A stretch of 64,000 bases of DNA from Pedococcus aerophilus. Lineage in GTDB: Bacteria > Actinomycetota > Actinomycetes > Actinomycetales > Dermatophilaceae. Below, piece after piece: positions 1 to 64,000 of this stretch. The notes beneath the pieces were generated by a model. It searched no databases, was not told the DNA's origin, and saw nothing but the letters and a program-made list of their open reading frames with translations. Numbering within the stretch: the first letter of the stretch is position 1; each line of letters begins with the position of its first letter. Both the position numbers and the translations under genes were made by a program. The DNA lies in the NCBI RefSeq assembly GCF_039532215.1, contig NZ_BAAARN010000003.1:450485-514484 (forward strand), given 5' to 3'.

Positions 1-357
1 CAGGCCGCGGCCAACGCCACCCCCGCGGAGCGCGCCGCGATCACCGAGCGGATGCGCGAGCTCGACGCGAGCATGGACGACGCCATGACCTACCTCAAGG
101 CCGACGTGGCGTTCCACGACGCGATCATGATCGCCTCCCGCAACCGCCTCGGCCGGGCGATGATCCACAACCTCACGGTGGAGGCGTACCGGTCCCTGCG
201 CTACGTCGGCGACCCGTCCCCCGAACACATCCGGCTCACGAACCAGGCCCACCAGGAGGTGCACGACGCCGTGCTCTCCGGCGACGCGGAGAAGGCGTCG
301 AAGGCCATGGACGAGCACATCATCGAGTCCTGGCAACGGCGGCGGCGCACCCGCTGA
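1..357 (+). CDS. FadR/GntR-family regulator, C-terminal part (FCD domain)
   Basis: The reading frame is open from the first base, so only the last 118 residues are present and the DNA-binding N-terminus lies outside the window. The helical stretch with a D-x-A-F-H motif, an R at the ligand pocket and a later H-x-x-V histidine fits the FCD ligand-binding domain of FadR-type GntR regulators, which bind a metal and a small carboxylic acid. It lies just upstream of a divergent pair of catabolic genes carrying a repeated motif in their shared promoter, and it is probably their regulator. The family assignment is good; the ligand is unknown, with a sugar acid the likely type from context. Confidence 0.8.
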   Translation, partial: QAAANATPAERAAITERMRELDASMDDAMTYLKADVAFHDAIMIASRNRLGRAMIHNLTVEAYRSLRYVGDPSPEHIRLTNQAHQEVHDAVLSGDAEKASKAMDEHIIESWQRRRRTR

Positions 358-370
358 GCATTCGGCCCGT

Positions 371-426
371 TGAGCACCCGCCCTTGAGCACCCGCCCTTG
401 AGCACCCGCCCTCGAGCACCCGCCCT
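371..426. repeat. 14-bp tandem repeat, four copies
   Basis: Four head-to-tail copies of TGAGCACCCGCCCT lie at 371-384, 385-398, 399-412 and 413-426; the last begins CGAG instead of TGAG. They fill the short gap between two converging genes. The array follows the stop codon of the regulator and its copies contain TGA triplets. It probably arose by slippage; no function is evident. Confidence 0.9.
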
Positions 427-459
427 CGAACATGCCGAGAGCCCCGTCGGCGGCGGGAC

Positions 460-1344
460 TCAGTCGGCCAGCCGGTACCAGCGCTGGGCCGTCCCGCCCC
501 ACACCGCCCGCTCGTCCTGCTCGCTGACGCCGGGCACGGCGGCCAGGGCCTCGTCGACGGCATCCACGACCTCGGCGTACGTCATCGACATCGACGAGAC
601 CGGCCAGTCGCTGCCGAACATCACCCGGTCGCTGCCGAACGCGTCGAGGGCGGCCTCGACAAACCCGGGGAGCTGGCGGCGCACGGCGGCCGGGGAGTCC
701 GCCCGGGCGGCGACGGCCGACAGCTTGAGGGCGATGTTGGGGGCGGCGGCGAACCCGGCCAGGTCGGACTGCCACCGTGCCGGCGTCGAGGTCCTGAAGT
801 CGACGTTGCCGAGGTGGTCGAGCACGAACCGCGTCCCGGGGTGGCGGGCCACGGCCGCGGCGGCAGCCGGCCACTGGTCCGGACGCAGCAAGAGGTCGAC
901 GACCAGGCCGGCCTCACCGCACGCGGCGAAGAGCGCGTCGGCCGCCTCACCCGCCGCCCAGTCCGACTCGGGCCGGTCGGCACTCTGGTCGCGCAGGCCA
1001 ACCAGCCGCTCGGCACCCGCGAGCCGGGTCACCGCCTCGACCTGGCGGGCCACCCGCTGCGGCCCGAGGTCCAGGTCGACCCAGCCGACGACGCCTCGGA
1101 CGAGGGGGGTGGCTGCTGCCAGCTCGAGGAACTCCCCCGTCTCGGCCGGGTCGCGCACCGTCTGCACGAGCACCGAACCCACGATGCCGCTCCCCATGGC
1201 CGCCTCGACGTAGTCGCCGACGAGCTGGTCGTGGCCGATGAGCGCGTCCTGCTCCGGCGTCATCCACAGCTGGGGGTGCCGCGCGACCTCCCACACGTGG
1301 TGGTGGGCGTCGATGCGGACCATCTCTCGGAAGGCTCTCGTCAT
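460..1344 (-). CDS. Amidohydrolase family 2 protein (sugar lactonase-like)
   Basis: The product is 294 residues from the ATG at 1344. Family-defining metal ligands are visible: the HxH of DAHHHVW near the N-terminus, a central HLGN motif and the late FGSDWP motif with the catalytic Asp. Relatives include L-fuconolactone hydrolase and 2-pyrone-4,6-dicarboxylate lactonase, TIM-barrel enzymes that open lactone rings in the cytoplasm. Divergent neighbours are an SDR and a 3-hydroxyacid-type dehydrogenase, so a lactonase step in sugar oxidation is a reasonable inference. The start is uncertain: ATGs at 1374, 1344 and 1323 are all in frame. 1344 is preferred because a short leader frame ends on it with an ATGA overlap. 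Confidence 0.8.
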   Translation of the reverse strand: MTRAFREMVRIDAHHHVWEVARHPQLWMTPEQDALIGHDQLVGDYVEAAMGSGIVGSVLVQTVRDPAETGEFLELAAATPLVRGVVGWVDLDLGPQRVARQVEAVTRLAGAERLVGLRDQSADRPESDWAAGEAADALFAACGEAGLVVDLLLRPDQWPAAAAAVARHPGTRFVLDHLGNVDFRTSTPARWQSDLAGFAAAPNIALKLSAVAARADSPAAVRRQLPGFVEAALDAFGSDRVMFGSDWPVSSMSMTYAEVVDAVDEALAAVPGVSEQDERAVWGGTAQRWYRLAD

Positions 1345-1388
1345 GGCGCCAAATTCATCATACGATTCCCCCATGGGTCAATCATCAT
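1341..1388 (-). CDS. Possible 15-codon leader peptide overlapping the amidohydrolase start
   Basis: On the minus strand a strong Shine-Dalgarno sequence (GAGGAGG, 1404-1398) is followed after 9 nt by ATG at 1388 and a 15-codon frame reading MMIDPWGNRMMNLAP. Its TGA overlaps the ATG of the amidohydrolase at 1344 as ATGA. Good ribosome-binding signal, spacing and stop-start overlap suggest translational coupling. The same bases would also encode the N-terminus of the divergent SDR, so the signal could be coincidental. Confidence 0.35.
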   Translation of the reverse strand: MMIDPWGNRMMNLAP

Positions 1389-1392
1389 ACGA
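1355..1392. promoter_or_regulatory. Direct repeat TCATCATACGA, probable operator
   Basis: The 11-mer TCATCATACGA occurs at 1355-1365 and again at 1382-1392, in an AT-rich patch between the divergent amidohydrolase and SDR genes, flanked by AAATTC on one side and GAATTT on the other. It is probably the binding site of the adjacent FadR-type regulator; this is inferred from position and repetition only. Confidence 0.5.
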
Positions 1393-2215
1393 ATTTTCCT
1401 CCTCGGTGGCAGCGCCTGACGGTGCCGCGGCGGCGCTCGGCGCCCTGCTCCAGCCGGCCCCCGGCCTGCGCGTCCTGGTCACGGGAGGCACGTCGGGCAT
1501 CGGGCTGGCCGTGGTCACCGCCCTCGAGTCCTTCGGTGCCCGCGTGCACGTCTGCGGCACGGACGCCGACCGGCTCGCCGCCCACCTCGACGCGGTCCCC
1601 GGACGCACCGGCAGCCGCTGCGACGTCTCCTCCCCCGACGAGGTCGCCGCGATGGTCGCCGACGTCGAGCGCGACCTCGGTGGGCTCGACGTGCTGGTCA
1701 ACAACGCGGGGATCGCCGGCCCCACGGCGCGCGTCGAGGACATCACGACCGAGGAGTGGCGCCGCACCATCGACATCGACCTCAACGGTGCCTTCTTCTG
1801 CGCCCAGGCCACCGCACCCATGCTCAAGGCGAGCAACGGCTCCATCGTCAACATCTCCTCCGTCGCCGGGAGGCTGGGCTACGCGCTGCGCTCGCCCTAC
1901 AACGCGGCCAAGTTCGGGCTGGCGGGCCTCACCGAGTCACTGGCCCGCGAGCTCGGGCCCGACGGCGTCCGGGTCAACGCGGTGCTTCCCGGCTTCGTCG
2001 ACAGCGACCGCCTCAACCGCACCACGCAGGCCCGGGCCGACGCGATGGGCCTGTCCTTCGCGGAGGTCGAGGGGATCCTCATGGCGAAGACCTCCCTGCG
2101 CACCAAGGTGAGCGAGCAGGAGGTGGCCCTCCTCGTGGCCTATCTGCTCTCGCCTGCCGCCCGCACCATCAGCGGTCAGTCCCTGAGCATCTGCGGCAAC
2201 GTGGAGTACCTGTGA
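1373..2215 (+). CDS. SDR-family NAD(P)-dependent oxidoreductase
   Basis: This classical short-chain dehydrogenase of about 280 residues shows the cofactor loop VTGGTSGIG, the NNAG motif, the catalytic Ser in NISSV, and the YNAAK (YxxxK) active site. It ends with a typical C-terminal stretch on gene substitution at a hydroxyl or sugar carbon. A divergent lactonase-like gene and a downstream hydroxyacid dehydrogenase suggest oxidation of a sugar such as fucose, rhamnose or a relative, but the substrate is not readable. The start is uncertain: ATG 1373 lies inside the operator region, and GTG 1406 is an alternative. Its stop overlaps the next start as GTGA. Confidence 0.82.
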   Translation: MGQSSYEFSSSVAAPDGAAAALGALLQPAPGLRVLVTGGTSGIGLAVVTALESFGARVHVCGTDADRLAAHLDAVPGRTGSRCDVSSPDEVAAMVADVERDLGGLDVLVNNAGIAGPTARVEDITTEEWRRTIDIDLNGAFFCAQATAPMLKASNGSIVNISSVAGRLGYALRSPYNAAKFGLAGLTESLARELGPDGVRVNAVLPGFVDSDRLNRTTQARADAMGLSFAEVEGILMAKTSLRTKVSEQEVALLVAYLLSPAARTISGQSLSICGNVEYL

Positions 2216-3195
2216 GCACCGCCGGGCAGGACCTGACGGGCACCACCCCAGCGTCTGGACCCGCGCCCGTCGCCGTCGTCGGCGCCGGGATGGTCGGGCT
2301 CGGGTGGGCCGTGATCTTCACCCGTGCCGGGCACCCCGTCCGCCTCGTCGACACCCGGCAGGAGGCCCTCGACCGGGCGCCGGGCGCCCTGGCTGCGATG
2401 TGGGCCGATGTCGAGGACGGTCCCGTCCCCGACAGCACCACCTTCACCCTCGACCTCGAACACGCGGTGGGGGACGCCGTCCACGTCCAGGAGTGCGTCC
2501 TCGAGGACGTCGGCCTCAAGGCAGAGGTCTTCACGCGGATCGCCGAGGCCACCGCCCCGCAGACCGTGATCGCCTCCTCGACCTCGGCCCTGATCCCGTC
2601 CTCCTTCACGGCGGACGTCCCGGGCCGCGAGCGCACGCTCGTCGCGCACCCCTTCAACCCCCCGCACCTGCACACCGCCGTGGAGCTCGTCCCCGCCCCC
2701 TGGACCTCTCACGAGGCCATGGCCACGACGCGCGCCCTGCTCGCAGGAGCCGGCATGGAGCCGATCGAGCTCGCGCAGGAGCTCGACGGGTTCGTGGTCA
2801 ACCGCCTCCAGTCCGCGATGATCCACGAGGTGTTCCGCCTCCTCGGCAGTGGGGTGGTCAGCGCCGCCGACATCGACGCCGCCGTCCGCGGCGCCCTGGC
2901 CCCGCGGTGGCTGGCCCTCGGCGTGGTCGAGACGATCGACCTCAACGCCCCCGCTGGCATCGAGGACTACGTGGCCCGGTACGGCGGGATGTACTCCCGG
3001 CTCGCCGAGGTCCAGCGCGACCCCGTCGACTGGCAGGCCGTGCTCGACGCCGGGTTGGCGCAGGAGCGTTCGGCCACCCTCCCGCGCGAACGGCTCGACG
3101 AGCGGCGCCGCTGGCGTGACGCCCGGCTGGCGGCCATCGCCCGGTTCCGCGAGGCCGATGCGGCAGCCGGTCCCTGGCCCCCGGACGCCGACTGA
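2212..3195 (+). CDS. 3-hydroxyacyl-CoA dehydrogenase-like protein (L-gulonate/carnitine dehydrogenase type)
   Basis: The GTG start at 2212 overlaps the preceding SDR stop by 4 bp. The 327-residue product has an N-terminal Rossmann fold (VVGAGMVGLG), the conserved Ser-rich stretch around SSTSALIPSS, and HPFNPPH with the catalytic His, followed by a helical C-terminal domain. Its length and single-domain form match lambda-crystallin / L-gulonate 3-dehydrogenase and L-carnitine dehydrogenase rather than fatty-acid FadB. It probably oxidises a 3-hydroxy acid with NAD+. With the SDR and the lactonase-like enzyme it could carry out successive oxidations of a sugar acid; this is inference from context. 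Confidence 0.8.
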   Translation: MSTAGQDLTGTTPASGPAPVAVVGAGMVGLGWAVIFTRAGHPVRLVDTRQEALDRAPGALAAMWADVEDGPVPDSTTFTLDLEHAVGDAVHVQECVLEDVGLKAEVFTRIAEATAPQTVIASSTSALIPSSFTADVPGRERTLVAHPFNPPHLHTAVELVPAPWTSHEAMATTRALLAGAGMEPIELAQELDGFVVNRLQSAMIHEVFRLLGSGVVSAADIDAAVRGALAPRWLALGVVETIDLNAPAGIEDYVARYGGMYSRLAEVQRDPVDWQAVLDAGLAQERSATLPRERLDERRRWRDARLAAIARFREADAAAGPWPPDAD

Positions 3196-3285
3196 CGAGG
3201 ACGCTCACGGGGCGGGTCGGGGAACAACGGCGGGGTCGTGCGCGCTGGCACTCCCAGACCCCCGACCCCCCACGAGAGGCCTCCC

Positions 3286-4200
3286 ATGAGCCGCTGGACC
3301 CCTGACCAGATGCCCGACCTGACCGGGAAGCGCGCCCTGGTCACCGGCGCGAACTCCGGGATCGGGCTCGTCGAGGCGCGCGAGCTGGCGCGACACGGGG
3401 CCGATGTCGTCATGGCGGTCCGCAACACGTCCTCCGGTGAGGAGGGCGCCCGACGGATCCGCGCGACGGGGGCGAAGGGGCGCGTCACGGTCGAGGCGCT
3501 GGACCTCGCGTCGCAGGCCTCGGTCCAAGCGCTGGCCGACCGGTTCGAGGGTCCGCTCGACCTGCTCGTCAACAACGCCGGCGTCATGGCTCCGCCGCGA
3601 CGCCGCGAGACCGAGGACGGGTTCGAGCTGCAGTTCGGCACCAACCACCTCGGCCACTTCGCGCTGACCGGACTGCTCCTGCCGCACCTCCTCGAGGCCA
3701 GCGCTCCGCGCGTGGCCACGGTCTCGTCCATCGCCCACCACGCCGGCGACGGCATGGTCTGCGAGGGCAACCCCGCGGACGGCTACGACCCCCAGTCCTC
3801 CTACGGCCGGTCCAAGCTCGCCAACCTGCTCTTCGCGACCGAGCTGCAGCGCCGGGCGTCGGCCACTGGTTCGGCCCTCACCTCCACCGCCGCCCATCCC
3901 GGTGTGTCCGCGACCAACCTCGTGGCGAGCAAGGACGGGATGGGGGCCATCCCGGTCGTCGGCACGATCGCGCAGTGGGGCGTGAAGCTGGCGTTCCCCG
4001 GCCCCGACAAGGGCGCCGAAGCGATCCTCTACGCCGCCACCGTCGCCGAGCCCGGGTCGTACTCCGGACCCACGGGGTTCCGCGAGACCCGCGGCCCGGT
4101 CGGCGAGGCCCGCCGGAGCACCTGGGCGCGTGACGAGACCCTGGCCGGTCTGCTGTGGGACCGCAGCGAAGAGCTCACCGGAGTCCACTTCTCCCTCTGA
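3286..4200 (+). CDS. SDR-family oxidoreductase (retinol dehydrogenase-like)
   Basis: The 304-residue product carries [19 protein letters not shown] and [11 protein letters not shown], the signature set of the large SDR subgroup that includes retinol dehydrogenase-like and protochlorophyllide-reductase-like enzymes. The ATG at 3286 is preceded by GAGAGG with normal spacing; an in-frame GTG at 3238 has no such signal. It has its own 90-bp leader after the upstream gene and no overlap with it, so it may not belong to the same pathway. The substrate is unknown. Confidence 0.85.
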
Positions 4201-4358
4201 GCTCCCGTATGGCGCCGCCCGGAACCGTGGTCGCGGGGCGGGCGTTGGCTCTCGAGAGGCCGATCACGCTGCCCGTGGGTAGCGTCGGAACGGCCCCAGC
4301 CGACCCCGACCGCGGACCCACCGACCGCGCCCGGGGCTGACGAGACGAGAGCGAGCCG

Positions 4359-5390
4359 ATGGCCCTGCGACACCGCGACCACCTGCCCGAGGACTTCAGC
4401 GAGCGCACCCTGAGCGAGGACGTGCGCGCCGGGCTGACCAGCAGCCCCAAGACGCTGCCGCCGAAGTGGTTCTACGACAAGGTCGGCAGCGAGCTGTACG
4501 AGGAGATCACCCGGCTCCCGGAGTACTACCCGTTCGCGGCCGAGCGCGAGATCCTCATGGCCCGTGCCACCGAGATCGTCGGTGCTGCCGGCTGCCGCCA
4601 CCTCGTGGAGCTGGGCTCCGGCTCCTCGGAGAAGACGCGGGCCCTGATCGAGGCCGTGCTGGAGGCGACCCCGGAGGATGAGCAGGCGGCATACCGCGCC
4701 ATCGACGTGAGCGACAGCGCCCTGCGCGCCGCCGCCGAGCACCTGTCCCGGCGCTACCCCACCCTGGAGCTGGAGTCGGTCCGCGCCGACTTCGAGCACG
4801 GGCTCGCCGAGGCCCTCGCGGTCGAGGACGGCGACGATCGCGGTGGTCGCCTCGTCATCTTCCTCGGCGGCACCATCGGCAACCAGACCCCCGCGCAACG
4901 CCGCCGCTTCCTCGCGGCCCTGCGCGGCGTGCTCGAGCCGGGTGACGCGTTCCTCCTCGGCGCCGACCTCGTGAAGTCGCCCGAGGTCCTCGTGCCGGCG
5001 TACGACGACGCGGCAGGGGTCACGGCCGCCTTCAACCTCAACGTCCTCGAGGTGGTCAACAGCCGACTCGGCGCGAACTTCGACGCCCGCGACTTCCGCC
5101 ACGTCGCGGTGTGGGACGCCGAGAACGCTTGGATCGAGATGCGGCTGGAGGCCGTGCGTGACGTCCACGTGCGCATCGCCGACCTCGACCTCCAGGTGGA
5201 CTTCGCTGCGGGTGAGCAGATGCGCACCGAGATCTCGGCGAAGTTCACCCGCGAGCGGCTGGTCGACGAGTTCGAGGATGCCGGCTTCGCCGCCTCGGGG
5301 TGGTGGACCGACGATGCCGACCGGTTCAGCGTCTCGTTGTGGACCCCGGCCGGCACGGCCTCGACGGCCGTCTCGACGGACATCTCGTGA
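4359..5390 (+). CDS. egtD: L-histidine N(alpha)-methyltransferase (ergothioneine pathway)
   Basis: EgtD methylates histidine three times with S-adenosylmethionine to give hercynine, the first step of ergothioneine synthesis in the cytoplasm. Family hallmarks are visible: PPKWFYDKVGSELYEEIT and LPEYYPFAAE near the N-terminus, the SAM-binding loop VELGSGSSEKT, IDVSDSAL, and FLGGTIGNQ. At 343 residues it is close to the mycobacterial enzyme. No egtA, egtB, egtC or egtE lies nearby, so the rest of the pathway must be elsewhere. The 158-bp upstream gap holds a plausible -10 TAGCGT near 4280 and GAGAGCGAG before the ATG. The stop overlaps the next gene by 4 bp. Confidence 0.9.
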   Translation: MALRHRDHLPEDFSERTLSEDVRAGLTSSPKTLPPKWFYDKVGSELYEEITRLPEYYPFAAEREILMARATEIVGAAGCRHLVELGSGSSEKTRALIEAVLEATPEDEQAAYRAIDVSDSALRAAAEHLSRRYPTLELESVRADFEHGLAEALAVEDGDDRGGRLVIFLGGTIGNQTPAQRRRFLAALRGVLEPGDAFLLGADLVKSPEVLVPAYDDAAGVTAAFNLNVLEVVNSRLGANFDARDFRHVAVWDAENAWIEMRLEAVRDVHVRIADLDLQVDFAAGEQMRTEISAKFTRERLVDEFEDAGFAASGWWTDDADRFSVSLWTPAGTASTAVSTDIS

Positions 5391-6034
5391 CCGACCGCAT
5401 CCTGGAGATCGTCAACCAGATCGGTGAGCTCGGGGTCGGGCTGCTGATCCTGCTGGAGACCGTCATCCCGCCGATCCCGTCGGAGGTCGTGCTCCCCTTC
5501 GCCGGCTTCGCCGCGGCGTCCGGCCACCTGAACCCCTGGCTGGCCTGGGTTGCTGCGACCGTCGGCTCCGTGGCCGGTGCCTCGATCCTCTACTGGCTCG
5601 GTGTCGCGCTCAGCTACGAGCGGCTGCACCACCTCGCCGGCAAGCCGTGGTTCCTGCTCTTCGGCCAGCGCGACCTCGAGCGCGGGCAGCGGTTCTTCGA
5701 GGCGCGGGGCGAGGTCGTCGTGCTCGTCGGCCGCTGCGTCCCGTTCATCCGGTCGGTGGTGTCGGTGCCGGCCGGGCTCACCCGGATGCCGATCCTGCGC
5801 TTCGCCCTGCTCACCACCCTCGGCAGCGGCATCTGGAACGCCGTCTTCATCTACGCCGGCTTCCGCCTCGGCGACAACTACACCGCGGTCGAGCGCTACC
5901 TCGCCCCCATGAGCAAGGCCGTCGTCGCGATCGTGCTGGTCGTGCTGGTCTGGCTCGTCGTCCGTCGCCTCCGCGAGCGGCGTATGGCGCGTGAGCGCGA
6001 GACCGTGGGCGCTGGCTCCCCCGAGGTCGGTTGA
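5387..6034 (+). CDS. DedA-family membrane protein
   Basis: The 215-residue product starts at GTG 5387 inside the egtD stop (GTGA). It has the DedA/VTT layout: an N-terminal re-entrant segment with TVIPPIPSEVVLPFAG, then LVGRCVPFIRSVVSVPAG with the conserved G-R...P...R motif, and two or more C-terminal transmembrane helices before a basic tail. DedA proteins sit in the inner membrane and are linked to phospholipid carrier recycling and proton-dependent homeostasis. The pairing with egtD is probably operon convenience rather than shared function. Confidence 0.87.
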   Translation: MTDRILEIVNQIGELGVGLLILLETVIPPIPSEVVLPFAGFAAASGHLNPWLAWVAATVGSVAGASILYWLGVALSYERLHHLAGKPWFLLFGQRDLERGQRFFEARGEVVVLVGRCVPFIRSVVSVPAGLTRMPILRFALLTTLGSGIWNAVFIYAGFRLGDNYTAVERYLAPMSKAVVAIVLVVLVWLVVRRLRERRMARERETVGAGSPEVG

Positions 6035-6066
6035 GCCGTCGGCCGTGGTGCGTCGGCGGGGGTCGC

Positions 6067-6072
6067 TACCCT
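6067..6072 (+). promoter_or_regulatory. -10 box of a leaderless transcript
   Basis: TACCCT ends 7 nt before the GTG at 6080. A -10 element at this distance puts the transcription start on or next to the start codon, and there is no ribosome-binding site. The pattern recurs at several genes here and decides the start of the YcaQ-like gene. Confidence 0.55.
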
Positions 6073-6079
6073 CGCCGGT

Positions 6080-7171
6080 GTGGAGGCGCGGGAGATCAGC
6101 AGGGCGCAGGCGCGGCGGATCGCCGTGCGCGCCCAGGCCCTCGACCTGCCCCGACCGGGTGACCTGGTCGAGGTGGTGCAGCAGCTGAGCCTGCTCCAGA
6201 TCGACCCCGTGGCGGCGATCGCCCCCAGCGCCGAGCTCGTGCTGTGGAGCCGGCTGGGGGCCGGATACCGGTCGGCGGACCTCGTCCGGGCGCTGGAGTC
6301 ACGCACCCTCGTGGAGTTCAACGGGATGATCCGCCCCGTGGAGGACCTGCCCGCGCACCTCGCCGGGCACGACGAGTGGCCGCGCCAGTGGGACCAAGGG
6401 CGGGAGTGGCTGCGGGCCAACGACCGGTTCCGGCAGGACGTCCTGAACCGCCTCGAGGACCAGGGACCGTTGCTGTCCAAGGAGATACCGGACACCAGCC
6501 AGGTGTCGTGGCCGTCCTCGGGGTGGACCAACGACCGCAACGTCACGCAGATGCTCGAGTTCCTCGTGATGCGGGCCGAGGTCGCGGTGAGCGGTCGTCG
6601 TGGTCGGCAGCGGGTCTTCGACCTCGCCGAACGCGTCTACCCCGACCTGCCGGAGCTGACCCTGGAGGAGGGGCTGCCGCTGCGCGACGAGCGACGGCTC
6701 ACCTCGCTCGGGATCGCCAGGACCAAGGGGACCGCCATGCCGTCCGAGCCGGTCGACGTCGGCCAGGCCGGGATCCCGGTGACGATCGAGGGTGTCGACG
6801 GGCAGTGGCGGGTGGACCCCGAGGCGCTCGAGCGGGACGAGACCACCGAGTTCCGGGGACGGGCAGCGCTGCTGTCTCCTTACGACCGGTTGGTCTTCGA
6901 CCGCCAGCGCGCACAGGAGCTGTTCGGGTTCGAGTTCGTCGTCGAGGTCTACAAGCCGGCGAACAAGCGACGCTGGGGCTACTACGCGCTGCCGATCTTG
7001 TTCAGGGACAGGCTGATCGGCAAGCTCGACGCGAAGGCCGAGCGCAAGGAAGGCGTCTTCGAGGTGTACGCGATCCACCAGGACGTGGCCTTCACGGAGG
7101 AGATGACGGTGGCGGTCGAGGCCGAGATCGACGCACTGGCGCACTGGCTCGGGCTGGAGAGGCTGCGATGA
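6080..7171 (+). CDS. YcaQ-like winged-helix DNA glycosylase
   Basis: The 363-residue protein belongs to the YcaQ/AlkX family (HTH_42), tandem winged-helix proteins that unhook interstrand crosslinks and bulky N7-alkylguanine adducts. The catalytic QxD motif is present as Q40-I41-D42 in LLQIDPV, followed by the typical LWSRLG and LVEFN stretches, and the C-terminal LLSPYDRLVFDR and VYAIH segments. The start is GTG 6080, chosen from the promoter spacing. It overlaps the next gene by 4 bp. It may be a self-protection or general repair enzyme; no toxin genes are adjacent. Confidence 0.85.
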   Translation: MEAREISRAQARRIAVRAQALDLPRPGDLVEVVQQLSLLQIDPVAAIAPSAELVLWSRLGAGYRSADLVRALESRTLVEFNGMIRPVEDLPAHLAGHDEWPRQWDQGREWLRANDRFRQDVLNRLEDQGPLLSKEIPDTSQVSWPSSGWTNDRNVTQMLEFLVMRAEVAVSGRRGRQRVFDLAERVYPDLPELTLEEGLPLRDERRLTSLGIARTKGTAMPSEPVDVGQAGIPVTIEGVDGQWRVDPEALERDETTEFRGRAALLSPYDRLVFDRQRAQELFGFEFVVEVYKPANKRRWGYYALPILFRDRLIGKLDAKAERKEGVFEVYAIHQDVAFTEEMTVAVEAEIDALAHWLGLERLR

Positions 7172-8097
7172 ACGGACGCGAGGACCTGCAGCGGCTGGCC
7201 GACGAGCTGCTCGCCCGCGCCTCTGTTCTCCGCGAACAGGTGGATCGCGGCGACGGTCGGGACGCGGTCGAGGGCCTGGCCGCGGCCGCCGCTTCCCTGC
7301 GTGGGCTCGCCGTGACCCTCGGCGTCGACCCGGCGCGGCTGCTCGACCCACCGGTCGTGGCGACGGCATCGCCGACCGGTCCGACCCCCTTGCCACCACT
7401 GGAGATCACGGTCCCCGTCCTGGGAGTCGACGCCTGCAAGGCCGGCTGGGTCGGCGCAATCCTCGAGCCCGGTGCACCCCGACCCCGCATCGCGGTCGCC
7501 GAGACCATCGGTGGGCTCGTCGAGACGGTGCGGCAGTCGCTCGGCATCCAAGTCGTGGGGATCGACATCCCCATCGGCCTTCCCGACGACTCGACCCGTC
7601 AGGCCGATGCCTTGGCGCGCAAGGCGTTGAAGGGCAAGGCTTCCTCGATCTTCACCACCCTGACCCGGGCCGCCTACGCGGCCGAGACGCGGCTCGAGGC
7701 CGACGCCGCCAACCGGGCTCGCTCCGGCCAGGGTGTCGGTGCCCAGGCCTTTGCCCTGCGGCCCAAGATCCTCGAGGTCGACGCCTGGGTCCGCAGCCGC
7801 CCGACCGTCATGGTCCTCGAGGTCCACCCCGAGTTGTCCTTCGCCACGATGGCCGGCGCCCCGCTGCTCGACAGCAAGAAGACCGACGAAGGGCGCCGCG
7901 CCCGCCTCGCCGCCCTCGCGGCGGCCGGCCTCGCCTCCCCCTCGGTCCTCTCCGGTCCGGGGTATGCCGCCGACGACGTCCTCGACGCCTGCGCCGTCGC
8001 GTGGACCGCAGCTCGCCGGACAGCCGGACTGGCCACCCCGTTCCCGGACCCGCCCGAGGTGTTCAGCGACGGCATCCCCGCCGCGATCTGGGCCTGA
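7168..8097 (+). CDS. DUF429 protein with an N-terminal helical region
   Basis: The 309-residue product starts at ATG 7168 overlapping the YcaQ-like stop. Residues about 1-80 are a helical, charged region; from about residue 85 it matches DUF429, a predicted RNase H-like nuclease fold, with GVDACKAGWVGAI, the GIDIPIGLPD motif, FALRPKI and EVHPELSF. The D-carrying motifs are the expected metal ligands. Biochemical function of DUF429 is not established. Tight coupling to a DNA glycosylase suggests a nucleic-acid role, which is inference. Confidence 0.75.
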   Translation: MNGREDLQRLADELLARASVLREQVDRGDGRDAVEGLAAAAASLRGLAVTLGVDPARLLDPPVVATASPTGPTPLPPLEITVPVLGVDACKAGWVGAILEPGAPRPRIAVAETIGGLVETVRQSLGIQVVGIDIPIGLPDDSTRQADALARKALKGKASSIFTTLTRAAYAAETRLEADAANRARSGQGVGAQAFALRPKILEVDAWVRSRPTVMVLEVHPELSFATMAGAPLLDSKKTDEGRRARLAALAAAGLASPSVLSGPGYAADDVLDACAVAWTAARRTAGLATPFPDPPEVFSDGIPAAIWA

Positions 8098-8143
8098 CCG
8101 GCACGCGCCCCGGCCCCGCTTGCGGGACTGCCGAGCTCAGGGC

Positions 8144-8175
8144 TTGACCCTGACGTTGCGTCAGGGCTGCACGCT
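8144..8175 (+). promoter_or_regulatory. MerR-type promoter with dyad operator
   Basis: A -35 TTGACC (8144-8149) and a weak -10 (CACGCT, 8170-8175) are separated by about 20 bp that hold a perfect dyad, CCCTGACG-TTG-CGTCAGGG (8148-8166). An over-long spacer filled by an inverted repeat is the hallmark of promoters activated by MerR proteins. The ABC-transporter ATG follows 6 nt after the -10, so the transcript is probably leaderless. The MerR gene at the end of the operon is the obvious regulator. Confidence 0.85.
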
Positions 8176-8181
8176 CGTGCC

Positions 8182-8961
8182 ATGACCACGACACACGCCA
8201 TCGAGATCCACGGTCTGACCAAGTCCTACGGCGACCACGCGGTGCTCAAGGGCGTCGACCTGAGCGTCGACGCCGGCTCGGTCCTCGCCCTCCTCGGCTC
8301 CAACGGGGCGGGCAAGACGACCGCGGTGAAGATCCTGTCCACGCTGCTGTCCGCCGACGGTGGGACGGCCACCGTCAACGGGTTCGACGTGGCGAGCGAC
8401 CCCGGCAAGGTCCGCGAGTCGATCAGTCTCACCGGCCAGTTCGCCGCCGTCGACGAGGTGCTCACCGGTCGGGAGAACCTCGTGCTCGTCGCCCAGCTGC
8501 GCCGGCACCCCGACGCCGGGTCCGTCGCGGACGACCTGCTCACGCGGTTCGACCTCACCGAGGCGGGACGGAAGCGGGTGGCGACGTACTCCGGGGGGAT
8601 GCGCCGCCGCCTCGACATCGCGATGAGCCTGGTCGGCGACCCGCCGGTGCTGTTCCTCGACGAGCCGACCACCGGCCTGGACCCGCAGTCACGGCTGGAG
8701 GTCTGGGAGACCGTGCGCGAGCTCGCCGGGCGGGGCACGACGGTGCTGCTCACGACGCAGTACCTCGACGAGGCGGAGCAGCTCGCCGACCGGATCGCCG
8801 TCCTGCACGAGGGCCGCCTCATCGCCGACGGCACCCTCGCCGAGCTCAAACAGCTCCTGCCACCGACCACGGTCGAGTACGTCGAGAAGCAGCCCACCCT
8901 CGAGGACGTCTTCCTCGCCATCGTCGGCCACGACCGCCGCCACGCTGAGGAGTCCCGATGA
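8182..8961 (+). CDS. ABC transporter ATP-binding protein, drug-resistance (DrrA) type
   Basis: The 259-residue ATPase shows Walker A (GSNGAGKTT), the signature YSGGMRRRLDIA, Walker B (LFLDEPTTGLD) and the switch His region replaced by LLTTQYLDEAEQLAD, as in the daunorubicin/DrrA subfamily where Q stands at the usual H position. It energises export of a hydrophobic compound with the next gene's permease, which it overlaps by 4 bp. The promoter in front is of the MerR-activated kind, so expression is probably induced by the exported compound. Confidence 0.92.
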   Translation: MTTTHAIEIHGLTKSYGDHAVLKGVDLSVDAGSVLALLGSNGAGKTTAVKILSTLLSADGGTATVNGFDVASDPGKVRESISLTGQFAAVDEVLTGRENLVLVAQLRRHPDAGSVADDLLTRFDLTEAGRKRVATYSGGMRRRLDIAMSLVGDPPVLFLDEPTTGLDPQSRLEVWETVRELAGRGTTVLLTTQYLDEAEQLADRIAVLHEGRLIADGTLAELKQLLPPTTVEYVEKQPTLEDVFLAIVGHDRRHAEESR

Positions 8962-9722
8962 CCACGTACGCCCTCCACGACACCGTCGTCCTGCTCAAGC
9001 GGTCGCTGCGCCACATCCTGCGCAGCCCCGACACGATCATCACGACCGCAGTCACCCCCATCGCGATGCTGCTGCTGTTCGTCTACGTCTTCGGTGGCGC
9101 GATCGACGTCGGGACCGACAGCTACGTCAACTACCTGCTGCCCGGGATCCTGCTCGTCACCGTCGCCTCGGGCATCGCCTACACGGCGTTCCGCCTGTTC
9201 ACCGACGTCTCGGGAGGCATCTTCGAGCGCTTCCAGTCGATGCCGATCACCCGGTCGGCGGTGCTGTGGAGCCACGTGCTGACCTCGGTCGTGGCCAACC
9301 TGACTTCGCTGGTACTCGTCGTTCTCGTCGCGCTGGTCATGGGATTCCGTTCCAGCGCAGGCGTTCTCGCCTGGCTGGCCGTCGCGGGGATCCTCGTGCT
9401 GTTCACCCTGGCCCTCACCTGGCTGGCCGTGATCCCGGGGCTGACCGCCACGTCGGTCGACGGCGTGAGCGGCTTCTCCTACCCGCTGATCTTCCTGCCG
9501 TTCATCAGCTCGGCGTTCGTCCCGACGGCCGGGATGCCGGGGCCGGTGCGCTGGTTCGCCGAGCACCAGCCCGTCACCTCGATCGTCGACACGCTCCGCA
9601 CCCTGTATGCAGCCGAGCCCGTCGGTCGCGAGGGCTGGGTCGCCGTGGCGTGGTGCGTCGGCCTGCTCGTCGTCGCGTACGCGCTGGCCATGCGGACCTA
9701 CCGCGGCAAGGTCGCACAATGA
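8958..9722 (+). CDS. ABC-2 type permease (DrrB type)
   Basis: The 254-residue protein has six predicted membrane helices and the ABC-2 motif region FERFQSMPITRSAVLWSHVL, typical of DrrB partners. It forms the membrane channel for the upstream ATPase. The start ATG overlaps the ATPase stop (ATGA). The stop is followed after 4 nt by the MerR regulator, making a three-gene exporter-sensor unit. Confidence 0.9.
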   Translation: MTTYALHDTVVLLKRSLRHILRSPDTIITTAVTPIAMLLLFVYVFGGAIDVGTDSYVNYLLPGILLVTVASGIAYTAFRLFTDVSGGIFERFQSMPITRSAVLWSHVLTSVVANLTSLVLVVLVALVMGFRSSAGVLAWLAVAGILVLFTLALTWLAVIPGLTATSVDGVSGFSYPLIFLPFISSAFVPTAGMPGPVRWFAEHQPVTSIVDTLRTLYAAEPVGREGWVAVAWCVGLLVVAYALAMRTYRGKVAQ

Positions 9723-9726
9723 GCCT

Positions 9727-10491
9727 ATGCTGACGATCAGCCAGATCGCGTCCTACGCGGGGGTCACCGTCCGGACCGTCAGGCACTACCACGCGAAGGG
9801 GCTGCTGCCGGAGCCCGAGCGCGACCACTCCGGCTACCGCCGCTACGACGCCGCCGCCGTGGTCGAGCTGGTCCGCATCCGGACGCTGGCCGATGCCGGA
9901 GTCCCGCTGTCCCGGGTGGAGGAGCTGCTGGGGGCCGGGCCCGACGAGTTCGCGGCGGCGGTCGAGGACATCGACCGCCGCCTCCGGGCCGAGGTCCGCG
10001 AGCTCCAGCGCCACCGAGAGCGGATCGCGAAGCTCGCCTCGGGCGACAGCCTGGCGCTGCCGCCCGAGGCAGTGGCCTACCTCGAACGCCTCCGCGCCGT
10101 TGGCGTCACGGAGCAGATGGTCGACGCCGAGCGCGACGCCTGGATCCTCGTCGCGGCCCAGCTGCCGGACCGGATGCCTTATTACATGCAGACCAAGAGC
10201 CAGCAGCTCGAGGACGCCACGGTCACCGCCCTCTACCAGGAGCTCGCCGAGATCGTGGAGTGGCCGGCCGACGACCCACGGCTGGACGTCGTCGGAGACC
10301 GGCTGGCCGCCCAGTTCGCGGCAGTGCCCGACACCGGCTGGGACGAGGGTCCACTCCCTGACGACCTGGCCGACCTGCTCGACACGGTCTTCCTGACCTC
10401 CGTCCCGGGCGCCCGGCGCATCCTCGAGCGGCTCGAGCATCACGGCTGGACGGGCTGGACCAACATCCGGCGGATCAACCCCGAGCACTGA
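9727..10491 (+). CDS. MerR-family transcriptional regulator
   Basis: The 254-residue protein begins with a MerR winged helix (LTISQIASYAGVTVRTVRHY, then GYRRY), a dimerisation coiled coil at about 75-115, and a larger alpha-helical effector domain as in TipA-like multidrug sensors. There is no metal-binding cysteine set, so a drug ligand is more likely than a metal. CACAAT lies 6 nt before the ATG, so it may also be transcribed alone as a leaderless message. It probably activates the dyad promoter at 8144-8175. Confidence 0.9.
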   Translation: MLTISQIASYAGVTVRTVRHYHAKGLLPEPERDHSGYRRYDAAAVVELVRIRTLADAGVPLSRVEELLGAGPDEFAAAVEDIDRRLRAEVRELQRHRERIAKLASGDSLALPPEAVAYLERLRAVGVTEQMVDAERDAWILVAAQLPDRMPYYMQTKSQQLEDATVTALYQELAEIVEWPADDPRLDVVGDRLAAQFAAVPDTGWDEGPLPDDLADLLDTVFLTSVPGARRILERLEHHGWTGWTNIRRINPEH

Positions 10492-10721
10492 TGTCGACCC
10501 CTGCCGGGCTGGACACCTGACGGGCGCGACCGGCGAACGATCAGCTCGCCCTCGCCGTGGTGCCGCCGAGCACGAACTGTCGCACGGTGGCCGCGAGGTG
10601 ATCGTCCGCCGGCGGTGAGCCGCGCGCCGGCCCCTCCCGCGGCGCCATACCGCGACGGGCCCGGACGACCGCCACAGGAAGCGGTGCGTCCGAGCCCGTC
10701 GTGGGGTTTGGAAGGTCGAGA
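10492..10721. other. Spacer between MerR and yceI with a small remnant-like frame
   Basis: This 230-bp spacer separates converging genes. On the minus strand a 35-codon frame (10648-10541) ends in VRQFVLGGTTARAS, which resembles the C-terminal tail of TetR-type regulators, but it has no ribosome-binding site and no recognisable N-terminal part. It could be a gene remnant or chance coding in GC-rich DNA. No clear terminator hairpin was found. Confidence 0.3.
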
Positions 10722-11333
10722 TCAGGAAGCGATGGCGGAGATGTCGAACTCGAGCGCGATCTTCTCGGACACGAGGACGCCGCCGGTCTCGAGCGCGGCG
10801 TTGAAGGACAGGCCCCAGTCGGCGCGGTTGATCGTCGTCGAGCCCTCGAAGCCGACGCGCACGTTGCCGTACGGGTCCTTGGCCGAACCGGTCTCCTCGA
10901 AGACCACGGTGACGGGGCGCGTCACGTCGTTGATGGTGAGGTCGCCGGTGATGGACCACTCGGCGCCGTCGCGGACGACGTCAGTGCTGGTGAAGGTGAG
11001 GTTCTCGTAGGTCTCGACGTCGAAGAAGTCGGGGGTCTTGAGGTGGGCGTCGCGCTGCTCCTGGCCGGTGGTGACGCTGGCGGCCTTGATCGTGACGGTG
11101 ACCGAGGAGTTGGCCGGGACGGCCGTGTCGATGACCGCGGTCCCCTCGAACTGGTCGAACTGGCCGCGGACCTTGGTGACCATGGCGTGGCGGGCGGAGA
11201 AGCCGATGCGGCTGTGGCTGGGGTCGAGCGCGTAGGTGCCGGAGATGTCGTCCAGGACCTGCGAGTCGTGGGCGACGGCGGGCGCCGGGGCGTCGATGAC
11301 TGCGGTGGAGGACTTGCGGGAGAACAGGGCCAT
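10722..11333 (-). CDS. YceI-family protein
   Basis: The 203-residue protein has the YceI lipocalin-like barrel pattern: GTYALDPSHSRIGFSARHAMVTKVRGQF, the DFFDVETY segment and a closing TGGVLVSEKI strand. These barrels bind isoprenoid-type lipids. There is no signal peptide, so it is cytoplasmic, as in many actinobacterial members. GAAGGAAC precedes the ATG at 11333. An 18-bp palindrome sits in its promoter. Confidence 0.88.
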   Translation of the reverse strand: MALFSRKSSTAVIDAPAPAVAHDSQVLDDISGTYALDPSHSRIGFSARHAMVTKVRGQFDQFEGTAVIDTAVPANSSVTVTIKAASVTTGQEQRDAHLKTPDFFDVETYENLTFTSTDVVRDGAEWSITGDLTINDVTRPVTVVFEETGSAKDPYGNVRVGFEGSTTINRADWGLSFNAALETGGVLVSEKIALEFDISAIAS

Positions 11334-11402
11334 GGGAAGTTCCTTCGAGGTTCAGGGCTCGGGGTCGGGCTCAGGGTGAGCTAGAGGTGGGACTCGAGCA
11401 GT

Positions 11403-11420
11403 TGGTTGAATGTTCAACCA
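11403..11420. promoter_or_regulatory. Palindromic operator upstream of yceI
   Basis: TGGTTGAA-TG-TTCAACCA is an 18-bp palindrome with an imperfect 2-bp centre. On the minus strand it follows a TACGGT that could be the -10 box, so a bound repressor would cover the transcription start of yceI. TTGAA-TTCAA operators are typical of MarR-family repressors; no MarR gene lies in this window. Confidence 0.65.
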
Positions 11421-11544
11421 CACCGTAGCGCACTTCATTCCCCCTCCGACCACTCGGGTCGCTCCCCCGGCCCCACGCCCCATGCGTCCCGCTTCGGGCG
11501 ACTCGTCCTTTGTGCGGAGGCGGCCCCGGCCGGGCGGTGCTCTA

Positions 11545-11559
11545 CTGATCGCCGATCAG
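11545..11559. promoter_or_regulatory. 15-bp palindrome in the promoter of the first PH-like gene
   Basis: CTGATCG-C-CGATCAG is a perfect 15-bp palindrome that overlaps a possible -10 (TCTACT) and ends 10 bp before the ATG at 11570. Its position fits an operator. The regulator is not identifiable. Confidence 0.5.
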
Positions 11560-11569
11560 GGGGTGCGAG

Positions 11570-12022
11570 ATGGGCGAGGCTCGGGACGGGCACCGCGACG
11601 TCACCGGCGAGTACAAGGCGCGCGTGGGGCCGATGACGTGGGGACGGATCGCCCTCGGCGTCGCCTGGGTGGTTGCCGGAGCCGTACAGCTGGCCGACGA
11701 CCACGTCAGCATCGCGCTGCTCTGGTGGGCCACTGCAACCCTGTGGCTGGCCATGGCTGCGGTCGGGCAGCGCGGGCGCACCCTGGTCGATGCCGATGGC
11801 GTCGTGGTGAAGGCCGTCAGCCGCACCAAGCGGATGTCGTGGGACGAGGTCAACTTCACGACCAGCGCACCGTCGACCCACTGGCCACCAGCCGACCTCA
11901 CCCTTCGGGCCAGGAACGGACGAGAGCTGCCCACCCACGTCCCCGCCCTTCGGTGGGCCGAAATCAAGGCGTACGGCGAGCAGCATCGTTCCGTGCAGGA
12001 CCAGCCTTCGAGGCCGACATGA
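11570..12022 (+). CDS. Small membrane protein with PH-like domain (paralogue 1)
   Basis: The 150-residue protein has two adjacent membrane helices (about residues 25-62) followed by a bPH2-like beta domain containing VDADGVVVKAVSRTKRMSWDEV, a pattern common in small actinobacterial PH-domain membrane proteins. Function is unknown. A paralogue follows 46 bp downstream with the same two-helix plus beta-domain layout, so the pair arose by duplication and may form a heteromer. Confidence 0.65.
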   Translation: MGEARDGHRDVTGEYKARVGPMTWGRIALGVAWVVAGAVQLADDHVSIALLWWATATLWLAMAAVGQRGRTLVDADGVVVKAVSRTKRMSWDEVNFTTSAPSTHWPPADLTLRARNGRELPTHVPALRWAEIKAYGEQHRSVQDQPSRPT

Positions 12023-12068
12023 GCACCATGGGTACCGCCTGTCTTTCGGGCGAGGTGAAGGAGTGAGG

Positions 12069-12626
12069 ATGGGGCGGCTCGAGCAGCGGTGGGAGTCCCG
12101 GCGCGAGGCAGGCCGTGAACGCGCACGTCGTTCTCTCGCCGTCGATCCCGGGCCGCGCCGGGTCCTTCCGGTCGAGGGTCGGCACCCGAGGCTGGACTCG
12201 CTGGGCGTGTCCGAGCGATCACAACGACGGCACCGGTGGGGTCTGGGCCTCACTTCAGTGGCCTTTGCCTGCCAGACGGCCCTCGGGATCGTCACCGAGC
12301 GGTACGGCTACGCCGCTCTGGCGGCGACGATGCTGGTCCTCGTCTGGGTCGTCGGTCGCAGGACCACGAGGAGCCACACCACCGTCGCACCCGACGCACT
12401 TCGCGTCCAAGGGGTCGTCCGGCAGGTGACGATCCCGTGGGGCGGGATCTCGTCCGTTGCCGAGACCAGCGCCTGGAGCCCTACGCAGACGGTCATGCTC
12501 ACCACCGACGAGGGGAAGCAGCTGCGCACCGACGTGCCCGACTCCCTGCGCGAGGAGTTCGTGTCCTACGCGCGCTCCCACGGGATGCACGACGCCTCGG
12601 ACCAGACCTCACCCGAGGCGAAGTAG
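12069..12626 (+). CDS. Small membrane protein with PH-like domain (paralogue 2)
   Basis: The 185-residue product has a basic N-terminal region of about 55 residues, two membrane helices (about 58-95) and a C-terminal PH-like part with VAPDALRVQGVVRQVTIPWGGI. GAAGGAG precedes the start; GTG 12063 is an alternative two codons upstream. It is related to the preceding gene in layout and in the motif preceding the tryptophan of the beta domain. A strong hairpin follows. Confidence 0.65.
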   Translation: MGRLEQRWESRREAGRERARRSLAVDPGPRRVLPVEGRHPRLDSLGVSERSQRRHRWGLGLTSVAFACQTALGIVTERYGYAALAATMLVLVWVVGRRTTRSHTTVAPDALRVQGVVRQVTIPWGGISSVAETSAWSPTQTVMLTTDEGKQLRTDVPDSLREEFVSYARSHGMHDASDQTSPEAK

Positions 12627-12654
12627 GCCAAAGCTGGGAGGGGCCCACCGACGC

Positions 12655-12690
12655 ATGGAGCGATGGCCCTCGAGGGGGCCATCGCTCCAT
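12655..12690. terminator. Hairpin terminator candidate
   Basis: A 15-bp perfect stem (ATGGAGCGATGGCCC at 12655-12669 and its complement at 12676-12690) closes a 6-nt loop, 29 bp after the second PH-like gene. There is no T tract, as is common in actinobacterial terminators. Confidence 0.7.
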
Positions 12691-12796
12691 ACGTGTCCAT
12701 GGGTGGCCGCCGCCTCACGAAGGTGGCGTCGGCACGGGGACCACTCGCTCAGACAGCCAAGCTCGGCTCACCCATTGGCCCTATCCGGCTTAATGA

Positions 12797-12885
12797 CGAC
12801 CAGTCGACGACAAGCCGGCCAGCCAGTTGGTGGGGCTGAGCACGAACAGAGGCGGATCCGGAGGCGGCTTGTCGTCGACTGGTCG
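12797..12885. repeat. 21-bp perfect inverted repeat with 47-bp centre
   Basis: CGACCAGTCGACGACAAGCCG (12797-12817) is repeated in inverse at 12865-12885 around 47 bp. It lies in the 360-bp non-coding gap between the PH-like genes and dnaB (12627-12986), in which no gene was seen. The arms are long enough for a cruciform or a strong RNA hairpin. No target-site duplication flanks it, so a MITE is possible but unproven. Confidence 0.85.
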
Positions 12886-12986
12886 CCCGTCGGTCACCCC
12901 ACGGACGGACGCATAGGTGCAACTGCCGGCCACAGGCACAGCGTGGAGGTGGTGGGGACAGCCCCGGTTTGCGGGAGTCGACTACG

Positions 12987-14366
12987 TCAGAAGTTCTGGG
13001 CCATGTTGGCGAACCGGGCGTAGTGACCCTGGAACGCCAGCACCATGTCCTTGGTCGGGCCGTTTCGGTGCTTGGCCACGATCACGTCGACCTCGCCCTC
13101 ACGGCCCTCGAGCTTGGGCTCGCGGTGCAGCAGGATGACCATGTCAGCGTCCTGCTCGATGGAGCCGGACTCACGCAGGTCGGACATCGCAGGCCGCTTG
13201 TCGGCACGCTGCTCCGAACCACGGTTCAGCTGCGAGATCGCGATGACCGGGACCTCGAGCTCCTTGGCCAGCAGCTTGAGCGCACGGGAGAACTCCGAGA
13301 CCTCCTGCTGGCGCGACTCGACCTTCTTGCCCGAGCTCATCAGCTGGAGGTAGTCGATGACGACGAGCTTGAGGTTGTGCTGCTGCTTGAGCCGACGGCA
13401 CTTGGCCCGGATCTCCATGAGCGACATGTTGGGCGAGTCGTCGATGAACAGTGGCGAGTCGGAGATCTGGCCCATGATCCGCGCAAGCTTCTTCCAGCCG
13501 GCATCGCCGATGGTGCCCTTGCGCAGGTCCTGCAGCTGGATCTGCGCCTCGGCGGACAGGCAACGCATGGTGATCTCGCTGCGGCTCATCTCCAGGGAGA
13601 AGACCGCCGTGGCCTGCTTGTGCTTGATGGCGGCACAGCGGGCGATGTCCAGGCCCATGGTCGACTTACCGACGGCGGGACGGGCGGCCAGGACGATCAT
13701 CTGTCCCGGGTGCAGTCCGTGGGTCAGCTCGTCGAGCTCGATGAACCCGGTCGGCACGCCGAGCATCTCGTTGGCGTCGCGACCGGCGGCGACCTCGATC
13801 TCGTTGAGGGTGTCCTCGAGGACGTCACCGAGGGCGACGTAGTCCTCGCCACCGCGCTTGTCGGCCACGGCGTAGACCTCGGCCTGGGCGGCGTTGACGA
13901 TGTCCTCGACGTCGCCGTTGCCCTGCTGGTAGCCGAGCTGGACGATGCGGGTGCCCGCCTCGACGAGCCGGCGCAGCACCGCGCGCTCGCTCACGATCTC
14001 GGCGTAGTAGCCGGCGTTGGCGGCAGTCGGGACGGCCTGGATCAGCGTGTGCAGGTAGGCCTGACCACCGATCCGCTGGAGGTCGCCGCGCTTGGTCAGC
14101 TCGTCGGAGACGGTGATCGCGTCGGCGGGCTCACCGCGGCCGTAGAGGTCGAGGATCGCGTCGTAGATCAGCTCGTGCGCGGGCCGGTAGAAGTCGGTGC
14201 CGCGCAGCCCCTCGACGCAGTCGGCGATCGCGTCCTTGGACAGGAGCATGCCGCCGAGGACCGACTGCTCGGCGTGCAGGTCCTGCGGGGGCACCCGGTC
14301 GTCGGACTGCGGAGGCCCGTCGCCGCCAGCACTGAAAGCGCTGGTGCTCAGCTCCGCAAGAGACAC
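12987..14366 (-). CDS. dnaB: Replicative DNA helicase
   Basis: DnaB is the hexameric helicase that unwinds DNA at the replication fork. The 459-residue product has the N-terminal primase-interacting domain (PPQDLHAEQSVLGGMLLS), Walker A (ARPAVGKST) and the RecA-like helicase core (FSLEMSRSEITMRCLSAEA, VVIDYLQLM). There is no intein insertion. The GTG at 14366 is preceded by AGGGAG with 8-nt spacing; the frame stays open far upstream, but this is antisense to an MFS gene and not real. Its upstream region carries several DnaA-box-like sites. Confidence 0.95.
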   Translation of the reverse strand: MSLAELSTSAFSAGGDGPPQSDDRVPPQDLHAEQSVLGGMLLSKDAIADCVEGLRGTDFYRPAHELIYDAILDLYGRGEPADAITVSDELTKRGDLQRIGGQAYLHTLIQAVPTAANAGYYAEIVSERAVLRRLVEAGTRIVQLGYQQGNGDVEDIVNAAQAEVYAVADKRGGEDYVALGDVLEDTLNEIEVAAGRDANEMLGVPTGFIELDELTHGLHPGQMIVLAARPAVGKSTMGLDIARCAAIKHKQATAVFSLEMSRSEITMRCLSAEAQIQLQDLRKGTIGDAGWKKLARIMGQISDSPLFIDDSPNMSLMEIRAKCRRLKQQHNLKLVVIDYLQLMSSGKKVESRQQEVSEFSRALKLLAKELEVPVIAISQLNRGSEQRADKRPAMSDLRESGSIEQDADMVILLHREPKLEGREGEVDVIVAKHRNGPTKDMVLAFQGHYARFANMAQNF

Positions 14367-14548
14367 TCTGCCAACTCCCTGGGACACGAACGAGAACGAA
14401 GAACACCGGTGTGATTCGAGTAGACCACGGCCCACCGACAGTGGACACCCACCCCGCCGGACGAAGCACCGGACAACCGCCCGGATAAGCCCCCGAACCA
14501 CGAATGCCTCACCGTAGGGCGGCGCCGGCCACCCGCCCAAACGCGCCC

Positions 14549-14732
14549 TGTGGACGGGGTGTGGACAAGGTGTGCGCAACTCCCGACCACCTTGTGCACA
14601 GTCGGGGGATAACCCTGTGGATTTCCGCGACGGAGCGTTTCGCCCACCCCGCTGACCTGCACCGATCTCGTCCACGGGGTGTGGACCGAAGAAAGTCTCG
14701 GGCGTGTCCGTGAGGTGTCGCCCCGTGCACAA
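14549..14732. promoter_or_regulatory. Cluster of DnaA-box-like sequences upstream of dnaB
   Basis: Within 184 bp of the 426-bp non-coding gap 14367-14792 there are a perfect actinobacterial DnaA box TTGTCCACA (minus strand, 14568-14560), TTGTGCACA at 14592-14600, TTATCCCCC (14612-14604), AATCCACAG (14623-14615), TCGTCCACG (14668-14676), a CGGTCCACA (14688-14680), and TTGTGCACG (14732-14724). dnaA, dnaN and the oriC layout are absent, so this is not called an origin. It may be a DnaA-titrating or DnaA-regulated promoter region. Confidence 0.6.
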
Positions 14733-14780
14733 CCTGTGACGAACTTTCGCACGGGCCTGTCCCACGCGCCATACCGGACG

Positions 14781-14786
14781 TAGCCT
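14781..14786 (+). promoter_or_regulatory. -10 box of a leaderless transcript
   Basis: TAGCCT ends 6 nt before the ATG at 14793, with no ribosome-binding site, which fits leaderless transcription of the DUF2277 gene. Confidence 0.5.
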
Positions 14787-14792
14787 GCGGGC

Positions 14793-15065
14793 ATGTGCCG
14801 AAACATCCGCCAGCTGCACAACTTCGAGCCCCCGGCGACCAGCGACGAGGTCCGCGCCGCCGCCCTCCAGTACGTCCGCAAGGTGAGCGGCAGCACCAAG
14901 CCCAGCCAGGCCAACCAGGCGGCGTTCGACGCGGCGGTCGAGGAGATCGCGCACGCGACGGCGCACCTGCTCGAGCACCTCACCACCACCGCACCGCCCA
15001 AGGACCGCGAGACCGAGGCCGTCAAGGCGCGCGCTCGCGCGCAGGCGAGGTATGGCGCCGCCTGA
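14793..15065 (+). CDS. DUF2277 family protein
   Basis: The 90-residue protein begins MCRNIRQLHNFEPPAT and continues with the helical AALQYVRKVSG segment, the diagnostic DUF2277 signature. The conserved Cys at residue 2 is unusual and may be exposed after Met removal. The function is not known. It is monocistronic, with a leaderless-type promoter and an unclear 3' end. Confidence 0.85.
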   Translation: MCRNIRQLHNFEPPATSDEVRAAALQYVRKVSGSTKPSQANQAAFDAAVEEIAHATAHLLEHLTTTAPPKDRETEAVKARARAQARYGAA

Positions 15066-15203
15066 CCACCCGGTGGAGTGACCGCTGAAAACGGTTTGAG
15101 CCCTGTCGGTGGCCCTCGGCAGGATGGTCGGGCAGCAGGGCGATGAGTTCTGGGGAGCACCCCGGTCTACACCCCGAACCCAGCGACCACGAAGGACCTC
15201 CCC

Positions 15204-16742
15204 ATGACCGAAGCCACCGCCCTCGGCGGAACGGACACCGCGCGCGGACTGCCGGGCGAGCGGACCCCCACCGTCAACACCACGGCCGTCCTGCGGATCC
15301 TCGTCCTCGCCACCTTCATCGTCATCCTCAACGAGACGATCATGGTCAACGCGATCCCGCGGCTGATGCGCGACTTCGACGTCCCGGCGACCAGCGCCCA
15401 GTGGTTGTCGACCGCCTTCATGCTGACGATGGCCGTCGTCATCCCCGTCACCGGCTGGTTCCTCCAGCGCGTCACCACGCGCACCGCCTACACGCTGGCG
15501 ATGAGCCTGTTCCTCACCGGGACGGCGCTGGCCGCGGTCGCCCCGACGTTCAGCATCCTGTTGGGCGCCCGGGTCATCCAGGCCAGCGGCACCGCGGTGA
15601 TGATGCCGCTGCTCATGACGACGATGCTCACGCTCGTGCCCATGCAGGACCGCGGCAAGGTGATGGGCAACGTCACCCTCGTCATGTCCGTCGCCCCGGC
15701 ACTCGGCCCGGCCGTCTCCGGGGTCCTGCTCCAGCTCGGGTCGTGGCGGCTCATCTTCGCCGTGGTGCTCCCGATCGCGGTCGTCATCACCGTGCTGGGT
15801 CTGCGCGAGCTGGTCAACATCGCCGAGCCCAAGCCGTCGCGGATCGACTGGTCCAGCGTGGCCCTGTCGGCCGTCGGGTTCGGCGCGCTCGTCTATGGCC
15901 TGAGCGGCCTCGGCGAGGGGTCGCACAGCACCGCCGCGATCCCCCCGGCGGTCACCACCGCGATCGGTGTCCTCTCGTTGGCCGTCTTCGTGTGGCGCCA
16001 GATCCGGCTCCAGCGCGGCGCCGGCCCGCTCCTCGACCTGCGCACCCTGACCTTCGCGCCGTTCGCCATCGCCCTGGCGCTGATGTGCGGGTCCTTCATG
16101 GCCCTGATGGGCGCGATGATCCTGCTGCCGCTCTACCTCCAGGAGGTCAAGGGCCTGAGCACCCTCACCACAGGGCTGCTGCTCATGCCGGGCGGGCTCG
16201 CCATGGGCGTGCTCGGCCCGTGGGTCGGCCGCGCCTACGACCGGTATGGCGCCGCCCGCCTGGTCGTCCCCGGCTCGGTCGTCATGGCGCTGACCCTGGT
16301 CGCGTTCACGCAGGTCGGTGTCGACACCCCGGCCTACCTCGTGCTCACCAACCACGTGGTGCTCAGCGCCGCGCTCGCGATGATCTTCACGCCGGTGTTC
16401 ACCTCAGGCCTGTCGGTCCTGCCTCCGCACCTCTACGCGCACGGCAGCGCGGTGCTCGGTTCGCTCCAGCAGGTCGCTGCCGCCGCCGGCACCGCCGTCG
16501 TCATCAGCGTCATGGCCGGGCGCACTGCCGCTGCCGCCGCGGACGGCGCCTCGGGGACGGCCGCCCTGGCCACCGGCGCCCAGTGGGGCTTCGGCGTCGG
16601 AGCGGTGCTGGCGGTGGGGGCCGTCGTCATCTCGTTCTTCGTCCGCACGCCGAAGGTCGACCCCCACGGCGACCACCACGGCGCTTCCCACGACTCGGAC
16701 GACAGCCTTGCCGCTGCCGAGCCGCAGCACGCGGAGCAGTGA
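15204..16742 (+). CDS. MFS multidrug exporter, DHA2 (EmrB/QacA) type
   Basis: The 512-residue membrane protein has 14 predicted helices. Family motifs include FIVILNETIMVNAIPRLM (motif D1-like), SAQWLSTAFMLTMAVVIPVTGW (motif C/B region) and RVIQASGTAVMMPL. DHA2 members export drugs and dyes with the proton gradient. AAGGA lies 7 nt before the ATG. A 138-bp leader holds a TTGAGC and CAGGAT pair 18 bp apart as a possible promoter. Its stop overlaps the next gene by 4 bp. Confidence 0.88.
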   Translation: MTEATALGGTDTARGLPGERTPTVNTTAVLRILVLATFIVILNETIMVNAIPRLMRDFDVPATSAQWLSTAFMLTMAVVIPVTGWFLQRVTTRTAYTLAMSLFLTGTALAAVAPTFSILLGARVIQASGTAVMMPLLMTTMLTLVPMQDRGKVMGNVTLVMSVAPALGPAVSGVLLQLGSWRLIFAVVLPIAVVITVLGLRELVNIAEPKPSRIDWSSVALSAVGFGALVYGLSGLGEGSHSTAAIPPAVTTAIGVLSLAVFVWRQIRLQRGAGPLLDLRTLTFAPFAIALALMCGSFMALMGAMILLPLYLQEVKGLSTLTTGLLLMPGGLAMGVLGPWVGRAYDRYGAARLVVPGSVVMALTLVAFTQVGVDTPAYLVLTNHVVLSAALAMIFTPVFTSGLSVLPPHLYAHGSAVLGSLQQVAAAAGTAVVISVMAGRTAAAAADGASGTAALATGAQWGFGVGAVLAVGAVVISFFVRTPKVDPHGDHHGASHDSDDSLAAAEPQHAEQ

Positions 16743-17431
16743 CCTCGGCGCCGGTCGTCGAGGCGGTGCGGTCGGCCCTCGCCTCAGCCGGCGACCCCGA
16801 CCGCGCCGTCGCGCAGCAGGCATACATGAAGTCGGCGATGCCCTACCGCGGCATCACCGCACCGGAGCTCAAGGCCCTGCTGCGCCCGCTGCTGGCTGAC
16901 CCCGCCCTCGAGCTGCCCGGCCGCGGGGCGTGGGAGGGCGCGGTCCGCGAGCTCTGGGACGGCGCGACCCACCGCGAGGAGCGCTACGCCGCAACGGCTC
17001 TCACCGGGCACCGCGCCTACCAGCGGTGGCAGGACCCCGACACGCTCGAGCTCTACCGGCACCTGGTCGTCACCGGTGCCTGGTGGGACCACGTCGACGA
17101 GATCGCCAGCCAACGCATCGGCCCGATCCTGCTCTCCCACCGCGAGGAGGTCACGCCCGTCATCCTCGACTGGGCGCAGGACGACGACCCGTGGCTGCGA
17201 CGGACGGCGGTCATCAGCCAGCTGACCTTCCGCGAGAGGACCGACCTCGGGCTGCTGCGCGCGACGATCGAGCCCAACCTCGACGACACGAGCTTCTGGC
17301 TCCGCAAGGCCATCGGCTGGGCGCTGCGCCAGTACGCCCGGACCGACCCGGACTGGGTGCGGGCGACGGTGGCGGAGTACGGCGAGCGCTTGTCCGGCCT
17401 CAGTCGTCGTGAGGCCCTGAAGCACCTCTGA
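16739..17431 (+). CDS. DNA alkylation repair protein, AlkD type
   Basis: The 230-residue HEAT-repeat protein starts at GTG 16739 in the MFS stop. AlkD excises cationic N3- and N7-alkylated bases without base flipping. The expected residues are seen: W and D in GAWWDHVDEIAS and the Arg in WLRRTAVISQL. It is co-translated with a drug exporter, which suggests joint defence against alkylating compounds; this is inference. The 3' end overlaps that of the convergent MFS gene by 32 bp. Confidence 0.87.
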   Translation: MTSAPVVEAVRSALASAGDPDRAVAQQAYMKSAMPYRGITAPELKALLRPLLADPALELPGRGAWEGAVRELWDGATHREERYAATALTGHRAYQRWQDPDTLELYRHLVVTGAWWDHVDEIASQRIGPILLSHREEVTPVILDWAQDDDPWLRRTAVISQLTFRERTDLGLLRATIEPNLDDTSFWLRKAIGWALRQYARTDPDWVRATVAEYGERLSGLSRREALKHL

Positions 17432-18680
17432 CGTCGGACGGGGTCGCGGTCGGCGTGGGCACACCGCGAAGCACCGGCACGGCGACGACCAGCGCCGCCA
17501 ACGACGAGCCCGCCGCGACGAGGAAGGCCGCGCTGATCGAGCCACCGTCCGCGAGCGCCCCGGCCGTGAAGGCGCCGACCGAACCACCTGCGAGGAAGGC
17601 ACTGATCAGCCACGCGAAGGCCTCGGTCGTCGTCCCCACCGGAGCGAGCCGGTCGACGACCTGGAACACGCAGGTCAGCGTCAGCGGCAGGCCGATGCCG
17701 CTCAGGACGGTGAGCACGGCCATGACCGGTGGCTGCGCCGGGGTCCAGGCCAGGGCGGCATACGTCGCGACGAGGGTGAGCAGGCCGAACGGCAGGTCGC
17801 GCAACGGATTCCGGTGGGGTGCGCGTCCGCTGTAGGCGAGGCCGCCGGCGAGCGCACCGAGGGCGTTGGCGGCGACCAGCCACGAGGCCCACCCGGGGGC
17901 GGACACAGACTCGGCGTAGGCGACCAGGGCCACCGCGGGGACGCCGATGGTGAGGCCGACGAGGAGGACGGCGATGTAGAGCACGCAGAGCCGGGCCGAG
18001 CGCAGCGGCCCGAGCCAGTGCCGCTCCTCGCGGACCGGCGTCCACTCGCGCGACACCCGCGACGCCGTGAACCACCACGTGCCGGCCACGCCGACCACCG
18101 CTGCAGCGATCAGCCCGCCGCCGTCGCCGAACCCTTGGGCCAGCAGGACGACGAGCGGGCCCAGGACGAACACGAGCTCCTGCGCCGCGGCGTCGACCGC
18201 GAACGCCGCCGGCACCTCGCGCGCGGGCAGGACCGAGGGCCAGAGGGTGCGCAGGGCGGGTTCGAGCGGCGGGGTCATCAGGCCGGCCACGAGCGCGACC
18301 AGCAGACCGGCGAGGCCCGGGGCGAAGGGCACCGCCGCCAGCGCCACCGACGACACGATGCCACCGAGGACCAGCGTGCCTCGTTGACCGCGAGCGTCCA
18401 TGACGCGCGACAGGACAGGGCCGCCGAGGCAGGCGCCGAGGGAGTACGCGGCGGTGAGCAGCCCGGCGCGGGCGAAGTCGGCACCGCTCTCGCGGGTGAA
18501 CAGCACCAGCGCCAGCGGCACCATGCCCGTGGGCAACCGGCCGAGCAGCGCCGAGAACAGCAGACGGCTGACGTGCGGGCGACGCAGCAGCTCGACCGGC
18601 CCGACGGTCGCGGCTGCGGCAGGTGCCGTGGACGACGGCGCCGCGGTGCCGTCTCCGGCCGGGTGGTGCGGTTCAGCCAC
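17400..18680 (-). CDS. MFS transporter
   Basis: The 426-residue protein has 12 predicted membrane helices with an MFS motif A-like loop (RVMDARGQRGTL). The GTG start at 18680 overlaps the upstream deacetylase gene by 8 bp (GTGGCTGA), which fixes the start; the frame is open further upstream but overlaps that gene. The substrate is unknown. Its end overlaps the convergent AlkD-like gene by 32 bp. Confidence 0.82.
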   Translation of the reverse strand: MAEPHHPAGDGTAAPSSTAPAAAATVGPVELLRRPHVSRLLFSALLGRLPTGMVPLALVLFTRESGADFARAGLLTAAYSLGACLGGPVLSRVMDARGQRGTLVLGGIVSSVALAAVPFAPGLAGLLVALVAGLMTPPLEPALRTLWPSVLPAREVPAAFAVDAAAQELVFVLGPLVVLLAQGFGDGGGLIAAAVVGVAGTWWFTASRVSREWTPVREERHWLGPLRSARLCVLYIAVLLVGLTIGVPAVALVAYAESVSAPGWASWLVAANALGALAGGLAYSGRAPHRNPLRDLPFGLLTLVATYAALAWTPAQPPVMAVLTVLSGIGLPLTLTCVFQVVDRLAPVGTTTEAFAWLISAFLAGGSVGAFTAGALADGGSISAAFLVAAGSSLAALVVAVPVLRGVPTPTATPSDVRGASGPHDD

Positions 18681-19482
18681 CGAAGGGCCAGCCCGGCTGC
18701 ATACCGGGCTCACGGCCGGGCTCGATGTAGTGCTCGAAGCCGAAGAAGGCGAGGAAGTACTCCTCGGGCATGCCGAGCATGCCCTCGATGTCGGTCGCCT
18801 GGCTGGCGTGCGCCTCGAGGGCGGCACGACGCTGGGGCAGGTAGTCGGTGACGTCGACGCGCCAGTGGATCTCTGCCTCGGGCGTGCCGAGAGGGTTGCC
18901 ATCGTCCATGTCGCTGTCGGGGTCGAAGCTCTTGTCCCCCTGTCCGGCGGCCACCGCGGCCTGGTGGAAGGTCCGCATCTGGTCGCGGTTCATCGTCGAC
19001 TCGAGCAGCCGCGGCCGTCGCGTCGCGAGCTCGGCCGCTCGGTGCACGACGGCGTGGACCCGGACGTGGTCGGGGTGGCCGTAGCCGCCGTGCCAGTCGT
19101 AGCCCACGAGGACATCAGCGTCCTCCTCGTCGAGGATGGCGGCCAGCCGCCCGGCGGCCTCGTCGAGGTCGGCGGAGTGGAACGCGCCCTCGTGGCCGTT
19201 CTGCTCCCACCCGGTCATGCCCGAGTCGCGGTAGCCGAGCCAGGCGACCCGCTGCACCCCGAGGACGGCGGCCGAGGCCTCGGCCTCGCGCCGGCGCCAG
19301 TCGGTGAGGGTCTCGCCCTCGGGCAGACCAGCCCTGGGCTCCTCGCCGTGCTCGCCGCCGGTGCCGTAGACGGTGACGACCCGGCTCCCCTCGGCGCTCG
19401 CACGGGCCATCGCGCCCGCGGTCTGCGAGGCCTCGTCGTCGGGGTGGGCGTGGAGGAACACGATCGTCGGCACGGGGTCCAT
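18673..19482 (-). CDS. PIG-L / LmbE family N-acetyl-sugar deacetylase
   Basis: The 269-residue protein has the zinc-site motifs AHPDDE (near residue 12) and HPDHVRVH. Family members remove acetyl groups from GlcNAc-linked substrates, including the mycothiol enzymes MshB and Mca, but the sequence around TGGEHGEEP matches neither closely, so a general PIG-L call is safest. It is translationally coupled to the MFS gene, and an export link is possible. A GAGGGG lies shortly before the ATG at 19482. Confidence 0.82.
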   Translation of the reverse strand: MDPVPTIVFLHAHPDDEASQTAGAMARASAEGSRVVTVYGTGGEHGEEPRAGLPEGETLTDWRRREAEASAAVLGVQRVAWLGYRDSGMTGWEQNGHEGAFHSADLDEAAGRLAAILDEEDADVLVGYDWHGGYGHPDHVRVHAVVHRAAELATRRPRLLESTMNRDQMRTFHQAAVAAGQGDKSFDPDSDMDDGNPLGTPEAEIHWRVDVTDYLPQRRAALEAHASQATDIEGMLGMPEEYFLAFFGFEHYIEPGREPGMQPGWPFGG

Positions 19483-19534
19483 CCTGCCCCTCGACAGTGC
19501 CGCACCGGGGTCGACGTCGAAAGGTCACGAAATG

Positions 19535-19560
19535 ATAAATAGTTAATAGCCACTATTTAT
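19535..19560. promoter_or_regulatory. AT-rich inverted repeat, probable operator of the beta-glucoside module
   Basis: ATAAATAGT (19535-19543) and ACTATTTAT (19552-19560) form a perfect 9-bp inverted repeat around TAATAGCC, in a markedly AT-rich island. It is followed at once by the transporter gene and lies back to back with the PIG-L gene. It is probably the operator of the TetR encoded after the GH3 gene, or part of the promoter itself. Confidence 0.6.
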
Positions 19561-19642
19561 TAATGACATGGAGACCTGCTCCACTGAGGAGGTAGAGGGT
19601 CAGGCACCGGCGCCGGACCCACAGGGACACTCGGAGTCAACG

Positions 19643-20956
19643 ATGACCATCCCCACGCACACCGCGCTCGCCCCCGAACCGCCAGCTCCCCGCTGCGGCG
19701 AACGGCCCACCGAGCCCAAGTCCGCCCTGTTCGTCGCCGCCCTCGGCTTCGCGCAGTTCGGCCTCTTCGTCGCCCTGCTCGGACCGGTCATCGTCTCGAT
19801 GGCCCTCAAGGTCAACACGATCCTGGCCACGCCGACCGAGCGCACCAGCGCCCTCGGCGTCATCCTCGGCGTCGGGGCGGTGGCCGCGTTCGTCGGCAAC
19901 GCCCTCTTCGGCCGCCTCTCCGACCGCACCACCTCCCGCTACGGCCGTCGCCGCCCGTGGATGGTCGGCGGCGTCGCCGTCCTCACCCTGGCGCTGTGGT
20001 TCATCGCCACCGCCGACTCGGTCCCGGCCCTGGCCGCCGGCTGGTTCGTCGCGCAGCTCGGCGCCAACGCCACGCTCGCGTCGTTCATCGCGACCCTGGC
20101 CGACCAGCTCCCCGAGCGGCAGTACGCCAAGGTCTCCGCCATGGTGGGCATCATGCAGAACGTCGGCATCCTCGGCGCCAGCCAGATCGCCGCGCAGTTC
20201 ACCTCGGACATGCTGGCCCTGTTCCTCGTCCCCGCCGCCGTCGGCGTGGTCGGGATCCTCGCGTATGCAGCCGTGCTCAAGGACCCGGTGCTGCAGACCC
20301 GGCCCGGACGCCTGGACCTGCACACCCTGGCCTCGTCGTTCTGGGTCAACCCGTTCACCCACCGCGACTTCGGGCTGGCCTGGTGGAGCCGCTTCCTCAT
20401 CATCCTGAGCAGCTTCCTGTTCTCGACCTTCCGCCTGAACTTCCTCGTCGACCGCGTCGGCCTCACCGACGCCAGGGCCGCCGGGGCGATCGCCACCGGC
20501 ATCCTCATCTACACCGCCGTGCTCGTCGTCTCCGGCTGGGTCGCCGGCGTCATCTCCGACCGCACCGGCAAGCGCAAGATGCTCGTCGCCTCCTCCACCG
20601 CGCTGTTCGCCCTCGGGGTCGCCGTCCTCGCCCACACCCACACCCTCAGCGGCTTCTACCTCGTCGAGGCGATCATGGGCGTCGCCTACGGCATCTACAT
20701 GAGCGTCGACATGGCGCTCGTCCTCGAGGTCCTGCCCAACCCGGAGGACTCCGGCAAGGACCTCGGCGTCTTCAACATGGCCAACGCCATCCCGCAGTCG
20801 GCAGCACCGTTCCTCGGCTCGGTCCTGCTCGGCGTCGGCGCAGCCTCCACCGCGGGCGGATCCTCCTCGCCCAACTACACCCTCATGCTCTGGGCGGCCG
20901 CGATCGCGGCGCTCATCGGGGCCCTCGTGGTCCTCCCGATCAGGAAAGTGAAGTGA
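19643..20956 (+). CDS. MFS transporter, probable glycoside/oligosaccharide uptake
   Basis: The 437-residue 12-helix protein belongs to the MFS group near SLC45 and GPH-type sugar carriers, with GRLSDRTTSRYGRRRPWM as a motif A variant and PNPEDSGKDLGVFNMAN near helix 10. It is 5 bp from a GH3 beta-glucosidase and close to a TetR regulator, so uptake of a beta-linked disaccharide is inferred. GGAG lies 7 nt before the ATG at 19643. An ATG at 19568, next to the AT-rich operator, would add 25 residues and could be a leaderless start. Confidence 0.78.
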   Translation: MTIPTHTALAPEPPAPRCGERPTEPKSALFVAALGFAQFGLFVALLGPVIVSMALKVNTILATPTERTSALGVILGVGAVAAFVGNALFGRLSDRTTSRYGRRRPWMVGGVAVLTLALWFIATADSVPALAAGWFVAQLGANATLASFIATLADQLPERQYAKVSAMVGIMQNVGILGASQIAAQFTSDMLALFLVPAAVGVVGILAYAAVLKDPVLQTRPGRLDLHTLASSFWVNPFTHRDFGLAWWSRFLIILSSFLFSTFRLNFLVDRVGLTDARAAGAIATGILIYTAVLVVSGWVAGVISDRTGKRKMLVASSTALFALGVAVLAHTHTLSGFYLVEAIMGVAYGIYMSVDMALVLEVLPNPEDSGKDLGVFNMANAIPQSAAPFLGSVLLGVGAASTAGGSSSPNYTLMLWAAAIAALIGALVVLPIRKVK

Positions 20957-20961
20957 CCAGC

Positions 20962-23568
20962 ATGACCGCCACCACCGACCGTCCCACCGCCTCCGCCGCC
21001 ACCCCCGGCGAGGCGCCCGCGGGCCGCGACCACGCGGCATACCTCGAGCTCGTCGGCCGGCTCGACCTGGCCACCAAGGTGCGGCTCCTCACCGGCGCCA
21101 CGTCGTTCACGCTGCACGGTGAGGAGTCGATCGGGCTGGCACCGATGGCGTTCTCCGACGGGCCGACCGGAGTCCGCGGCCTGAAGTTCACCGGCGGCGA
21201 CCACGTCGCGCTCTTCCCCAGCGCCACGGTGCTCGCGAGCGCCTGGAGCGAGGAGACCGCGCACGAGGTCGGCGAGATGCTCGCCGAGGAGGCCGAGCGC
21301 CAGCAGATCCACGTCGTCCTCGGGCCGACCATCAACCTGCACCGCACCCCGCTCGGCGGTCGCCTCTTCGAGGCCTACTCCGAGGACCCGCTGCTCACCG
21401 GCAAGCTCGCCGCCGCCTACGTGCGGGGTCTGCAGGGGCGCGGGATCGGCGCCTGCCTCAAGCACCTCGTGGCCAACGAGTCCGAGACCCTGCGCAACTA
21501 CATGAACTCCGTCGTCAGCGAGACGGCCCTGCGCGAGGTGTACCTACTGCCGTTCGAGATCGCGGTCCAGGACGCCGACGCGTGGTCGATCATGGCCGCC
21601 TACAACGACATCAACGGTGTCGCCGCGACGGAGCAGAACCACGTCAACAACACCGTCGTCAAGGGCGACTGGGGCTGGGACGGGCTGCTCATGTCGGACT
21701 GGTTCGCCACGAAGACCTCTGCTCCGGCGGCCCTCGGCGGGCTCGACCTCGTCATGCCCGGCCCGGACGGCCCTTGGGGCGAGGCGCTGGTCGCCGACGT
21801 CGAGTCCGGCGCCGTGCACGAGTCGGTCATCGACGAGCACGTCGTGCGGTTGCTCCGCCTGGCCGAGCGCGTCGGCGCCCTGGGCTCGACGGACGAGCAG
21901 CGGGTGTGGCCGACCGAGTCGCTCGCCCCCGACGCCCCGGCCCGGCGCGCGCAGCTGCGCCGCCTCGCCACCGACGGCATGGTCGTGCTGAAGAACGCCG
22001 GAGGCATCCTGCCCCTGGCCGCAACAGGACCAGACTCCGGCGCGGGCACCGCGGGGGATGCCCGCGCCGGCACCGTCGCGCTCATCGGTCGCCACGGCAT
22101 CGACACCATCTGCATGGGTGGAGGCTCTGCCACGGTGAACCCGCCCTACCAGGTCTCGATCGCCGAGGGCCTCGAGGCCGCGATCGGCGACCGTCTCCTG
22201 GTCGTCGACGGTGTCGAGGTCCGCGATCGTGCGGTCGTCGCCGAGCCCTCCGCCATCACCGACCCGGAGACGGGCGAGCCCGGCCTGCGCGTCGCCTACC
22301 TCGACGCCGAGGGTGTCGTCATGGCCAGCGAGCACAGCAGCGTCGCCTCGATCGTGACCGGCTGGGACGACGTGCTGCCGCGTCCGACCGAGCAGGTCGT
22401 GCTGACGGCCCGCCTCACGGGCTCCGGGCCGGTCCGCCTCGGCGTGCTCGGCACCGGCACCTGGACGATCGACCTCGACGGCGAGCGGGTCGGATCCGCC
22501 GAGCTGGTCGCCGAGGGGTTCGACCCCGGCGAGTCGATGCTCAAGCCCCCGGTCTGGACCATCGACACCGACGCGACCACGACGACCGACGACGAGGGCA
22601 CGCGCGAGGGCGCGCTCGTCACCGCGACCGTGACCGTGGTCCGCTCGGAGCCGCAGCCCGGCCCCGACGGCAAGCTCAGCACCCTCTCGCACGTCATCGC
22701 GTCCGGCATGGGGATGAAGGGGCTCGTCGTCTCCCCGGTCCCCGCACCCGCGTCCGAGGTCCTCGAATCGGTAACTGCCGCAGCGGCATCCGCTGACGTC
22801 GCGGTCGTCGTCGTCGGCCTCACCGAGGAGCAGGAGACCGAGGCCACCGACAAGTCGACCCTCGCCCTGCTCGGCGACCAGGACGCCATGGTCTCGGCCG
22901 TCGCAGCCGCCGCGAGCCGCACGGTCGTCGTCGTCAACGCCTCCACCCCGGTGCTCATGCCGTGGTTCGACGAGGTCGACGCCGTCCTCGTCGTCGGCCT
23001 GCCCGGTCAGGAGGGTGGCCACGCGGTGGCCGATGCCCTGCTCGGGGTGCGTGAGCCCGCAGGTCGCCTGGTCACCTCGTGGCCGAGCGCCGACGAAGCA
23101 GCCCCGGCCTGGGAGGTCGTCCCCGACGGCCTGACGCTGGAGTACACCGACGGCACCTTCGTCGGCTACCGCGGGTTCGCTGCCGGTCACGCCCCTGCCC
23201 CGGCCCACTGGCTCGGTGCCGGTGACGGGTATGGCGCGTGGACCTACGGCGCCGCCCGCCTCCTCGAGGGCGGGTCGGGTGCGCCCTCGGTCGAGGTGAC
23301 CGTGGCGAACAGCTCGACCCACGACTCGCGCGAGGTGGTGCAGGTCTACCTGCGCCCCGACACCGAAGACCAGCCGGTGCGCCTCGTCGGGTTCGCCCCG
23401 GTGCAGGTGGCCGCGGGATCCGAGGCCACGGTCACGGTGGACACCGACGCCCGGTTGTGGCGTCGCTGGGACGAGGCGGCGAACGCCTGGGGCGAGCCGC
23501 TGACCGGCGGCACCCTCCTCGTCGCCCGGGGCCTCGGCGACGTGCAGGCCGAGCTGCCCCTCGCCTGA
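20962..23568 (+). CDS. Glycoside hydrolase family 3 beta-glucosidase with PA14-type insert
   Basis: The 868-residue enzyme has the GH3 TIM-barrel with KHLVANESETLRN, the nucleophile Asp in GLLMSDWF, then the alpha/beta sandwich (VVVLKN region), an inserted PA14-like beta domain at about residues 400-560, and a C-terminal fibronectin III-like domain (SREVVQVYL). There is no signal peptide, so it acts in the cytoplasm on imported beta-glucosides. The start could also be GTG 20953, which overlaps the transporter stop. A REP-like palindrome follows. Confidence 0.9.
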   Translation: MTATTDRPTASAATPGEAPAGRDHAAYLELVGRLDLATKVRLLTGATSFTLHGEESIGLAPMAFSDGPTGVRGLKFTGGDHVALFPSATVLASAWSEETAHEVGEMLAEEAERQQIHVVLGPTINLHRTPLGGRLFEAYSEDPLLTGKLAAAYVRGLQGRGIGACLKHLVANESETLRNYMNSVVSETALREVYLLPFEIAVQDADAWSIMAAYNDINGVAATEQNHVNNTVVKGDWGWDGLLMSDWFATKTSAPAALGGLDLVMPGPDGPWGEALVADVESGAVHESVIDEHVVRLLRLAERVGALGSTDEQRVWPTESLAPDAPARRAQLRRLATDGMVVLKNAGGILPLAATGPDSGAGTAGDARAGTVALIGRHGIDTICMGGGSATVNPPYQVSIAEGLEAAIGDRLLVVDGVEVRDRAVVAEPSAITDPETGEPGLRVAYLDAEGVVMASEHSSVASIVTGWDDVLPRPTEQVVLTARLTGSGPVRLGVLGTGTWTIDLDGERVGSAELVAEGFDPGESMLKPPVWTIDTDATTTTDDEGTREGALVTATVTVVRSEPQPGPDGKLSTLSHVIASGMGMKGLVVSPVPAPASEVLESVTAAAASADVAVVVVGLTEEQETEATDKSTLALLGDQDAMVSAVAAAASRTVVVVNASTPVLMPWFDEVDAVLVVGLPGQEGGHAVADALLGVREPAGRLVTSWPSADEAAPAWEVVPDGLTLEYTDGTFVGYRGFAAGHAPAPAHWLGAGDGYGAWTYGAARLLEGGSGAPSVEVTVANSSTHDSREVVQVYLRPDTEDQPVRLVGFAPVQVAAGSEATVTVDTDARLWRRWDEAANAWGEPLTGGTLLVARGLGDVQAELPLA

Positions 23569-23595
23569 CGCCGGCTCACGGCTCCTGCCTTCGCC

Positions 23596-23643
23596 GGGTC
23601 GATGTGAGCACGCCGCACATCACGGGCGCGTTCACATCGACCC
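23596..23643. repeat. 48-bp palindromic element, copy 1
   Basis: The element begins GGGTCGATGTGA and ends TCACATCGACCC, with an 8-bp GC-rich inner arm pair around a short loop. A second copy with the same length and the same arms lies at 52352-52399. Here it lies between the GH3 gene and the TetR gene and may act as a terminator. See findings. Confidence 0.8.
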
Positions 23644-23697
23644 GCGGAGGATCAGGGAGGCGAAGGGGAGGGAGGGGGAGCAGGTGAGCACACGGCA

Positions 23698-23703
23698 TAC
23701 AGT
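23698..23703 (+). promoter_or_regulatory. -10 box of a leaderless transcript (TetR gene)
   Basis: TACAGT ends 7 nt before the ATG at 23711, with no ribosome-binding site, so this start is chosen over the in-frame GTG at 23684. Confidence 0.55.
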
Positions 23704-23710
23704 CACTGAC

Positions 23711-24352
23711 ATGTCAGCCACGTCGGACCGGGCCGCACCCCGCCGCGGGCGTGGCCGTCCGCGCGGCACCGGCACCGGCCAGACCCGCGAACGCATCGTC
23801 GCGGCGGCGGCGGAGCTGTTCGCCGAGCGCGGGTTCCACGCGACGCCGATGACGAGCATCGCCGAGGCCGCCGGGCTGAGCCAGACCGGGTTGCTGCACC
23901 ACTTCCCCGCGAAGGAGGAGCTGCTCGCCGCGGTGCTCGAGCAGCGCGACCTGCGCGACCTCGAGACCCTCGCGTCGACCCACGACCACCTCCCCCGCGG
24001 CTGGGAGGTGTGGGACGACATGGTCAGGCTCGTCGGGCTCAACAGCGAGCGTGAGGGTTTCGTGCGGTTGTTCACCAGCCTGGCCGGCGAGGCCGTCGAC
24101 CCGTCCCACCCCGGCCACGGCTGGCTCGGGGCGCACCACAGCGCAGCGGTCGAGTCGCTCGCGCACGCGCTGCGCGAGGCGGCGCGCGACGGGAAAGCGG
24201 ACGAGGACATCCCGGCCGAGCAGCTCGCCCGGCAGGCGGTCGCGCTGATGGACGGCCTGCAGCTGCAGTGGCTGATGCGCCCGGACGAGGTCGACATGGC
24301 CGCCGACTTCGCCTCCTGGGTGGAGACGGTCCGCCTCCGCTGGGGCACCTAG
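23711..24352 (+). CDS. TetR-family transcriptional regulator
   Basis: The 213-residue protein has a basic N-terminal tail (PRRGRGRPRG) and a TetR helix-turn-helix (RERIVAAAAELFAERGFHATPMTSIAEAAGLS, then LLHHFPAKEELL) followed by a helical ligand domain. It follows the GH3 gene and has its own promoter. It is probably the repressor of the transporter and glucosidase genes, acting at 19535-19560. Its end is 3 bp from the convergent L32 gene. Confidence 0.88.
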   Translation: MSATSDRAAPRRGRGRPRGTGTGQTRERIVAAAAELFAERGFHATPMTSIAEAAGLSQTGLLHHFPAKEELLAAVLEQRDLRDLETLASTHDHLPRGWEVWDDMVRLVGLNSEREGFVRLFTSLAGEAVDPSHPGHGWLGAHHSAAVESLAHALREAARDGKADEDIPAEQLARQAVALMDGLQLQWLMRPDEVDMAADFASWVETVRLRWGT

Positions 24353-24355
24353 GCC

Positions 24356-24574
24356 TCAGAGATCGGGCGCGACCAGTCGCACCAACCCCCGCTGGTATGC
24401 CGCGTGCAGCCTGCGCGGGACGCTCGGCCTCGTCGCCGGTGGGCGGCGGGCACCGGGAGCGCCGCCCTCGACAGCCATCCCCGGGACCGGGACGAGGTGG
24501 GGCTCCGTGGCCTTCCACCCCGACCGGCGGTGGTGGGTGCGCGACCTCGAGGAGCGGCCCTTCGGCGCCGCCAT
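24356..24574 (-). CDS. rpmF: 50S ribosomal protein L32, cysteine-free paralogue
   Basis: The 72-residue protein begins [25 protein letters not shown], matching the N-terminus of L32, but the zinc-ribbon cysteines are absent and the C-terminus is a different basic stretch (VPRRLHAAYQRGL). Cysteine-free L32 paralogues replace the zinc form when zinc is short. The start overlaps the L31 stop (TGATG), so the two are co-translated. The context of a Zur box and L31B/L33 supports this. It is longer than usual (about 57-60). Confidence 0.8.
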   Translation of the reverse strand: MAAPKGRSSRSRTHHRRSGWKATEPHLVPVPGMAVEGGAPGARRPPATRPSVPRRLHAAYQRGLVRLVAPDL

Positions 24575-24822
24575 CAGCGCGTCGTCCCGTAGCGGCGGCG
24601 GAACTGCTCGACGCGGCCCTCGCTGTCCAGCACCCTGGCGCGGCCGGTCCAGAACGGGTGCGAGGCACTGCTCACCTCCACCTTGACCAGCGGCAGGGTG
24701 CGGCCGTCGGTCCAGGTGGTCGTCAGGGACGTGACGACCGTGGAACGGGTCAGGAAGGCGTCGCCGGTGGTGGCGTCCTCGAAGACGACGGGGCGGTACT
24801 CGGGGTGGATTCCAGGTTTCAT
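24574..24822 (-). CDS. rpmE2: 50S ribosomal protein L31 type B (cysteine-free)
   Basis: The 82-residue protein starts [20 protein letters not shown] and contains no cysteine, marking type B L31, which lacks the zinc ribbon. It ends in SHPFWTG...[10 protein letters not shown] as is typical. GAGGAG lies before the ATG at 24822. It takes the place of zinc L31 under zinc limitation. The 82-bp gap to the CobW-like gene contains a tandem repeat but no clear promoter, so all three may be one Zur-controlled transcript. Confidence 0.9.
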
Positions 24823-24861
24823 GGGAGCTCCTCGGGTGGTGGTCGGTGGCGCGGGCCAGGA

Positions 24862-24898
24862 TGGGTGGACCGCGTGGGTGGACCGGATGGGTGGACCG
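24862..24898. repeat. 13-bp tandem repeat, three copies
   Basis: TGGGTGGACCG occurs at 24862-24872, 24875-24885 and 24888-24898, a 13-bp period, in the gap between the L31 gene and the CobW-like gene. The role is not evident; it could affect mRNA structure between the two. Confidence 0.85.
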
Positions 24899-24904
24899 GG
24901 GCGG

Positions 24905-26095
24905 TCAGGCGATGTCGGAGTAGCGGCCGAGCCAGGGGTCGAACTCGTCGTCGAGCCCGACCCAACCGCCGAGCCCGCCCGCGAGCTCGGCATCGGTCAG
25001 CAGGGCTCCGCGCAGGGCCGCGGCCACCTGCTGCTGGCCCTCCCCCCGGCCGGTGACGACGACCCGGGTGCGCGGCCGTCGCCCCTCCCAGGTCCCGCTC
25101 GTGCCGATGCTGAGTTGACCGCCCGACCCGTCCCAGACGCCGACTCCGCCGGGCCTGGTCGGCAGCCAGAAGCAGCCACGACCTCGCAGTCCACCACCTC
25201 CGAGGTGCTCCAGGTCGCGCATCAACCGACCGGGGTGGAACGGTCGCCAGGTGTCCAGCACGACCGACCAGATGCCCTCGGCAGGAGCGAAGGCTGCCAC
25301 GGCGTCGGAGGGCGCGTCGTCACCCGGAAGACCGGTGGGCCCCGCGGAGCGGGTGAGGGGGTGCACCCACTGCTCCGCTGCTCGGTGGTCGCGCCGCCCA
25401 CCCAGCAGGTCGGCGGGCACGAGCGTGCTCACCTCGGGGACGACCCGGGACCCCGGACGGCGCAGGGCGTCGAGCAAGGCCGCGGCCTCCTCGGAGGTCG
25501 ACCCGTCGGCGAGCGCCAGCACGTCGGCATACTCGAGCTGCGCTGCCAGGGCCTCTCCCCAGGCGCGCGCATCGCCGGGAAAGCCCTCCTCGTCGCGTTC
25601 GCGCAGGAGGTCGTCCCCGAAGACGTCGTCGACCACGGCCTGCCCGTCGAGGGCCACGACGACGCGCGCCACCTCGAGGTGGGCGACGGCTCGACGGGAG
25701 CCGATCACCATGTCGCGGATGCCACGCACCACAGGCGCGGGGTCCGCAGCCAGCGGCAGGCTCACGACGACCGACTCGTGCTGACCGGCATCCTTGAGCC
25801 GCAACAGCATCGGCACGATCTCGTAGCGCAGCGCGCAGGTGAGGCAGGCGTGCTCCAGGGGGATCTCGACGCGCTCCACCACCCCACCGTGGTCGGAGAG
25901 ACAGCGGGTCAGGACCCCTCGGGTCAGGTCGATCTCGTGGCGCAGCACGGCGGTGCCCGGCAGCGAGAACGCGAGCGCGCCCTCCACCACGGCGGTGTCC
26001 GGGCGGGTCATCCCGGCGAGGACGACGACAGGCAGGCGACCAGCGGACGAGAGGTGGGGCTCGGGCGCCCCGGACGGCTGGGAGGAGGTGGACAT
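24905..26095 (-). CDS. CobW/COG0523-like protein with degenerate P-loop
   Basis: The 396-residue protein has a COG0523 layout: an N-terminal GTPase-like domain, the CLTC motif at 84-87 that corresponds to the CxCC metal site, and a CobW C-terminal domain with the SYDPL-like [10 protein letters not shown] region. The P-loop is lost: where GxxxxGKT is expected, residues about 24-40 read [19 protein letters not shown]0523 proteins are metal chaperones often under Zur. Here it is next to a Zur box with cysteine-free ribosomal proteins, so a role in zinc delivery is likely, but not as a normal GTPase. Confidence 0.75.
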
Positions 26096-26110
26096 GGCTT
26101 CAGTTGTATA

Positions 26111-26125
26111 TGAGAATGATTTTCA
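26111..26125. promoter_or_regulatory. Zur box
   Basis: TGAGAATGATTTTCA matches the actinobacterial Zur operator (TGA-A-ATGAT-T-TCA) with one mismatch, and it lies in an extended GTTGTA...TACAAC inverted repeat (26103-26132). It is between the divergent CobW-like and L33 genes and overlaps both promoters, so zinc-loaded Zur would shut both off. Confidence 0.9.
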
Positions 26126-26151
26126 TTACAACTCATATCGAGAGGACCACC

Positions 26152-26319
26152 GTGGCTCGCACCACCGACCTGCGCCCCGTCATCAAGCTCCGTTCCACGG
26201 CCGGCACGGGATACACCTACGTCACCCGCAAGAACCGCCGCACCACCCCCGAGCGGCTCGTCGTCCGCAAGTTCGACCCCGTCGTGCGTCGCCACGTCGA
26301 CTTCCGCGAGGAGCGCTGA
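26152..26319 (+). CDS. rpmG: 50S ribosomal protein L33, cysteine-free
   Basis: The 55-residue protein starts at GTG 26152 and reads [19 protein letters not shown], then [10 protein letters not shown], a standard L33 with no cysteines. GAGAGG precedes the start. It is the zinc-independent paralogue, transcribed from the Zur-box promoter and divergent from the CobW-like gene. Confidence 0.92.
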
Positions 26320-26328
26320 ACGGTCGGA

Positions 26329-26919
26329 CTACGGAGCGGGGGCGAGAACCCAGAGGACCTCGCAGGGCGCCTCGACCGACGCGTTGCGCCAGGTGTGCGG
26401 CGCCCGCCCCGGGAAGGTCATCGCGTCGCCCGGACCGAGGTCCTCCTCGCCGGTCTCGAGGACGATGGTGAGGTGCCCGGCGATGACGTACGCGCACTCC
26501 ACGTCGCAGTCCAGCGTGTAGAGGTCGTCACCGCCGTTGCCGCCGGCGTCGATGCGGGCGTGGATGATCTCGAGGCCCTGCTGGGTGCCGGGGGTGATGA
26601 GCGCCTCGTGGGCACCGGTGCCACCGAAGTTGATCGGCCGCCCCTCGCCGGCCCTGATGACCGCGGTCTCGGGTGGGTCGAACAGGTCACCGACCCGTAG
26701 CCCCAGCACCTCGCACACCGTGACCAGCGAGGCCACCGACGGTGACACGTCGTCGCGCTCGAGCCGGCTGACGAACCCCTTGGTCAGCCCTGCCGACTCG
26801 GCGACCTGGGCGATGGTGAGGCTGCGGGCCTGCCGCGCGGCGCGGAGCCGGGCGCCGATGCGGACCTGGGTGTCCGGGCGCTCGCGGGCCGCGCGGGACG
26901 CCGGTGTCCGGGTGGTCAT
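26329..26919 (-). CDS. XRE-family regulator with C-terminal cupin domain
   Basis: The 196-residue protein has an N-terminal helix-turn-helix (RIGARLRAARQARSLTIAQV, then GLTKGFVSRLERDDVSPS) and a cupin sensor domain from about residue 110 (YVIAGHLTIVLETGE). Such regulators sense a small metabolite and control nearby catabolic genes. Its ATG overlaps the cyclase stop (ATGA), so it is in the same transcript. It probably acts at the TGCATTGCA site at 27598-27606. Confidence 0.85.
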   Translation of the reverse strand: MTTRTPASRAARERPDTQVRIGARLRAARQARSLTIAQVAESAGLTKGFVSRLERDDVSPSVASLVTVCEVLGLRVGDLFDPPETAVIRAGEGRPINFGGTGAHEALITPGTQQGLEIIHARIDAGGNGGDDLYTLDCDVECAYVIAGHLTIVLETGEEDLGPGDAMTFPGRAPHTWRNASVEAPCEVLWVLAPAP

Positions 26920-27584
26920 GGCGCCAGTTCTACAGCAACCGCCCGGACCGGCGCCCCGTCGGCCGCCTCGAGGCGGATCGGCAGGACGGAGACGAACGGG
27001 TCGGCGAAGTCGATGTCGCCCAGGCCGCGCAGGTTCTCGATGATGACGCCACCGAGGTCGGCGATGAGGTGGTGGCAGGGGAACCCCACTCCCGGGTGCT
27101 CCTCGTCCGGCGTCTCGTCGAGGTTGAGTGCGTCGAGCCCGATGGTGCGCACCCCGAGTTCGAGCAGCCGGCGGCAGGCGTCGGCGTCGAGGTAGGGGTT
27201 CTCGAAGTACGCGGGCGTGCCGTAGTGCTCGTCCCACCCGGTGTGCAGCAGCACGATCGTCCCGGGGTCGATGCGGTCAGCCACCGGCTCGATGTGGTCC
27301 CAGGTCACGACTCCGCGCGGACCCAGGCCGGTCGCGTCGACGACGACCCCGGGACCGGTGAAGAGCGTCAGGTCCAGCTCGTCGATCCGCGCCCCGGACT
27401 CCTCGAAGTGGAACGGTGCGTCGACGTGGGTGCCGGTCTGCGAACCAAGGTGCACGTCGAGCAGGTTGAACCCGTCGCGCTCGATGGTGCTGTGCACGGT
27501 CAGCGCGGGCTCGGGGTCGCCGGGGTAGATGACGGTCCCGGGACCGACGGGCACCGACAGGTCGACGATCCGAAGGACTCTCAT
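26916..27584 (-). CDS. Cyclase-family (kynurenine formamidase-like) hydrolase
   Basis: The product has 222 residues from the ATG at 27584. It shows the cyclase-fold metal motif HLGSQTGTHVDAPFH (HxGTHxDxPxH type) and a later H-x-x-x pattern with HHLI. The family includes bacterial kynurenine formamidase and isatin hydrolase, which cleave amide or lactam bonds with Zn or Mn. The neighbours are not tryptophan genes, so the substrate is more likely the compound imported by the divergent NCS1 permease. An ATG three codons upstream is possible. Confidence 0.78.
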   Translation of the reverse strand: MRVLRIVDLSVPVGPGTVIYPGDPEPALTVHSTIERDGFNLLDVHLGSQTGTHVDAPFHFEESGARIDELDLTLFTGPGVVVDATGLGPRGVVTWDHIEPVADRIDPGTIVLLHTGWDEHYGTPAYFENPYLDADACRRLLELGVRTIGLDALNLDETPDEEHPGVGFPCHHLIADLGGVIIENLRGLGDIDFADPFVSVLPIRLEAADGAPVRAVAVELAP

Positions 27585-27596
27585 GGTGAACAACTA

Positions 27597-27626
27597 TTGC
27601 ATTGCAGTAAACCTCGGCGCTAGCGT
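27597..27626. promoter_or_regulatory. NCS1 operon promoter with TGCATTGCA operator
   Basis: A -35 TTGCAT (27597-27602), 18-bp spacer and -10 TAGCGT (27621-27626) precede the permease gene. TGCA-T-TGCA (27598-27606) overlaps the -35 and is symmetric, between divergent genes. It is a likely site for the cupin regulator. Confidence 0.6.
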
Positions 27627-27661
27627 TCCCGGCCACAAGCCGCCCTCTGGAGGGAACCCGC

Positions 27662-29260
27662 ATGAGCTCCACGACCACCCCGGCGAACGTCCCCGCCCCA
27701 CGTCCCAAGGTCACCGACGTCGAGCAGCACGGCATCGACACGATCCCCGACGCCGACCGCACGTCGCGACCGCTCGACCTCTTCCGGATCCAGTTCGGCG
27801 GCGCCAACACCTTCGCCACCGTCCTGCTCGGCACCTTCCCCATCGCCCTGGGGCTCTCGTTCTGGCAGGCCGTCGGCGCGACGCTCGCCGGAGTCGTCGT
27901 CGGCGCGCTGTTCCTCATGCCGATGGGCCTGTTCGGTCCGCTGACCGGCACCAACAACGCCGTCTCCTCCGGCGCCCACTTCGGCGTCCGTGGGCGCATC
28001 GTCGGCTCGTTCCTGTCGCTGCTCACCGCCATCGCCTTCTACTCGATCTCGGTGTGGGTCAGCGGTGACGCGCTCGTCGGTGCGATGGCGCGGTTGTTCG
28101 GCGTCCCCGACTCCGACCTGCTGCGCGGTGTCGTCTACGCCGTGCTCGGGGCCATCGTCATCGTGGTCGTCGTCTACGGCTTCCAGTTCATGCTGCTGGT
28201 CAACAAGATCGTCGTGGTCGGCAACACCGTCCTCATCCTCCTGGCGATCGTCGCCTACGCCTCGGTGTTCGATGCCTCCTACGACCCCGGCCCCAGCGCG
28301 TACGCCCTCGGGACGTTCTGGCCCACCTTCGTCCTCTCGGCGCTCATCGTCATGGGCAACCCCGTGTCGTTCGGGGCGTTCCTCGGCGACTGGTCGCGCT
28401 ACATCCCGGCTGCGACGTCGCGGAAGTCGTTGCTGGGAGCCACGTTCGGCGCACAGCTGATGACCCTCATCCCGTTCATCTTCGGTGTCGCCACCGCCAC
28501 GCTGGTCGCCGGTGAGGCCGACTACATCGTCGCGCTGATCAAGATCTCGCCGATCTGGTACGCCGTGCTGCTCATGGTCGTCGCGTTCCTCGGTGGCCTC
28601 TCGACGGGCGTCACCTCGCTCTACGGCACCGGCCTGGACTTCTCGTCGGTGTTCCCGCGGCTGAGCCGGGTGCAGGCGTCGCTGTTCATCGGCCTGCTCG
28701 CCTTCGTCTTCATCCTCGTCGGGCGACTGGCCTTCGACCTCATCGCCAGCGTCAACGCGTTCATCGGCGCCATCGTCATCTGCACGACGCCGTGGATGGT
28801 CATCATGACGATCGGCTACATCGTCCGTCGCGGCCACTACCGCCCCGCCGACGTGCAGGTGTTCAACCTCGGGATGCGCGGCGGCGCCTACTGGTTCCGC
28901 AACGGCGTCAACTGGCGCGGCATGGTCGCGTGGATCCCGGCGGCCGTGGCCGGCCTGATGTTCGCCAACTACCCGCCGCTCATCGAGGGCCCCTTCCGCA
29001 ACGCCGTCGGTGGTGGCATCGACATCAGCCTGCCCGTGGCGATCGGTGTCGCTGCGGTCCTCTACCTGGGCCTGCTGTATGCCGTGCCGGAGCCCCGGTA
29101 CGTGTTCGGCCCGCAGGGCCCGCGCTGGGTCCCCGCAGCCGACGGTGACGAGCCGCCGGTGGTGGCGGACGAGTCGGCGTCCCAGCACCGCAAGGGCCGT
29201 CGCGGCCGCACCATGGACGAGTCGGTCACGGCCGAGCTGGAGGCCCGCATCGATGGCTGA
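27662..29260 (+). CDS. NCS1-family nucleobase/cytosine-type permease
   Basis: The 532-residue protein has 12 predicted helices and NCS1 motifs: [21 protein letters not shown] in the first helix region and [24 protein letters not shown]1 carriers import purines, pyrimidines, hydantoins and related cyclic compounds with Na+ or H+. GGAGGG precedes the ATG. The stop overlaps the ureohydrolase start by 8 bp, so uptake and hydrolysis are coupled. The C-terminus is charged and cytoplasmic. Confidence 0.88.
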
Positions 29261-30260
29261 CGCAACGACCCCGCTGCACCAGACCCTGCCGCGCATCACC
29301 GAGGGCGGTCGCGTCGGCCAGGTCGACGCGACCGTGGTCCCGCGGTTCGCCGGCCCCCCGACCTTCGCGCGGCTGCCCCGCGTGGACGAGGTCTCCGACG
29401 TCGACGTGGCGGTGCTCGGTGTCCCGTTCGACGCCGGGGTGTCCTACCGCCCCGGCGCACGGTTCGGCCCGGCCCACATCCGCGAGTCCTCCCGGTTGCT
29501 GCGCCCCTACAACCCCGCTCAGGACGTGTCACCCTTCGCCGCCCAACAGGTCGTCGACGCCGGCGACCTCGGCGTCAACCCGTTCTCGATCGACGAGGCC
29601 GTCGACAGCATCGAGGCCGGCGCACGGGCCGTCCTCGAGCGCGCGGGGCGGATGCTCACCCTCGGCGGCGACCACACGATCACGTTGCCGCTGCTGCGGG
29701 CCCACGCCGCAGCGCACGGCCCGATCGCCGTGGTGCACTTCGACGCCCACCTCGACACCTGGGACACCTACTTCGGCGCGCGCTACACGCACGGCACACC
29801 GTTCCGCCGGGCGTCCGAGGAGGGGCTGCTCGACAAGGAGGCCTGCCTGCACGTCGGCTCGCGGGGACCGCTCTACTCCGCTAAGGACCTCGACGACGAC
29901 GCCACCCTCGGCTTCGCCATCGTCCCCAGCGTGGAGATGGACGACCTCGGCGCCCGCGGCGTGATCGAGCGCATCCGTGACCGCGTCGGCGACCGGCCGG
30001 TCTACGCCTCCATCGACATCGACGTCCTCGACCCGGGGTTCGCCCCCGGCACCGGCACCCCCGAGACCGGTGGGCTCACCGGGCGCGAGCTGCTCGCGAT
30101 CCTGCGCGGCTTCGCCGACCTCAACCTCATCGGCGCCGACGTCGTGGAGGTGGCCCCGGCCTACGACCACGCCGAGGTCACCGGCATCGCCGCCTCCCAC
30201 GTCTCCTACGAGCTGCTCAGCGCGATGGCGCCCCGAGCCGACAGCGAGGTGTCCCGGTGA
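29253..30260 (+). CDS. Ureohydrolase (agmatinase/guanidino-acid hydrolase family)
   Basis: The 335-residue enzyme has the binuclear Mn motifs of the arginase superfamily: [19 protein letters not shown] and [20 protein letters not shown], all intact. It hydrolyses a guanidino or related group, releasing urea. Automatic calls of agmatinase are common, but no polyamine gene is nearby. It overlaps the NCS1 permease by 8 bp and the next gene by 4 bp. Guanidinobutyrate, guanidine or a ring-opened heterocycle are all possible substrates. Confidence 0.85.
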
Positions 30261-30679
30261 CCACCACCCCCGACGCGTCCCAGACCGTGCAGCAGGAGGT
30301 CCTGGCCGCCGCCGACGCCGTGGTGCGCGCCTTCGCGGGCGGCGACAGCGCCGCATACTTCGCCTGCTTCGCGCCGGAGGCGACGTTCGTCTTCCACACG
30401 ACGCCGCAGCGGTTGGGATCCCGCGCGGCGTACGAGGCGCTGTGGGAGCAGTGGGTCACCGAGGACGGCTTCAGGGTCGTCGCGTGCGCGTCGAGCAACC
30501 AGCACGTGCAGGTCCTCGGCGCCGACTCGGCCGTCTTCGTCCACGACGTCGCCACGGTCCTCGAACTCGGTGGTGCTCGCGAGGAGCTCAGCGAGCGCGA
30601 GACCATCGTGTTCGAGCGCCGCGACGAGGTCTGGATGGCGGTCCACGAGCACCTCTCCCCCACACCTTTGGTCCAATAG
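30257..30679 (+). CDS. NTF2-like (SnoaL/DUF4440) protein
   Basis: The 140-residue protein starts at GTG 30257 within the ureohydrolase stop. Its alpha+beta cone fold pattern ([23 protein letters not shown], then [10 protein letters not shown]) is that of NTF2-like proteins, used as small-molecule isomerases, hydrolases or binding proteins. The tight coupling to the permease and ureohydrolase makes it a likely accessory to that pathway, for example in spontaneous-intermediate handling. The activity cannot be read. Confidence 0.78.
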
Positions 30680-30684
30680 GCCGG

Positions 30685-32055
30685 GTGAGCAGGGACGAGA
30701 CGGCAGCGGGCGGCCGGCGCGGCGATCCGGCACAGAGCCGCGAGATCCTGCGGCTGGCGGTCCCGGCGTTCCTCGCGCTCGTCGCGGAGCCGATGTTCCT
30801 GCTCGCCGACTCGGCGATCATCGGGCACCTCGGCACCGCCCAGCTCGCCGGTCTCGGGGTCGCGAGCGCGACCCTGCTGACCGCGGCCAACCTGTTCGTC
30901 TTCCTCGCCTACGGCGCCACGTCGATCGTCGCCCGACAGGTCGGGGCAGGCAGCGAGCGGGGCGCCCTGGAGGCCGGGATCGACGGCACCTGGCTCGCGG
31001 TCGGGCTCGGCGCCGCCACCGGACTGGCGGTCGCCCTGGCCGCCGAACCGCTGTGCCGGCTGTTCGGTGCCTCCGAGGCCGCGATCGGTTTCGCCACGAC
31101 CTACCTGCGGATCTCGGCCATCGGCATCCCTGCGATGTTGGTGGCGCTGGCCGCGACGGGCGTGCTGCGCGGGCTGCAGGACACCAGGACCCCGCTGGTC
31201 GCCTCGGCGGTCGGGTTCGGCGCGAACATCGTGCTCAACCTGCTGTTCGTCTACGGGTTCGGGTGGGGCATCGCCGGCTCGGCGTGGGGCACCGTCCTCG
31301 CCCAGACCGGTATGGCGCTGGGCCTGGTCACCGTCCTCGTTCGCCACGCGCGGCGGGCCGGCGCGGGGTTGCACGCCCACCCGGCCCGCGTCCTCAAGGC
31401 TGCTGTGACCGGGGTCCCGCTGCTCGTGCGGACCCTGGCGCTGCGCTCCATCCTGCTCGTGACGACATGGGTCGCGGCCGGGCTCGGCGACGTCCCTCTC
31501 GCCGCGCACCAGGTCGCCGCCACCGTCTGGTCGTTCCTCGTCTTCGCCCTCGACGCCCTCGCCATCGCGGCGCAGGCGTTGACGGGCAAGGCCCTCGGCG
31601 CCGGTGACGTGCGCGCTGCTCGCGCTGCCACGTCGACGATGATCCGCTGGGGCGTCTGGGGAGGAGCCGTCCTCGGGGTCGTCCTGCTGGCGCTGCACAC
31701 GGTGATCCCGGCCGCTTTCACCCAGGACCCGGCGGTGCGCTCGGCCCTCGCGGCGGCCCTGGTCGTCGTGGCCCTCGGCCAGCCGCTGTCGGGCTACGTA
31801 TTCGTCGTCGACGGCGTCCTCATCGGGGCGGGTGACGGCCGGTGGCTCGCCAAGGCGATGGTCGCGACCCTCGTCCTCTACCTCCCGCTGGCCCTCGGGG
31901 TCCACCTCAACGGCGACCGGCTGCTCGAGTCAGGGGTGCCTTTCGCGATGGGTGCGCTGTGGGTCGCGTTCACCGGCTTCATGGCGATCCGTGCGGTGTT
32001 CTTCTGGACCCGCATCCGCGGGGACGCCTGGATGGTGACCGGCGCCGCTCGCTGA
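30685..32055 (+). CDS. MATE-family efflux transporter (DinF type)
   Basis: The 456-residue protein has 12 predicted helices with MATE features (LAVPAFLALVAEPMFLLADSAIIGHLG and the symmetric second half). It exports drugs or metabolites with Na+ or H+. It starts at GTG 30685, 5 bp after the NTF2-like gene, and could be read through from that operon. A link to the catabolic locus, for example export of a toxic by-product, is speculation. Confidence 0.85.
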   Translation: MSRDETAAGGRRGDPAQSREILRLAVPAFLALVAEPMFLLADSAIIGHLGTAQLAGLGVASATLLTAANLFVFLAYGATSIVARQVGAGSERGALEAGIDGTWLAVGLGAATGLAVALAAEPLCRLFGASEAAIGFATTYLRISAIGIPAMLVALAATGVLRGLQDTRTPLVASAVGFGANIVLNLLFVYGFGWGIAGSAWGTVLAQTGMALGLVTVLVRHARRAGAGLHAHPARVLKAAVTGVPLLVRTLALRSILLVTTWVAAGLGDVPLAAHQVAATVWSFLVFALDALAIAAQALTGKALGAGDVRAARAATSTMIRWGVWGGAVLGVVLLALHTVIPAAFTQDPAVRSALAAALVVVALGQPLSGYVFVVDGVLIGAGDGRWLAKAMVATLVLYLPLALGVHLNGDRLLESGVPFAMGALWVAFTGFMAIRAVFFWTRIRGDAWMVTGAAR

Positions 32056-32074
32056 CGATCGGCGCCATACGGGC

Positions 32075-33598
32075 TCAGCCGATGCGCGTCGCGGCTTCGC
32101 GGCGTGGGTCGCCGGCTGCGACGAGGTCGCCGTCGGCCCCGCGTGCTGCGGCGCCGACCCCGCCGAAGAACATCGAGATCTGGCTGTGGGTGAAGGCCGG
32201 CAGCCCCATCGCCTCGACAGCGGCCGCGATGGCAGGGTCGTCCTCGTGGTCGACGCGGGTGCTGCCGTCGTCGAGGATCCGCACGTGCGCGCGCGGTGCG
32301 TCGATGGCCTCCTGGAGCGAGTCACCGTGGTGGCAGTAGCGGCCGAGCACCTGCATGAGGGCCGTGGTGATCCGGTCGGCGCCGGGGCTCCCGATCGCCA
32401 GCGCCGCGCCGGCGCTCGACCGGGCGACGGACGGGGCCATGTTGGACGCGAGCCGGGTGCCGGGGGTGAGCGCGTGCAGGCCGAGACGGTTGAGCTCGGG
32501 CTCGCCGAGGCAGTTGTTGAGCATCATCCCCGTGCCGGGAACCGTTGCGCCCGAACCGTATCCGCTGGATGCCGTGATGGCGCAGACCGTCCCGTCGCTG
32601 TCGACAGCCGACACGTTCGCGGTCGACGAGGAGGTCGGCAGTCCCGCCAACCCGTGGCGCTCGACGAGGTCGAGCAGCGCGTAGCCGTCCTCCTCGAGGT
32701 CGGTCGACAGGTCGTGCACCTTGTGGCGGTACGCGAGGACGCGGCGCTGCACGTCGATGACCTGCTGCCAGTCCCACCGGTCGGCGCCGAGCTCGCGGAG
32801 CATCACGGCCAGCATGGGGCCACCGACCGAGGGCGGCGGGTTGGTGGCCACGTCCCAGTCGCCGAGCCGCATCCGCAGCGGGGTGCGGACCACCGCCCGG
32901 TATGCCGCGAGGTCGGCTGCCGTCACGAGCCCACCCCGCTCGGCGCAGTCCTCGGCGATCCGGGCCGCGAGCTCCCCGGTGTAGAGGTCCTCGGCGCCGC
33001 GCTCCCCGAGGTGCTCGAGCGTCAGCGCGAGGTCGGGGTTGGTGATCATCTCGCCCGGGGCGAGAGCCGAGCCGTCGGCCCGCTTCACCAGGGGGGCCGT
33101 GTGCTCGTCCCATCCGAAGACGCTGTCACCGGTGATGGCGAGGTAGCTCGCAGCAGCGCCGCCGATGGCGTACCCGTCGCGAGCGGTGGCCACGCTCGGT
33201 GCGAGCACGTCGGCCCACGCCGCGCTGCCGTGCCGCTCGTGCGCCATACCGAGGGCGGCGAAGGCTCCCGGCGTCGCGACGGAACCATGGCCGGCGTAGA
33301 GCGTCAGGCCACCACCGTAGGAGGTGGTGATCTCCCGCAGTCCGGTGCCGAAGCGGTCGGTGGGCAGGCCGCGTCCCGGCATCTCGACGTTGCCGTCGAC
33401 CACCTCGGGCTCGCCGTCGGCCGGCCAGATGCTGACGAACGCGCCGCCGAGCATCGACACGATCCCCGGCTCGGTCGACATGGCGGCGACGATCGCCGCG
33501 ATGGCCGCGTCGACGGCGTTGCCCCCGGCACGGACGGCGGCCACCCCCGCCTCCGCCGACACCGGTCCGGTGCCCGCGACCGCCACACGCCTGTCCAT
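32075..33598 (-). CDS. Gamma-glutamyltransferase family protein
   Basis: The 507-residue protein has the Ntn-hydrolase GGT layout: N-terminal AAVRAGGNAVDAAIAA, LGGAFVSIW, then the predicted self-cleavage Thr in SSSTANVSAVDSDGT, and the C-terminal GSPGADRI. There is no signal peptide, so it is cytoplasmic, unlike secreted GGTs. Family members transfer or hydrolyse gamma-glutamyl groups. CAGAAT lies 6 nt before the ATG at 33598, a leaderless-type start. A neighbouring function is not evident; it converges with the MATE gene. Confidence 0.85.
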   Translation of the reverse strand: MDRRVAVAGTGPVSAEAGVAAVRAGGNAVDAAIAAIVAAMSTEPGIVSMLGGAFVSIWPADGEPEVVDGNVEMPGRGLPTDRFGTGLREITTSYGGGLTLYAGHGSVATPGAFAALGMAHERHGSAAWADVLAPSVATARDGYAIGGAAASYLAITGDSVFGWDEHTAPLVKRADGSALAPGEMITNPDLALTLEHLGERGAEDLYTGELAARIAEDCAERGGLVTAADLAAYRAVVRTPLRMRLGDWDVATNPPPSVGGPMLAVMLRELGADRWDWQQVIDVQRRVLAYRHKVHDLSTDLEEDGYALLDLVERHGLAGLPTSSSTANVSAVDSDGTVCAITASSGYGSGATVPGTGMMLNNCLGEPELNRLGLHALTPGTRLASNMAPSVARSSAGAALAIGSPGADRITTALMQVLGRYCHHGDSLQEAIDAPRAHVRILDDGSTRVDHEDDPAIAAAVEAMGLPAFTHSQISMFFGGVGAAARGADGDLVAAGDPRREAATRIG

Positions 33599-33691
33599 GC
33601 GCCGATTCTGCCCCGCCGCACCGCCTCGTGCGCGATCTGACCACCGCCGGTCTGGCGTGGACGTGGACGGCACGCCGACCACGGCCGCGGC

Positions 33692-33697
33692 TAGGGT
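33692..33697 (+). promoter_or_regulatory. -10 box of a leaderless transcript
   Basis: TAGGGT ends 6 nt before the GTG at 33704, without a ribosome-binding site, and decides this start. Confidence 0.5.
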
Positions 33698-33703
33698 CCG
33701 AGG

Positions 33704-34432
33704 GTGCTCGAGGTGCTCCTGCTCGTCGTCGCCGCCCTCGTGGTCGGCTACTCGAAGACCTCCATCGGCGGGTTGTCGGCCATCTCGATCGCGATCTTCG
33801 CCAACGTCATGCCCGCCCGGGAGTCGACGGCGGCGATCCTGCTGCTGCTCATCACCGGCGACGTCGTGGCGGTCTGGAAGTACCGCAGGCACGCCGACTG
33901 GTCCCTGTTGAAACGTCTCGTGCCCAGCGTCCTGCCAGGGCTCGCGCTCGGCGCGGCGTTCCTCGCCGTCGTCGACGACACGGTGCTGCGCCGCTCGATC
34001 GGTGTGCTGCTGCTGGTCCTGGCCGCCCTCCAGCTCGCCCTGCGTTTCCGTTCGCCGGACACCTCGGGCCTGGCCCGATCGCGTCCCGCCGCCCTGGGGA
34101 CCGGTCTCGCAGCAGGGTTCACCACCATGACGGCCAACGCCGCCGGGTCGGTGATGACGCTCTACCTCGTCGCGCGAGGGGTGGAGAAGAGCAGGTTCCT
34201 CGGGACGGGCGCGCTGTTCTTCTTCGGGGTCAACCTCTGCAAGATCCCGTTCAGCGCCGGGCTCGGGCTGTTCACCGCGGAGACGCTCCGGCGGACGGTC
34301 CTGCTCATCCCGTTCGTGCTGCTCGGGACGTGGGCCGGGCTGCACACCGCGCGACGGCTCAGCCAGGAACGCTTCGACCAGGCGGTGCTCGCCGCGACCA
34401 TCGTCTCGGCCGTGGCGCTCGTCGCCCGCTGA
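33704..34432 (+). CDS. TSUP (TauE/SafE) family permease
   Basis: The 242-residue protein has 7-8 helices and the duplicated TSUP domain pattern (VVGYSKTSIGGLSAI and GLAAGFTTMTANAAGSVMTLYL). Members move sulfite, sulfoacetate, taurine or other organic anions. It has no enzyme partner nearby. Its stop is 4 bp from the convergent iolD stop, with no room for a terminator between. Confidence 0.82.
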   Translation: MLEVLLLVVAALVVGYSKTSIGGLSAISIAIFANVMPARESTAAILLLLITGDVVAVWKYRRHADWSLLKRLVPSVLPGLALGAAFLAVVDDTVLRRSIGVLLLVLAALQLALRFRSPDTSGLARSRPAALGTGLAAGFTTMTANAAGSVMTLYLVARGVEKSRFLGTGALFFFGVNLCKIPFSAGLGLFTAETLRRTVLLIPFVLLGTWAGLHTARRLSQERFDQAVLAATIVSAVALVAR

Positions 34433-34436
34433 GCGC

Positions 34437-36407
34437 CTACTGGTCCTGCGGGCCGACGAGCGGACGCTGGTTCTTCTTGTGCTCGACGTACTCCGCGTAG
34501 GCCCGCTGCGTCGACGCCAGCTCGGACTCGGCGCTGACCGGGACGTCCCACCAGCTGTCGCTGTCGGGGGCGAAGACGGTCGGGTCGGTCTCGACGTGGA
34601 TGACCACCGGACCGCCGTCAGCAGGAGCCGCCTTGGCCTCCTTGACCGCCTGCTCGAGCTCGGCGCGCGAGTGCACCTCGATGACGTGGGCACCGAGGCT
34701 GCGGGCGTTGGCCGCCAGGTCCACCGGTAGCGGGGCCCCGTCGAGTCGTCCCGACGCCTGGTCGCGGTAGCGGTAGCGCGTGCCGAACCGCTGCGAGCCC
34801 AACGACTCCGACAGCGACCCGATCGAGTGGAAGCCATGGTTCTGGACGAGCACCACGACGACCTTGACCCGCTCCTGCACCGCGGTGACGAGCTCGGTCG
34901 GCATCATGAGGTAGCCGCCGTCACCGACCATCGCGAACACGTCACGACTCGGGTCCGCGAGCCGGATCCCGATGGACGCCGGGACCTCGTAACCCATACA
35001 GGAGTAGCCGTACTCCACGTGGTAGCCCTTGCGGTCACGGACCCGCCACAGCTTGTGCAGGTCTCCGGGCATCGACCCGGCGGCGCACAGGACCACGTCG
35101 CGCGGGTCGGTCCGCTCGTTGACGACGCCGAGCACCTCGGCCTGGGTCAGCAGGCCCGGCGCCAGGGTGTCGGTCACCTCCGCAGAGGGTTCGTATGCAG
35201 CGACGACCTTCTCGTCCCAGGCCTGCCACAGCGTGACCTGGCGTTCGCGGTAGGACGTGTCGACGGAGTACCCGTCGAGCGCGGCGGTCAGTGCGGACAG
35301 GGCGGCACGCGCGTCGGCGACCACCGGCAGCCCGGCCTGCTTCCCGGCGTCGAACCGCGCGACGTTGATGTTGACGAACCGGACACCCTTGTCCCGGAAG
35401 GCCGTTCGCGAGGCTGTCGTGAAGTCGCTCCAGCGCGTGCCGATGCCGATGACCACGTCGGCCTCGGCGGCGAGAGCGTTGGCAGCCGTGGTGCCGGTCG
35501 ACCCGACGGCCCCCATGAGCTGCGGGTGTCCGTGCACGAGCGAGCCCTTGCCGGCCTGGGTCTCCCCGACGGGGATGCCGGTGGCGTCGCAGAAGTCCGA
35601 CAGCGCCGACTCCGCGCCGGAGTAGTGGACACCGCCTCCGGCGACGACGAAGGGCCTTGAGGCAGAACGGATCAGCGCTGCCGCGTCGTCGATGTCCACG
35701 GCCTCGGGGACGGGTCGGGCGATCCGCCAGGTGCGCTCGGCGAAGAGCTCGACGGGCCAGTCGAACGCCTCGGCCTGCACGTCCTGCGGCAGGGCGATCG
35801 TGACGGCACCGGTCGCGGCGGGGTCGGTGAGCACCCGCATCGCCGCCAGCAATGCCGACGGCAGCTGCTCTGGGCGGTTGACGCGGTCGAAGAACGCCGA
35901 GAGCGGCCGGAACGCGTCGTTGACGGTGACGTCCGCGGCATACGGCTGCTCGAGCTCCTGGAGCACCGGGGCGGCGACACGTGTCGCGAACGTGCCCGAG
36001 GGCAGCAGCAGCACCGGGATCCGGTTGATCGTCGCGAGCGCAGCGCCGGTGAGCATGTTGGTCGAGCCCGGGCCGACCGAGGCGGTGCAGGCCCACGTCT
36101 GGAGCCGGTCCTTGTGCTTGGCGTAGCCGACGGCGGTGTGGACCATCGCCTGCTCGTTGCGGGCGAGGACGTACGGCAGGTGCCGGTCGTGGTCAGCCGA
36201 GTCGTCGGCGAGCTCGCCCTGGAGCAGCGCCTGGCCGATGCCGGCGACGTTGCCGTGGCCGAAGATGCCGAAGCACCCGGCGAAGAGCTTCTGCCGCTCG
36301 CCGTCACGCTCGCTCCACTGCTCGCCGAGGAACCGCACGACGGCCTGGGCCACGGTGAGGCGGACGGTCGACGCTCCGGTCGCGGACGCGGGTTCAGCAG
36401 CGGTCAT
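34437..36407 (-). CDS. iolD: 3D-(3,5/4)-trihydroxycyclohexane-1,2-dione hydrolase
   Basis: IolD opens the ring of diketo-inositol to 5-deoxy-glucuronate with thiamine diphosphate. The 656-residue product shows the ThDP family layout with the activating Glu region near AMVHTAVGYAKHKDR, GPGSTNMLTGAA, and the cofactor motif GDGGYLMMP followed by VQN. It is the last gene of the operon, with an ATGA overlap with iolB. Enough identity is visible for a firm assignment; the start at 36407 is fixed by the overlap. Confidence 0.92.
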   Translation of the reverse strand: MTAAEPASATGASTVRLTVAQAVVRFLGEQWSERDGERQKLFAGCFGIFGHGNVAGIGQALLQGELADDSADHDRHLPYVLARNEQAMVHTAVGYAKHKDRLQTWACTASVGPGSTNMLTGAALATINRIPVLLLPSGTFATRVAAPVLQELEQPYAADVTVNDAFRPLSAFFDRVNRPEQLPSALLAAMRVLTDPAATGAVTIALPQDVQAEAFDWPVELFAERTWRIARPVPEAVDIDDAAALIRSASRPFVVAGGGVHYSGAESALSDFCDATGIPVGETQAGKGSLVHGHPQLMGAVGSTGTTAANALAAEADVVIGIGTRWSDFTTASRTAFRDKGVRFVNINVARFDAGKQAGLPVVADARAALSALTAALDGYSVDTSYRERQVTLWQAWDEKVVAAYEPSAEVTDTLAPGLLTQAEVLGVVNERTDPRDVVLCAAGSMPGDLHKLWRVRDRKGYHVEYGYSCMGYEVPASIGIRLADPSRDVFAMVGDGGYLMMPTELVTAVQERVKVVVVLVQNHGFHSIGSLSESLGSQRFGTRYRYRDQASGRLDGAPLPVDLAANARSLGAHVIEVHSRAELEQAVKEAKAAPADGGPVVIHVETDPTVFAPDSDSWWDVPVSAESELASTQRAYAEYVEHKKNQRPLVGPQDQ

Positions 36408-37309
36408 CGGGTCCCTCCCAGGGGCAGTCGCGGGTCGACGTCCTGACCCTTCCAGGTCTGGCGCACCCAGCCGTGGGCCGGGTCGTCGCAGATCAGCCAG
36501 GCCCGCTCGGCGCCGGGGCCGGCCATGACGTTGAGGTAGTAGAGGTCGTAGCCGGGGACGGCCATCGCGGGGCCGTGCCAGCCGTGCGGCACGAGGACGA
36601 CGTCACCGGTACGCACCTCGGCGAGCACGTCGATCGGACGCTCGTCGGTCCCGTAGACCCGTTGGTAGCCAACGGGATCTGCGTCGTCGGGGGCGGGTGA
36701 GCCGGCGGACACCTGCACCTCGAAGTAGTAGATCTCCTCGAGCTCGGTCTCGACGCCCTCGCGCTCCTCGTCGTGCTTGTGCGGCGGGTAGGAGCTCCAG
36801 TTGCCGCCCGGCGTGATGACCTCGCAGGCGATGATCGAGTCAGCGTCGAGGACGCCGGGGATGCCGAAGTTGCGGACCTCCCGGCTGGCGACACCCGCGC
36901 CGCGCAGCTCGACCGGCACCTCGGCTGCAGGCAGGTGCCGGAACGCGGGGGCCTGCGGTGCCGCTGCCCGCGCCGCGCAGACCGCCACCCGGGCGGGCCC
37001 GTCGTGGGCGACCACGGTGAAGCCACGGTCACGGGCCACGTAGGCGACATCCGTGGGGCCGGCGAAGACCGAGGCGCGCCCGGCGAGCACCGCCGAGTCC
37101 TCCTCCGAGGACACGGTGACCGTTCCCGACAGCGGGACGACGACGTGCTCCCACTTTCCCGCCGCGAACTCACGACGCTCCCCGGCATCCAGCCGACCGG
37201 CATACAGGCCGGTGTGCTGCCAGCCCTCGACGGCCTGGTCGATCGCGACCTCCCACCCACGGTCGGCGACGGTGCCGAGCGGACGCACCCAACGGGCGTT
37301 GTCGCTCAC
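36404..37309 (-). CDS. iolB: 5-deoxy-glucuronate isomerase
   Basis: IolB converts 5-deoxy-glucuronate to 2-deoxy-5-keto-gluconate. The 301-residue bicupin shows the metal site in SSYPPHKHDEEREG and the later HGWHGPAMAVPGYDLYYLNVMAGP, the family fingerprint. It starts at GTG 37309 inside the aldolase stop and overlaps iolD by 4 bp. Confidence 0.93.
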   Translation of the reverse strand: MSDNARWVRPLGTVADRGWEVAIDQAVEGWQHTGLYAGRLDAGERREFAAGKWEHVVVPLSGTVTVSSEEDSAVLAGRASVFAGPTDVAYVARDRGFTVVAHDGPARVAVCAARAAAPQAPAFRHLPAAEVPVELRGAGVASREVRNFGIPGVLDADSIIACEVITPGGNWSSYPPHKHDEEREGVETELEEIYYFEVQVSAGSPAPDDADPVGYQRVYGTDERPIDVLAEVRTGDVVLVPHGWHGPAMAVPGYDLYYLNVMAGPGAERAWLICDDPAHGWVRQTWKGQDVDPRLPLGGTR

Positions 37310-38199
37310 CGGCTCACCCCGTGCACGAGCTCGGCGGCGATGTCGACCGCAGCACCGACGTCACTATCCGGCGGGTAGAGCAGGGCCCGGCCGACGACGA
37401 GACCGCGCACGGCTGGCAGGTCGAGCGCCTTGCCCCAGGAGGCATAGGTCTCGTGGGGGTCACCCACGGGGTCGCCACCGAGCAGGAGCGTCGGCAGCGT
37501 CGTCGCGTCCATGACCCGCGGCAGGTCGTCGACGACCGGCAGCTTGAGCCAGGTGTGGGCGCTGGACGCGCCCAGGGCCGAGGCCACGTGGATCGAGGTG
37601 ATGACGGAGTCGGGGTCGAGCAGGTTGACCACGCGCCCGTCGCGGCGCTGCGACAGGAACGGCTCGACCATCGCCATGAGGCCCAGCTCGGCGAGCTCGG
37701 TCACCGCCTGCGCGCTGGACTCCAGAGTGCGCACGGTGCCCGGGTCGTCGAACGCGATGCGGGTCAGCATCTTGCCGCCGTCGAGCCCGAGGGCCGCGAG
37801 GTCGCTGGCGCGATAGGCGGTGAAGCGGTCGTCCAGCTCGAACGAGGAGCCCTGCAGCCCACCGCGGTTCATCGAGCCGACGACGACCTTTCCCTCGAGG
37901 GCTCCGAGCAGCAGCAGGTCGTCGAGGATGTCGGGGGTGCCGAGGACACCGTCGACACCGGGTCGCGCGAGCGCGGTGACGAGGCGCTCGAGCAGGTCGG
38001 TGCGGCTGGCCATGGCCCGCGGTTGGTTGCGGACACCGAGCGCCGCGCGTGCCGGGTGGTCGGCGGCGACGAGCAGCATCCGTCCGTCGCGGCGCACGAC
38101 CTGGCGCAGCCGGCGGTTCTCCCACTCCTCGCCGATGCGGTGCGGCTCCCGCGCCCGGATCTCGGTGAGGTCGGCGACGTTGACGCGGGGGGCGGTCAT
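37306..38199 (-). CDS. Cgl0158-type (beta/alpha)8-barrel aldolase
   Basis: The 297-residue protein belongs to the Cgl0158 family, known from the Corynebacterium glutamicum iol cluster. It has an AADHPAR motif near the start of the barrel and a C-terminal VVGRALLYPPDSD phosphate-site loop. It probably replaces IolJ, cleaving 2-deoxy-5-keto-gluconate-6-phosphate to dihydroxyacetone phosphate and malonate semialdehyde. This is inferred from position between iolC and iolB. It overlaps both neighbours by 4 bp. Confidence 0.82.
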   Translation of the reverse strand: MTAPRVNVADLTEIRAREPHRIGEEWENRRLRQVVRRDGRMLLVAADHPARAALGVRNQPRAMASRTDLLERLVTALARPGVDGVLGTPDILDDLLLLGALEGKVVVGSMNRGGLQGSSFELDDRFTAYRASDLAALGLDGGKMLTRIAFDDPGTVRTLESSAQAVTELAELGLMAMVEPFLSQRRDGRVVNLLDPDSVITSIHVASALGASSAHTWLKLPVVDDLPRVMDATTLPTLLLGGDPVGDPHETYASWGKALDLPAVRGLVVGRALLYPPDSDVGAAVDIAAELVHGVSR

Positions 38200-39215
38200 G
38201 ACCGGCTCCCGGCCGGGGCGCGCCCTGCGAGCAGCGCCTCCACCTCGGCGGTCGTGGGCATGGCCGTCGAGCACTCGAGCTTGGAGGCCACGACGGCCCC
38301 GGCGACGTTGGCGAACTCCAGCGTGCGACGCAGGTCCCAGCCCTCCAGCAGACCGAGGCAGAGCGCACCACCGAAGGCGTCACCGGCACCGAGCCCGTTG
38401 ACCACCTCGACGGGGAACGGTGGCACCTCGACGCGTTCGTCGCGCGTCGCGGCCAGCACCCCCTTGGGTCCCTGCTTCACCACGGCGAGCTCGACGCCGC
38501 GCTCGAGGAGGGCGTCGGCGGCACGCTGCGGGTCGGTCTCGCCGACGGCGACCTGGCACTCCTCGCGGTTGCCGACGGCGACGGTCACGTGCTCGAGGGC
38601 CTGATCCACCTGCGCACTCGCCTCCTCCGGGTGCGGCCAGAACATCGGCCGGTAGTCGAGGTCCAGGACGGTGTGGATGCGTCGGCCGCGCGCCTGCCAG
38701 GCGGCGAGGTGCGCAGCGCGGCTTGGCTCCTGCGAGAGGCCGGTGACGGTCGCCCAGAAGATCCGGGCGTCCCGGATCGCCTCGATCGGCAGCTCGTCGG
38801 CCTCGATCATCAGGTCGGGGGCGATGGGGTAGCGGTAGAAGTACAGCGGGAAGTCGTCCGGTGGGTGCACCTCGCAGAACGTCACCGGTGTGGGTGGGCC
38901 CTCCACGGCGGTGACGAACTCGTCGTCGACGCCGAACTCACGCAGCGCCCGGTGGATGTACCGCCCGAACGGGTCGTCACCGGTGCGGGTCAGCAGCGCC
39001 GTCCGCAGCCCGTGCCGCGCGGCGGCGACAGAGACGTTGGTGGCGCTGCCGCCGAGGAACTTCTGGAACGTCTCGACGTCCTCGAGCCCCACCCCGTGCT
39101 GGAGCGGATAGATGTCGACCCCGGTGCGCCCCACCGCCACGACATCGTACGGCGCGGACCCACCAGCGGTTCCGGCCTCACCCGGGCGGTCGCTCACGGT
39201 CCCATCCGACACCAC
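38196..39215 (-). CDS. iolC: 5-dehydro-2-deoxygluconokinase
   Basis: IolC phosphorylates 2-deoxy-5-keto-gluconate. The 339-residue PfkB-family kinase has GGSATNVSVAAARHG near the N-terminus and the catalytic GAGDAFGGAL motif. It starts at GTG 39215, 1 bp after the iolE stop, with GAGGAG inside the end of iolE as its ribosome-binding site. The stop overlaps the aldolase start by 4 bp. Confidence 0.92.
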   Translation of the reverse strand: MVSDGTVSDRPGEAGTAGGSAPYDVVAVGRTGVDIYPLQHGVGLEDVETFQKFLGGSATNVSVAAARHGLRTALLTRTGDDPFGRYIHRALREFGVDDEFVTAVEGPPTPVTFCEVHPPDDFPLYFYRYPIAPDLMIEADELPIEAIRDARIFWATVTGLSQEPSRAAHLAAWQARGRRIHTVLDLDYRPMFWPHPEEASAQVDQALEHVTVAVGNREECQVAVGETDPQRAADALLERGVELAVVKQGPKGVLAATRDERVEVPPFPVEVVNGLGAGDAFGGALCLGLLEGWDLRRTLEFANVAGAVVASKLECSTAMPTTAEVEALLAGRAPAGSRS

Positions 39216-39216
39216 G

Positions 39217-40179
39217 TCAGCTCCTCACGCTCGGCGAAGCGCCCTCGGCCACCTCGAGCAGGTGGTCGAGACTGGTCCGCACCGCACCGATGGGACCATC
39301 ACGACCGGGGTCGGCGGGCAGGATGGTGTCCTGCTCCAGGACGTACCACCCGTCATACCCCTGCGCCTCGAGCGCGCCGACGATGGCGGCGATGTCGACG
39401 TCGCCCTCGCCGAGGGGGACGTACATGCCGGCGGCGACGGCCTCGGTGTAGGTGGCCTCGCCGGACTGCACCTGGCGCGCCCAGTCGAGCCTGACGTCCT
39501 TGAGGTGCACGTGGGCGATCCGCTCGGGCGACGTGACCGCCACGGCGACGGGGTCACCGCCGCCGATGAGGAGGTGGCCGGTGTCGAGGCACAGCCCGAT
39601 GCGGCTGCCTGCGAGCACCCGTGCCGTCTCGTCGCCGCTCTCGATCATCGTGCCGACGTGCGGGTGCAGCGTCGCGGTCAGGCCACGGGTCGACGCCGCC
39701 TCGCTGATGCGGTCGAGGTTGGCGAGCAGGGCGGTCCACGCGGCGTCGTCGAGGACCGGACGCTCGTCGTAGCCGTCCATCCCGGAGGCTGCTGCGAGGA
39801 CCACGGTCGAGGCCCCGGCACGGACGAGGGCCTCCATGGCCGGCTCGACGTCGGGCAGCGGGTCGTGCGCAGGATCGTGCAGGACGACGGGCACGAACTG
39901 CCCGACCGCGTGCAGTCCGTGAGCCGCTAGCGTGCGTGCGCGCTCGTCCAGGTCCTCGGGCAGGAAGCCATCAGGGCCGAACTCTGTTGCGGCCAGACCG
40001 ATCTCGGCCATCTGCGTCAGGACGGTCTCGGCGTCGTACTGCCACCCCCAGCCCGGCACCTCGCAGACGCCCCACGAGATGGGGGCGCCGGCCACACGCT
40101 GCGCGACAGGGCGGCGCCCGCCGCCCTGTCCCTGGGGCCCCTCCGGCTGCTCCACGGAGTGCTCGACGTCGGCGCTCAC
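39217..40179 (-). CDS. iolE: Inosose dehydratase
   Basis: IolE dehydrates 2-keto-myo-inositol to the diketone used by IolD. The 320-residue xylose-isomerase-like barrel has the APISWGVCEVPGWG signature at about residue 32 and metal-ligand regions LHPHVGT and HVHLKDVR. It starts at GTG 40179, overlapping iolG by 4 bp. Confidence 0.92.
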   Translation of the reverse strand: MSADVEHSVEQPEGPQGQGGGRRPVAQRVAGAPISWGVCEVPGWGWQYDAETVLTQMAEIGLAATEFGPDGFLPEDLDERARTLAAHGLHAVGQFVPVVLHDPAHDPLPDVEPAMEALVRAGASTVVLAAASGMDGYDERPVLDDAAWTALLANLDRISEAASTRGLTATLHPHVGTMIESGDETARVLAGSRIGLCLDTGHLLIGGGDPVAVAVTSPERIAHVHLKDVRLDWARQVQSGEATYTEAVAAGMYVPLGEGDVDIAAIVGALEAQGYDGWYVLEQDTILPADPGRDGPIGAVRTSLDHLLEVAEGASPSVRS

Positions 40180-41180
40180 AGCCCCTCCACCTCGTCGAGC
40201 CGGACCACGCGGCCCTCACGGCGGGAGGTGTCGCAGGCCTCGGCGATCCGGAACGCCTGCAACGCATCGGCGACGGTGCACGGCGAGGGGATGGCTCCCC
40301 GCGCGACGTCGGCGAAGGCCGTGAGCTCGGCGCGGTAGGCCGGCAGGAAGCGGTCCATGAACGACACGTGCACCGGACCCGGGGGGAACGACACCCCCGG
40401 CTCGACCGATCGCAACGCCAGCGAGTCGTCGAGCCCGACGGCGACGCTGCCCCGGCTGCCGACGACCTCGAGCCGCACGTCGTGCCCCTGGCCGGTGTAT
40501 CGCGAGGACGACACCTGGGCGATGGTGCCGTCGTCGAGGGTGAGGATGGCCGCAGCCGTGTCGACGTCGCCCGCCTCGGAGAAGAACGACTCCCCCTTGT
40601 TCGATCCGGTGGCGAAGACGGACACGACCTCGCGTCCGGTGACGAACCGGATGATGTCGAAGTCGTGGACGTTGCAGTCCCGGAAGATCCCGCCACTGGT
40701 CGGGATGTATGCCGCGTGCGGCGGGGCCTGGTCGCCGGTCACCGCGCGCAGGGTGTGCAGGAAGCCCAGGTCGCCGCTGGTGACGGCCTCGGCCGCGGCG
40801 CGGTAGCCGGCGTCGAAACGTCGCTGGAACCCGATGTGCACCGGGACGTCCGCGCTCGCCTCGAGCTTGGCGAGCTCCAGGCTCTCGGCGAGGGTGCCGG
40901 CCACCGGCTTCTCGCAGAAGGTGGGCACCCCGGCCTCGATCCCGGCCCGGATCAGCGAGGCGTGCGCGTTCGTGGCCGCAGCGATGACGAAGCCGTCGAC
41001 CCCCTCGGCCAGCAGCGCCTCCGGGGACTCGGCCCAGGCCACCCCCAGCTGCTCGGCGACGGCCCGGCCGACTTCGGCGTTGACATCGGTGACGACGAGG
41101 TCGTCCACCACGGGGAGGGCTTTGAGGGTGTCGGCGTGGAAGGCGCCGATGCGTCCGACGCCGGCGAGGCCGATGCGCAT
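40176..41180 (-). CDS. iolG: Inositol 2-dehydrogenase
   Basis: IolG oxidises myo-inositol to 2-keto-myo-inositol with NAD+. The 334-residue protein has a Rossmann N-terminus (MRIGLAGVGRIG), the catalytic CEKPVAG motif and the KxxxxH pair region around DCNVHDFDIIR. GGAG lies 6 nt before the ATG at 41180. It is first in a six-gene operon with overlapping starts and stops. No inositol transporter or iolA is in the window. Confidence 0.93.
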   Translation of the reverse strand: MRIGLAGVGRIGAFHADTLKALPVVDDLVVTDVNAEVGRAVAEQLGVAWAESPEALLAEGVDGFVIAAATNAHASLIRAGIEAGVPTFCEKPVAGTLAESLELAKLEASADVPVHIGFQRRFDAGYRAAAEAVTSGDLGFLHTLRAVTGDQAPPHAAYIPTSGGIFRDCNVHDFDIIRFVTGREVVSVFATGSNKGESFFSEAGDVDTAAAILTLDDGTIAQVSSSRYTGQGHDVRLEVVGSRGSVAVGLDDSLALRSVEPGVSFPPGPVHVSFMDRFLPAYRAELTAFADVARGAIPSPCTVADALQAFRIAEACDTSRREGRVVRLDEVEGL

Positions 41181-41221
41181 GACTGCTCCGTTCAGGGCGA
41201 GCTCGGGAAGTACGACGCCAC

Positions 41222-41267
41222 AGCCTGACAAGTGGGTCGACAACGTGTCAAGCATATGTCCTGACAT
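41222..41267. promoter_or_regulatory. iol operon promoter and ATGTCCTGACAT operator
   Basis: On the minus strand a perfect -35 TTGACA (41251-41246) is followed by a -10 TCAGGC or CAGGCT (17 or 18 bp away). Just upstream lies the symmetric ATGTC-CT-GACAT (41256-41267) and a half-site ATGTCC (41272-41277). The region is shared with the divergent GntR gene, the likely regulator. Confidence 0.7.
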
Positions 41268-41300
41268 TCTCATGTCCTCTAGTCCACCGCTCCGACCCAC

Positions 41301-41306
41301 TATTCT
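41301..41306 (+). promoter_or_regulatory. -10 box of the GntR gene
   Basis: TATTCT ends 7 nt before the ATG at 41314, the clearest TANNNT leaderless-type promoter in the window. Confidence 0.65.
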
Positions 41307-41313
41307 TTCGGCC

Positions 41314-42051
41314 ATGGTGAAGCAGATCGGCGTCCGGATTGACCGGGCCTCCCCCGTGCCGCTCTACCACCAGCTCTCCCAGCAGCTCTCAGCCGCGATC
41401 ACGAGCGGCGACCTCCAGCCGGGCGACCCGTTCGAGAACGAGATCGCCCTCGGCGAACGGCTCGGGCTGTCCCGTCCCACGGTCCGCCGCGCGTTCCAGG
41501 AGCTGGTGTCACAGGGACTGCTCGTGCGCCGACGCGGCCTGGGCACCACCGTCGCCAACCGCAAGGTCCACCGTCGGGCCGAGCTCACCAGCCTGTGGGA
41601 CGACCTGGCCCGCGCCGGCGACACCCCGACCACGACCGTCCTGTCGCACGAGCTGGTGCAGGACGAGGTCGCCGCCGCGGCCCTCGACCTGCCCGCCGAC
41701 ACCGTGCTGCTGTGCATCCAGCGGCTGCGCTCCGCCGGGACGACGCCGCTGGCGGTGATGCGCAACTGGCTGCCCCCGGCCGTCGGCGAGATCGCCCGGG
41801 ACCAGCTCGAGCAGGAGGGCCTCTACGCGGTCCTGCGCGAGCGCGGCATCCGCCCGGTCGTGGCCCACCAGAACATTGGCGCCCGCATGCCCACGGCGGC
41901 AGAGCGCCGGCACCTGCGGATCCGGGGGACCGAACCGGTGCTCACCATGACGCGCAGCGCCTTCGACGCCGCAGGCAAGGCCGTCGAGTACGGCGACCAC
42001 TGCTACAAGGCGTCGAGCTACAGCATCGACGTCATGGTCGACGAGCGCTGA
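41314..42051 (+). CDS. GntR-family regulator (HutC subfamily), probable iol regulator
   Basis: The 245-residue protein has a GntR winged helix (VPLYHQLSQQLSAAITSGDL, then RLGLSRPTVRRAFQELVSQG) and a UTRA effector domain. It is divergent from the iol operon with an operator-like palindrome between, so it probably represses iol genes until an inositol-derived metabolite binds. The start ATG at 41314 is set by the -10 position. Confidence 0.88.
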   Translation: MVKQIGVRIDRASPVPLYHQLSQQLSAAITSGDLQPGDPFENEIALGERLGLSRPTVRRAFQELVSQGLLVRRRGLGTTVANRKVHRRAELTSLWDDLARAGDTPTTTVLSHELVQDEVAAAALDLPADTVLLCIQRLRSAGTTPLAVMRNWLPPAVGEIARDQLEQEGLYAVLRERGIRPVVAHQNIGARMPTAAERRHLRIRGTEPVLTMTRSAFDAAGKAVEYGDHCYKASSYSIDVMVDER

Positions 42052-42105
42052 GCGCACCCCTCAGCGGCGGCGGCGCCCAGCGGCGTACCTTGCGACGTGG
42101 CACGG

Positions 42106-44568
42106 CTACTTGGTGGTGAGGCGGACCCGGAAGTCGGCGCTGGTGCCCTCACCCGACACGGTGACACCGAGGGCGGAGAGGCTGGCCAGGTCGGCGACGT
42201 CCTTGGGGTCCATGTCGTCCTTGAACTCCGAGACCAGTCCGGCGATGTCGATGTAGACGACCGCGCGGGCGTCCTCGACGTCGTGGACGGCGTCCTGGAA
42301 GCCGGGCATCGTGCCGAGGCCGGATCCGGTGACGATCTCTTGGCCGTACTCGTCGGAGGTGGCGAGGACACTGCGTCCCGGTGACGGCAGCAGCGTGAGC
42401 TTCTCGCCCCCGAAGGCCTGCCCGGACGTCGCCAGCTTGCCGAGCACGACCTGGTCGCCGTTGCCGACGAGGGCGGCCTTCAGCTGACCGTTGCGCTCCT
42501 CCACGCCACCGAGGACGAGGGTGAGCTGGCTGCCCAGCGCTGCATACAGGTCCTCGGGCAGCGAGATGCCGAGGAGTCGTTCGGCCGCGGCCAGCGGACA
42601 CTCGGATGGTGCGGCGGCTGCTGCACCCTTCGTGGCGCTGGCCCGGCCCTGCGCCGGGACTGAGCCCGAACCGGTGGCCCGGCTGATCTCCGGCCAGGCG
42701 GCGCGCAGCTGGGCGCCGCCGTTGGCGATGCTCACGGCGGCCAGGGAGTTCCACGGCAGCGACGTCACGCCGGTGACGTGCTCCTTGCCGACGAACGAAG
42801 CCTTGGCACCGTTGGTGTGGCCGGCGAGCTCAAGGTGCGGCCCGTCGAAGCGCAGCGCGATCGCAGTGCGACCGGTGTCGGCGAGGCCGTCGCCGGGCGA
42901 GCCGCCCTCTGCCCCGGGGAGGTCGGCGGTGGCGCTGGTCAGGCCTTCGAGGACGTCGCCGGAGAAGAGCGGCAGGGAGCCGACGAGCTCGGCTGCCTTC
43001 GCCGAGTCGACCCAGCCGGCGACGATCCCGTCCTCGCCGAGGTCGCCCATGTCCTGGCGGAAGGTCGCGGCCTCGGCCAGCGAACCCCGGGCGGTCGCAG
43101 TGAGGACGGCGTCGAGGGCGCTGCCGTCCTTGCCCCGGGTGCAGACCGCGAAGTCCTGCACGACCTGGCAGGTGCCGCCGAGTGCGGTGGCGACCTTCGG
43201 CAGGTGCGTGCGCGCGGCACCGGGGTCCTCGACGGCCAGTGCCAGGACGGCGACGGGCTCGTCCTGGGTCGTGGCTCCGGGCACGATGCCGAGCGCGATC
43301 CGCTGGCCGATCCACGGCGCGACGTCGGCGCGGTAGTCCACGCCGGCGAGCTGCCCTTCGGCCTGGAGTGCGGTGAAGGCGACCTCGCGCAGGTCCGACG
43401 TCTCGCTGACCTTGTCACGAGCCTGCGGGAAGGCGCGCAGGAAGCGGACGGCGTCGACCTTCTGCCCGGCGGAGGGGTTCAGGTCCACCTTGACGAAGGC
43501 CACCGTGGTCGAGGGCAGCGCGGTCTCGGGCTGTGGGCCACCCCCACCGAGGGCCGACCACACGAAGGTCCCGCCCGCGCCAGCGGCGACGATGGCGAGC
43601 AGGCCGCCCACGAGGGCGACGTTCCGACCACGTCGCCAGCGCGCCACCTTGGCGCTGGCCATGTTTGCGCGCAGGTCGACGGCGAACTCATCGCGATCGG
43701 CGGCGGTCAGCGCCTGGACTGGAGCGAGTTGGTCAGCCGGCAGCAGGGTGCTCCCGCTGCTCGGGGCCGGGGCCCCGACGAAGAGGGAGCCGGTCGCAGC
43801 GTGCTGGTCGGGCGACGCGAAGATCGATCCCGGTGCCGCCTGGTGACCGGGCCTGCTGGGCACGGCTGCCGCGGTCGTCCCGACCCCGGCAGCCGGGACA
43901 CCGGCGTCAGGGGGGCCGTCGGAGTCGCCGAGGCCGCCGAGGACCGCGATGTCCGAGGCCGCGACCCCCTCGGCGTCGACGCCGAGGTTGACGACGCGGC
44001 GGTCGGGGTCGTCGGCGGTGAGGTCGATGGTCATGGACCCCTCGGCGGCGACGCCGAGGTTGACGACGCGGCGGTCGGGGTCGTCGGCGGTGAGGTCGAT
44101 GGTCATGGACCCCTCGGCCGCTGCGCCGAGGTCGACCGTGCGACGGTCTGTCAGCTGCGCCCGTCCTGGTCCACGTCCGGCAGCTGTCCCCGGGCCGGCA
44201 GAGCCGTCAGACCCAGCCGACCCGGCGGGTTCGACGGCACCGACGGCACCGGCAGATCCCGACCCAGGCAGCGAGAAGATGAACGGCTCGACGGCTGCTC
44301 CGGCGAGGTACTGGTCCTGGTAGGCCGAAGGACGGTAGCCGCCGGGCAGGGAGGAGCTCGTGGTCCGGGCCGCCTCGCGGGCAGCCTCCTCGGCCGCCTG
44401 CCCCGGCCACAGCTCGGGACCAGGGCGGGCTGACCCCGAGAGGGTCTGCGCCAACCGGAGCGACCGCAGGGACGACGAGGACGGGGCAGAACGCTGCGAC
44501 AGCTGGAGGCGAGGACGCGCCGATCGCGGCGCAGACTCGCGGCCCGACTCAGACATCCATGCCCCCAT
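42106..44568 (-). CDS. DUF3352 domain protein, membrane-anchored
   Basis: The product has about 820 residues from the ATG at 44568 (44556 is an alternative). The N-terminal 310 residues are a low-complexity cytoplasmic region with a tandem 24-residue repeat. A single membrane helix follows at about 315-335 (VALVGGLLAIVAAGAGGTFVW), and the extracytoplasmic C-terminal part matches DUF3352 (ALPSTTVAFVKVDLNPS, then paired beta-repeat segments). The function is unknown. On the minus strand it follows the rplI operon after a terminator and has its own -10 TATGCT at 44609. Confidence 0.75.
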   Translation of the reverse strand: MGAWMSESGRESAPRSARPRLQLSQRSAPSSSSLRSLRLAQTLSGSARPGPELWPGQAAEEAAREAARTTSSSLPGGYRPSAYQDQYLAGAAVEPFIFSLPGSGSAGAVGAVEPAGSAGSDGSAGPGTAAGRGPGRAQLTDRRTVDLGAAAEGSMTIDLTADDPDRRVVNLGVAAEGSMTIDLTADDPDRRVVNLGVDAEGVAASDIAVLGGLGDSDGPPDAGVPAAGVGTTAAAVPSRPGHQAAPGSIFASPDQHAATGSLFVGAPAPSSGSTLLPADQLAPVQALTAADRDEFAVDLRANMASAKVARWRRGRNVALVGGLLAIVAAGAGGTFVWSALGGGGPQPETALPSTTVAFVKVDLNPSAGQKVDAVRFLRAFPQARDKVSETSDLREVAFTALQAEGQLAGVDYRADVAPWIGQRIALGIVPGATTQDEPVAVLALAVEDPGAARTHLPKVATALGGTCQVVQDFAVCTRGKDGSALDAVLTATARGSLAEAATFRQDMGDLGEDGIVAGWVDSAKAAELVGSLPLFSGDVLEGLTSATADLPGAEGGSPGDGLADTGRTAIALRFDGPHLELAGHTNGAKASFVGKEHVTGVTSLPWNSLAAVSIANGGAQLRAAWPEISRATGSGSVPAQGRASATKGAAAAAPSECPLAAAERLLGISLPEDLYAALGSQLTLVLGGVEERNGQLKAALVGNGDQVVLGKLATSGQAFGGEKLTLLPSPGRSVLATSDEYGQEIVTGSGLGTMPGFQDAVHDVEDARAVVYIDIAGLVSEFKDDMDPKDVADLASLSALGVTVSGEGTSADFRVRLTTK
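43981..44124. repeat. 72-bp tandem duplication within the DUF3352 gene
   Basis: Two nearly identical 72-bp copies begin at 43981 and 44053, each coding for the 24 residues around AEGSMTIDLTADDPDRRVVN. Degenerate copies flank them. It is a recent in-frame duplication in the low-complexity cytoplasmic region. Confidence 0.9.
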
Positions 44569-44613
44569 ACCCAGATCCACTCCGCCCCACGCGGCTGTCC
44601 CGAAGCATAGGAA

Positions 44614-44646
44614 GGGCCCGGTCCCCCACAGGGGGGAACCGGGCCT
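44614..44646 (-). terminator. Terminator of the rpsF-ssb-rpsR-rplI operon
   Basis: GGGCCCGGT-CCCCC (44614-44627) pairs with GGGGG-(GA)-ACCGGGCC (44631-44645) with a 1-2 nt bulge. It lies 20 bp after the rplI stop and before the promoter of the DUF3352 gene. Confidence 0.75.
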
Positions 44647-44665
44647 CAACCAGCCGAACGGTGGA

Positions 44666-45112
44666 TCAGCCGGCCACGACGTCCAGCTTGAGCTTGGCCT
44701 GCACCTCGGGGTGCAGACGCACGAGTGCCTCGTGCGTGCCGACCAGCTTGATCGGGGTGCCGATCTCGATCTTGCGACGGTCCAGCTCCGGGCCGCCGGC
44801 AGCCTTGACGGCCGCCGCGATGTCGGTGGTGGACACGGCGCCGAACAGGCGACCGCCGGTGCCCGCGTGGGCGACGACCTTGACGGCCTTGTTCTCGAGG
44901 TTGCCCTTGATCGACTTGGCCTCCTCGAGCGTCTTCACGGCGCGGACCTCACGGCCCTTGCTGATCGCGTCGACCTGCTTCTGCCCACCCTTGGTCCACG
45001 CGGTGGCCAGGCCACGGCGGAACAGGAAGTTGCGGGCGTAACCGTCCTTGACGTCGACGATGTCGCCAGGGTTGCCGAGGCTCGAGACCTCGTGCGTCAG
45101 GATGACCTTCAT
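44666..45112 (-). CDS. rplI: 50S ribosomal protein L9
   Basis: The 148-residue protein begins [17 protein letters not shown] and has the L9 N-terminal motif [14 protein letters not shown], the long connecting helix and the C-terminal domain ending in [23 protein letters not shown] lies before the ATG. It is the last gene of the operon, 22 bp after rpsR. Confidence 0.97.
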
Positions 45113-45134
45113 TTCAGTTCCTTCCTGGCCCGGC

Positions 45135-45371
45135 TCAGCGGGACGAGCTGGAGTAGGGCAGCAGCGCCATCTCGCGGGCGTTCTTGACCGCGGTGGCGAT
45201 GAGCCGCTGCTCCTGGACAGACACACCGGTCACCCGGCGAGCGCGGATCTTGCCGCGGTCGGAGATGAACTTGCGCAGCAGCGCGGTGTCCTTGTAGTCG
45301 ATGTTCTCGACCTTCGCCGCCTTCAGCGGGTTGGCCTTCTTCTTGGGCTTGCGCACAACGGGCTTGGCCAT
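45135..45371 (-). CDS. rpsR: 30S ribosomal protein S18
   Basis: The 78-residue protein reads [20 protein letters not shown] and contains [25 protein letters not shown], invariant in S18. It has no cysteines. It binds S6 in the ribosome. It is third in the operon rpsF-ssb-rpsR-rplI. Confidence 0.97.
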
Positions 45372-45481
45372 CGTGGTGCTCTCCTTCTGCGAAGTGTCTT
45401 CGCGGATGAGCCCTGGTCTCCCAGGGATGGTGTTCTTCGAGTTGGTCCTGCCCTGCCGAGGTCAGTCGGCGAGGCAGTGGT

Positions 45482-45532
45482 GGGTATGGCGCGTGGTGAG
45501 CTCCGTGCGGAGCCCGCCCGGGCTCCATACCC
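45482..45532. promoter_or_regulatory. Overlapping hairpins in the ssb-rpsR spacer
   Basis: An outer 8-bp inverted repeat GGGTATGG (45482-45489) / CCATACCC (45525-45532) encloses two mutually exclusive hairpins sharing GGAGC: GCTCC-GTGC-GGAGC (45500-45513) and GGAGCCC-GCCC-GGGCTCC (45509-45526). The spacer is 196 bp, long for this operon. It may attenuate or process the transcript. Confidence 0.5.
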
Positions 45533-45567
45533 GAGTGATCCGAACCAGACCGGTCAGTGGTGCCCGA

Positions 45568-46107
45568 TCAGAACGGGGGCTCGTCGTAGGACGGCGCGCC
45601 GCCGCCCCAGCCGCCACCCTGGGGGGCTGCCTGCGGGGCGGACTGCTGGCCACCGGACGGGCCGGTCGCCCACGGGTCCTCCTGCTGACCGCCGCCACCC
45701 TGGTTGCCGCCGCCGGAGAAGCCTCCGCCGCCGCCACCGCCACGCTGGGTGCGGTTGACCTTGGCCGTCGCGTACCGCAGCGAGGGGCCGACCTCGTCGA
45801 CCTCCATCTCGACGACGGTGCGCTTCTCGCCTTCCTTGGTCTCGTAGGAACGAGACTTCAGGCGGCCGGAGACGATGACGCGCGTGCCCCGCTGGAGGGA
45901 CTCGGCCACGTTCTCGGCGGCGTCGCGCCACACCGAGCAGCGCATGAACAGCGTTTCGCCGTCCTTCCACTCGTTGGACTGCCGGTCGAACTGCCGCGGC
46001 GTGGAGGCCACGGTGAAGTTCGCGACGGCAGCACCCGAGGGGGTGAAGCGCAGCTCGGGGTCACCGGTGATGTTGCCGATGACGGTGATGATCGTGTCGC
46101 CAGCCAT
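45568..46107 (-). CDS. ssb: Single-stranded DNA-binding protein
   Basis: The 179-residue protein has the OB-fold N-terminus ([24 protein letters not shown]), a Gly-rich disordered linker and the acidic tail ending DEPPF, through which SSB recruits replication and repair partners. It is second in the operon after rpsF, as in most bacteria. Confidence 0.97.
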
Positions 46108-46174
46108 GGAGCGAGTCCCCTGTTCGGTAGGTCAGGTCTGGTGGAGCAGGTGGTGCAGGTTCAGATCGTGCGGC

Positions 46175-46462
46175 TCAGGCGCCGGGGCGCAGGAGCTTGG
46201 TGCGCATGACCGACTCGTTGAGGCCGAGCTGGCGGTCCAGCTCCTTGGCCGTGGCCGGCTCCGCGGTGAAGTTGACGACGGCGTAGATGCCCTCGGCCTT
46301 CTTCTTGATCTCGAACGCCAGGCGACGACGGCCCCAGATGTCGATGTTGTCGACGGTGCCCTTGTCCTTGGTGATCACGGTGAGGAACTTGTCGAGCGAG
46401 GGAGCGACGGTGCGGTCGTCCAGCTCGGGGTCGAGGATGACCATGAGTTCGTACTGACGCAT
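46175..46462 (-). CDS. rpsF: 30S ribosomal protein S6
   Basis: The 95-residue protein starts [19 protein letters not shown] and contains [28 protein letters not shown] lies 12 nt before the ATG. It is first in the operon, with a 105-nt leader carrying a hairpin. Confidence 0.96.
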
Positions 46463-46492
46463 GCTGATAACCCGCCTCCTTTGGTCTGTGCG

Positions 46493-46511
46493 GTCACGGT
46501 CTCTCCGTGAC
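46493..46511 (-). promoter_or_regulatory. Leader hairpin of the rpsF operon
   Basis: GTCACGG (46493-46499) and CCGTGAC (46505-46511) form a 7-bp stem with a 5-nt loop, in the leader just upstream of the rpsF ribosome-binding site. S6:S18 autoregulatory leaders exist in many bacteria; whether this hairpin is one cannot be told here. Confidence 0.45.
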
Positions 46512-46574
46512 AGGAGGGTTGCAGTGCGATCCCCCTTGGACTCACCAGTCGGCGGGCCTCGGGGGAACTGGACA

Positions 46575-46580
46575 AGAGTA
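46575..46580 (-). promoter_or_regulatory. -10 box of the rpsF operon
   Basis: TACTCT on the minus strand, about 113 nt before the rpsF start, is the best -10 candidate. The -35 is not clear. Confidence 0.45.
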
Positions 46581-46608
46581 CCGGGACCGGGCGACAACAC
46601 CGAATCAC

Positions 46609-46617
46609 TTGTCCACA
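46609..46617 (+). promoter_or_regulatory. DnaA box upstream of the ssb operon
   Basis: TTGTCCACA, a perfect actinobacterial DnaA box, lies about 29 bp upstream of the -10 of the rpsF-ssb operon. With the sites upstream of dnaB it suggests DnaA control of replication genes. Confidence 0.55.
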
Positions 46618-46640
46618 GGCCGCCCGCCGACCCCTCGAGG

Positions 46641-48092
46641 TCAGGCGAGGCGGACGAGGAACCGGTCGTCCGCCCCCGCGAACTCACCCTCGAGCTCGTC
46701 GACCTCCGACTCAGCCTCACCAGCCTCGGCCTCAGCCGACGTCTTTGAGGGATCCGACGTGTCAGGGTCCGCCGGATCCCTCAAAGACCCGGGTATGGCG
46801 CGGGGCTCGGGGGTGAGCCCGGGTGCGGGGCTGGCGGCGGGGCGGGCGGCGGCGGTGCGCCAGACGCGCCACACGAGCCAGGCCACGCCGAGCACGCGCA
46901 GGACGAGGAACACGGCATACCACCCGCCGGGCAGGCCACGGTCGGGCGTGGACAGGCCCGCGACGTAGAGCCAGACCGCGACGAAGTGCAGCGCCTCGGC
47001 ACCTGCCCAGAGGAGGTGGTCGCGCCAGCGCACGCCGCACAGCGCGACGAGCGGGACCAGCCACAGCGAGGACTGCACCGGGAACGCCTTGCCCGACAGC
47101 AGCGCCAACGCGACCAGCACGAGCGCTACCTCGGCCAAGGTCGGCCGGCGGTCGGTGCTCAGAGCGAAGACGGCACCGGCGGCGAGCGCCAGCACCAGCG
47201 CGACGAGGGCTGCGAGGGTGGTCGCGGTCGTCGGGAGCTGCGCGCCGAGCAGCTGCGGGAGCATCCAGACCGAGCCGAGACCGGCGGCGCTGTCCCACCA
47301 GACCTGGGTCGAGCGCAGGATCGCCGAGGGGTGACCGACGAGGAACGGCAGCAGCACCACGGCCACGGCACCTGCGGCACCGAGCAGGGTCCGCCCGACG
47401 ACGGCGAGGCGGCCTGTGCGCAGGCCGAGCAGGACCAGGGCCAGCAGCACGAGGAGGGGGTAGGTGCGCGCGGTGACCGCCAGGCCGAGGAACACCCCGG
47501 CTGCCACCGGGTGGCGCCTGCTCCACGCCCAGATGCCTGCGCTGACCAGCGCGACCCCGAACAGGTCGGAGGACACCAGGGCGGCCAGGAGCAGCACCGG
47601 GCTGAGGGCGATGTGGACCGCGAGGTCGGCGCGGCGCGGGCGTGAGGCGGCCGTCAGGGCGACGACCACGATGGCGAGGACGGTGCCGAACAGCGCCCAC
47701 AGCGCGAAGTACCAACGGGTCTGGTCGAGGAAGGCGCCGTCCGGGACGAGCCCGCCGAGCCAGGCCATCGCCGACCCGGTGAGCACCGGGTGGTCGGCGC
47801 GAGCCCCTTCGCCGCCGACGTAGGAGGCCAGTCCTTGGTCGAGGTTGCCGAGCTGGTACTGAGCCGGCAGGTCAGAGAAGCACGCGTGCCAGAACTGGTC
47901 GGAGCCGACCCAGCCCTTCTGGATGCAGTGGGCGCGCTCGAGCACCGACAGCGCCATCGTCGCCGACACCGCGACGAGCAGCGGCACCACGGTCGCCAGC
48001 CACGAGTTCGCCCGCGCCGAGGCGTGACGGCCGAGCGGCCCACCGGCAACAGCCAGCGAGCCACTCGGCAGCAGGTCCCGCCCCGAGGTCAC
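46641..48092 (-). CDS. GT87-family (polyprenyl-phosphate mannosyltransferase-like) membrane protein
   Basis: The 483-residue protein has about ten predicted membrane helices and a GT-C layout, with [17 protein letters not shown] in the first extracytoplasmic loop carrying the acidic residues expected of the active site. GT87 members add mannose or arabinose units from lipid-linked donors outside the membrane. The GTG start at 48092 overlaps the penicillin-binding protein stop by 4 bp, so it is coupled to cell wall synthesis. The C-terminal 90 residues are charged and cytoplasmic and hold an inverted repeat at DNA level. Confidence 0.75.
46741..46788. repeat. 16-bp perfect inverted repeat inside the GT87 gene
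   Basis: GTCTTTGAGGGATCCG (46741-46756) is repeated in inverse at 46773-46788 around a 16-nt loop, about 100 nt before the stop codon. It codes for the acidic tail. A strong RNA hairpin within a coding tail is unusual. Confidence 0.85.
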
Positions 48093-50287
48093 GGTGAGGT
48101 GGTCGGTGAGCTCTGCGCCCCACCCGGGAGCAGCGTGATCGTGCCGCTGCTCGTCGGGCTCGGCGGCCGGGGGCTGTTCTTCGTCTTCGTCGACGAGGTC
48201 GGGGCCGGGGGCTCCGAGGTGGTCGTCGTCGGAGGACGCGTCGTGGTCGTGGTCGTGGTCGTCGTCGTGGTGGTGGTCGACGAGGACGAGGACGAGCTCG
48301 ACGAGCTGGTGGACGGCGGCGGCGTGTAGACCTCGTCGTCACCGACTCCCGAGCGCTCCGGGAACTGCAGGACCTGCTGGCCCTTGAGCGCCACCTGCAT
48401 GTAGTCGGTCCAGATCTTCACCGGGACCGTGCCACCGGTGAGCTCGCCGAAGCCGGGCAGGTTGCTCATCGACTTGGTGCCGTCACCCTTGTAGATGCCG
48501 ACCGCGGTCGCGAGCTGGGGGGTGAACCCGTCGAACCACGCCGCCTTGTTGTCGGTGGTCGAACCGGTCTTGCCGGCGGCAGGACGGCTCAGGCCCTGGG
48601 CGAACGAGCCGCTGCCCCGCTGGACGACCTGGGTCATCGCGTCGATCGCGTCGGCGGTGACCTTCTTGTCGAAGGCCGCCTTCTTGACGACCTTGGCCTT
48701 GTAGTTGAGGTTGCCGGGGCCGCCCTTGACGGACTTGATGAAGTACGGCGTCACGCGCGTGCCGTTGGAGGCGATCGTCGCGTAGGCGTTGGCCATGTCG
48801 CGGACGTTCACGGTGTCGGTGCCGAGGACGTTGGCCGGGTTGCTGCCCAGGCCCTTGGTCGGCAGGCCGGCGGCGACGGCCGCGGCCTTGGTCTTGTCGG
48901 CGCCGACCTCGATGTTGAGCTGGGCGTAGACGGTGTTGATCGAGTTGGCCGTGGCCGTGCGCAGGTCGACGTTGCCGAAGCTCTCGAACCCGAAGTTGGT
49001 CACCTTGCCGTTGTCGTTGCCCTCACCCTCGAACTCCTTGAAGTACTGCGGGCTGCGGCCGTCGAACCGGGTCTTGGTGCTGATGTCGTCGTTGAGGGCG
49101 GCCAGCAGCGTGAACACCTTGAAGGTCGACCCGGCCTGCAGCTTGGCGTCCGTGGCCGTGTTGAACTGCTCCTTGGCGTAGTCGGCGCCGCCGTACATCG
49201 CCACGATCGCGCCGTCGCCGGGCTTGATCGAGGTGAGTCCGACGTGCAGGTCCTTGCCGGCCGCACCCTCGGGCATCCGCGCCTTGACGGCGTCGACGGC
49301 GGCCTTCTGGGCGCGGGCGTCGATGGTGCTGACGATCTTGTAGCCACCGCGGTCGATGTCGGCGTCGCTCAGCTTGAGCTTGCTGCGCAGCTCGGCCTTG
49401 ACCTGCTGGGTGAGGTAGCCGGTGGTGCCGCTGGCACCCTTGTCGGGCGAGTACTTCACGACCTTGGGGAAGGTCGCCTTGGCCCGCTCGTCGGCGGTGA
49501 GGTAGCCCTGGGACACCATCCCGTCCATGACGTAGACCCAGCGCTCCTTGGCGTTCTTGGTCTGCTCGGCGCCGAGGCCCGGGTCGTAGAAGGACGGGCC
49601 GCGGATCACCGAGGCCAGGAGCGCACCCTCGGAGGCGTTGAGCTTGGAGACGTCCTTGTTGAAGTAGGCCTTCGCCGCCGTCTGGACGCCGTACGCACCG
49701 CGCCCGTAGTAGATGGTGTTGAGGTAGTCCGCGAGGATCTGGTCCTTGGACTTCTGCTTCGCGATCTTGATGGAGATCACGATCTCCTTGCCCTTGCGGG
49801 TCAGGGTCTGGTCCTGGGTGAGGAAGTAGTTCTTCACGTACTGCTGGGTGATCGTCGAGCCACCCTGGGTCGCCCCACCGCGCAGGCCGACCCAGACCGC
49901 GCGGGCGATGCCGGTCGGGCTGATGCCGGAGTTCTTGTAGAACGTGCGGTCCTCGGCGGCGAGGTGGGCCTCGCGCACGACGGTCGGGATCTTGGGCAGC
50001 TCCACCGACTCGCGGTTGACCTCACTGATCCGGTCGAGCTCGGTCTTGCCGTCGGCGTAGTAGATGACCGAGGCCTGCGCGCTGGCGAGGTCGTTGGGCT
50101 CGGGGGTGTCGATCAGCGCGTAGGCGGTGAAGAACCCCGCGAGGGCCAGGACGAACCCGGCGAGCGCCGCGATGCCGAGGCGCCTGGCCCACACCTTCGT
50201 GCGGCTGCCCGCAGGCTTGGCGCCCTTCGCTCGGCGGCCACTGCTCGCCTTGGCCTGGGCTCGCGTCTTCGGACGTGAGGAACTCAT
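48089..50287 (-). CDS. Class A penicillin-binding protein (transglycosylase/transpeptidase)
   Basis: The 732-residue bifunctional enzyme polymerises and cross-links peptidoglycan. A basic N-terminal tail and one membrane helix (about 34-56) precede the GT51 domain with AEDRTFYKNSG (catalytic Glu), GGSTITQQYVKN and RKGKEIVISIK. The transpeptidase domain has STFK (SxxK), SIN (SxN) and KTGST (KTG). The tail is low-complexity: ten Ser then thirteen Thr residues and Pro/Thr stretches. The ATG at 50287 is chosen by the family N-terminus. It is coupled to the GT87 gene. Confidence 0.93.
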   Translation of the reverse strand: MSSSRPKTRAQAKASSGRRAKGAKPAGSRTKVWARRLGIAALAGFVLALAGFFTAYALIDTPEPNDLASAQASVIYYADGKTELDRISEVNRESVELPKIPTVVREAHLAAEDRTFYKNSGISPTGIARAVWVGLRGGATQGGSTITQQYVKNYFLTQDQTLTRKGKEIVISIKIAKQKSKDQILADYLNTIYYGRGAYGVQTAAKAYFNKDVSKLNASEGALLASVIRGPSFYDPGLGAEQTKNAKERWVYVMDGMVSQGYLTADERAKATFPKVVKYSPDKGASGTTGYLTQQVKAELRSKLKLSDADIDRGGYKIVSTIDARAQKAAVDAVKARMPEGAAGKDLHVGLTSIKPGDGAIVAMYGGADYAKEQFNTATDAKLQAGSTFKVFTLLAALNDDISTKTRFDGRSPQYFKEFEGEGNDNGKVTNFGFESFGNVDLRTATANSINTVYAQLNIEVGADKTKAAAVAAGLPTKGLGSNPANVLGTDTVNVRDMANAYATIASNGTRVTPYFIKSVKGGPGNLNYKAKVVKKAAFDKKVTADAIDAMTQVVQRGSGSFAQGLSRPAAGKTGSTTDNKAAWFDGFTPQLATAVGIYKGDGTKSMSNLPGFGELTGGTVPVKIWTDYMQVALKGQQVLQFPERSGVGDDEVYTPPPSTSSSSSSSSSSTTTTTTTTTTTTTRPPTTTTSEPPAPTSSTKTKNSPRPPSPTSSGTITLLPGGAQSSPTTSP
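48235..48310. repeat. Low-complexity GTC/GAC-rich tract encoding the Ser/Thr tail
   Basis: A run of GTCGTGGTC and GACGAGGAC-type triplets codes on the minus strand for the Ser10-Thr13 tail of the penicillin-binding protein. Strand asymmetry is strong. Length is likely variable between strains through slippage. Confidence 0.85.
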
Positions 50288-50494
50288 GGGACCTTCCGGG
50301 TCGGCATACAACACGGGCTGGGGCGCGCTCGGGGGAGCGCTGCCCCACCCCGACAACTGTCCCTCAGTATGACCGCAGACCTTGGGAATGCCGCATCGGA
50401 ACAGGCGCCAGGGTCATCCGAACGGTCAGCCGAACGGCCAGCAGAACGCCACACGCCCACCCGGCGTCCGGAGCACGGGCACCGCGCGTCGATG

Positions 50495-50552
50495 TATCGA
50501 CTCGATATATCCGGGTGTGTATGGTGGGGTGACAAACTCCGAGTTTGTCACC
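50495..50552. promoter_or_regulatory. PadR-ino1 promoter with 25-bp palindrome
   Basis: TATCGA-C-TCGATA (50495-50507), a -10 TATGGT (50520-50525) and the 25-bp perfect palindrome GGTGACAAACTC-C-GAGTTTGTCACC (50528-50552) are stacked upstream of padR. The large palindrome covers the transcription start and is the probable autoregulatory PadR operator. Confidence 0.8.
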
Positions 50553-50587
50553 TCGGGTCCCGACGAAGAACGCGAAGGAGGGCAGTC

Positions 50588-51217
50588 ATGGCCGCACGTC
50601 GTACCGAGCTGCTCGAGTTCGCCGTCCTCGGGTTGCTGCACGAGTCCCCGCAGCACGGCTACGAGCTGCGCAAGCGCCTCAACGCCGCGCTCGGGCCGTT
50701 CCGTGCACTGTCCTACGGGACCCTCTACCCCTGCCTGCGGTCGCTGCTCGACAAGGGCTGGATCGCCGCGGCGGTCACCGGGCCCGGCGCCACGACGGGT
50801 ACCCCGACCGGCACCACGGGCAGCAAGCGGGCGCGCATCGTCTACGAGCTCACCGCTGACGGCAAGGAGCGGTTCCAGGACCTGCTCCGCGAGGCCGGGC
50901 CGACCGCGTGGGAGGACGACACCTTCGACGTCCACTTCGCCTTCTTCGCCCGCACCGAGGCCGAGGTGCGGCTGCGGATCCTCGAGGGGCGACGCAGCCG
51001 GCTCGAGGAGCGCCTGGAGAACATCCGCGCCGTGTCGGCCAAGAACCGCGAGCGCTTCGACAGCTACACCGCCGAGCTCGAGCGGCACGGCCTGGACTCC
51101 GCCGAGCGCGAGGTCCGCTGGCTCAACGAGCTCATCACCGCCGAGCGCAACCTGCCGGCCCCCAGCAGCACCACCCAGAACGACCAACCGATCACCCCGT
51201 TCAACCACAAGGAGTAA
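50588..51217 (+). CDS. PadR-family transcriptional regulator
   Basis: The 209-residue protein has the PadR winged helix (LLEFAVLGLLHESPQHGYEL, then SYGTLYPCLRSL) with an inserted TG-rich wing loop, and a C-terminal helical dimerisation domain. GAAGGAGGG precedes the ATG. It lies 3 bp upstream of inositol-3-phosphate synthase, a conserved pairing in actinobacteria, and probably controls that gene and itself. An effector is not known. Confidence 0.9.
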   Translation: MAARRTELLEFAVLGLLHESPQHGYELRKRLNAALGPFRALSYGTLYPCLRSLLDKGWIAAAVTGPGATTGTPTGTTGSKRARIVYELTADGKERFQDLLREAGPTAWEDDTFDVHFAFFARTEAEVRLRILEGRRSRLEERLENIRAVSAKNRERFDSYTAELERHGLDSAEREVRWLNELITAERNLPAPSSTTQNDQPITPFNHKE

Positions 51218-51220
51218 TCC

Positions 51221-52300
51221 ATGGGATCCATCCGCGTCGCCATCGTTGGCGTCGGCAACTGCGCCAGCTCCCTGGTCCAGGGCGTCGAGTACTACAAGGA
51301 CGCCGACCCGACCCAGACCGTCCCCGGCCTGATGCACGTCATGTTCGGCGACTACCACGTCAAGGACGTCGAGTTCGTCGCCGCGTTCGACGTGGACGCC
51401 AAGAAGGTCGGCTTCGACCTGTCCGAGGCCATCAACGCCTCGGAGAACAACACCATCAAGATCGCCGACGTCGCCCCGACCGGCGTCACCGTCCAGCGCG
51501 GTGTCACCAACGACGGCCTCGGCAAGTACTACCGCATGACCATCGAGGAGTCCGACGCCGAGCCCGTGGACATCGTCCAGGCGCTCAAGGACGCCCAGGT
51601 CGACGTGCTCGTGTCCTACCTCCCGGTGGGCTCCGAGACCGCGGACAAGTACTACGCCCAGTGCGCCATCGACGCGGGTGTCGCGTTCGTCAACGCCCTG
51701 CCGGTCTTCATCGCCTCCGACCCCGAGTGGGCCGCGAAGTTCGAGGCCGCCGGCGTCCCGATCATCGGTGACGACATCAAGAGCCAGGTCGGCGCGACCA
51801 TCACGCACCGCGTCATGGCCAAGCTGTTCGAGGACCGCGGTGTCGTGCTCGACCGCACGTACCAGCTGAACGTCGGCGGCAACATGGACTTCAAGAACAT
51901 GCTCGAGCGTGACCGCCTCGAGTCCAAGAAGATCTCCAAGACGCAGGCCGTCACCTCCAACCTTGGCCACGACCTGGGTGCGAAGAACGTCCACATCGGC
52001 CCGTCGGACTACGTCCAGTGGCTCGACGACCGCAAGTGGGCCTACGTCCGCCTCGAGGGCCGCGCATTCGGCGACGTCCCGCTCAACCTGGAGTACAAGC
52101 TCGAGGTCTGGGACTCCCCCAACTCGGCCGGCATCATCATCGACGCCATCCGTGCAGCGAAGATCGCCAAGGACCGTGGCATCGGTGGCGCGCTCATCTC
52201 CGCGTCGTCCTACCTCATGAAGTCCCCGCCCGTGCAGCGTGAGGACACCGAGGGCCGCACCAAGCTCGAGGCCTTCATCGCCGGCACCGAAGAGCGCTGA
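51221..52300 (+). CDS. ino1: Inositol-3-phosphate synthase
   Basis: Ino1 converts glucose-6-phosphate to 1D-myo-inositol-3-phosphate with NAD+, feeding mycothiol and phosphatidylinositol synthesis. The 359-residue product has the Rossmann motif [33 protein letters not shown] and the conserved [14 protein letters not shown] stretch of the actinobacterial form. AAGGAG lies before the ATG. It is followed by a 13-bp-stem terminator and a REP-like element. The same window also carries inositol catabolism genes. Confidence 0.95.
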
Positions 52301-52313
52301 CGAAGCACGCAAC

Positions 52314-52343
52314 GAGGCCCCACCCGTCCGCGGGTGGGGCCTC
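52314..52343 (+). terminator. Terminator of padR-ino1
   Basis: GAGGCCCCACCCG and its complement form a 13-bp perfect stem with a TCCG loop, 14 bp after the ino1 stop; GTCGTCTT follows. Confidence 0.88.
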
Positions 52344-52351
52344 GTCGTCTT

Positions 52352-52399
52352 GGGCCGATGTCAACACGCCCTGATTCTCGGGCGTTTTCACATCGACCC
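52352..52399. repeat. 48-bp palindromic element, copy 2
   Basis: It has the same length and outer arms as the element at 23596-23643, with arms GGGCCGATGTCAACACGCCC-type and its complement ending TCACATCGACCC. The stop codon of the transglutaminase-like gene lies inside it (52390-52388 minus). It lies between converging genes. Confidence 0.8.
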
Positions 52400-54865
52400 G
52401 ACGGGGGTGGGCTGGGCGGGTGAGGGCGTATCGGGCGTGGCCGCCCTCGTGGGCGCCTTCACCTTCGCCGGGCCACGGGTGAACAACGGGCGCAGGTCGA
52501 CGTCGGAGCGCAGCCGCCGCCAGAAGTCGGCGTTGGCCCGCAGGTCCTTGCGGGCCGCGGTCGTCGCGGCGAAGTAGGCCGCGGCCTCGTCGGCGCTGGG
52601 CTCCCCCGGACCGAAGACGTGGCCGTTGGCGGAGCGGGCCAGTGGACGCAGGTCCACCGGTCCGCCGGCGGCCGAGGCCTGTTCGAGGCGGGTCGAGCGC
52701 CGCGGGATGCGGTGGCCGTAGGAGCGCGCGCTGGCCATGAGGTCGGCCCACGCCCACGCCACCCGGGAGGCGGTCGGGCCGCGGGTCGCGTGCCGACGCC
52801 GCCGCCATGCCTTGAGTCCCCGGATCGTCCAGTAGAGGGCGGTCAGCGCGACCAGGACGAGGCCGAGGACGGCCAGCCACTGGACCCACCACGGCCAGGC
52901 CGAGGGGTCGAACAGCTTCTTCGGCGGCTTCTTGAGGTTGGTGGCGTTCTGCGCCTGGTCGGGGCCTTGGAGCACGCTGGGCGGGTTGACGCCGGCGGGC
53001 GGCGGGACGAGCGCCCCGACCTTGCGGTCCTCGACCTTGGTCTGGAGCTCCTTGGGCTTCTTGTTGCGGTCGGGCAGGAAGTTGCCCGGCAGCACCGGGA
53101 CCCACTGGCCCTGGCTGTCGCGGACCTCGACCCAGGCGTGGACGTCCTGCCCACGGACCGGACCGCTGTCCGGGGTGATGGCCCCCATGACGACCCGGGT
53201 GGGGACGCCGACGCGGTTGGCCATCAGCGCCAGCGTCGAGGCGTACTGCTCGTCGTTGCCGGCGAGCTGCGCCAGCCCGACGAAGCGCGCCAACCGGCCC
53301 AGGCTGTGGCCGGGGAGGTAGTAGCGCTCGACCGAGTTCTCGGTGCCGCCGTCGGTGTACGCCCCCTCGCTCGCCATGACCTTGGCGATGGCGGTGAACT
53401 GCGCCCACGGGTCGGCCGCGTCACCGGTGAACGCGTCGAGCTTGGCGTCGAGGAAGCTCGTGTCGATCTCGTCGGCCAGCGACGACTGGTCGATCGGCAG
53501 CGACGTCGGCATCTTCTCCTGGGTCGGCGGCACGTAGGCGGTGAAGGTGTACCGGTCGCCGGGCTCGAGGCGGTCGGGCACGAGTGCGGTGTTGGTGTCG
53601 ATGTTGAGCCAGAGCCGGCCGGCGAGGGTGTCTGCCCGTCGTCCCTCGAACTTCACTCCGGCCACGGTGCCGGCGGTCGGCAGCCACACGTCGCCGTAGC
53701 CGCCCTCGGGCACGGACACCTGGACCTCGACCTTGCGGCCCGGTCCCTTGGTGGAGACCACCTCGCCCACCTGCTGGAACGCTGCGCCCGGGACGAGCGA
53801 GCCGCTGTTGGCGCGCTCGGAGGCTCCCCAGACGGCGCCGTCGTAGGAGTCGAGCGTGGCGAACCGCAGCGGGGTGCCGGCCGGCAGGCCCTGCACCTCC
53901 AGCAGCGGGGTGTCCCAGAGGGCCGAGGGGTTGGGCTCGGTGTACTTGCGGTAGCCGGCGAGCGGGCTGGCGAAGGCCGCGATGTCGATCGGCGGCACGA
54001 CGTGCGAGCGGGCGACGAGGCGGGTGGTCGACCCGGCTCCGGGGAGCAGCGGCCCGACGACGTACCCGGCCACCAGGGCGATCCCGACGAGGGCGGCACC
54101 GATGCCGTACCGCGTCCGCTGGCCCGCACCGTTCTGCAGCGGCGCGCGGGTGCGCGCGGCCCGCGCGACCATCCACCCGATGCCGAGCACCGCGAACACG
54201 GCACCCTGCACGGTCAGCGCGGCCGGCTCCAGGGTGCCCAGCACGATGCCGAGGGCGAGCAGCACCAACGGGGCCGGCAGCACGGCATAGGGGCTCGACC
54301 ACCGTCGGGCCACGGCGTAGGTGACGCACCCGCCGAGCAGGCCCACGATGAGCGGCAGGGCGAGGAGCCCGCTGCCGGTGTCGACCGGCGGCAGCAGGGT
54401 GACCAGCCGCTTCCAGCCGTGCACGGAGACATCGGCGAGGTCGAGGAACGTCTGTCCGCTGGGCAGCACCCCCCCGACGAGGTCACGGCGAACCGCCAGC
54501 GGACCACCGAGGAGGAGGTAGAGGACGGTCACCGCGGCGAGCGGGGCCACGATCGGGAGCCGGTATGCCGTCGTGACGTGCGTGACGAGCAGGCCCAGGA
54601 CCAGCCCGGCCACGGCCGGCAGGACCCAGACGAGCCCGGCGAAGTCGGTGCGGAAGCCGACGAGCGCGAGCCCGACGAGCACCACGGTGAAGGCGGCGTC
54701 GACGAGGGCGTCACGTCCGGGCAGCAGGCCACCGCGCCGCGACGAGGCCGCGAGCCGCGAGCGAGTGCTCGTCCACGAGGTCCGCGCCCTGGTGCGCCCG
54801 GGCGACGTCGAGTCGCGCCCCGGCCCGGTCGTGTGGTCGGGGGCGCCGGTCGGTGGCGTCGTCAT
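52388..54865 (-). CDS. Membrane transglutaminase-like (TgpA type) protein, catalytic Cys missing
   Basis: The 825-residue protein has five or six membrane helices in its N-terminal part, an extracytoplasmic transglutaminase-like domain at about residues 480-600, a further helix near 680 and a cytoplasmic tail. In the fold, the usual G-x-C-E-Q/H-F-A is replaced by GNDEQYAST, so Cys is Asp; the His survives in HAWVEV but the final Asp motif reads WVPVLPG. It is therefore probably a non-catalytic fold. TgpA-like proteins accompany MoxR and DUF58. The start is set by the ATGA overlap with DUF58. Confidence 0.82.
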   Translation of the reverse strand: MTTPPTGAPDHTTGPGRDSTSPGRTRARTSWTSTRSRLAASSRRGGLLPGRDALVDAAFTVVLVGLALVGFRTDFAGLVWVLPAVAGLVLGLLVTHVTTAYRLPIVAPLAAVTVLYLLLGGPLAVRRDLVGGVLPSGQTFLDLADVSVHGWKRLVTLLPPVDTGSGLLALPLIVGLLGGCVTYAVARRWSSPYAVLPAPLVLLALGIVLGTLEPAALTVQGAVFAVLGIGWMVARAARTRAPLQNGAGQRTRYGIGAALVGIALVAGYVVGPLLPGAGSTTRLVARSHVVPPIDIAAFASPLAGYRKYTEPNPSALWDTPLLEVQGLPAGTPLRFATLDSYDGAVWGASERANSGSLVPGAAFQQVGEVVSTKGPGRKVEVQVSVPEGGYGDVWLPTAGTVAGVKFEGRRADTLAGRLWLNIDTNTALVPDRLEPGDRYTFTAYVPPTQEKMPTSLPIDQSSLADEIDTSFLDAKLDAFTGDAADPWAQFTAIAKVMASEGAYTDGGTENSVERYYLPGHSLGRLARFVGLAQLAGNDEQYASTLALMANRVGVPTRVVMGAITPDSGPVRGQDVHAWVEVRDSQGQWVPVLPGNFLPDRNKKPKELQTKVEDRKVGALVPPPAGVNPPSVLQGPDQAQNATNLKKPPKKLFDPSAWPWWVQWLAVLGLVLVALTALYWTIRGLKAWRRRRHATRGPTASRVAWAWADLMASARSYGHRIPRRSTRLEQASAAGGPVDLRPLARSANGHVFGPGEPSADEAAAYFAATTAARKDLRANADFWRRLRSDVDLRPLFTRGPAKVKAPTRAATPDTPSPAQPTPVGSM

Positions 54866-56349
54866 ACGAGGGCTCCACTGGCGAGGACGGCGCGCAGGTC
54901 CTGGATGCGCCGGATGTTCAGTCGGGTCAGGCCTCCGAGGTGCTGGACCCCGGTCTCCTCCATCGCGTCGATCGTGAGCACCACCTTGTTGACCTCGAGC
55001 TCGAACTGCGCGAGCGCCCGCTGCGCCTCGATGAACGGGCGCCGCGGCCCGGTGATGAGGACGACGATCGAGGTGTCGGGGGCCAGGGCGAACGCCTCGG
55101 TGCACCGGCCGAACACGTCTGACGAGCCGAGCTCGACCCGCGCGAGGGCGTCGAGGGTCAGCAACGCGGTGGTCCGCGAGGCGGCCTGGTCGCGACAGAC
55201 GATGGTGGTGTCCTGGTCGTCGCGGATCGCACGCAGCGCCAGGGATGCCGCCGCGCTGATCGCGATCTCGGCCTCGTCCTCCCCGCCCTCGAACTGCTCG
55301 GGGTCGGCGTCGACGACGATGCACAGGTGGGACCGTCGGGTGTCGAGGAACTGGCGCACGAGCAGGCGACCGGCCTTGGCCGAGGAACGCCAGTGGATGT
55401 AGCGGCGGTCGTCGCCGGGCTGGTACTCGCGCAGCGCGTGGAAGGCCAGGTCCGACATCGACAGGTCCTGGGTCGTCTCGCCCTCGAGGTCGCGCAGCAG
55501 TCCGGCGCCGAGGCTCTCCAGCGACACCGTGCGGGGGTGGACGTAGAGGTCGGTGACGTCGGTCCAGCGCTCGGTGCGCCGGACCAGGCCGAGCGGATCG
55601 CCCTGGACGGTGCGGGCCGGACCGACGGGGATGACGCCGCGGCGGTGGGTCGGCACGACGAAGAGCTCCTCGTGCGCCTTGCCCGAGCCCAGCGGGGGCA
55701 GGGTGAACCGTGCGGCCGAGACGCCGACCGGCAGCTCGACGAGCAGGGGCAGCATGCCCCGAGGCGAGTCGTTGGTGACCGTGATCCGACCGGTGGCCGG
55801 CTCCCCGACGCTGACGCGCACCGGCTCGAGCTCGGTGGCGATGGTGACGCGGGTGCGACCGATGGCCAGCAGGACGCAGCACAGGACGAGGACCAGCGCC
55901 GCGGCGCCGATCATCAGCCACTCGGTCCACCCGGTGGCGCGCCCCACGACCCAGCCGGCGACACCGAGGGCGAGGACGGCCCAGCCCAGCGGCGAGATCC
56001 AGCGCAGGAACCCCGCCACCGGTGACCAGGCCGGTCGCGTCTGCTCGCGCAGGTCACGCGCCCGCGTCGTCAGTCCCTCGGGAAGGGCAGGGACGGTGAG
56101 TCCACCGAAGCGCGAGAGGTCGGGCAGCCGCACGGCCGGCAGCCGAAGGCGCGACCCGGCTGCGCCAGCCGCCGAACGACTCGGTGCCGGACGACCCGGC
56201 CCCGAGCCACCCGACGTCGCCCGCCGAAGTCGGGGACGGCGCGATACGGAGGGCTCGCCGCCGCGCCCGGCGCGCAGGTCGGCACGGCGGACGGTCCGCT
56301 CCTCCTCGGGGGCGGAACCGTCCTGCGATGGTCCGGTGGGTGAGCTCAT
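54862..56349 (-). CDS. DUF58 domain protein
   Basis: The 495-residue protein has a disordered basic N-terminus (residues 1-110), two membrane helices (about 118-165) and the DUF58/vWA-like domain with the hallmark REYQPGDDRRYIHWRSSAKAGRLLVRQF split around residue 315. DUF58 proteins work with MoxR ATPases in assembling or activating envelope or metal-containing complexes. It overlaps the transglutaminase-like gene by 4 bp and follows MoxR by 13 bp. Confidence 0.88.
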   Translation of the reverse strand: MSSPTGPSQDGSAPEEERTVRRADLRAGRGGEPSVSRRPRLRRATSGGSGPGRPAPSRSAAGAAGSRLRLPAVRLPDLSRFGGLTVPALPEGLTTRARDLREQTRPAWSPVAGFLRWISPLGWAVLALGVAGWVVGRATGWTEWLMIGAAALVLVLCCVLLAIGRTRVTIATELEPVRVSVGEPATGRITVTNDSPRGMLPLLVELPVGVSAARFTLPPLGSGKAHEELFVVPTHRRGVIPVGPARTVQGDPLGLVRRTERWTDVTDLYVHPRTVSLESLGAGLLRDLEGETTQDLSMSDLAFHALREYQPGDDRRYIHWRSSAKAGRLLVRQFLDTRRSHLCIVVDADPEQFEGGEDEAEIAISAAASLALRAIRDDQDTTIVCRDQAASRTTALLTLDALARVELGSSDVFGRCTEAFALAPDTSIVVLITGPRRPFIEAQRALAQFELEVNKVVLTIDAMEETGVQHLGGLTRLNIRRIQDLRAVLASGALV

Positions 56350-56362
56350 GGCGTCGGTGGGC

Positions 56363-57331
56363 TCAGGCCGCGCGCTCGGCCGGCGGGGCGACCTCGCCGA
56401 GGATCTGGGTGATGACCTGGTCGACGGTGATGTTGGCGAACTGCGCCTCCGCGGTGAGCAGCAGGCGGTGGCACAGCACCGGGTTGGACAGCATCTTGAT
56501 GTCGTCCGGGATGACGTGGGTGCGGCCCTGGCTCGCCGCCCACGTCTTGGCGCAGCGCACGAACGCGAGGCAGCCGCGCACCGACATCCCGAGCTTGACC
56601 GACACGTGCCGACGCGAGGCCTCGGCGATCTTCGAGACGTAGGCGAGGATCGCCGGGTCGACGTGGACCTCGTCGGCGAGCGCGGCCATGTCGGTGACGA
56701 CGCTGCTCGTGACGACCGCCGACAGGGTGCCCGCGCGGTCGCGGACCTTGGCGTTCGCGAGGACGGCGACGGTGGCCTCGAGGTCGGGGTAGCCCAGCGA
56801 GGTCTTCATGAGGAAGCGGTCGAGCTGCGCCTCGGGGAGGCGGTACGTGCCGGCCTGCTCGATGGGGTTCTGGGTGGCGATGACCATGAACGGGTTACCG
56901 GCCTCGTGCCGGACGCCGTCGACGGTGATGTGCGCCTCCTCCATGACCTCCAGCAGCGCCGACTGAGTCTTGGGTGAGGCACGGTTGATCTCGTCGGCGA
57001 GCACGATGTTGGCGAAGATCGGCCCGGGGTGGAAGTCGAACTTCTGCGTGCTCGGGTCGTAGATCGTCACGCCGGTGACGTCGCTGGGCAGCAGGTCCGG
57101 GGTGAACTGGATGCGGCTGTTGCTTCCCTGCACCGTGCCTGCGAGCGCCCGGGCCAGCTGGGTCTTGCCGGTGCCCGGGAAGTCCTCGAGGAGGATGTGC
57201 CCCTCGGACAGCATGCAGGTCAGCGCGAGCCGGATCACGTGGTCCTTGCCGAGCACGGCCTTCTCGACGTTCTCCACCATCTGGGTGAACGCCTGCTCGA
57301 ACCACTGGGCCTGCTCTTGGGTGACGGTCAT
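56363..57331 (-). CDS. MoxR-family AAA+ ATPase
   Basis: The 322-residue ATPase shows Walker A (DFPGTGKTQL), Walker B (IVLADEINRASPKTQSALLEVMEE split as usual) and the sensor region ATQNPIEQAGTYRLPEAQLDRFL. MoxR proteins act as chaperones that remodel partner complexes, normally the DUF58/vWA proteins encoded next to them. It is separated by 106 bp from the giant gene upstream and lies in the same orientation. Confidence 0.94.
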   Translation of the reverse strand: MTVTQEQAQWFEQAFTQMVENVEKAVLGKDHVIRLALTCMLSEGHILLEDFPGTGKTQLARALAGTVQGSNSRIQFTPDLLPSDVTGVTIYDPSTQKFDFHPGPIFANIVLADEINRASPKTQSALLEVMEEAHITVDGVRHEAGNPFMVIATQNPIEQAGTYRLPEAQLDRFLMKTSLGYPDLEATVAVLANAKVRDRAGTLSAVVTSSVVTDMAALADEVHVDPAILAYVSKIAEASRRHVSVKLGMSVRGCLAFVRCAKTWAASQGRTHVIPDDIKMLSNPVLCHRLLLTAEAQFANITVDQVITQILGEVAPPAERAA

Positions 57332-57437
57332 GGAGTGCGTTGCCTTTCGTTCCTGCGGGGTGTGGTGCTCGTATGGCGCGCCGGTGAGGCGCTGTGGTGC
57401 GGTCGGGGCGGGGGCCGTGTCCGGGTGACGGGGCCCC

Positions 57438-60400
57438 CTACCAGGTGATGGAGTCCCTCACCCCGTCGCAGATGGCGGTCACCGTGCTGCCCGGTATGCC
57501 GTAGAAGTTGTCGCTCTCCTTGTAGGCGTTGCCGCCCATCGACATGTTGCGCCAGCCGTTCACGGTGTTGCCGTTGGCCCGGAACGTGCAGGTCACCCCG
57601 CCGCCGAAGTTCGACGTGCGGACGGCGATCCACCGGCACGACGGACTCGAGCAGGAGCCGTTGCCGGTGGCGCAGGAGCGTTCGCCACAGGTGCTGCCCT
57701 TGACCACGGTGACCTTCGGGTCGTCGGGGATGCTGGCGCTGTCCGGACCCACCCAGGCCGACCATCCGGCCGCCGTGTGGGCACGGACCTCCAGCCGGTA
57801 GGTGCCGCCTGCGGCACCGGTGAAGGACACCTGCTGCCGGTCCGACTCGAAGGTCCGGTCGACCGCACCCCGGACCTGCACGCGGTTGGTGGGCCGCCCG
57901 TTGTCCGGGGTGTTCCACTGCCAGGTGATGGTCTTGCCGCTGCGGCTGCTGCGCAGGTTCGTGGGGTTGCGGGTCGGGCCGTAGGGGGTGAACGACGCGC
58001 TGTTCTGGGAGAACGCGGACCAGGAGGTGCCGTTGAAGGCCCGGATCCGGATGGACTGCGGGTCGTTGCCCGTGCCGCGGATCTCGAACTGCTTGCTCGA
58101 GCCGTTGGCGCAGGGGCAGTCGACGAAGCCGGAGCTGCCGTTGGCCCGCCACTCGAGGCGCTGGAAGCCCGACGCCCGCGAGTTGCCGAGGTTGACGGTG
58201 ATCGTCGCACCGTTGTTGGCCGACGGAGTCTGTGCGCGGGGCTGGGCCGGCGCCTCGGGGATGCCGATCGAGCTGAACGACGACGTGTTGGCCTTCGCCG
58301 ACTCCTTGCTCGCCCCGTTGGTCGCCGTCACCACGTAGGTGTAGGTGCGCCCGTCGTAGACGACCCCGGAGTCGGTGTAGTAGGTCCGGCCCGGCGAGAC
58401 CCGGCCGATCTCGGCCCAGGCTCCCCCGTCGACGCGGCGGTAGACGGTGTAGCGGACGAGGTTCGGGCCGTTGGGCGAGACCTCGTTCCAGTCCACCTGC
58501 ACGTTGGTGCTGTCGTAGCCGGCCGCCGGCGCCCGCGACTGGAGCGAGGGCGCGCCGACGGCGGGCGGCGTGCCGGCCGACTGCATCTCGACGACGGGGC
58601 CGAACGGTCCGGAGCCGAGGCTGTTGGTCGCCCGCACCGAGACCTGCTGGACGTGGTTGTTGGTCAGTCCGTTCACCACGGCCCGCAGGGTGCCGGCCGA
58701 GACCTTGACCTGCTTGCTCGTGCCGGTCGTCGTGTCGGTGAACTTCGCCGTGTAGGACACGATGTCGCTGCCCTTCTTGGCGGGCTCGTTCCACTTCGCC
58801 GTCAGGGTGCCGTCGCCGCGGGAGACCATCGCGACGCCGCTGACGGGGTTCGGCCGGGTGTCGGGGACGACCGGACCGGCCTCGGGGCTGGGGTCGCTCG
58901 TGCCGATGCCGTTGACGGCAGCGACGGTGAACCAGTACTTCTCGCCGTCCTCCAGACCGCTGATCGTGCACGGCGAGGCCGTGCAGGCCGTCGTCGTCGC
59001 ACCGGGCCCACGACCCTTGACCGAGTAGCTCGTGATCGGGCTGCCGCCGTCGAAGGTGGGCGGGGTCCACGAGACGCGCGCGGTGCCACCGTTGACCCGG
59101 TCGGCCACGGCGCGGACGCTGCCGGGGACCAGGGGACGGCCGAGCACGCTGATCGTGCCGCGGCCGACGGCGTTGCGCCCGGGGCCGTCGGACACCGACA
59201 CCGTGACCGAGCCCGTGCCCGACGAGTCGTTGTCGGCGGAGATCGTCACCGTGCAGCCGCTGGCGCGGGCGGTCAGCCCCTTGCCGCTCTCGATGCGCGC
59301 GGCGCCCACGGAGCACTGCGGCTTGTCGAGCGGGGAGTCGAGGTAGGAGCGCATGTCGACCGTGCGCGAGGAGCCGGCCTTGAGGCCGGAGACCGAGAAC
59401 GGGCGGACACGCGGCGGCGGTGCGGTCGTCGCGATCGGGTTGCCGTTCTCGTCGACGGCCGGGTTGGCTCCGTCGGGCCCGCCTGCGTTGGCGCCGTTGG
59501 CCCCGCCGTTCTTCGGCAGCCCGAGGACGGACACCTTGACGTAGGAGACCTCGTCGGCGCCGCGGGCCTGGATGCGGACCCGCCCGTTGGTGCTGCTCGG
59601 GGCGTCACGGTCGGCCTTGAGGGTGACGCCTCGACCGCCGGTGCCGGTCTGGTCGAGCGAGACGCCACGGGACTCGGGCTCCCACTTCACGTCGAACCGG
59701 ACGTCGTCGAAGGTCAGGCCTGGCGGCAGCCAGGCGTGGCAGAGCGTCGGGATGTCGAGGCTGCGGGCGCGCCCGGCGGCGACGAGGCTGACCGAGAAGT
59801 CGGGGCAGCTCAGCAGCGGAACCTTCGGGCCGATCTGCACCGGGATCGACAGGTAGGCCGTCCGGAAGTCCTTCTGGTCGACGCTCTCCTGGTCGGTCAC
59901 CTCGAGCATCACGGCGCCGGGGCCGACGTACCCGTTGGAGGACTTCAGCGTCAGCGTGCCCTTGTCCTCGTTGGCGACGGACAGGTTCGCGGCGGGCGAG
60001 GCGCTGAGGGTGTCGGGGGTGGTGAGCCCGATGACGCGGGCGCGCGGGGACTTGACGTACTCGCTCAGCGACACGGTCTCGGTGGAGTCCTTGTCCATCT
60101 CGATGAGCTTGCCGCTGACGACGAAGGGCAGGCCGTTGTTGCCGGTCGGCACGTAGATCAGCGCCATCGCCGTCTGGCCGTCCTCGTCGCGGATGACGTA
60201 GGGGACGGTGTGCGGGTGGTCGAGGATCTTGACCCGGACCTGGTTGCCCTCGATGGTGCCCTCGGCCGACAGCAGCCGGTCGACGACCAGCGAGCTCTGG
60301 TCGCCGTCGATGTCGCGGTCGTTGGCGAGCACGTCGACCAGGGCGGTCTCCTGGCCGGCGACCGGCTTGGCCACGTCGTCGACCGCGACGGGCCGGTTCT

Positions 60401-63400
60401 TCCAGCCGGGCACCGGCAGGACGGTGATCGCGGCCTTGGACGGGTCGAAGACGCCGTTGTCGATGCCGTAGGTGATGACCTGGGGCCCGACGTCGACGGA
60501 GGGGACGGCCGTGCGGAAGGTGCTGGCGCGGGTGTCGACCTTCCACTTCGCCAGGGTCGGCTCGTCGTTGAGCTCCTTGTACTGGAGGTCGATGGCGTCG
60601 CCACGGGCGATGAGGTCGTTCTCGGTCGGGTCGAGGGTCACCGTCTTGCCCGGGGCCGCGCGGACCTCGTCCTGCACGGCGACCGGGGGCTGAGGGTCGC
60701 CGGGCGCGACGACGCCGATGCGGACGAACCCGGTGCTCTTGGCGCCATACCGGTCGGCGACCGTGTAGTTGAGCACCTCGGTGCCGGTCGCGCGGGGGTA
60801 GGCCTCGTACTTGATGGTGGACGTGCCGATGCCGGTGACCCGGCCGAGGGAGAGCTCGATGGCCTCGCCGTCGTCGCCCTCGATGCCCTGCACGGTGACG
60901 CTGTCGCCGTCGGGGTCGACTCCTGAGACCGGGACGGTCACGGTGAGCGGCTCACCGGAGACGACGCTCGCGGAGAAGCTGCGGGCGATGGGCGCCTGGT
61001 TGGGGTTCGTGGCCCCGGGCAGCGGCTTGACCGTCACCGAGATGCGCCCGGAGCGGGCCTTGGACTTGTCGCCGATGGGGTAGGCGGCGTACTCGATCGT
61101 CACGACCTTCTCGGTGGTGAGCGGCTTCGAGCTGTCGGGGACGTAGCGGACGAGGTTGCCGGAGGCGAAGGCGTTCTGCGGCTCGCCGGTGCCGAGGACC
61201 TTGACCGAGTCGGGGTCCAGGACCAGCGGGATGCCCTCGGCCATCGAGTCGTTGTCCAGCGCCGGGATGCTCACGCTGTCCTGGACGCGCACGACGGCGG
61301 CGTCGTCCTGGATGATCGGCAGGGCCTTGGGGTCGGTCGGTCGCTGAGTGACCGTGACCTCGCCGGTGGCCGTCTTCCTGCCGTCGCTGACGGTGTAGCG
61401 GACGGTGCCGGTCCGGGGCTTGGATCCACCGATGAAGGGGTCGAGCGCCTCGATGCGCACCCAGCGGCCCTGGTAGATCGAGGGGCGCAGCCAGCTGCTG
61501 TCCTTGTCGACCGAGACGCTGCGGGTGACCAGCACGTCGGCGCGCGGCGAGTAGTCGTTGGCGAGGACGTCGGACATCACCGGCGTCTGGTCGCGGACCG
61601 TGGCCGCCTCGGGGACGGCCACCGGCGGGGCGTCGGGGTCGGGGTCGTCGATGAGGTCGATCCGCACGCGGCCGGGCGCCACGCCCTGGCCGACCTGCGC
61701 GGCATACGTCAGCTCGTAGTTGCCCTTGGTGGCACCGGTGATGGTCACGACCCCGGTGTCGAGGTCGCTCTCCACGGCGAGGGCCCCGGTGGGGCGCACC
61801 TCGGTGGCCAGGCGCATCTTGGCGTCGGGCTCCTCGGGGTCGGCACCGGCCACGTCGTTGCCGAGCGGCTCGATCTGCAGCGGCTTGCCGACCACGCCAC
61901 GGACCACGTCGGGCTGGGTGAGCGGCGGCCGGAACGTGCTGTCCTTGCCGAGGACGGCGAGGGTCACCTTGCCCTCGGTGACCCCGCCGCGACCGTCGTC
62001 CACGGTGTAGGGGACGGCCTGCGAGCCCGCCTTCTCCGGGGCCTGCACCACGAGCCGCCCGAGGCCGTCGACGAGGCTGTCGCCGTCCGCGGGCTGCACG
62101 ATGACCTGGTCGCTCTCGGGGTCGCGCCAGTCACCGATCACCGAGACCGGGAGCCGCCCGCCGGAGACGACGGGGTATGCGGTCTTGGCCAGGGTCGCGG
62201 AGCCGTCGCGCAGGAACGGCGGCGCGTTGATCTCCTCGCTGACGATGGAGACGGTGACGGTGGCCTGCGAGTGCGCGGCGGCCGTGCCGTTGTTGACCTT
62301 GTAGGAGAAGGAGAACGACTGCTCGTCGGGGTCGGCCGGGACGCTGACGTCGATGGACTGGCCGTCACCGGCGACGGTCGCCGTCACCCCGGTCGCCGAC
62401 GGCTGGGTGACCTCGCTCGGCGCGATCGCGAGGATCGAGCCGGCGGTGTCGGTGTCGTTGTCGAGGACGTGCAGCTTGGACGTGCGTCCGGCGCGGACCT
62501 TCAGGCTGTCGGGCTCGGCCTTGGGCGGCTGGGGCGTCGTCGTGTCGTCGACGACGTTCTTGTCCTTGTTGTCGCTGTCGTCGTCGGTCTTGCTCGGCGG
62601 GATGACGGAGTCCCAGTTGTCGATCTTCAGCGGCTTGGAGTCGAGGTCCCAGGCGTCGCCGGTGTCGAGGTCGTTGAGGACGATGAGGTTGCGGTTGGTG
62701 CGCAGCGCCATGCCGTCGCGCAGCGGCACGTCGCCCGGCTTGTCGAGGGTGCCGGCGGTGACGGTCTGGCCCTCACCGCAGTTCGCTCCGTAGTAGGCCT
62801 TGGCCGTCTGCGCCCATGCCGCATGGACGCAGTCGCCGAGGCGGACGGGCCGCGAGACCTTGGGGCGCTCGGCACCGGGTCCGACCTGGCTCGGGAGGCG
62901 GACGCCGGCCTGCCCGGGTTCGCCGTCGAGGGCGACGACCTTGAGCTCGGTGGTCGTCTCGAGGGCCACGGACTCGGCCTCCGGGCCGGGCTGCTGCAAC
63001 GCGGCATACGCCATGCCGCCGAGGCGGTCCGCACCACCGGCGACGGGCTGCTCGAGGCCCTGGGCGAAGAGCTGGTCGTCGACGGGGTTGTAGACGACCC
63101 ACCGGGTGCCCACCGCGGTGATGTCGACCGCGCTGGCCTCCAGGCCGATCTTCTCGGTGACCGGCTTGCCGAACGAGTCGCCGACGACCGGGACGGAGAC
63201 GACCTTGCCGGTGGCCGCCGACACGACGTGCACGCCGCCGGCGGTGTCGACCGCCATCGCGGCGACGCCACCCGCGGTGGCCAGGGGCTTGGTGGCCGTG
63301 GACAGGGAGATCCCGGTGAGGGGGGCCTTGGCGTCGACACGCTGCGCCCAGACCTTGCCGGTCTTGGGGTCGACCATGGCCAGGGTGCCGCCGCGCAGGT

Positions 63401-63800
63401 CGCCGGTGGCGGGGACGAACTCCTCGCCGACGGGCTTGGCCTTCTGCGGGAGCTGGACCGGGGACGTGGAGTCGAGGCGGCCGGTGAGCGGGTCGATCGG
63501 GACGAGCTGGTTGCCGGTGGTGAGGATGCCGCCGACGGCTGCACCGTCCTGGAGTACGTCGAGCCCGGCGCCGGGCGTGACGTTGGCCTGGATGCCGGCG
63601 TCGAACTGGCGGGCCGCCTTGTTCATCCGGGCGAACTGGCTGTAGTTGGTCGCCGAGACCCAGACACCGCCGTCGTTGAGGTCCGCCTCGTGGACGGTCT
63701 CCCCCTTGGACGCGACGGCGAAGAACGTCAGGCTGGACGCCGCCACGGCGACGACGACCCCTGAGGCCACTCCGGCGCGCCGGCGTGAGACCGGACTCAT
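57438..63800 (-). CDS. Giant surface protein with cadherin-like and fibronectin III repeats
   Basis: The 2120-residue protein has an N-terminal membrane helix (about 8-30), an extracytoplasmic propeller-like region (about 35-400), and an acidic linker near 405-440. Repeated beta-sandwich domains follow, with LDND/LAND-type loops (for example LDNDTD at about 447, LANDYSP, LDNDSMAEG and LANDRDIDGD), then 4-5 fibronectin III domains from about 1557 to 2020. The C-terminus has six cysteines (last 90 residues). It is the largest gene of the MoxR cluster and is likely the client of MoxR/DUF58; adhesion or cell-shape roles are inference. Confidence 0.85.
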   Translation of the reverse strand: MSPVSRRRAGVASGVVVAVAASSLTFFAVASKGETVHEADLNDGGVWVSATNYSQFARMNKAARQFDAGIQANVTPGAGLDVLQDGAAVGGILTTGNQLVPIDPLTGRLDSTSPVQLPQKAKPVGEEFVPATGDLRGGTLAMVDPKTGKVWAQRVDAKAPLTGISLSTATKPLATAGGVAAMAVDTAGGVHVVSAATGKVVSVPVVGDSFGKPVTEKIGLEASAVDITAVGTRWVVYNPVDDQLFAQGLEQPVAGGADRLGGMAYAALQQPGPEAESVALETTTELKVVALDGEPGQAGVRLPSQVGPGAERPKVSRPVRLGDCVHAAWAQTAKAYYGANCGEGQTVTAGTLDKPGDVPLRDGMALRTNRNLIVLNDLDTGDAWDLDSKPLKIDNWDSVIPPSKTDDDSDNKDKNVVDDTTTPQPPKAEPDSLKVRAGRTSKLHVLDNDTDTAGSILAIAPSEVTQPSATGVTATVAGDGQSIDVSVPADPDEQSFSFSYKVNNGTAAAHSQATVTVSIVSEEINAPPFLRDGSATLAKTAYPVVSGGRLPVSVIGDWRDPESDQVIVQPADGDSLVDGLGRLVVQAPEKAGSQAVPYTVDDGRGGVTEGKVTLAVLGKDSTFRPPLTQPDVVRGVVGKPLQIEPLGNDVAGADPEEPDAKMRLATEVRPTGALAVESDLDTGVVTITGATKGNYELTYAAQVGQGVAPGRVRIDLIDDPDPDAPPVAVPEAATVRDQTPVMSDVLANDYSPRADVLVTRSVSVDKDSSWLRPSIYQGRWVRIEALDPFIGGSKPRTGTVRYTVSDGRKTATGEVTVTQRPTDPKALPIIQDDAAVVRVQDSVSIPALDNDSMAEGIPLVLDPDSVKVLGTGEPQNAFASGNLVRYVPDSSKPLTTEKVVTIEYAAYPIGDKSKARSGRISVTVKPLPGATNPNQAPIARSFSASVVSGEPLTVTVPVSGVDPDGDSVTVQGIEGDDGEAIELSLGRVTGIGTSTIKYEAYPRATGTEVLNYTVADRYGAKSTGFVRIGVVAPGDPQPPVAVQDEVRAAPGKTVTLDPTENDLIARGDAIDLQYKELNDEPTLAKWKVDTRASTFRTAVPSVDVGPQVITYGIDNGVFDPSKAAITVLPVPGWKNRPVAVDDVAKPVAGQETALVDVLANDRDIDGDQSSLVVDRLLSAEGTIEGNQVRVKILDHPHTVPYVIRDEDGQTAMALIYVPTGNNGLPFVVSGKLIEMDKDSTETVSLSEYVKSPRARVIGLTTPDTLSASPAANLSVANEDKGTLTLKSSNGYVGPGAVMLEVTDQESVDQKDFRTAYLSIPVQIGPKVPLLSCPDFSVSLVAAGRARSLDIPTLCHAWLPPGLTFDDVRFDVKWEPESRGVSLDQTGTGGRGVTLKADRDAPSSTNGRVRIQARGADEVSYVKVSVLGLPKNGGANGANAGGPDGANPAVDENGNPIATTAPPPRVRPFSVSGLKAGSSRTVDMRSYLDSPLDKPQCSVGAARIESGKGLTARASGCTVTISADNDSSGTGSVTVSVSDGPGRNAVGRGTISVLGRPLVPGSVRAVADRVNGGTARVSWTPPTFDGGSPITSYSVKGRGPGATTTACTASPCTISGLEDGEKYWFTVAAVNGIGTSDPSPEAGPVVPDTRPNPVSGVAMVSRGDGTLTAKWNEPAKKGSDIVSYTAKFTDTTTGTSKQVKVSAGTLRAVVNGLTNNHVQQVSVRATNSLGSGPFGPVVEMQSAGTPPAVGAPSLQSRAPAAGYDSTNVQVDWNEVSPNGPNLVRYTVYRRVDGGAWAEIGRVSPGRTYYTDSGVVYDGRTYTYVVTATNGASKESAKANTSSFSSIGIPEAPAQPRAQTPSANNGATITVNLGNSRASGFQRLEWRANGSSGFVDCPCANGSSKQFEIRGTGNDPQSIRIRAFNGTSWSAFSQNSASFTPYGPTRNPTNLRSSRSGKTITWQWNTPDNGRPTNRVQVRGAVDRTFESDRQQVSFTGAAGGTYRLEVRAHTAAGWSAWVGPDSASIPDDPKVTVVKGSTCGERSCATGNGSCSSPSCRWIAVRTSNFGGGVTCTFRANGNTVNGWRNMSMGGNAYKESDNFYGIPGSTVTAICDGVRDSITW

Positions 63801-64000
63801 CTGTGTGCTTCCCCCGTGGTGTCGTCGGCGTCGATCGCGTCGAGCAGTGCGAGGTCTCCCTCGGTCACCAGGCGCGTCGACAACGCATGTTCGACCAACC
63901 GCGCCTTGCGGTTGCTCGCGAGCTTCCCCGGCCCCCCGTGCAGTCCACGAGTACCAGCATCAGCGAGCTTTTGACAGACATTGTCCAGTTTTCGGTTGAA
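63797..64000 (-). CDS. C-terminal end of an unrecognised, probably DNA-binding protein
   Basis: The last 67 residues of a gene entering from the right, with no start in the window. The sequence (FNRKLDNVCQKLADAG, then GLHGGPGKLASNRKARLV) looks like a helical, basic tail, as seen in some HTH regulators, but the family cannot be named. Its stop overlaps the ATG of the giant gene (ATGA), so it is the next upstream gene in the same operon. Frame, overlap and codon use all support coding. Confidence 0.65.
   Translation of the reverse strand, partial: FNRKLDNVCQKLADAGTRGLHGGPGKLASNRKARLVEHALSTRLVTEGDLALLDAIDADDTTGEAHR

Follow-up and report, generated by a model that had tools for sequence, protein, structure and literature searches.

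Helically phased DnaA boxes in register with a candidate dnaB promoter are conserved across the class Actinomycetes

The region described here lies in a stretch of 64,000 nucleotides, called the window throughout (G000:C3:450485-514484), of a 4.02 Mb genome assembled in 10 contigs. On its minus strand the window carries dnaB, which encodes the replicative DNA helicase; by dnaB, the closest named relative is Pedococcus bigeumensis (94% identity, among the best 80 of 587 loci). A gene for a DUF2277 protein is divergent from dnaB, and between the two genes lie a row of sequences resembling the DnaA box and, nearer to dnaB, the elements of a possible promoter (Table 1). A search of the region against Rfam gave no match. 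In the dnaB leader, a stretch resembling AATCACACCGGTGT (14401-14432) is similar in two close relatives and shows no enrichment in the class-wide set described below. Elsewhere in the family, dnaB gives two or three matches in 20 of 59 genomes, mostly fragments of one long open frame with breaks near query residues 240 and 405-410; these breaks probably mark inteins.

Table 1. Features of the window discussed in the text (coordinates are those of the window)
Feature	Position	Strand	Basis or remarks
dnaB, replicative DNA helicase	12987..14366	-	Pfam DnaB_C 6.7e-104, DnaB N-terminal domain 2.6e-35
dnaB start GTG	14366-14364	-	sequence reading; GTGTC common to the window and three relatives
possible dnaB ribosome-binding site AGGGAG	14380-14375	-	sequence reading
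possible -10 TACGGT	14511..14516	-	18-bp spacer; 32 bp from box 8; TAnnnT peak in the class set
possible -35 TTGGGC	14535..14540	-	8 bp after box 8; from sequence, alignment and class-wide TTG[AC] peak
helically phased DnaA-box array, eight dnaB-strand boxes	14549..14732	-	steps 44, 64, 12, 11, 22, 11, 11 bp
box 8 CCGTCCACA, nearest promoter	14549..14557	-	2 mismatches
box 7 TTGTCCACA	14560..14568	-	perfect
box 6 TTGCGCACA	14571..14579	-	2 mismatches
TTGTGCACA, overlapping box 5	14592-14600	+	1 mismatch
box 5 CTGTGCACA	14593..14601	-	2 mismatches; unchanged in three relatives
box 4 TTATCCCCC	14604..14612	-	2 mismatches to TTATCCACA
box 3 AAATCCACA	14616..14624	-	2 mismatches to TTATCCACA; unchanged in three aligned relatives
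opposite-strand box TCGTCCACG	14668..14676	+	2 mismatches
box 2 CGGTCCACA	14680..14688	-	2 mismatches
box 1 TTGTGCACG	14724..14732	-	2 mismatches
DUF2277 protein gene, divergent from dnaB	14793..15065	+	Pfam DUF2277 4.8e-40
single perfect DnaA box	46609..46617	+	147 bp upstream of rpsF start; rpsF and ssb on the - strand

A sequence-only reading of this DNA had noted seven DnaA-box-like 9-mers, one of them perfect, in 184 bp upstream of dnaB, and neither dnaA nor dnaN in the window; all of these observations held. Allowing at most two mismatches to TTGTCCACA, we found seven distinct box-like places in 14549-14732 (at 14549, 14560, 14571, 14592/14593, where matches overlap on both strands, 14668, 14680 and 14724), and the perfect match is the minus-strand box at 14560-14568. 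The interval from dnaB to the DUF2277 gene (14390-14793) holds 9 matches, as compared with a mean of 1.25 in shuffled sequences, and none of 1000 dinucleotide shuffles reached 9. When the window was scanned in 20-bp steps, its richest 184-bp stretches were those at the array. If TTATCCACA is also allowed, two extra weak boxes appear on the dnaB strand (14604-14612 and 14616-14624) and the array becomes regular: its coherence is R = 0.964 at a period of 10.9 bp, a value that none of 5000 random placements equalled. The dnaB strand of the window thus has one perfect box and seven with two mismatches, so the affinity of seven of the eight could be low. Perfect matches to TTGTCCACA occur at 20 sites genome-wide versus 3 for the motif read backwards; sites with at most one mismatch to TTRTCCACA number 358 versus 321 for the motif read backwards, which is near chance, and single weak boxes therefore mean little. 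Aligned to three close relatives, the window shows several boxes that stand out from diverged flanks. The genome's single dnaA match and dnaN are on contig C1, where three perfect boxes adjoin dnaN, and the window is on contig C3; because dnaA and dnaN lie on another contig, the array is not oriC.

To count boxes in other genomes, we scored 9-mers with at most one mismatch from TTGTCCACA or TTATCCACA within 500 bp upstream of dnaB. The class Actinomycetes was represented by 203 sequences, made up of 80 loci (the best 80 of 587), whose class was taken from their names and assumed for a few uncultured ones, and 123 further sequences (63 listed loci and 60 chosen regions). Given this make-up, streptomycetes, Microbacteriaceae and the window's own family weigh heavily; the bias was countered with a dereplicated set of 156 sequences and with a family-weighted test that used the 123 further sequences only. 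The mean across the class is 3.74 boxes, as against 0.087 per 500 bp for 100 permuted motifs in the same set. At least one box is present in 195 of the 203 sequences and at least two in 184, with fewer than two in the remaining 19. A search for boxes upstream of dnaB in relatives, proposed in the sequence-only reading, thus shows them to be conserved. The window's own family has a mean of 3.53 boxes, with at least two in 28 of 30 sequences, and other classes of the phylum have a mean of 0.69, with at least one box in 31 and at least two in 16 of 78 loci (80 less L219 and L223, which gave no tblastn match and were dropped). Across the 80 class loci, the bin from -500 to 0 contains 4.0 boxes and every other 500-bp bin contains between 0 and 0.28. 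Some dnaB upstream regions from outside the class (for example L180, L184, L192 and L196) have pairs of boxes 11-22 bp apart, and hence the array may predate the class.

We also compared box number with the position of dnaB in hand-picked genomes that have dnaA and dnaB on one contig (31 in the list, boxes counted in 30). The distance from dnaB to dnaA is 23-71 kb in 26 of the 31. Four listed genomes, with dnaB 125, 155, 216 and 251 kb from dnaA, have kept 4, 6, 3 and 3 boxes, respectively, and over the 30 genomes we detected no significant trend of box number with distance (Spearman -0.31, p 0.098).

The boxes upstream of dnaB mostly share one orientation, with 454 in the class pointing toward dnaB and 135 pointing away. 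Distances between dnaB-facing boxes fall at 10-13, 20-24, 32-35, 42-47 and 53-58 bp, the gaps between these ranges being empty, and further out at 62-70 and 73-79 bp. For the 415 same-strand pairs no more than 100 bp apart in the 156 dereplicated sequences, the best period is 10.9 bp (R = 0.742), with 16 of the 415 pairs off phase; the maximum R among 500 jittered sets was 0.18. Weighting all families equally gave R = 0.776 over the 19 families with pairs (null maximum 0.34 in 200), same-strand pairs being absent from the other 10 of 29 families. The oriC arrays of Actinomycetes are made of the same boxes, with same-strand pairs phased by ~11 bp as at dnaB: in the oriC regions of 20 class genomes, 179 same-strand pairs gave R = 0.66, with 26 off phase, although 50 of the 120 boxes in this set come from three regions of one family, and two of the 20 regions (L298 and L305, the latter from the sister species) contained no box and may have missed oriC. 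Since phasing is found at oriC regions too, it seems to mark DnaA multimers generally and not activation.

A candidate -35 and -10 follow box 8 in the window, and from their position dnaB transcription would be expected to start near 14504. The candidate -35, TTGGGC, is a poor hexamer, and a plain, strict sigma-70 scan of the region returned nothing, the TTGGGC/TACGGT pair included. Evidence for these elements comes from their register with the boxes across the class. In 127 sequences, TAnnnT sites after the last box are concentrated at 30-32 bp (45 sites), 42-43 bp (27 sites) and 52-53 bp (10 sites), with 1.2 sites per position expected by chance, and TTG[AC] has its peak 7 bp beyond that box (20 versus 0.7 expected). 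Among 121 box-bearing sequences from 28 families, TAnnnT is in phase with the boxes in 74 and in anti-phase in 2, for equal numbers of positions; in-phase sites occur in 17 of the 28 families and in none of the sequences from the other 11. The in-phase bins were chosen once the TAnnnT peaks were known; repeating the test without bins or box extension gave R = 0.72 (149 sequences, 146 sites; highest of 2000 null values 0.33). As a control, same-strand TAnnnT sites upstream of the array, a place unlikely to hold a dnaB promoter, gave a weak R of 0.29 (43 sites). Clustering, class conservation, orientation bias, phasing and the TAnnnT register can all be read directly from the DNA.

A -10 in the divergent direction showed no register with the boxes (R = 0.13, 52 sites), and control of the DUF2277 gene as the main role of the array was set aside for want of an in-register -10 on that side. 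A palindrome, TCACACnnGTGTGA, lies near the dnaB start in close relatives and was considered as a second shared element. It was rejected for dnaB: with at most two mismatches it occurs in 7 of 156 sequences, and permuted palindromes occur in a mean of 3.4 and a maximum of 17.

DnaA boxes also lie near other genes of this genome. A second perfect box, at 46609 upstream of the rpsF-ssb operon, had been pointed out from the sequence and was confirmed. Within the family, 21 of 30 rpsF loci (L337-L366; 30 examined of 31 genomes with a match) have a box in the 300 bp before the gene, as compared with 2.7% for permuted motifs; these boxes are in either orientation and form no array. Perfect boxes lie closest together in this genome at C1:2261009-2261064, where three fall within 56 bp, ~39 kb from dnaN. 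On one side of these boxes crgA ends at a distance of ~480 bp; on the other is the 3' end of a rhomboid gene, with a gene for a cyclophilin after it. The whole box cluster 3' of crgA spans L082:2998-3090, equivalent to G000:C1:2260997-2261089. Among 30 class loci (L307-L336; 30 examined of 59 genomes with a match), the 300 bp after crgA contain at least one box in 25 and at least two in 22, where permuted motifs give two boxes in 0.13%; in these counts, as in those for rpsF, loci clipped by a contig end (L320 and L327 are shorter) may use a shifted gene end. The window's own genome (L311) is one of the five crgA loci without a box within 300 bp, its boxes starting ~480 bp out. Phasing like that at dnaB was not shown at the crgA loci, where 29 same-strand pairs have a best period of 9.8 (R 0.63) and R is 0.46 at 10.9. 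A palindrome like TCACACGCGTGTGA, which is unlike the DnaA box, was seen near the crgA box cluster (L308, L313, L324 and others); with at most three mismatches it is present in 18 of the 30 loci, two of them perfect, as a raw count.

We take the mycobacterial gene Rv0011c to be crgA. On that assumption, the crgA cluster is perhaps equivalent to the mycobacterial DnaA site located between Rv0010c and Rv0011c. That site was described as having no obvious correspondence in other species (PMC7738170); it would then have counterparts across much of the class.

DnaA has been linked to dnaB previously. The region upstream of M. tuberculosis dnaB is among the five top DnaA sites in vitro, DnaA occupies the region upstream of dnaB in M. 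smegmatis as measured by ChIP-seq, and the DnaA mutant I282T binds more weakly upstream of dnaB and under-expresses dnaB (PMC7738170). The mycobacterial site and that in the window involve the same gene, the same side of it and the same initiator. In the sections of the mycobacterial work that deal with this site it is described as a bound region (PMC7738170); head-to-tail phasing, the -10 register and spread across the class are added here. Caulobacter crescentus, from a different phylum, likewise has predicted DnaA boxes upstream of dnaB, and a review places this gene in the DnaA regulon (PMC8203912). A DnaA-bound region upstream of dnaB was therefore already known, and the new part is the helically phased, promoter-registered box architecture; we found no description of phased boxes at dnaB in the open-licence papers searched.

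We propose, with a probability of roughly 0.6, that this region is a DnaA-responsive dnaB promoter, at which a phased DnaA multimer next to the -35 would activate dnaB. DnaA would bind a row of mostly co-oriented boxes set whole helix turns apart, in steps of ~11 bp; with such spacing the DnaA molecules would lie on one face of the DNA, making an oriC-like cooperative multimer possible. A gap of 8 bp separates the box nearest the promoter from the -35 hexamer, a distance that would place DnaA beside RNA polymerase, activating dnaB and coupling the supply of helicase to active initiator. DnaA lined up along one side of the helix and stopping shortly before a -35 is a geometry suiting an activator. 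As for a DnaA-regulated promoter, the boxes are clustered beyond chance at a predicted promoter and are kept with the same gene in relatives. We infer from these patterns that, in this organism, DnaA binds the array, the promoter is transcribed and the effect is activation rather than repression.

The opposite sign of regulation, in which a DnaA multimer extends across the promoter or obstructs RNA polymerase in a feedback like that of dnaA autorepression, appears unlikely. The last box does adjoin the possible -35 hexamer, and DnaA can repress, with autoregulation at its own promoter in several bacteria (PMC8203912); however, the I282T mutant, with less binding, has less rather than more dnaB mRNA (PMC7738170), and TAnnnT lies at least 30 bp past the last box in most sequences that have one, so that the boxes seldom cover it. 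The sequence-only reading had offered a choice between DnaA-controlled expression of replication genes and a titration site. In the second case the array would titrate or inactivate DnaA to limit initiation, like datA or the Streptomyces and Bacillus clusters, with its nearness to dnaB incidental; in its favour, dnaB lies 23-71 kb from dnaA in most of the listed genomes, so that the cluster is replicated early. These clusters share with the dnaB array the grouping of DnaA boxes outside oriC. According to a review, the chromosomal clusters of S. coelicolor and B. subtilis hold initiation back (PMC5742627), whereas the dnaB array is tied to a promoter element. The array also has one perfect box as against three in the crgA/rhomboid cluster of the same genome. 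We consider titration improbable as the main role, given the promoter register on the dnaB side and the presence of the boxes upstream of dnaB even in the four listed genomes that have this gene 125-251 kb from dnaA; it may be a second effect alongside dnaB control. Of the two alternatives, we therefore favour DnaA-controlled dnaB expression, to which class conservation, the register on the dnaB side and the retention of boxes far from dnaA all point.

A second or former replication origin would account for phased same-strand boxes, which are also found at the oriC regions of class members, and an ordered DnaA-box array is indeed present. Yet dnaA, dnaN and the three perfect boxes near them sit elsewhere in the genome, no AT-rich unwinding element flanks the array, the GC content of 50-bp windows from 14350 to 14849 being 0.54-0.74, and the conserved partner of the array is a promoter element. 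The dnaB array thus differs from oriC in all three respects, and we rejected this very improbable reading on the location of dnaA and dnaN and on GC content. That weak 9-mers have come together by chance in intergenic DNA of high GC content might be argued from the single perfect box and from the near-chance frequency of one-mismatch boxes genome-wide; the shuffles, permuted motifs, phasing and promoter register speak against it and leave it a negligible likelihood, and conservation upstream of dnaB across the class rules it out.

A broader proposal, which we put forward tentatively and at slightly less than even odds, is that Actinomycetes have an ancient DnaA-sensing promoter whose oriC-like, single-face array is registered to dnaB and which, together with the crgA cluster and the rpsF-ssb box, would form a small conserved DnaA network. 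If a DnaA-responsive promoter is indeed present at dnaB, a DnaA multimer of the kind that opens oriC would also switch on the helicase that is loaded there, and the supply of helicase would be tied to the initiator through the fixed helical register. The register also yields a rule: half-turn insertions should break the promoter, and full-turn insertions should not. The phased array may serve as a sequence signature for finding other DnaA-controlled promoters, and it would give a wider setting to the mycobacterial DnaA peak upstream of dnaB.
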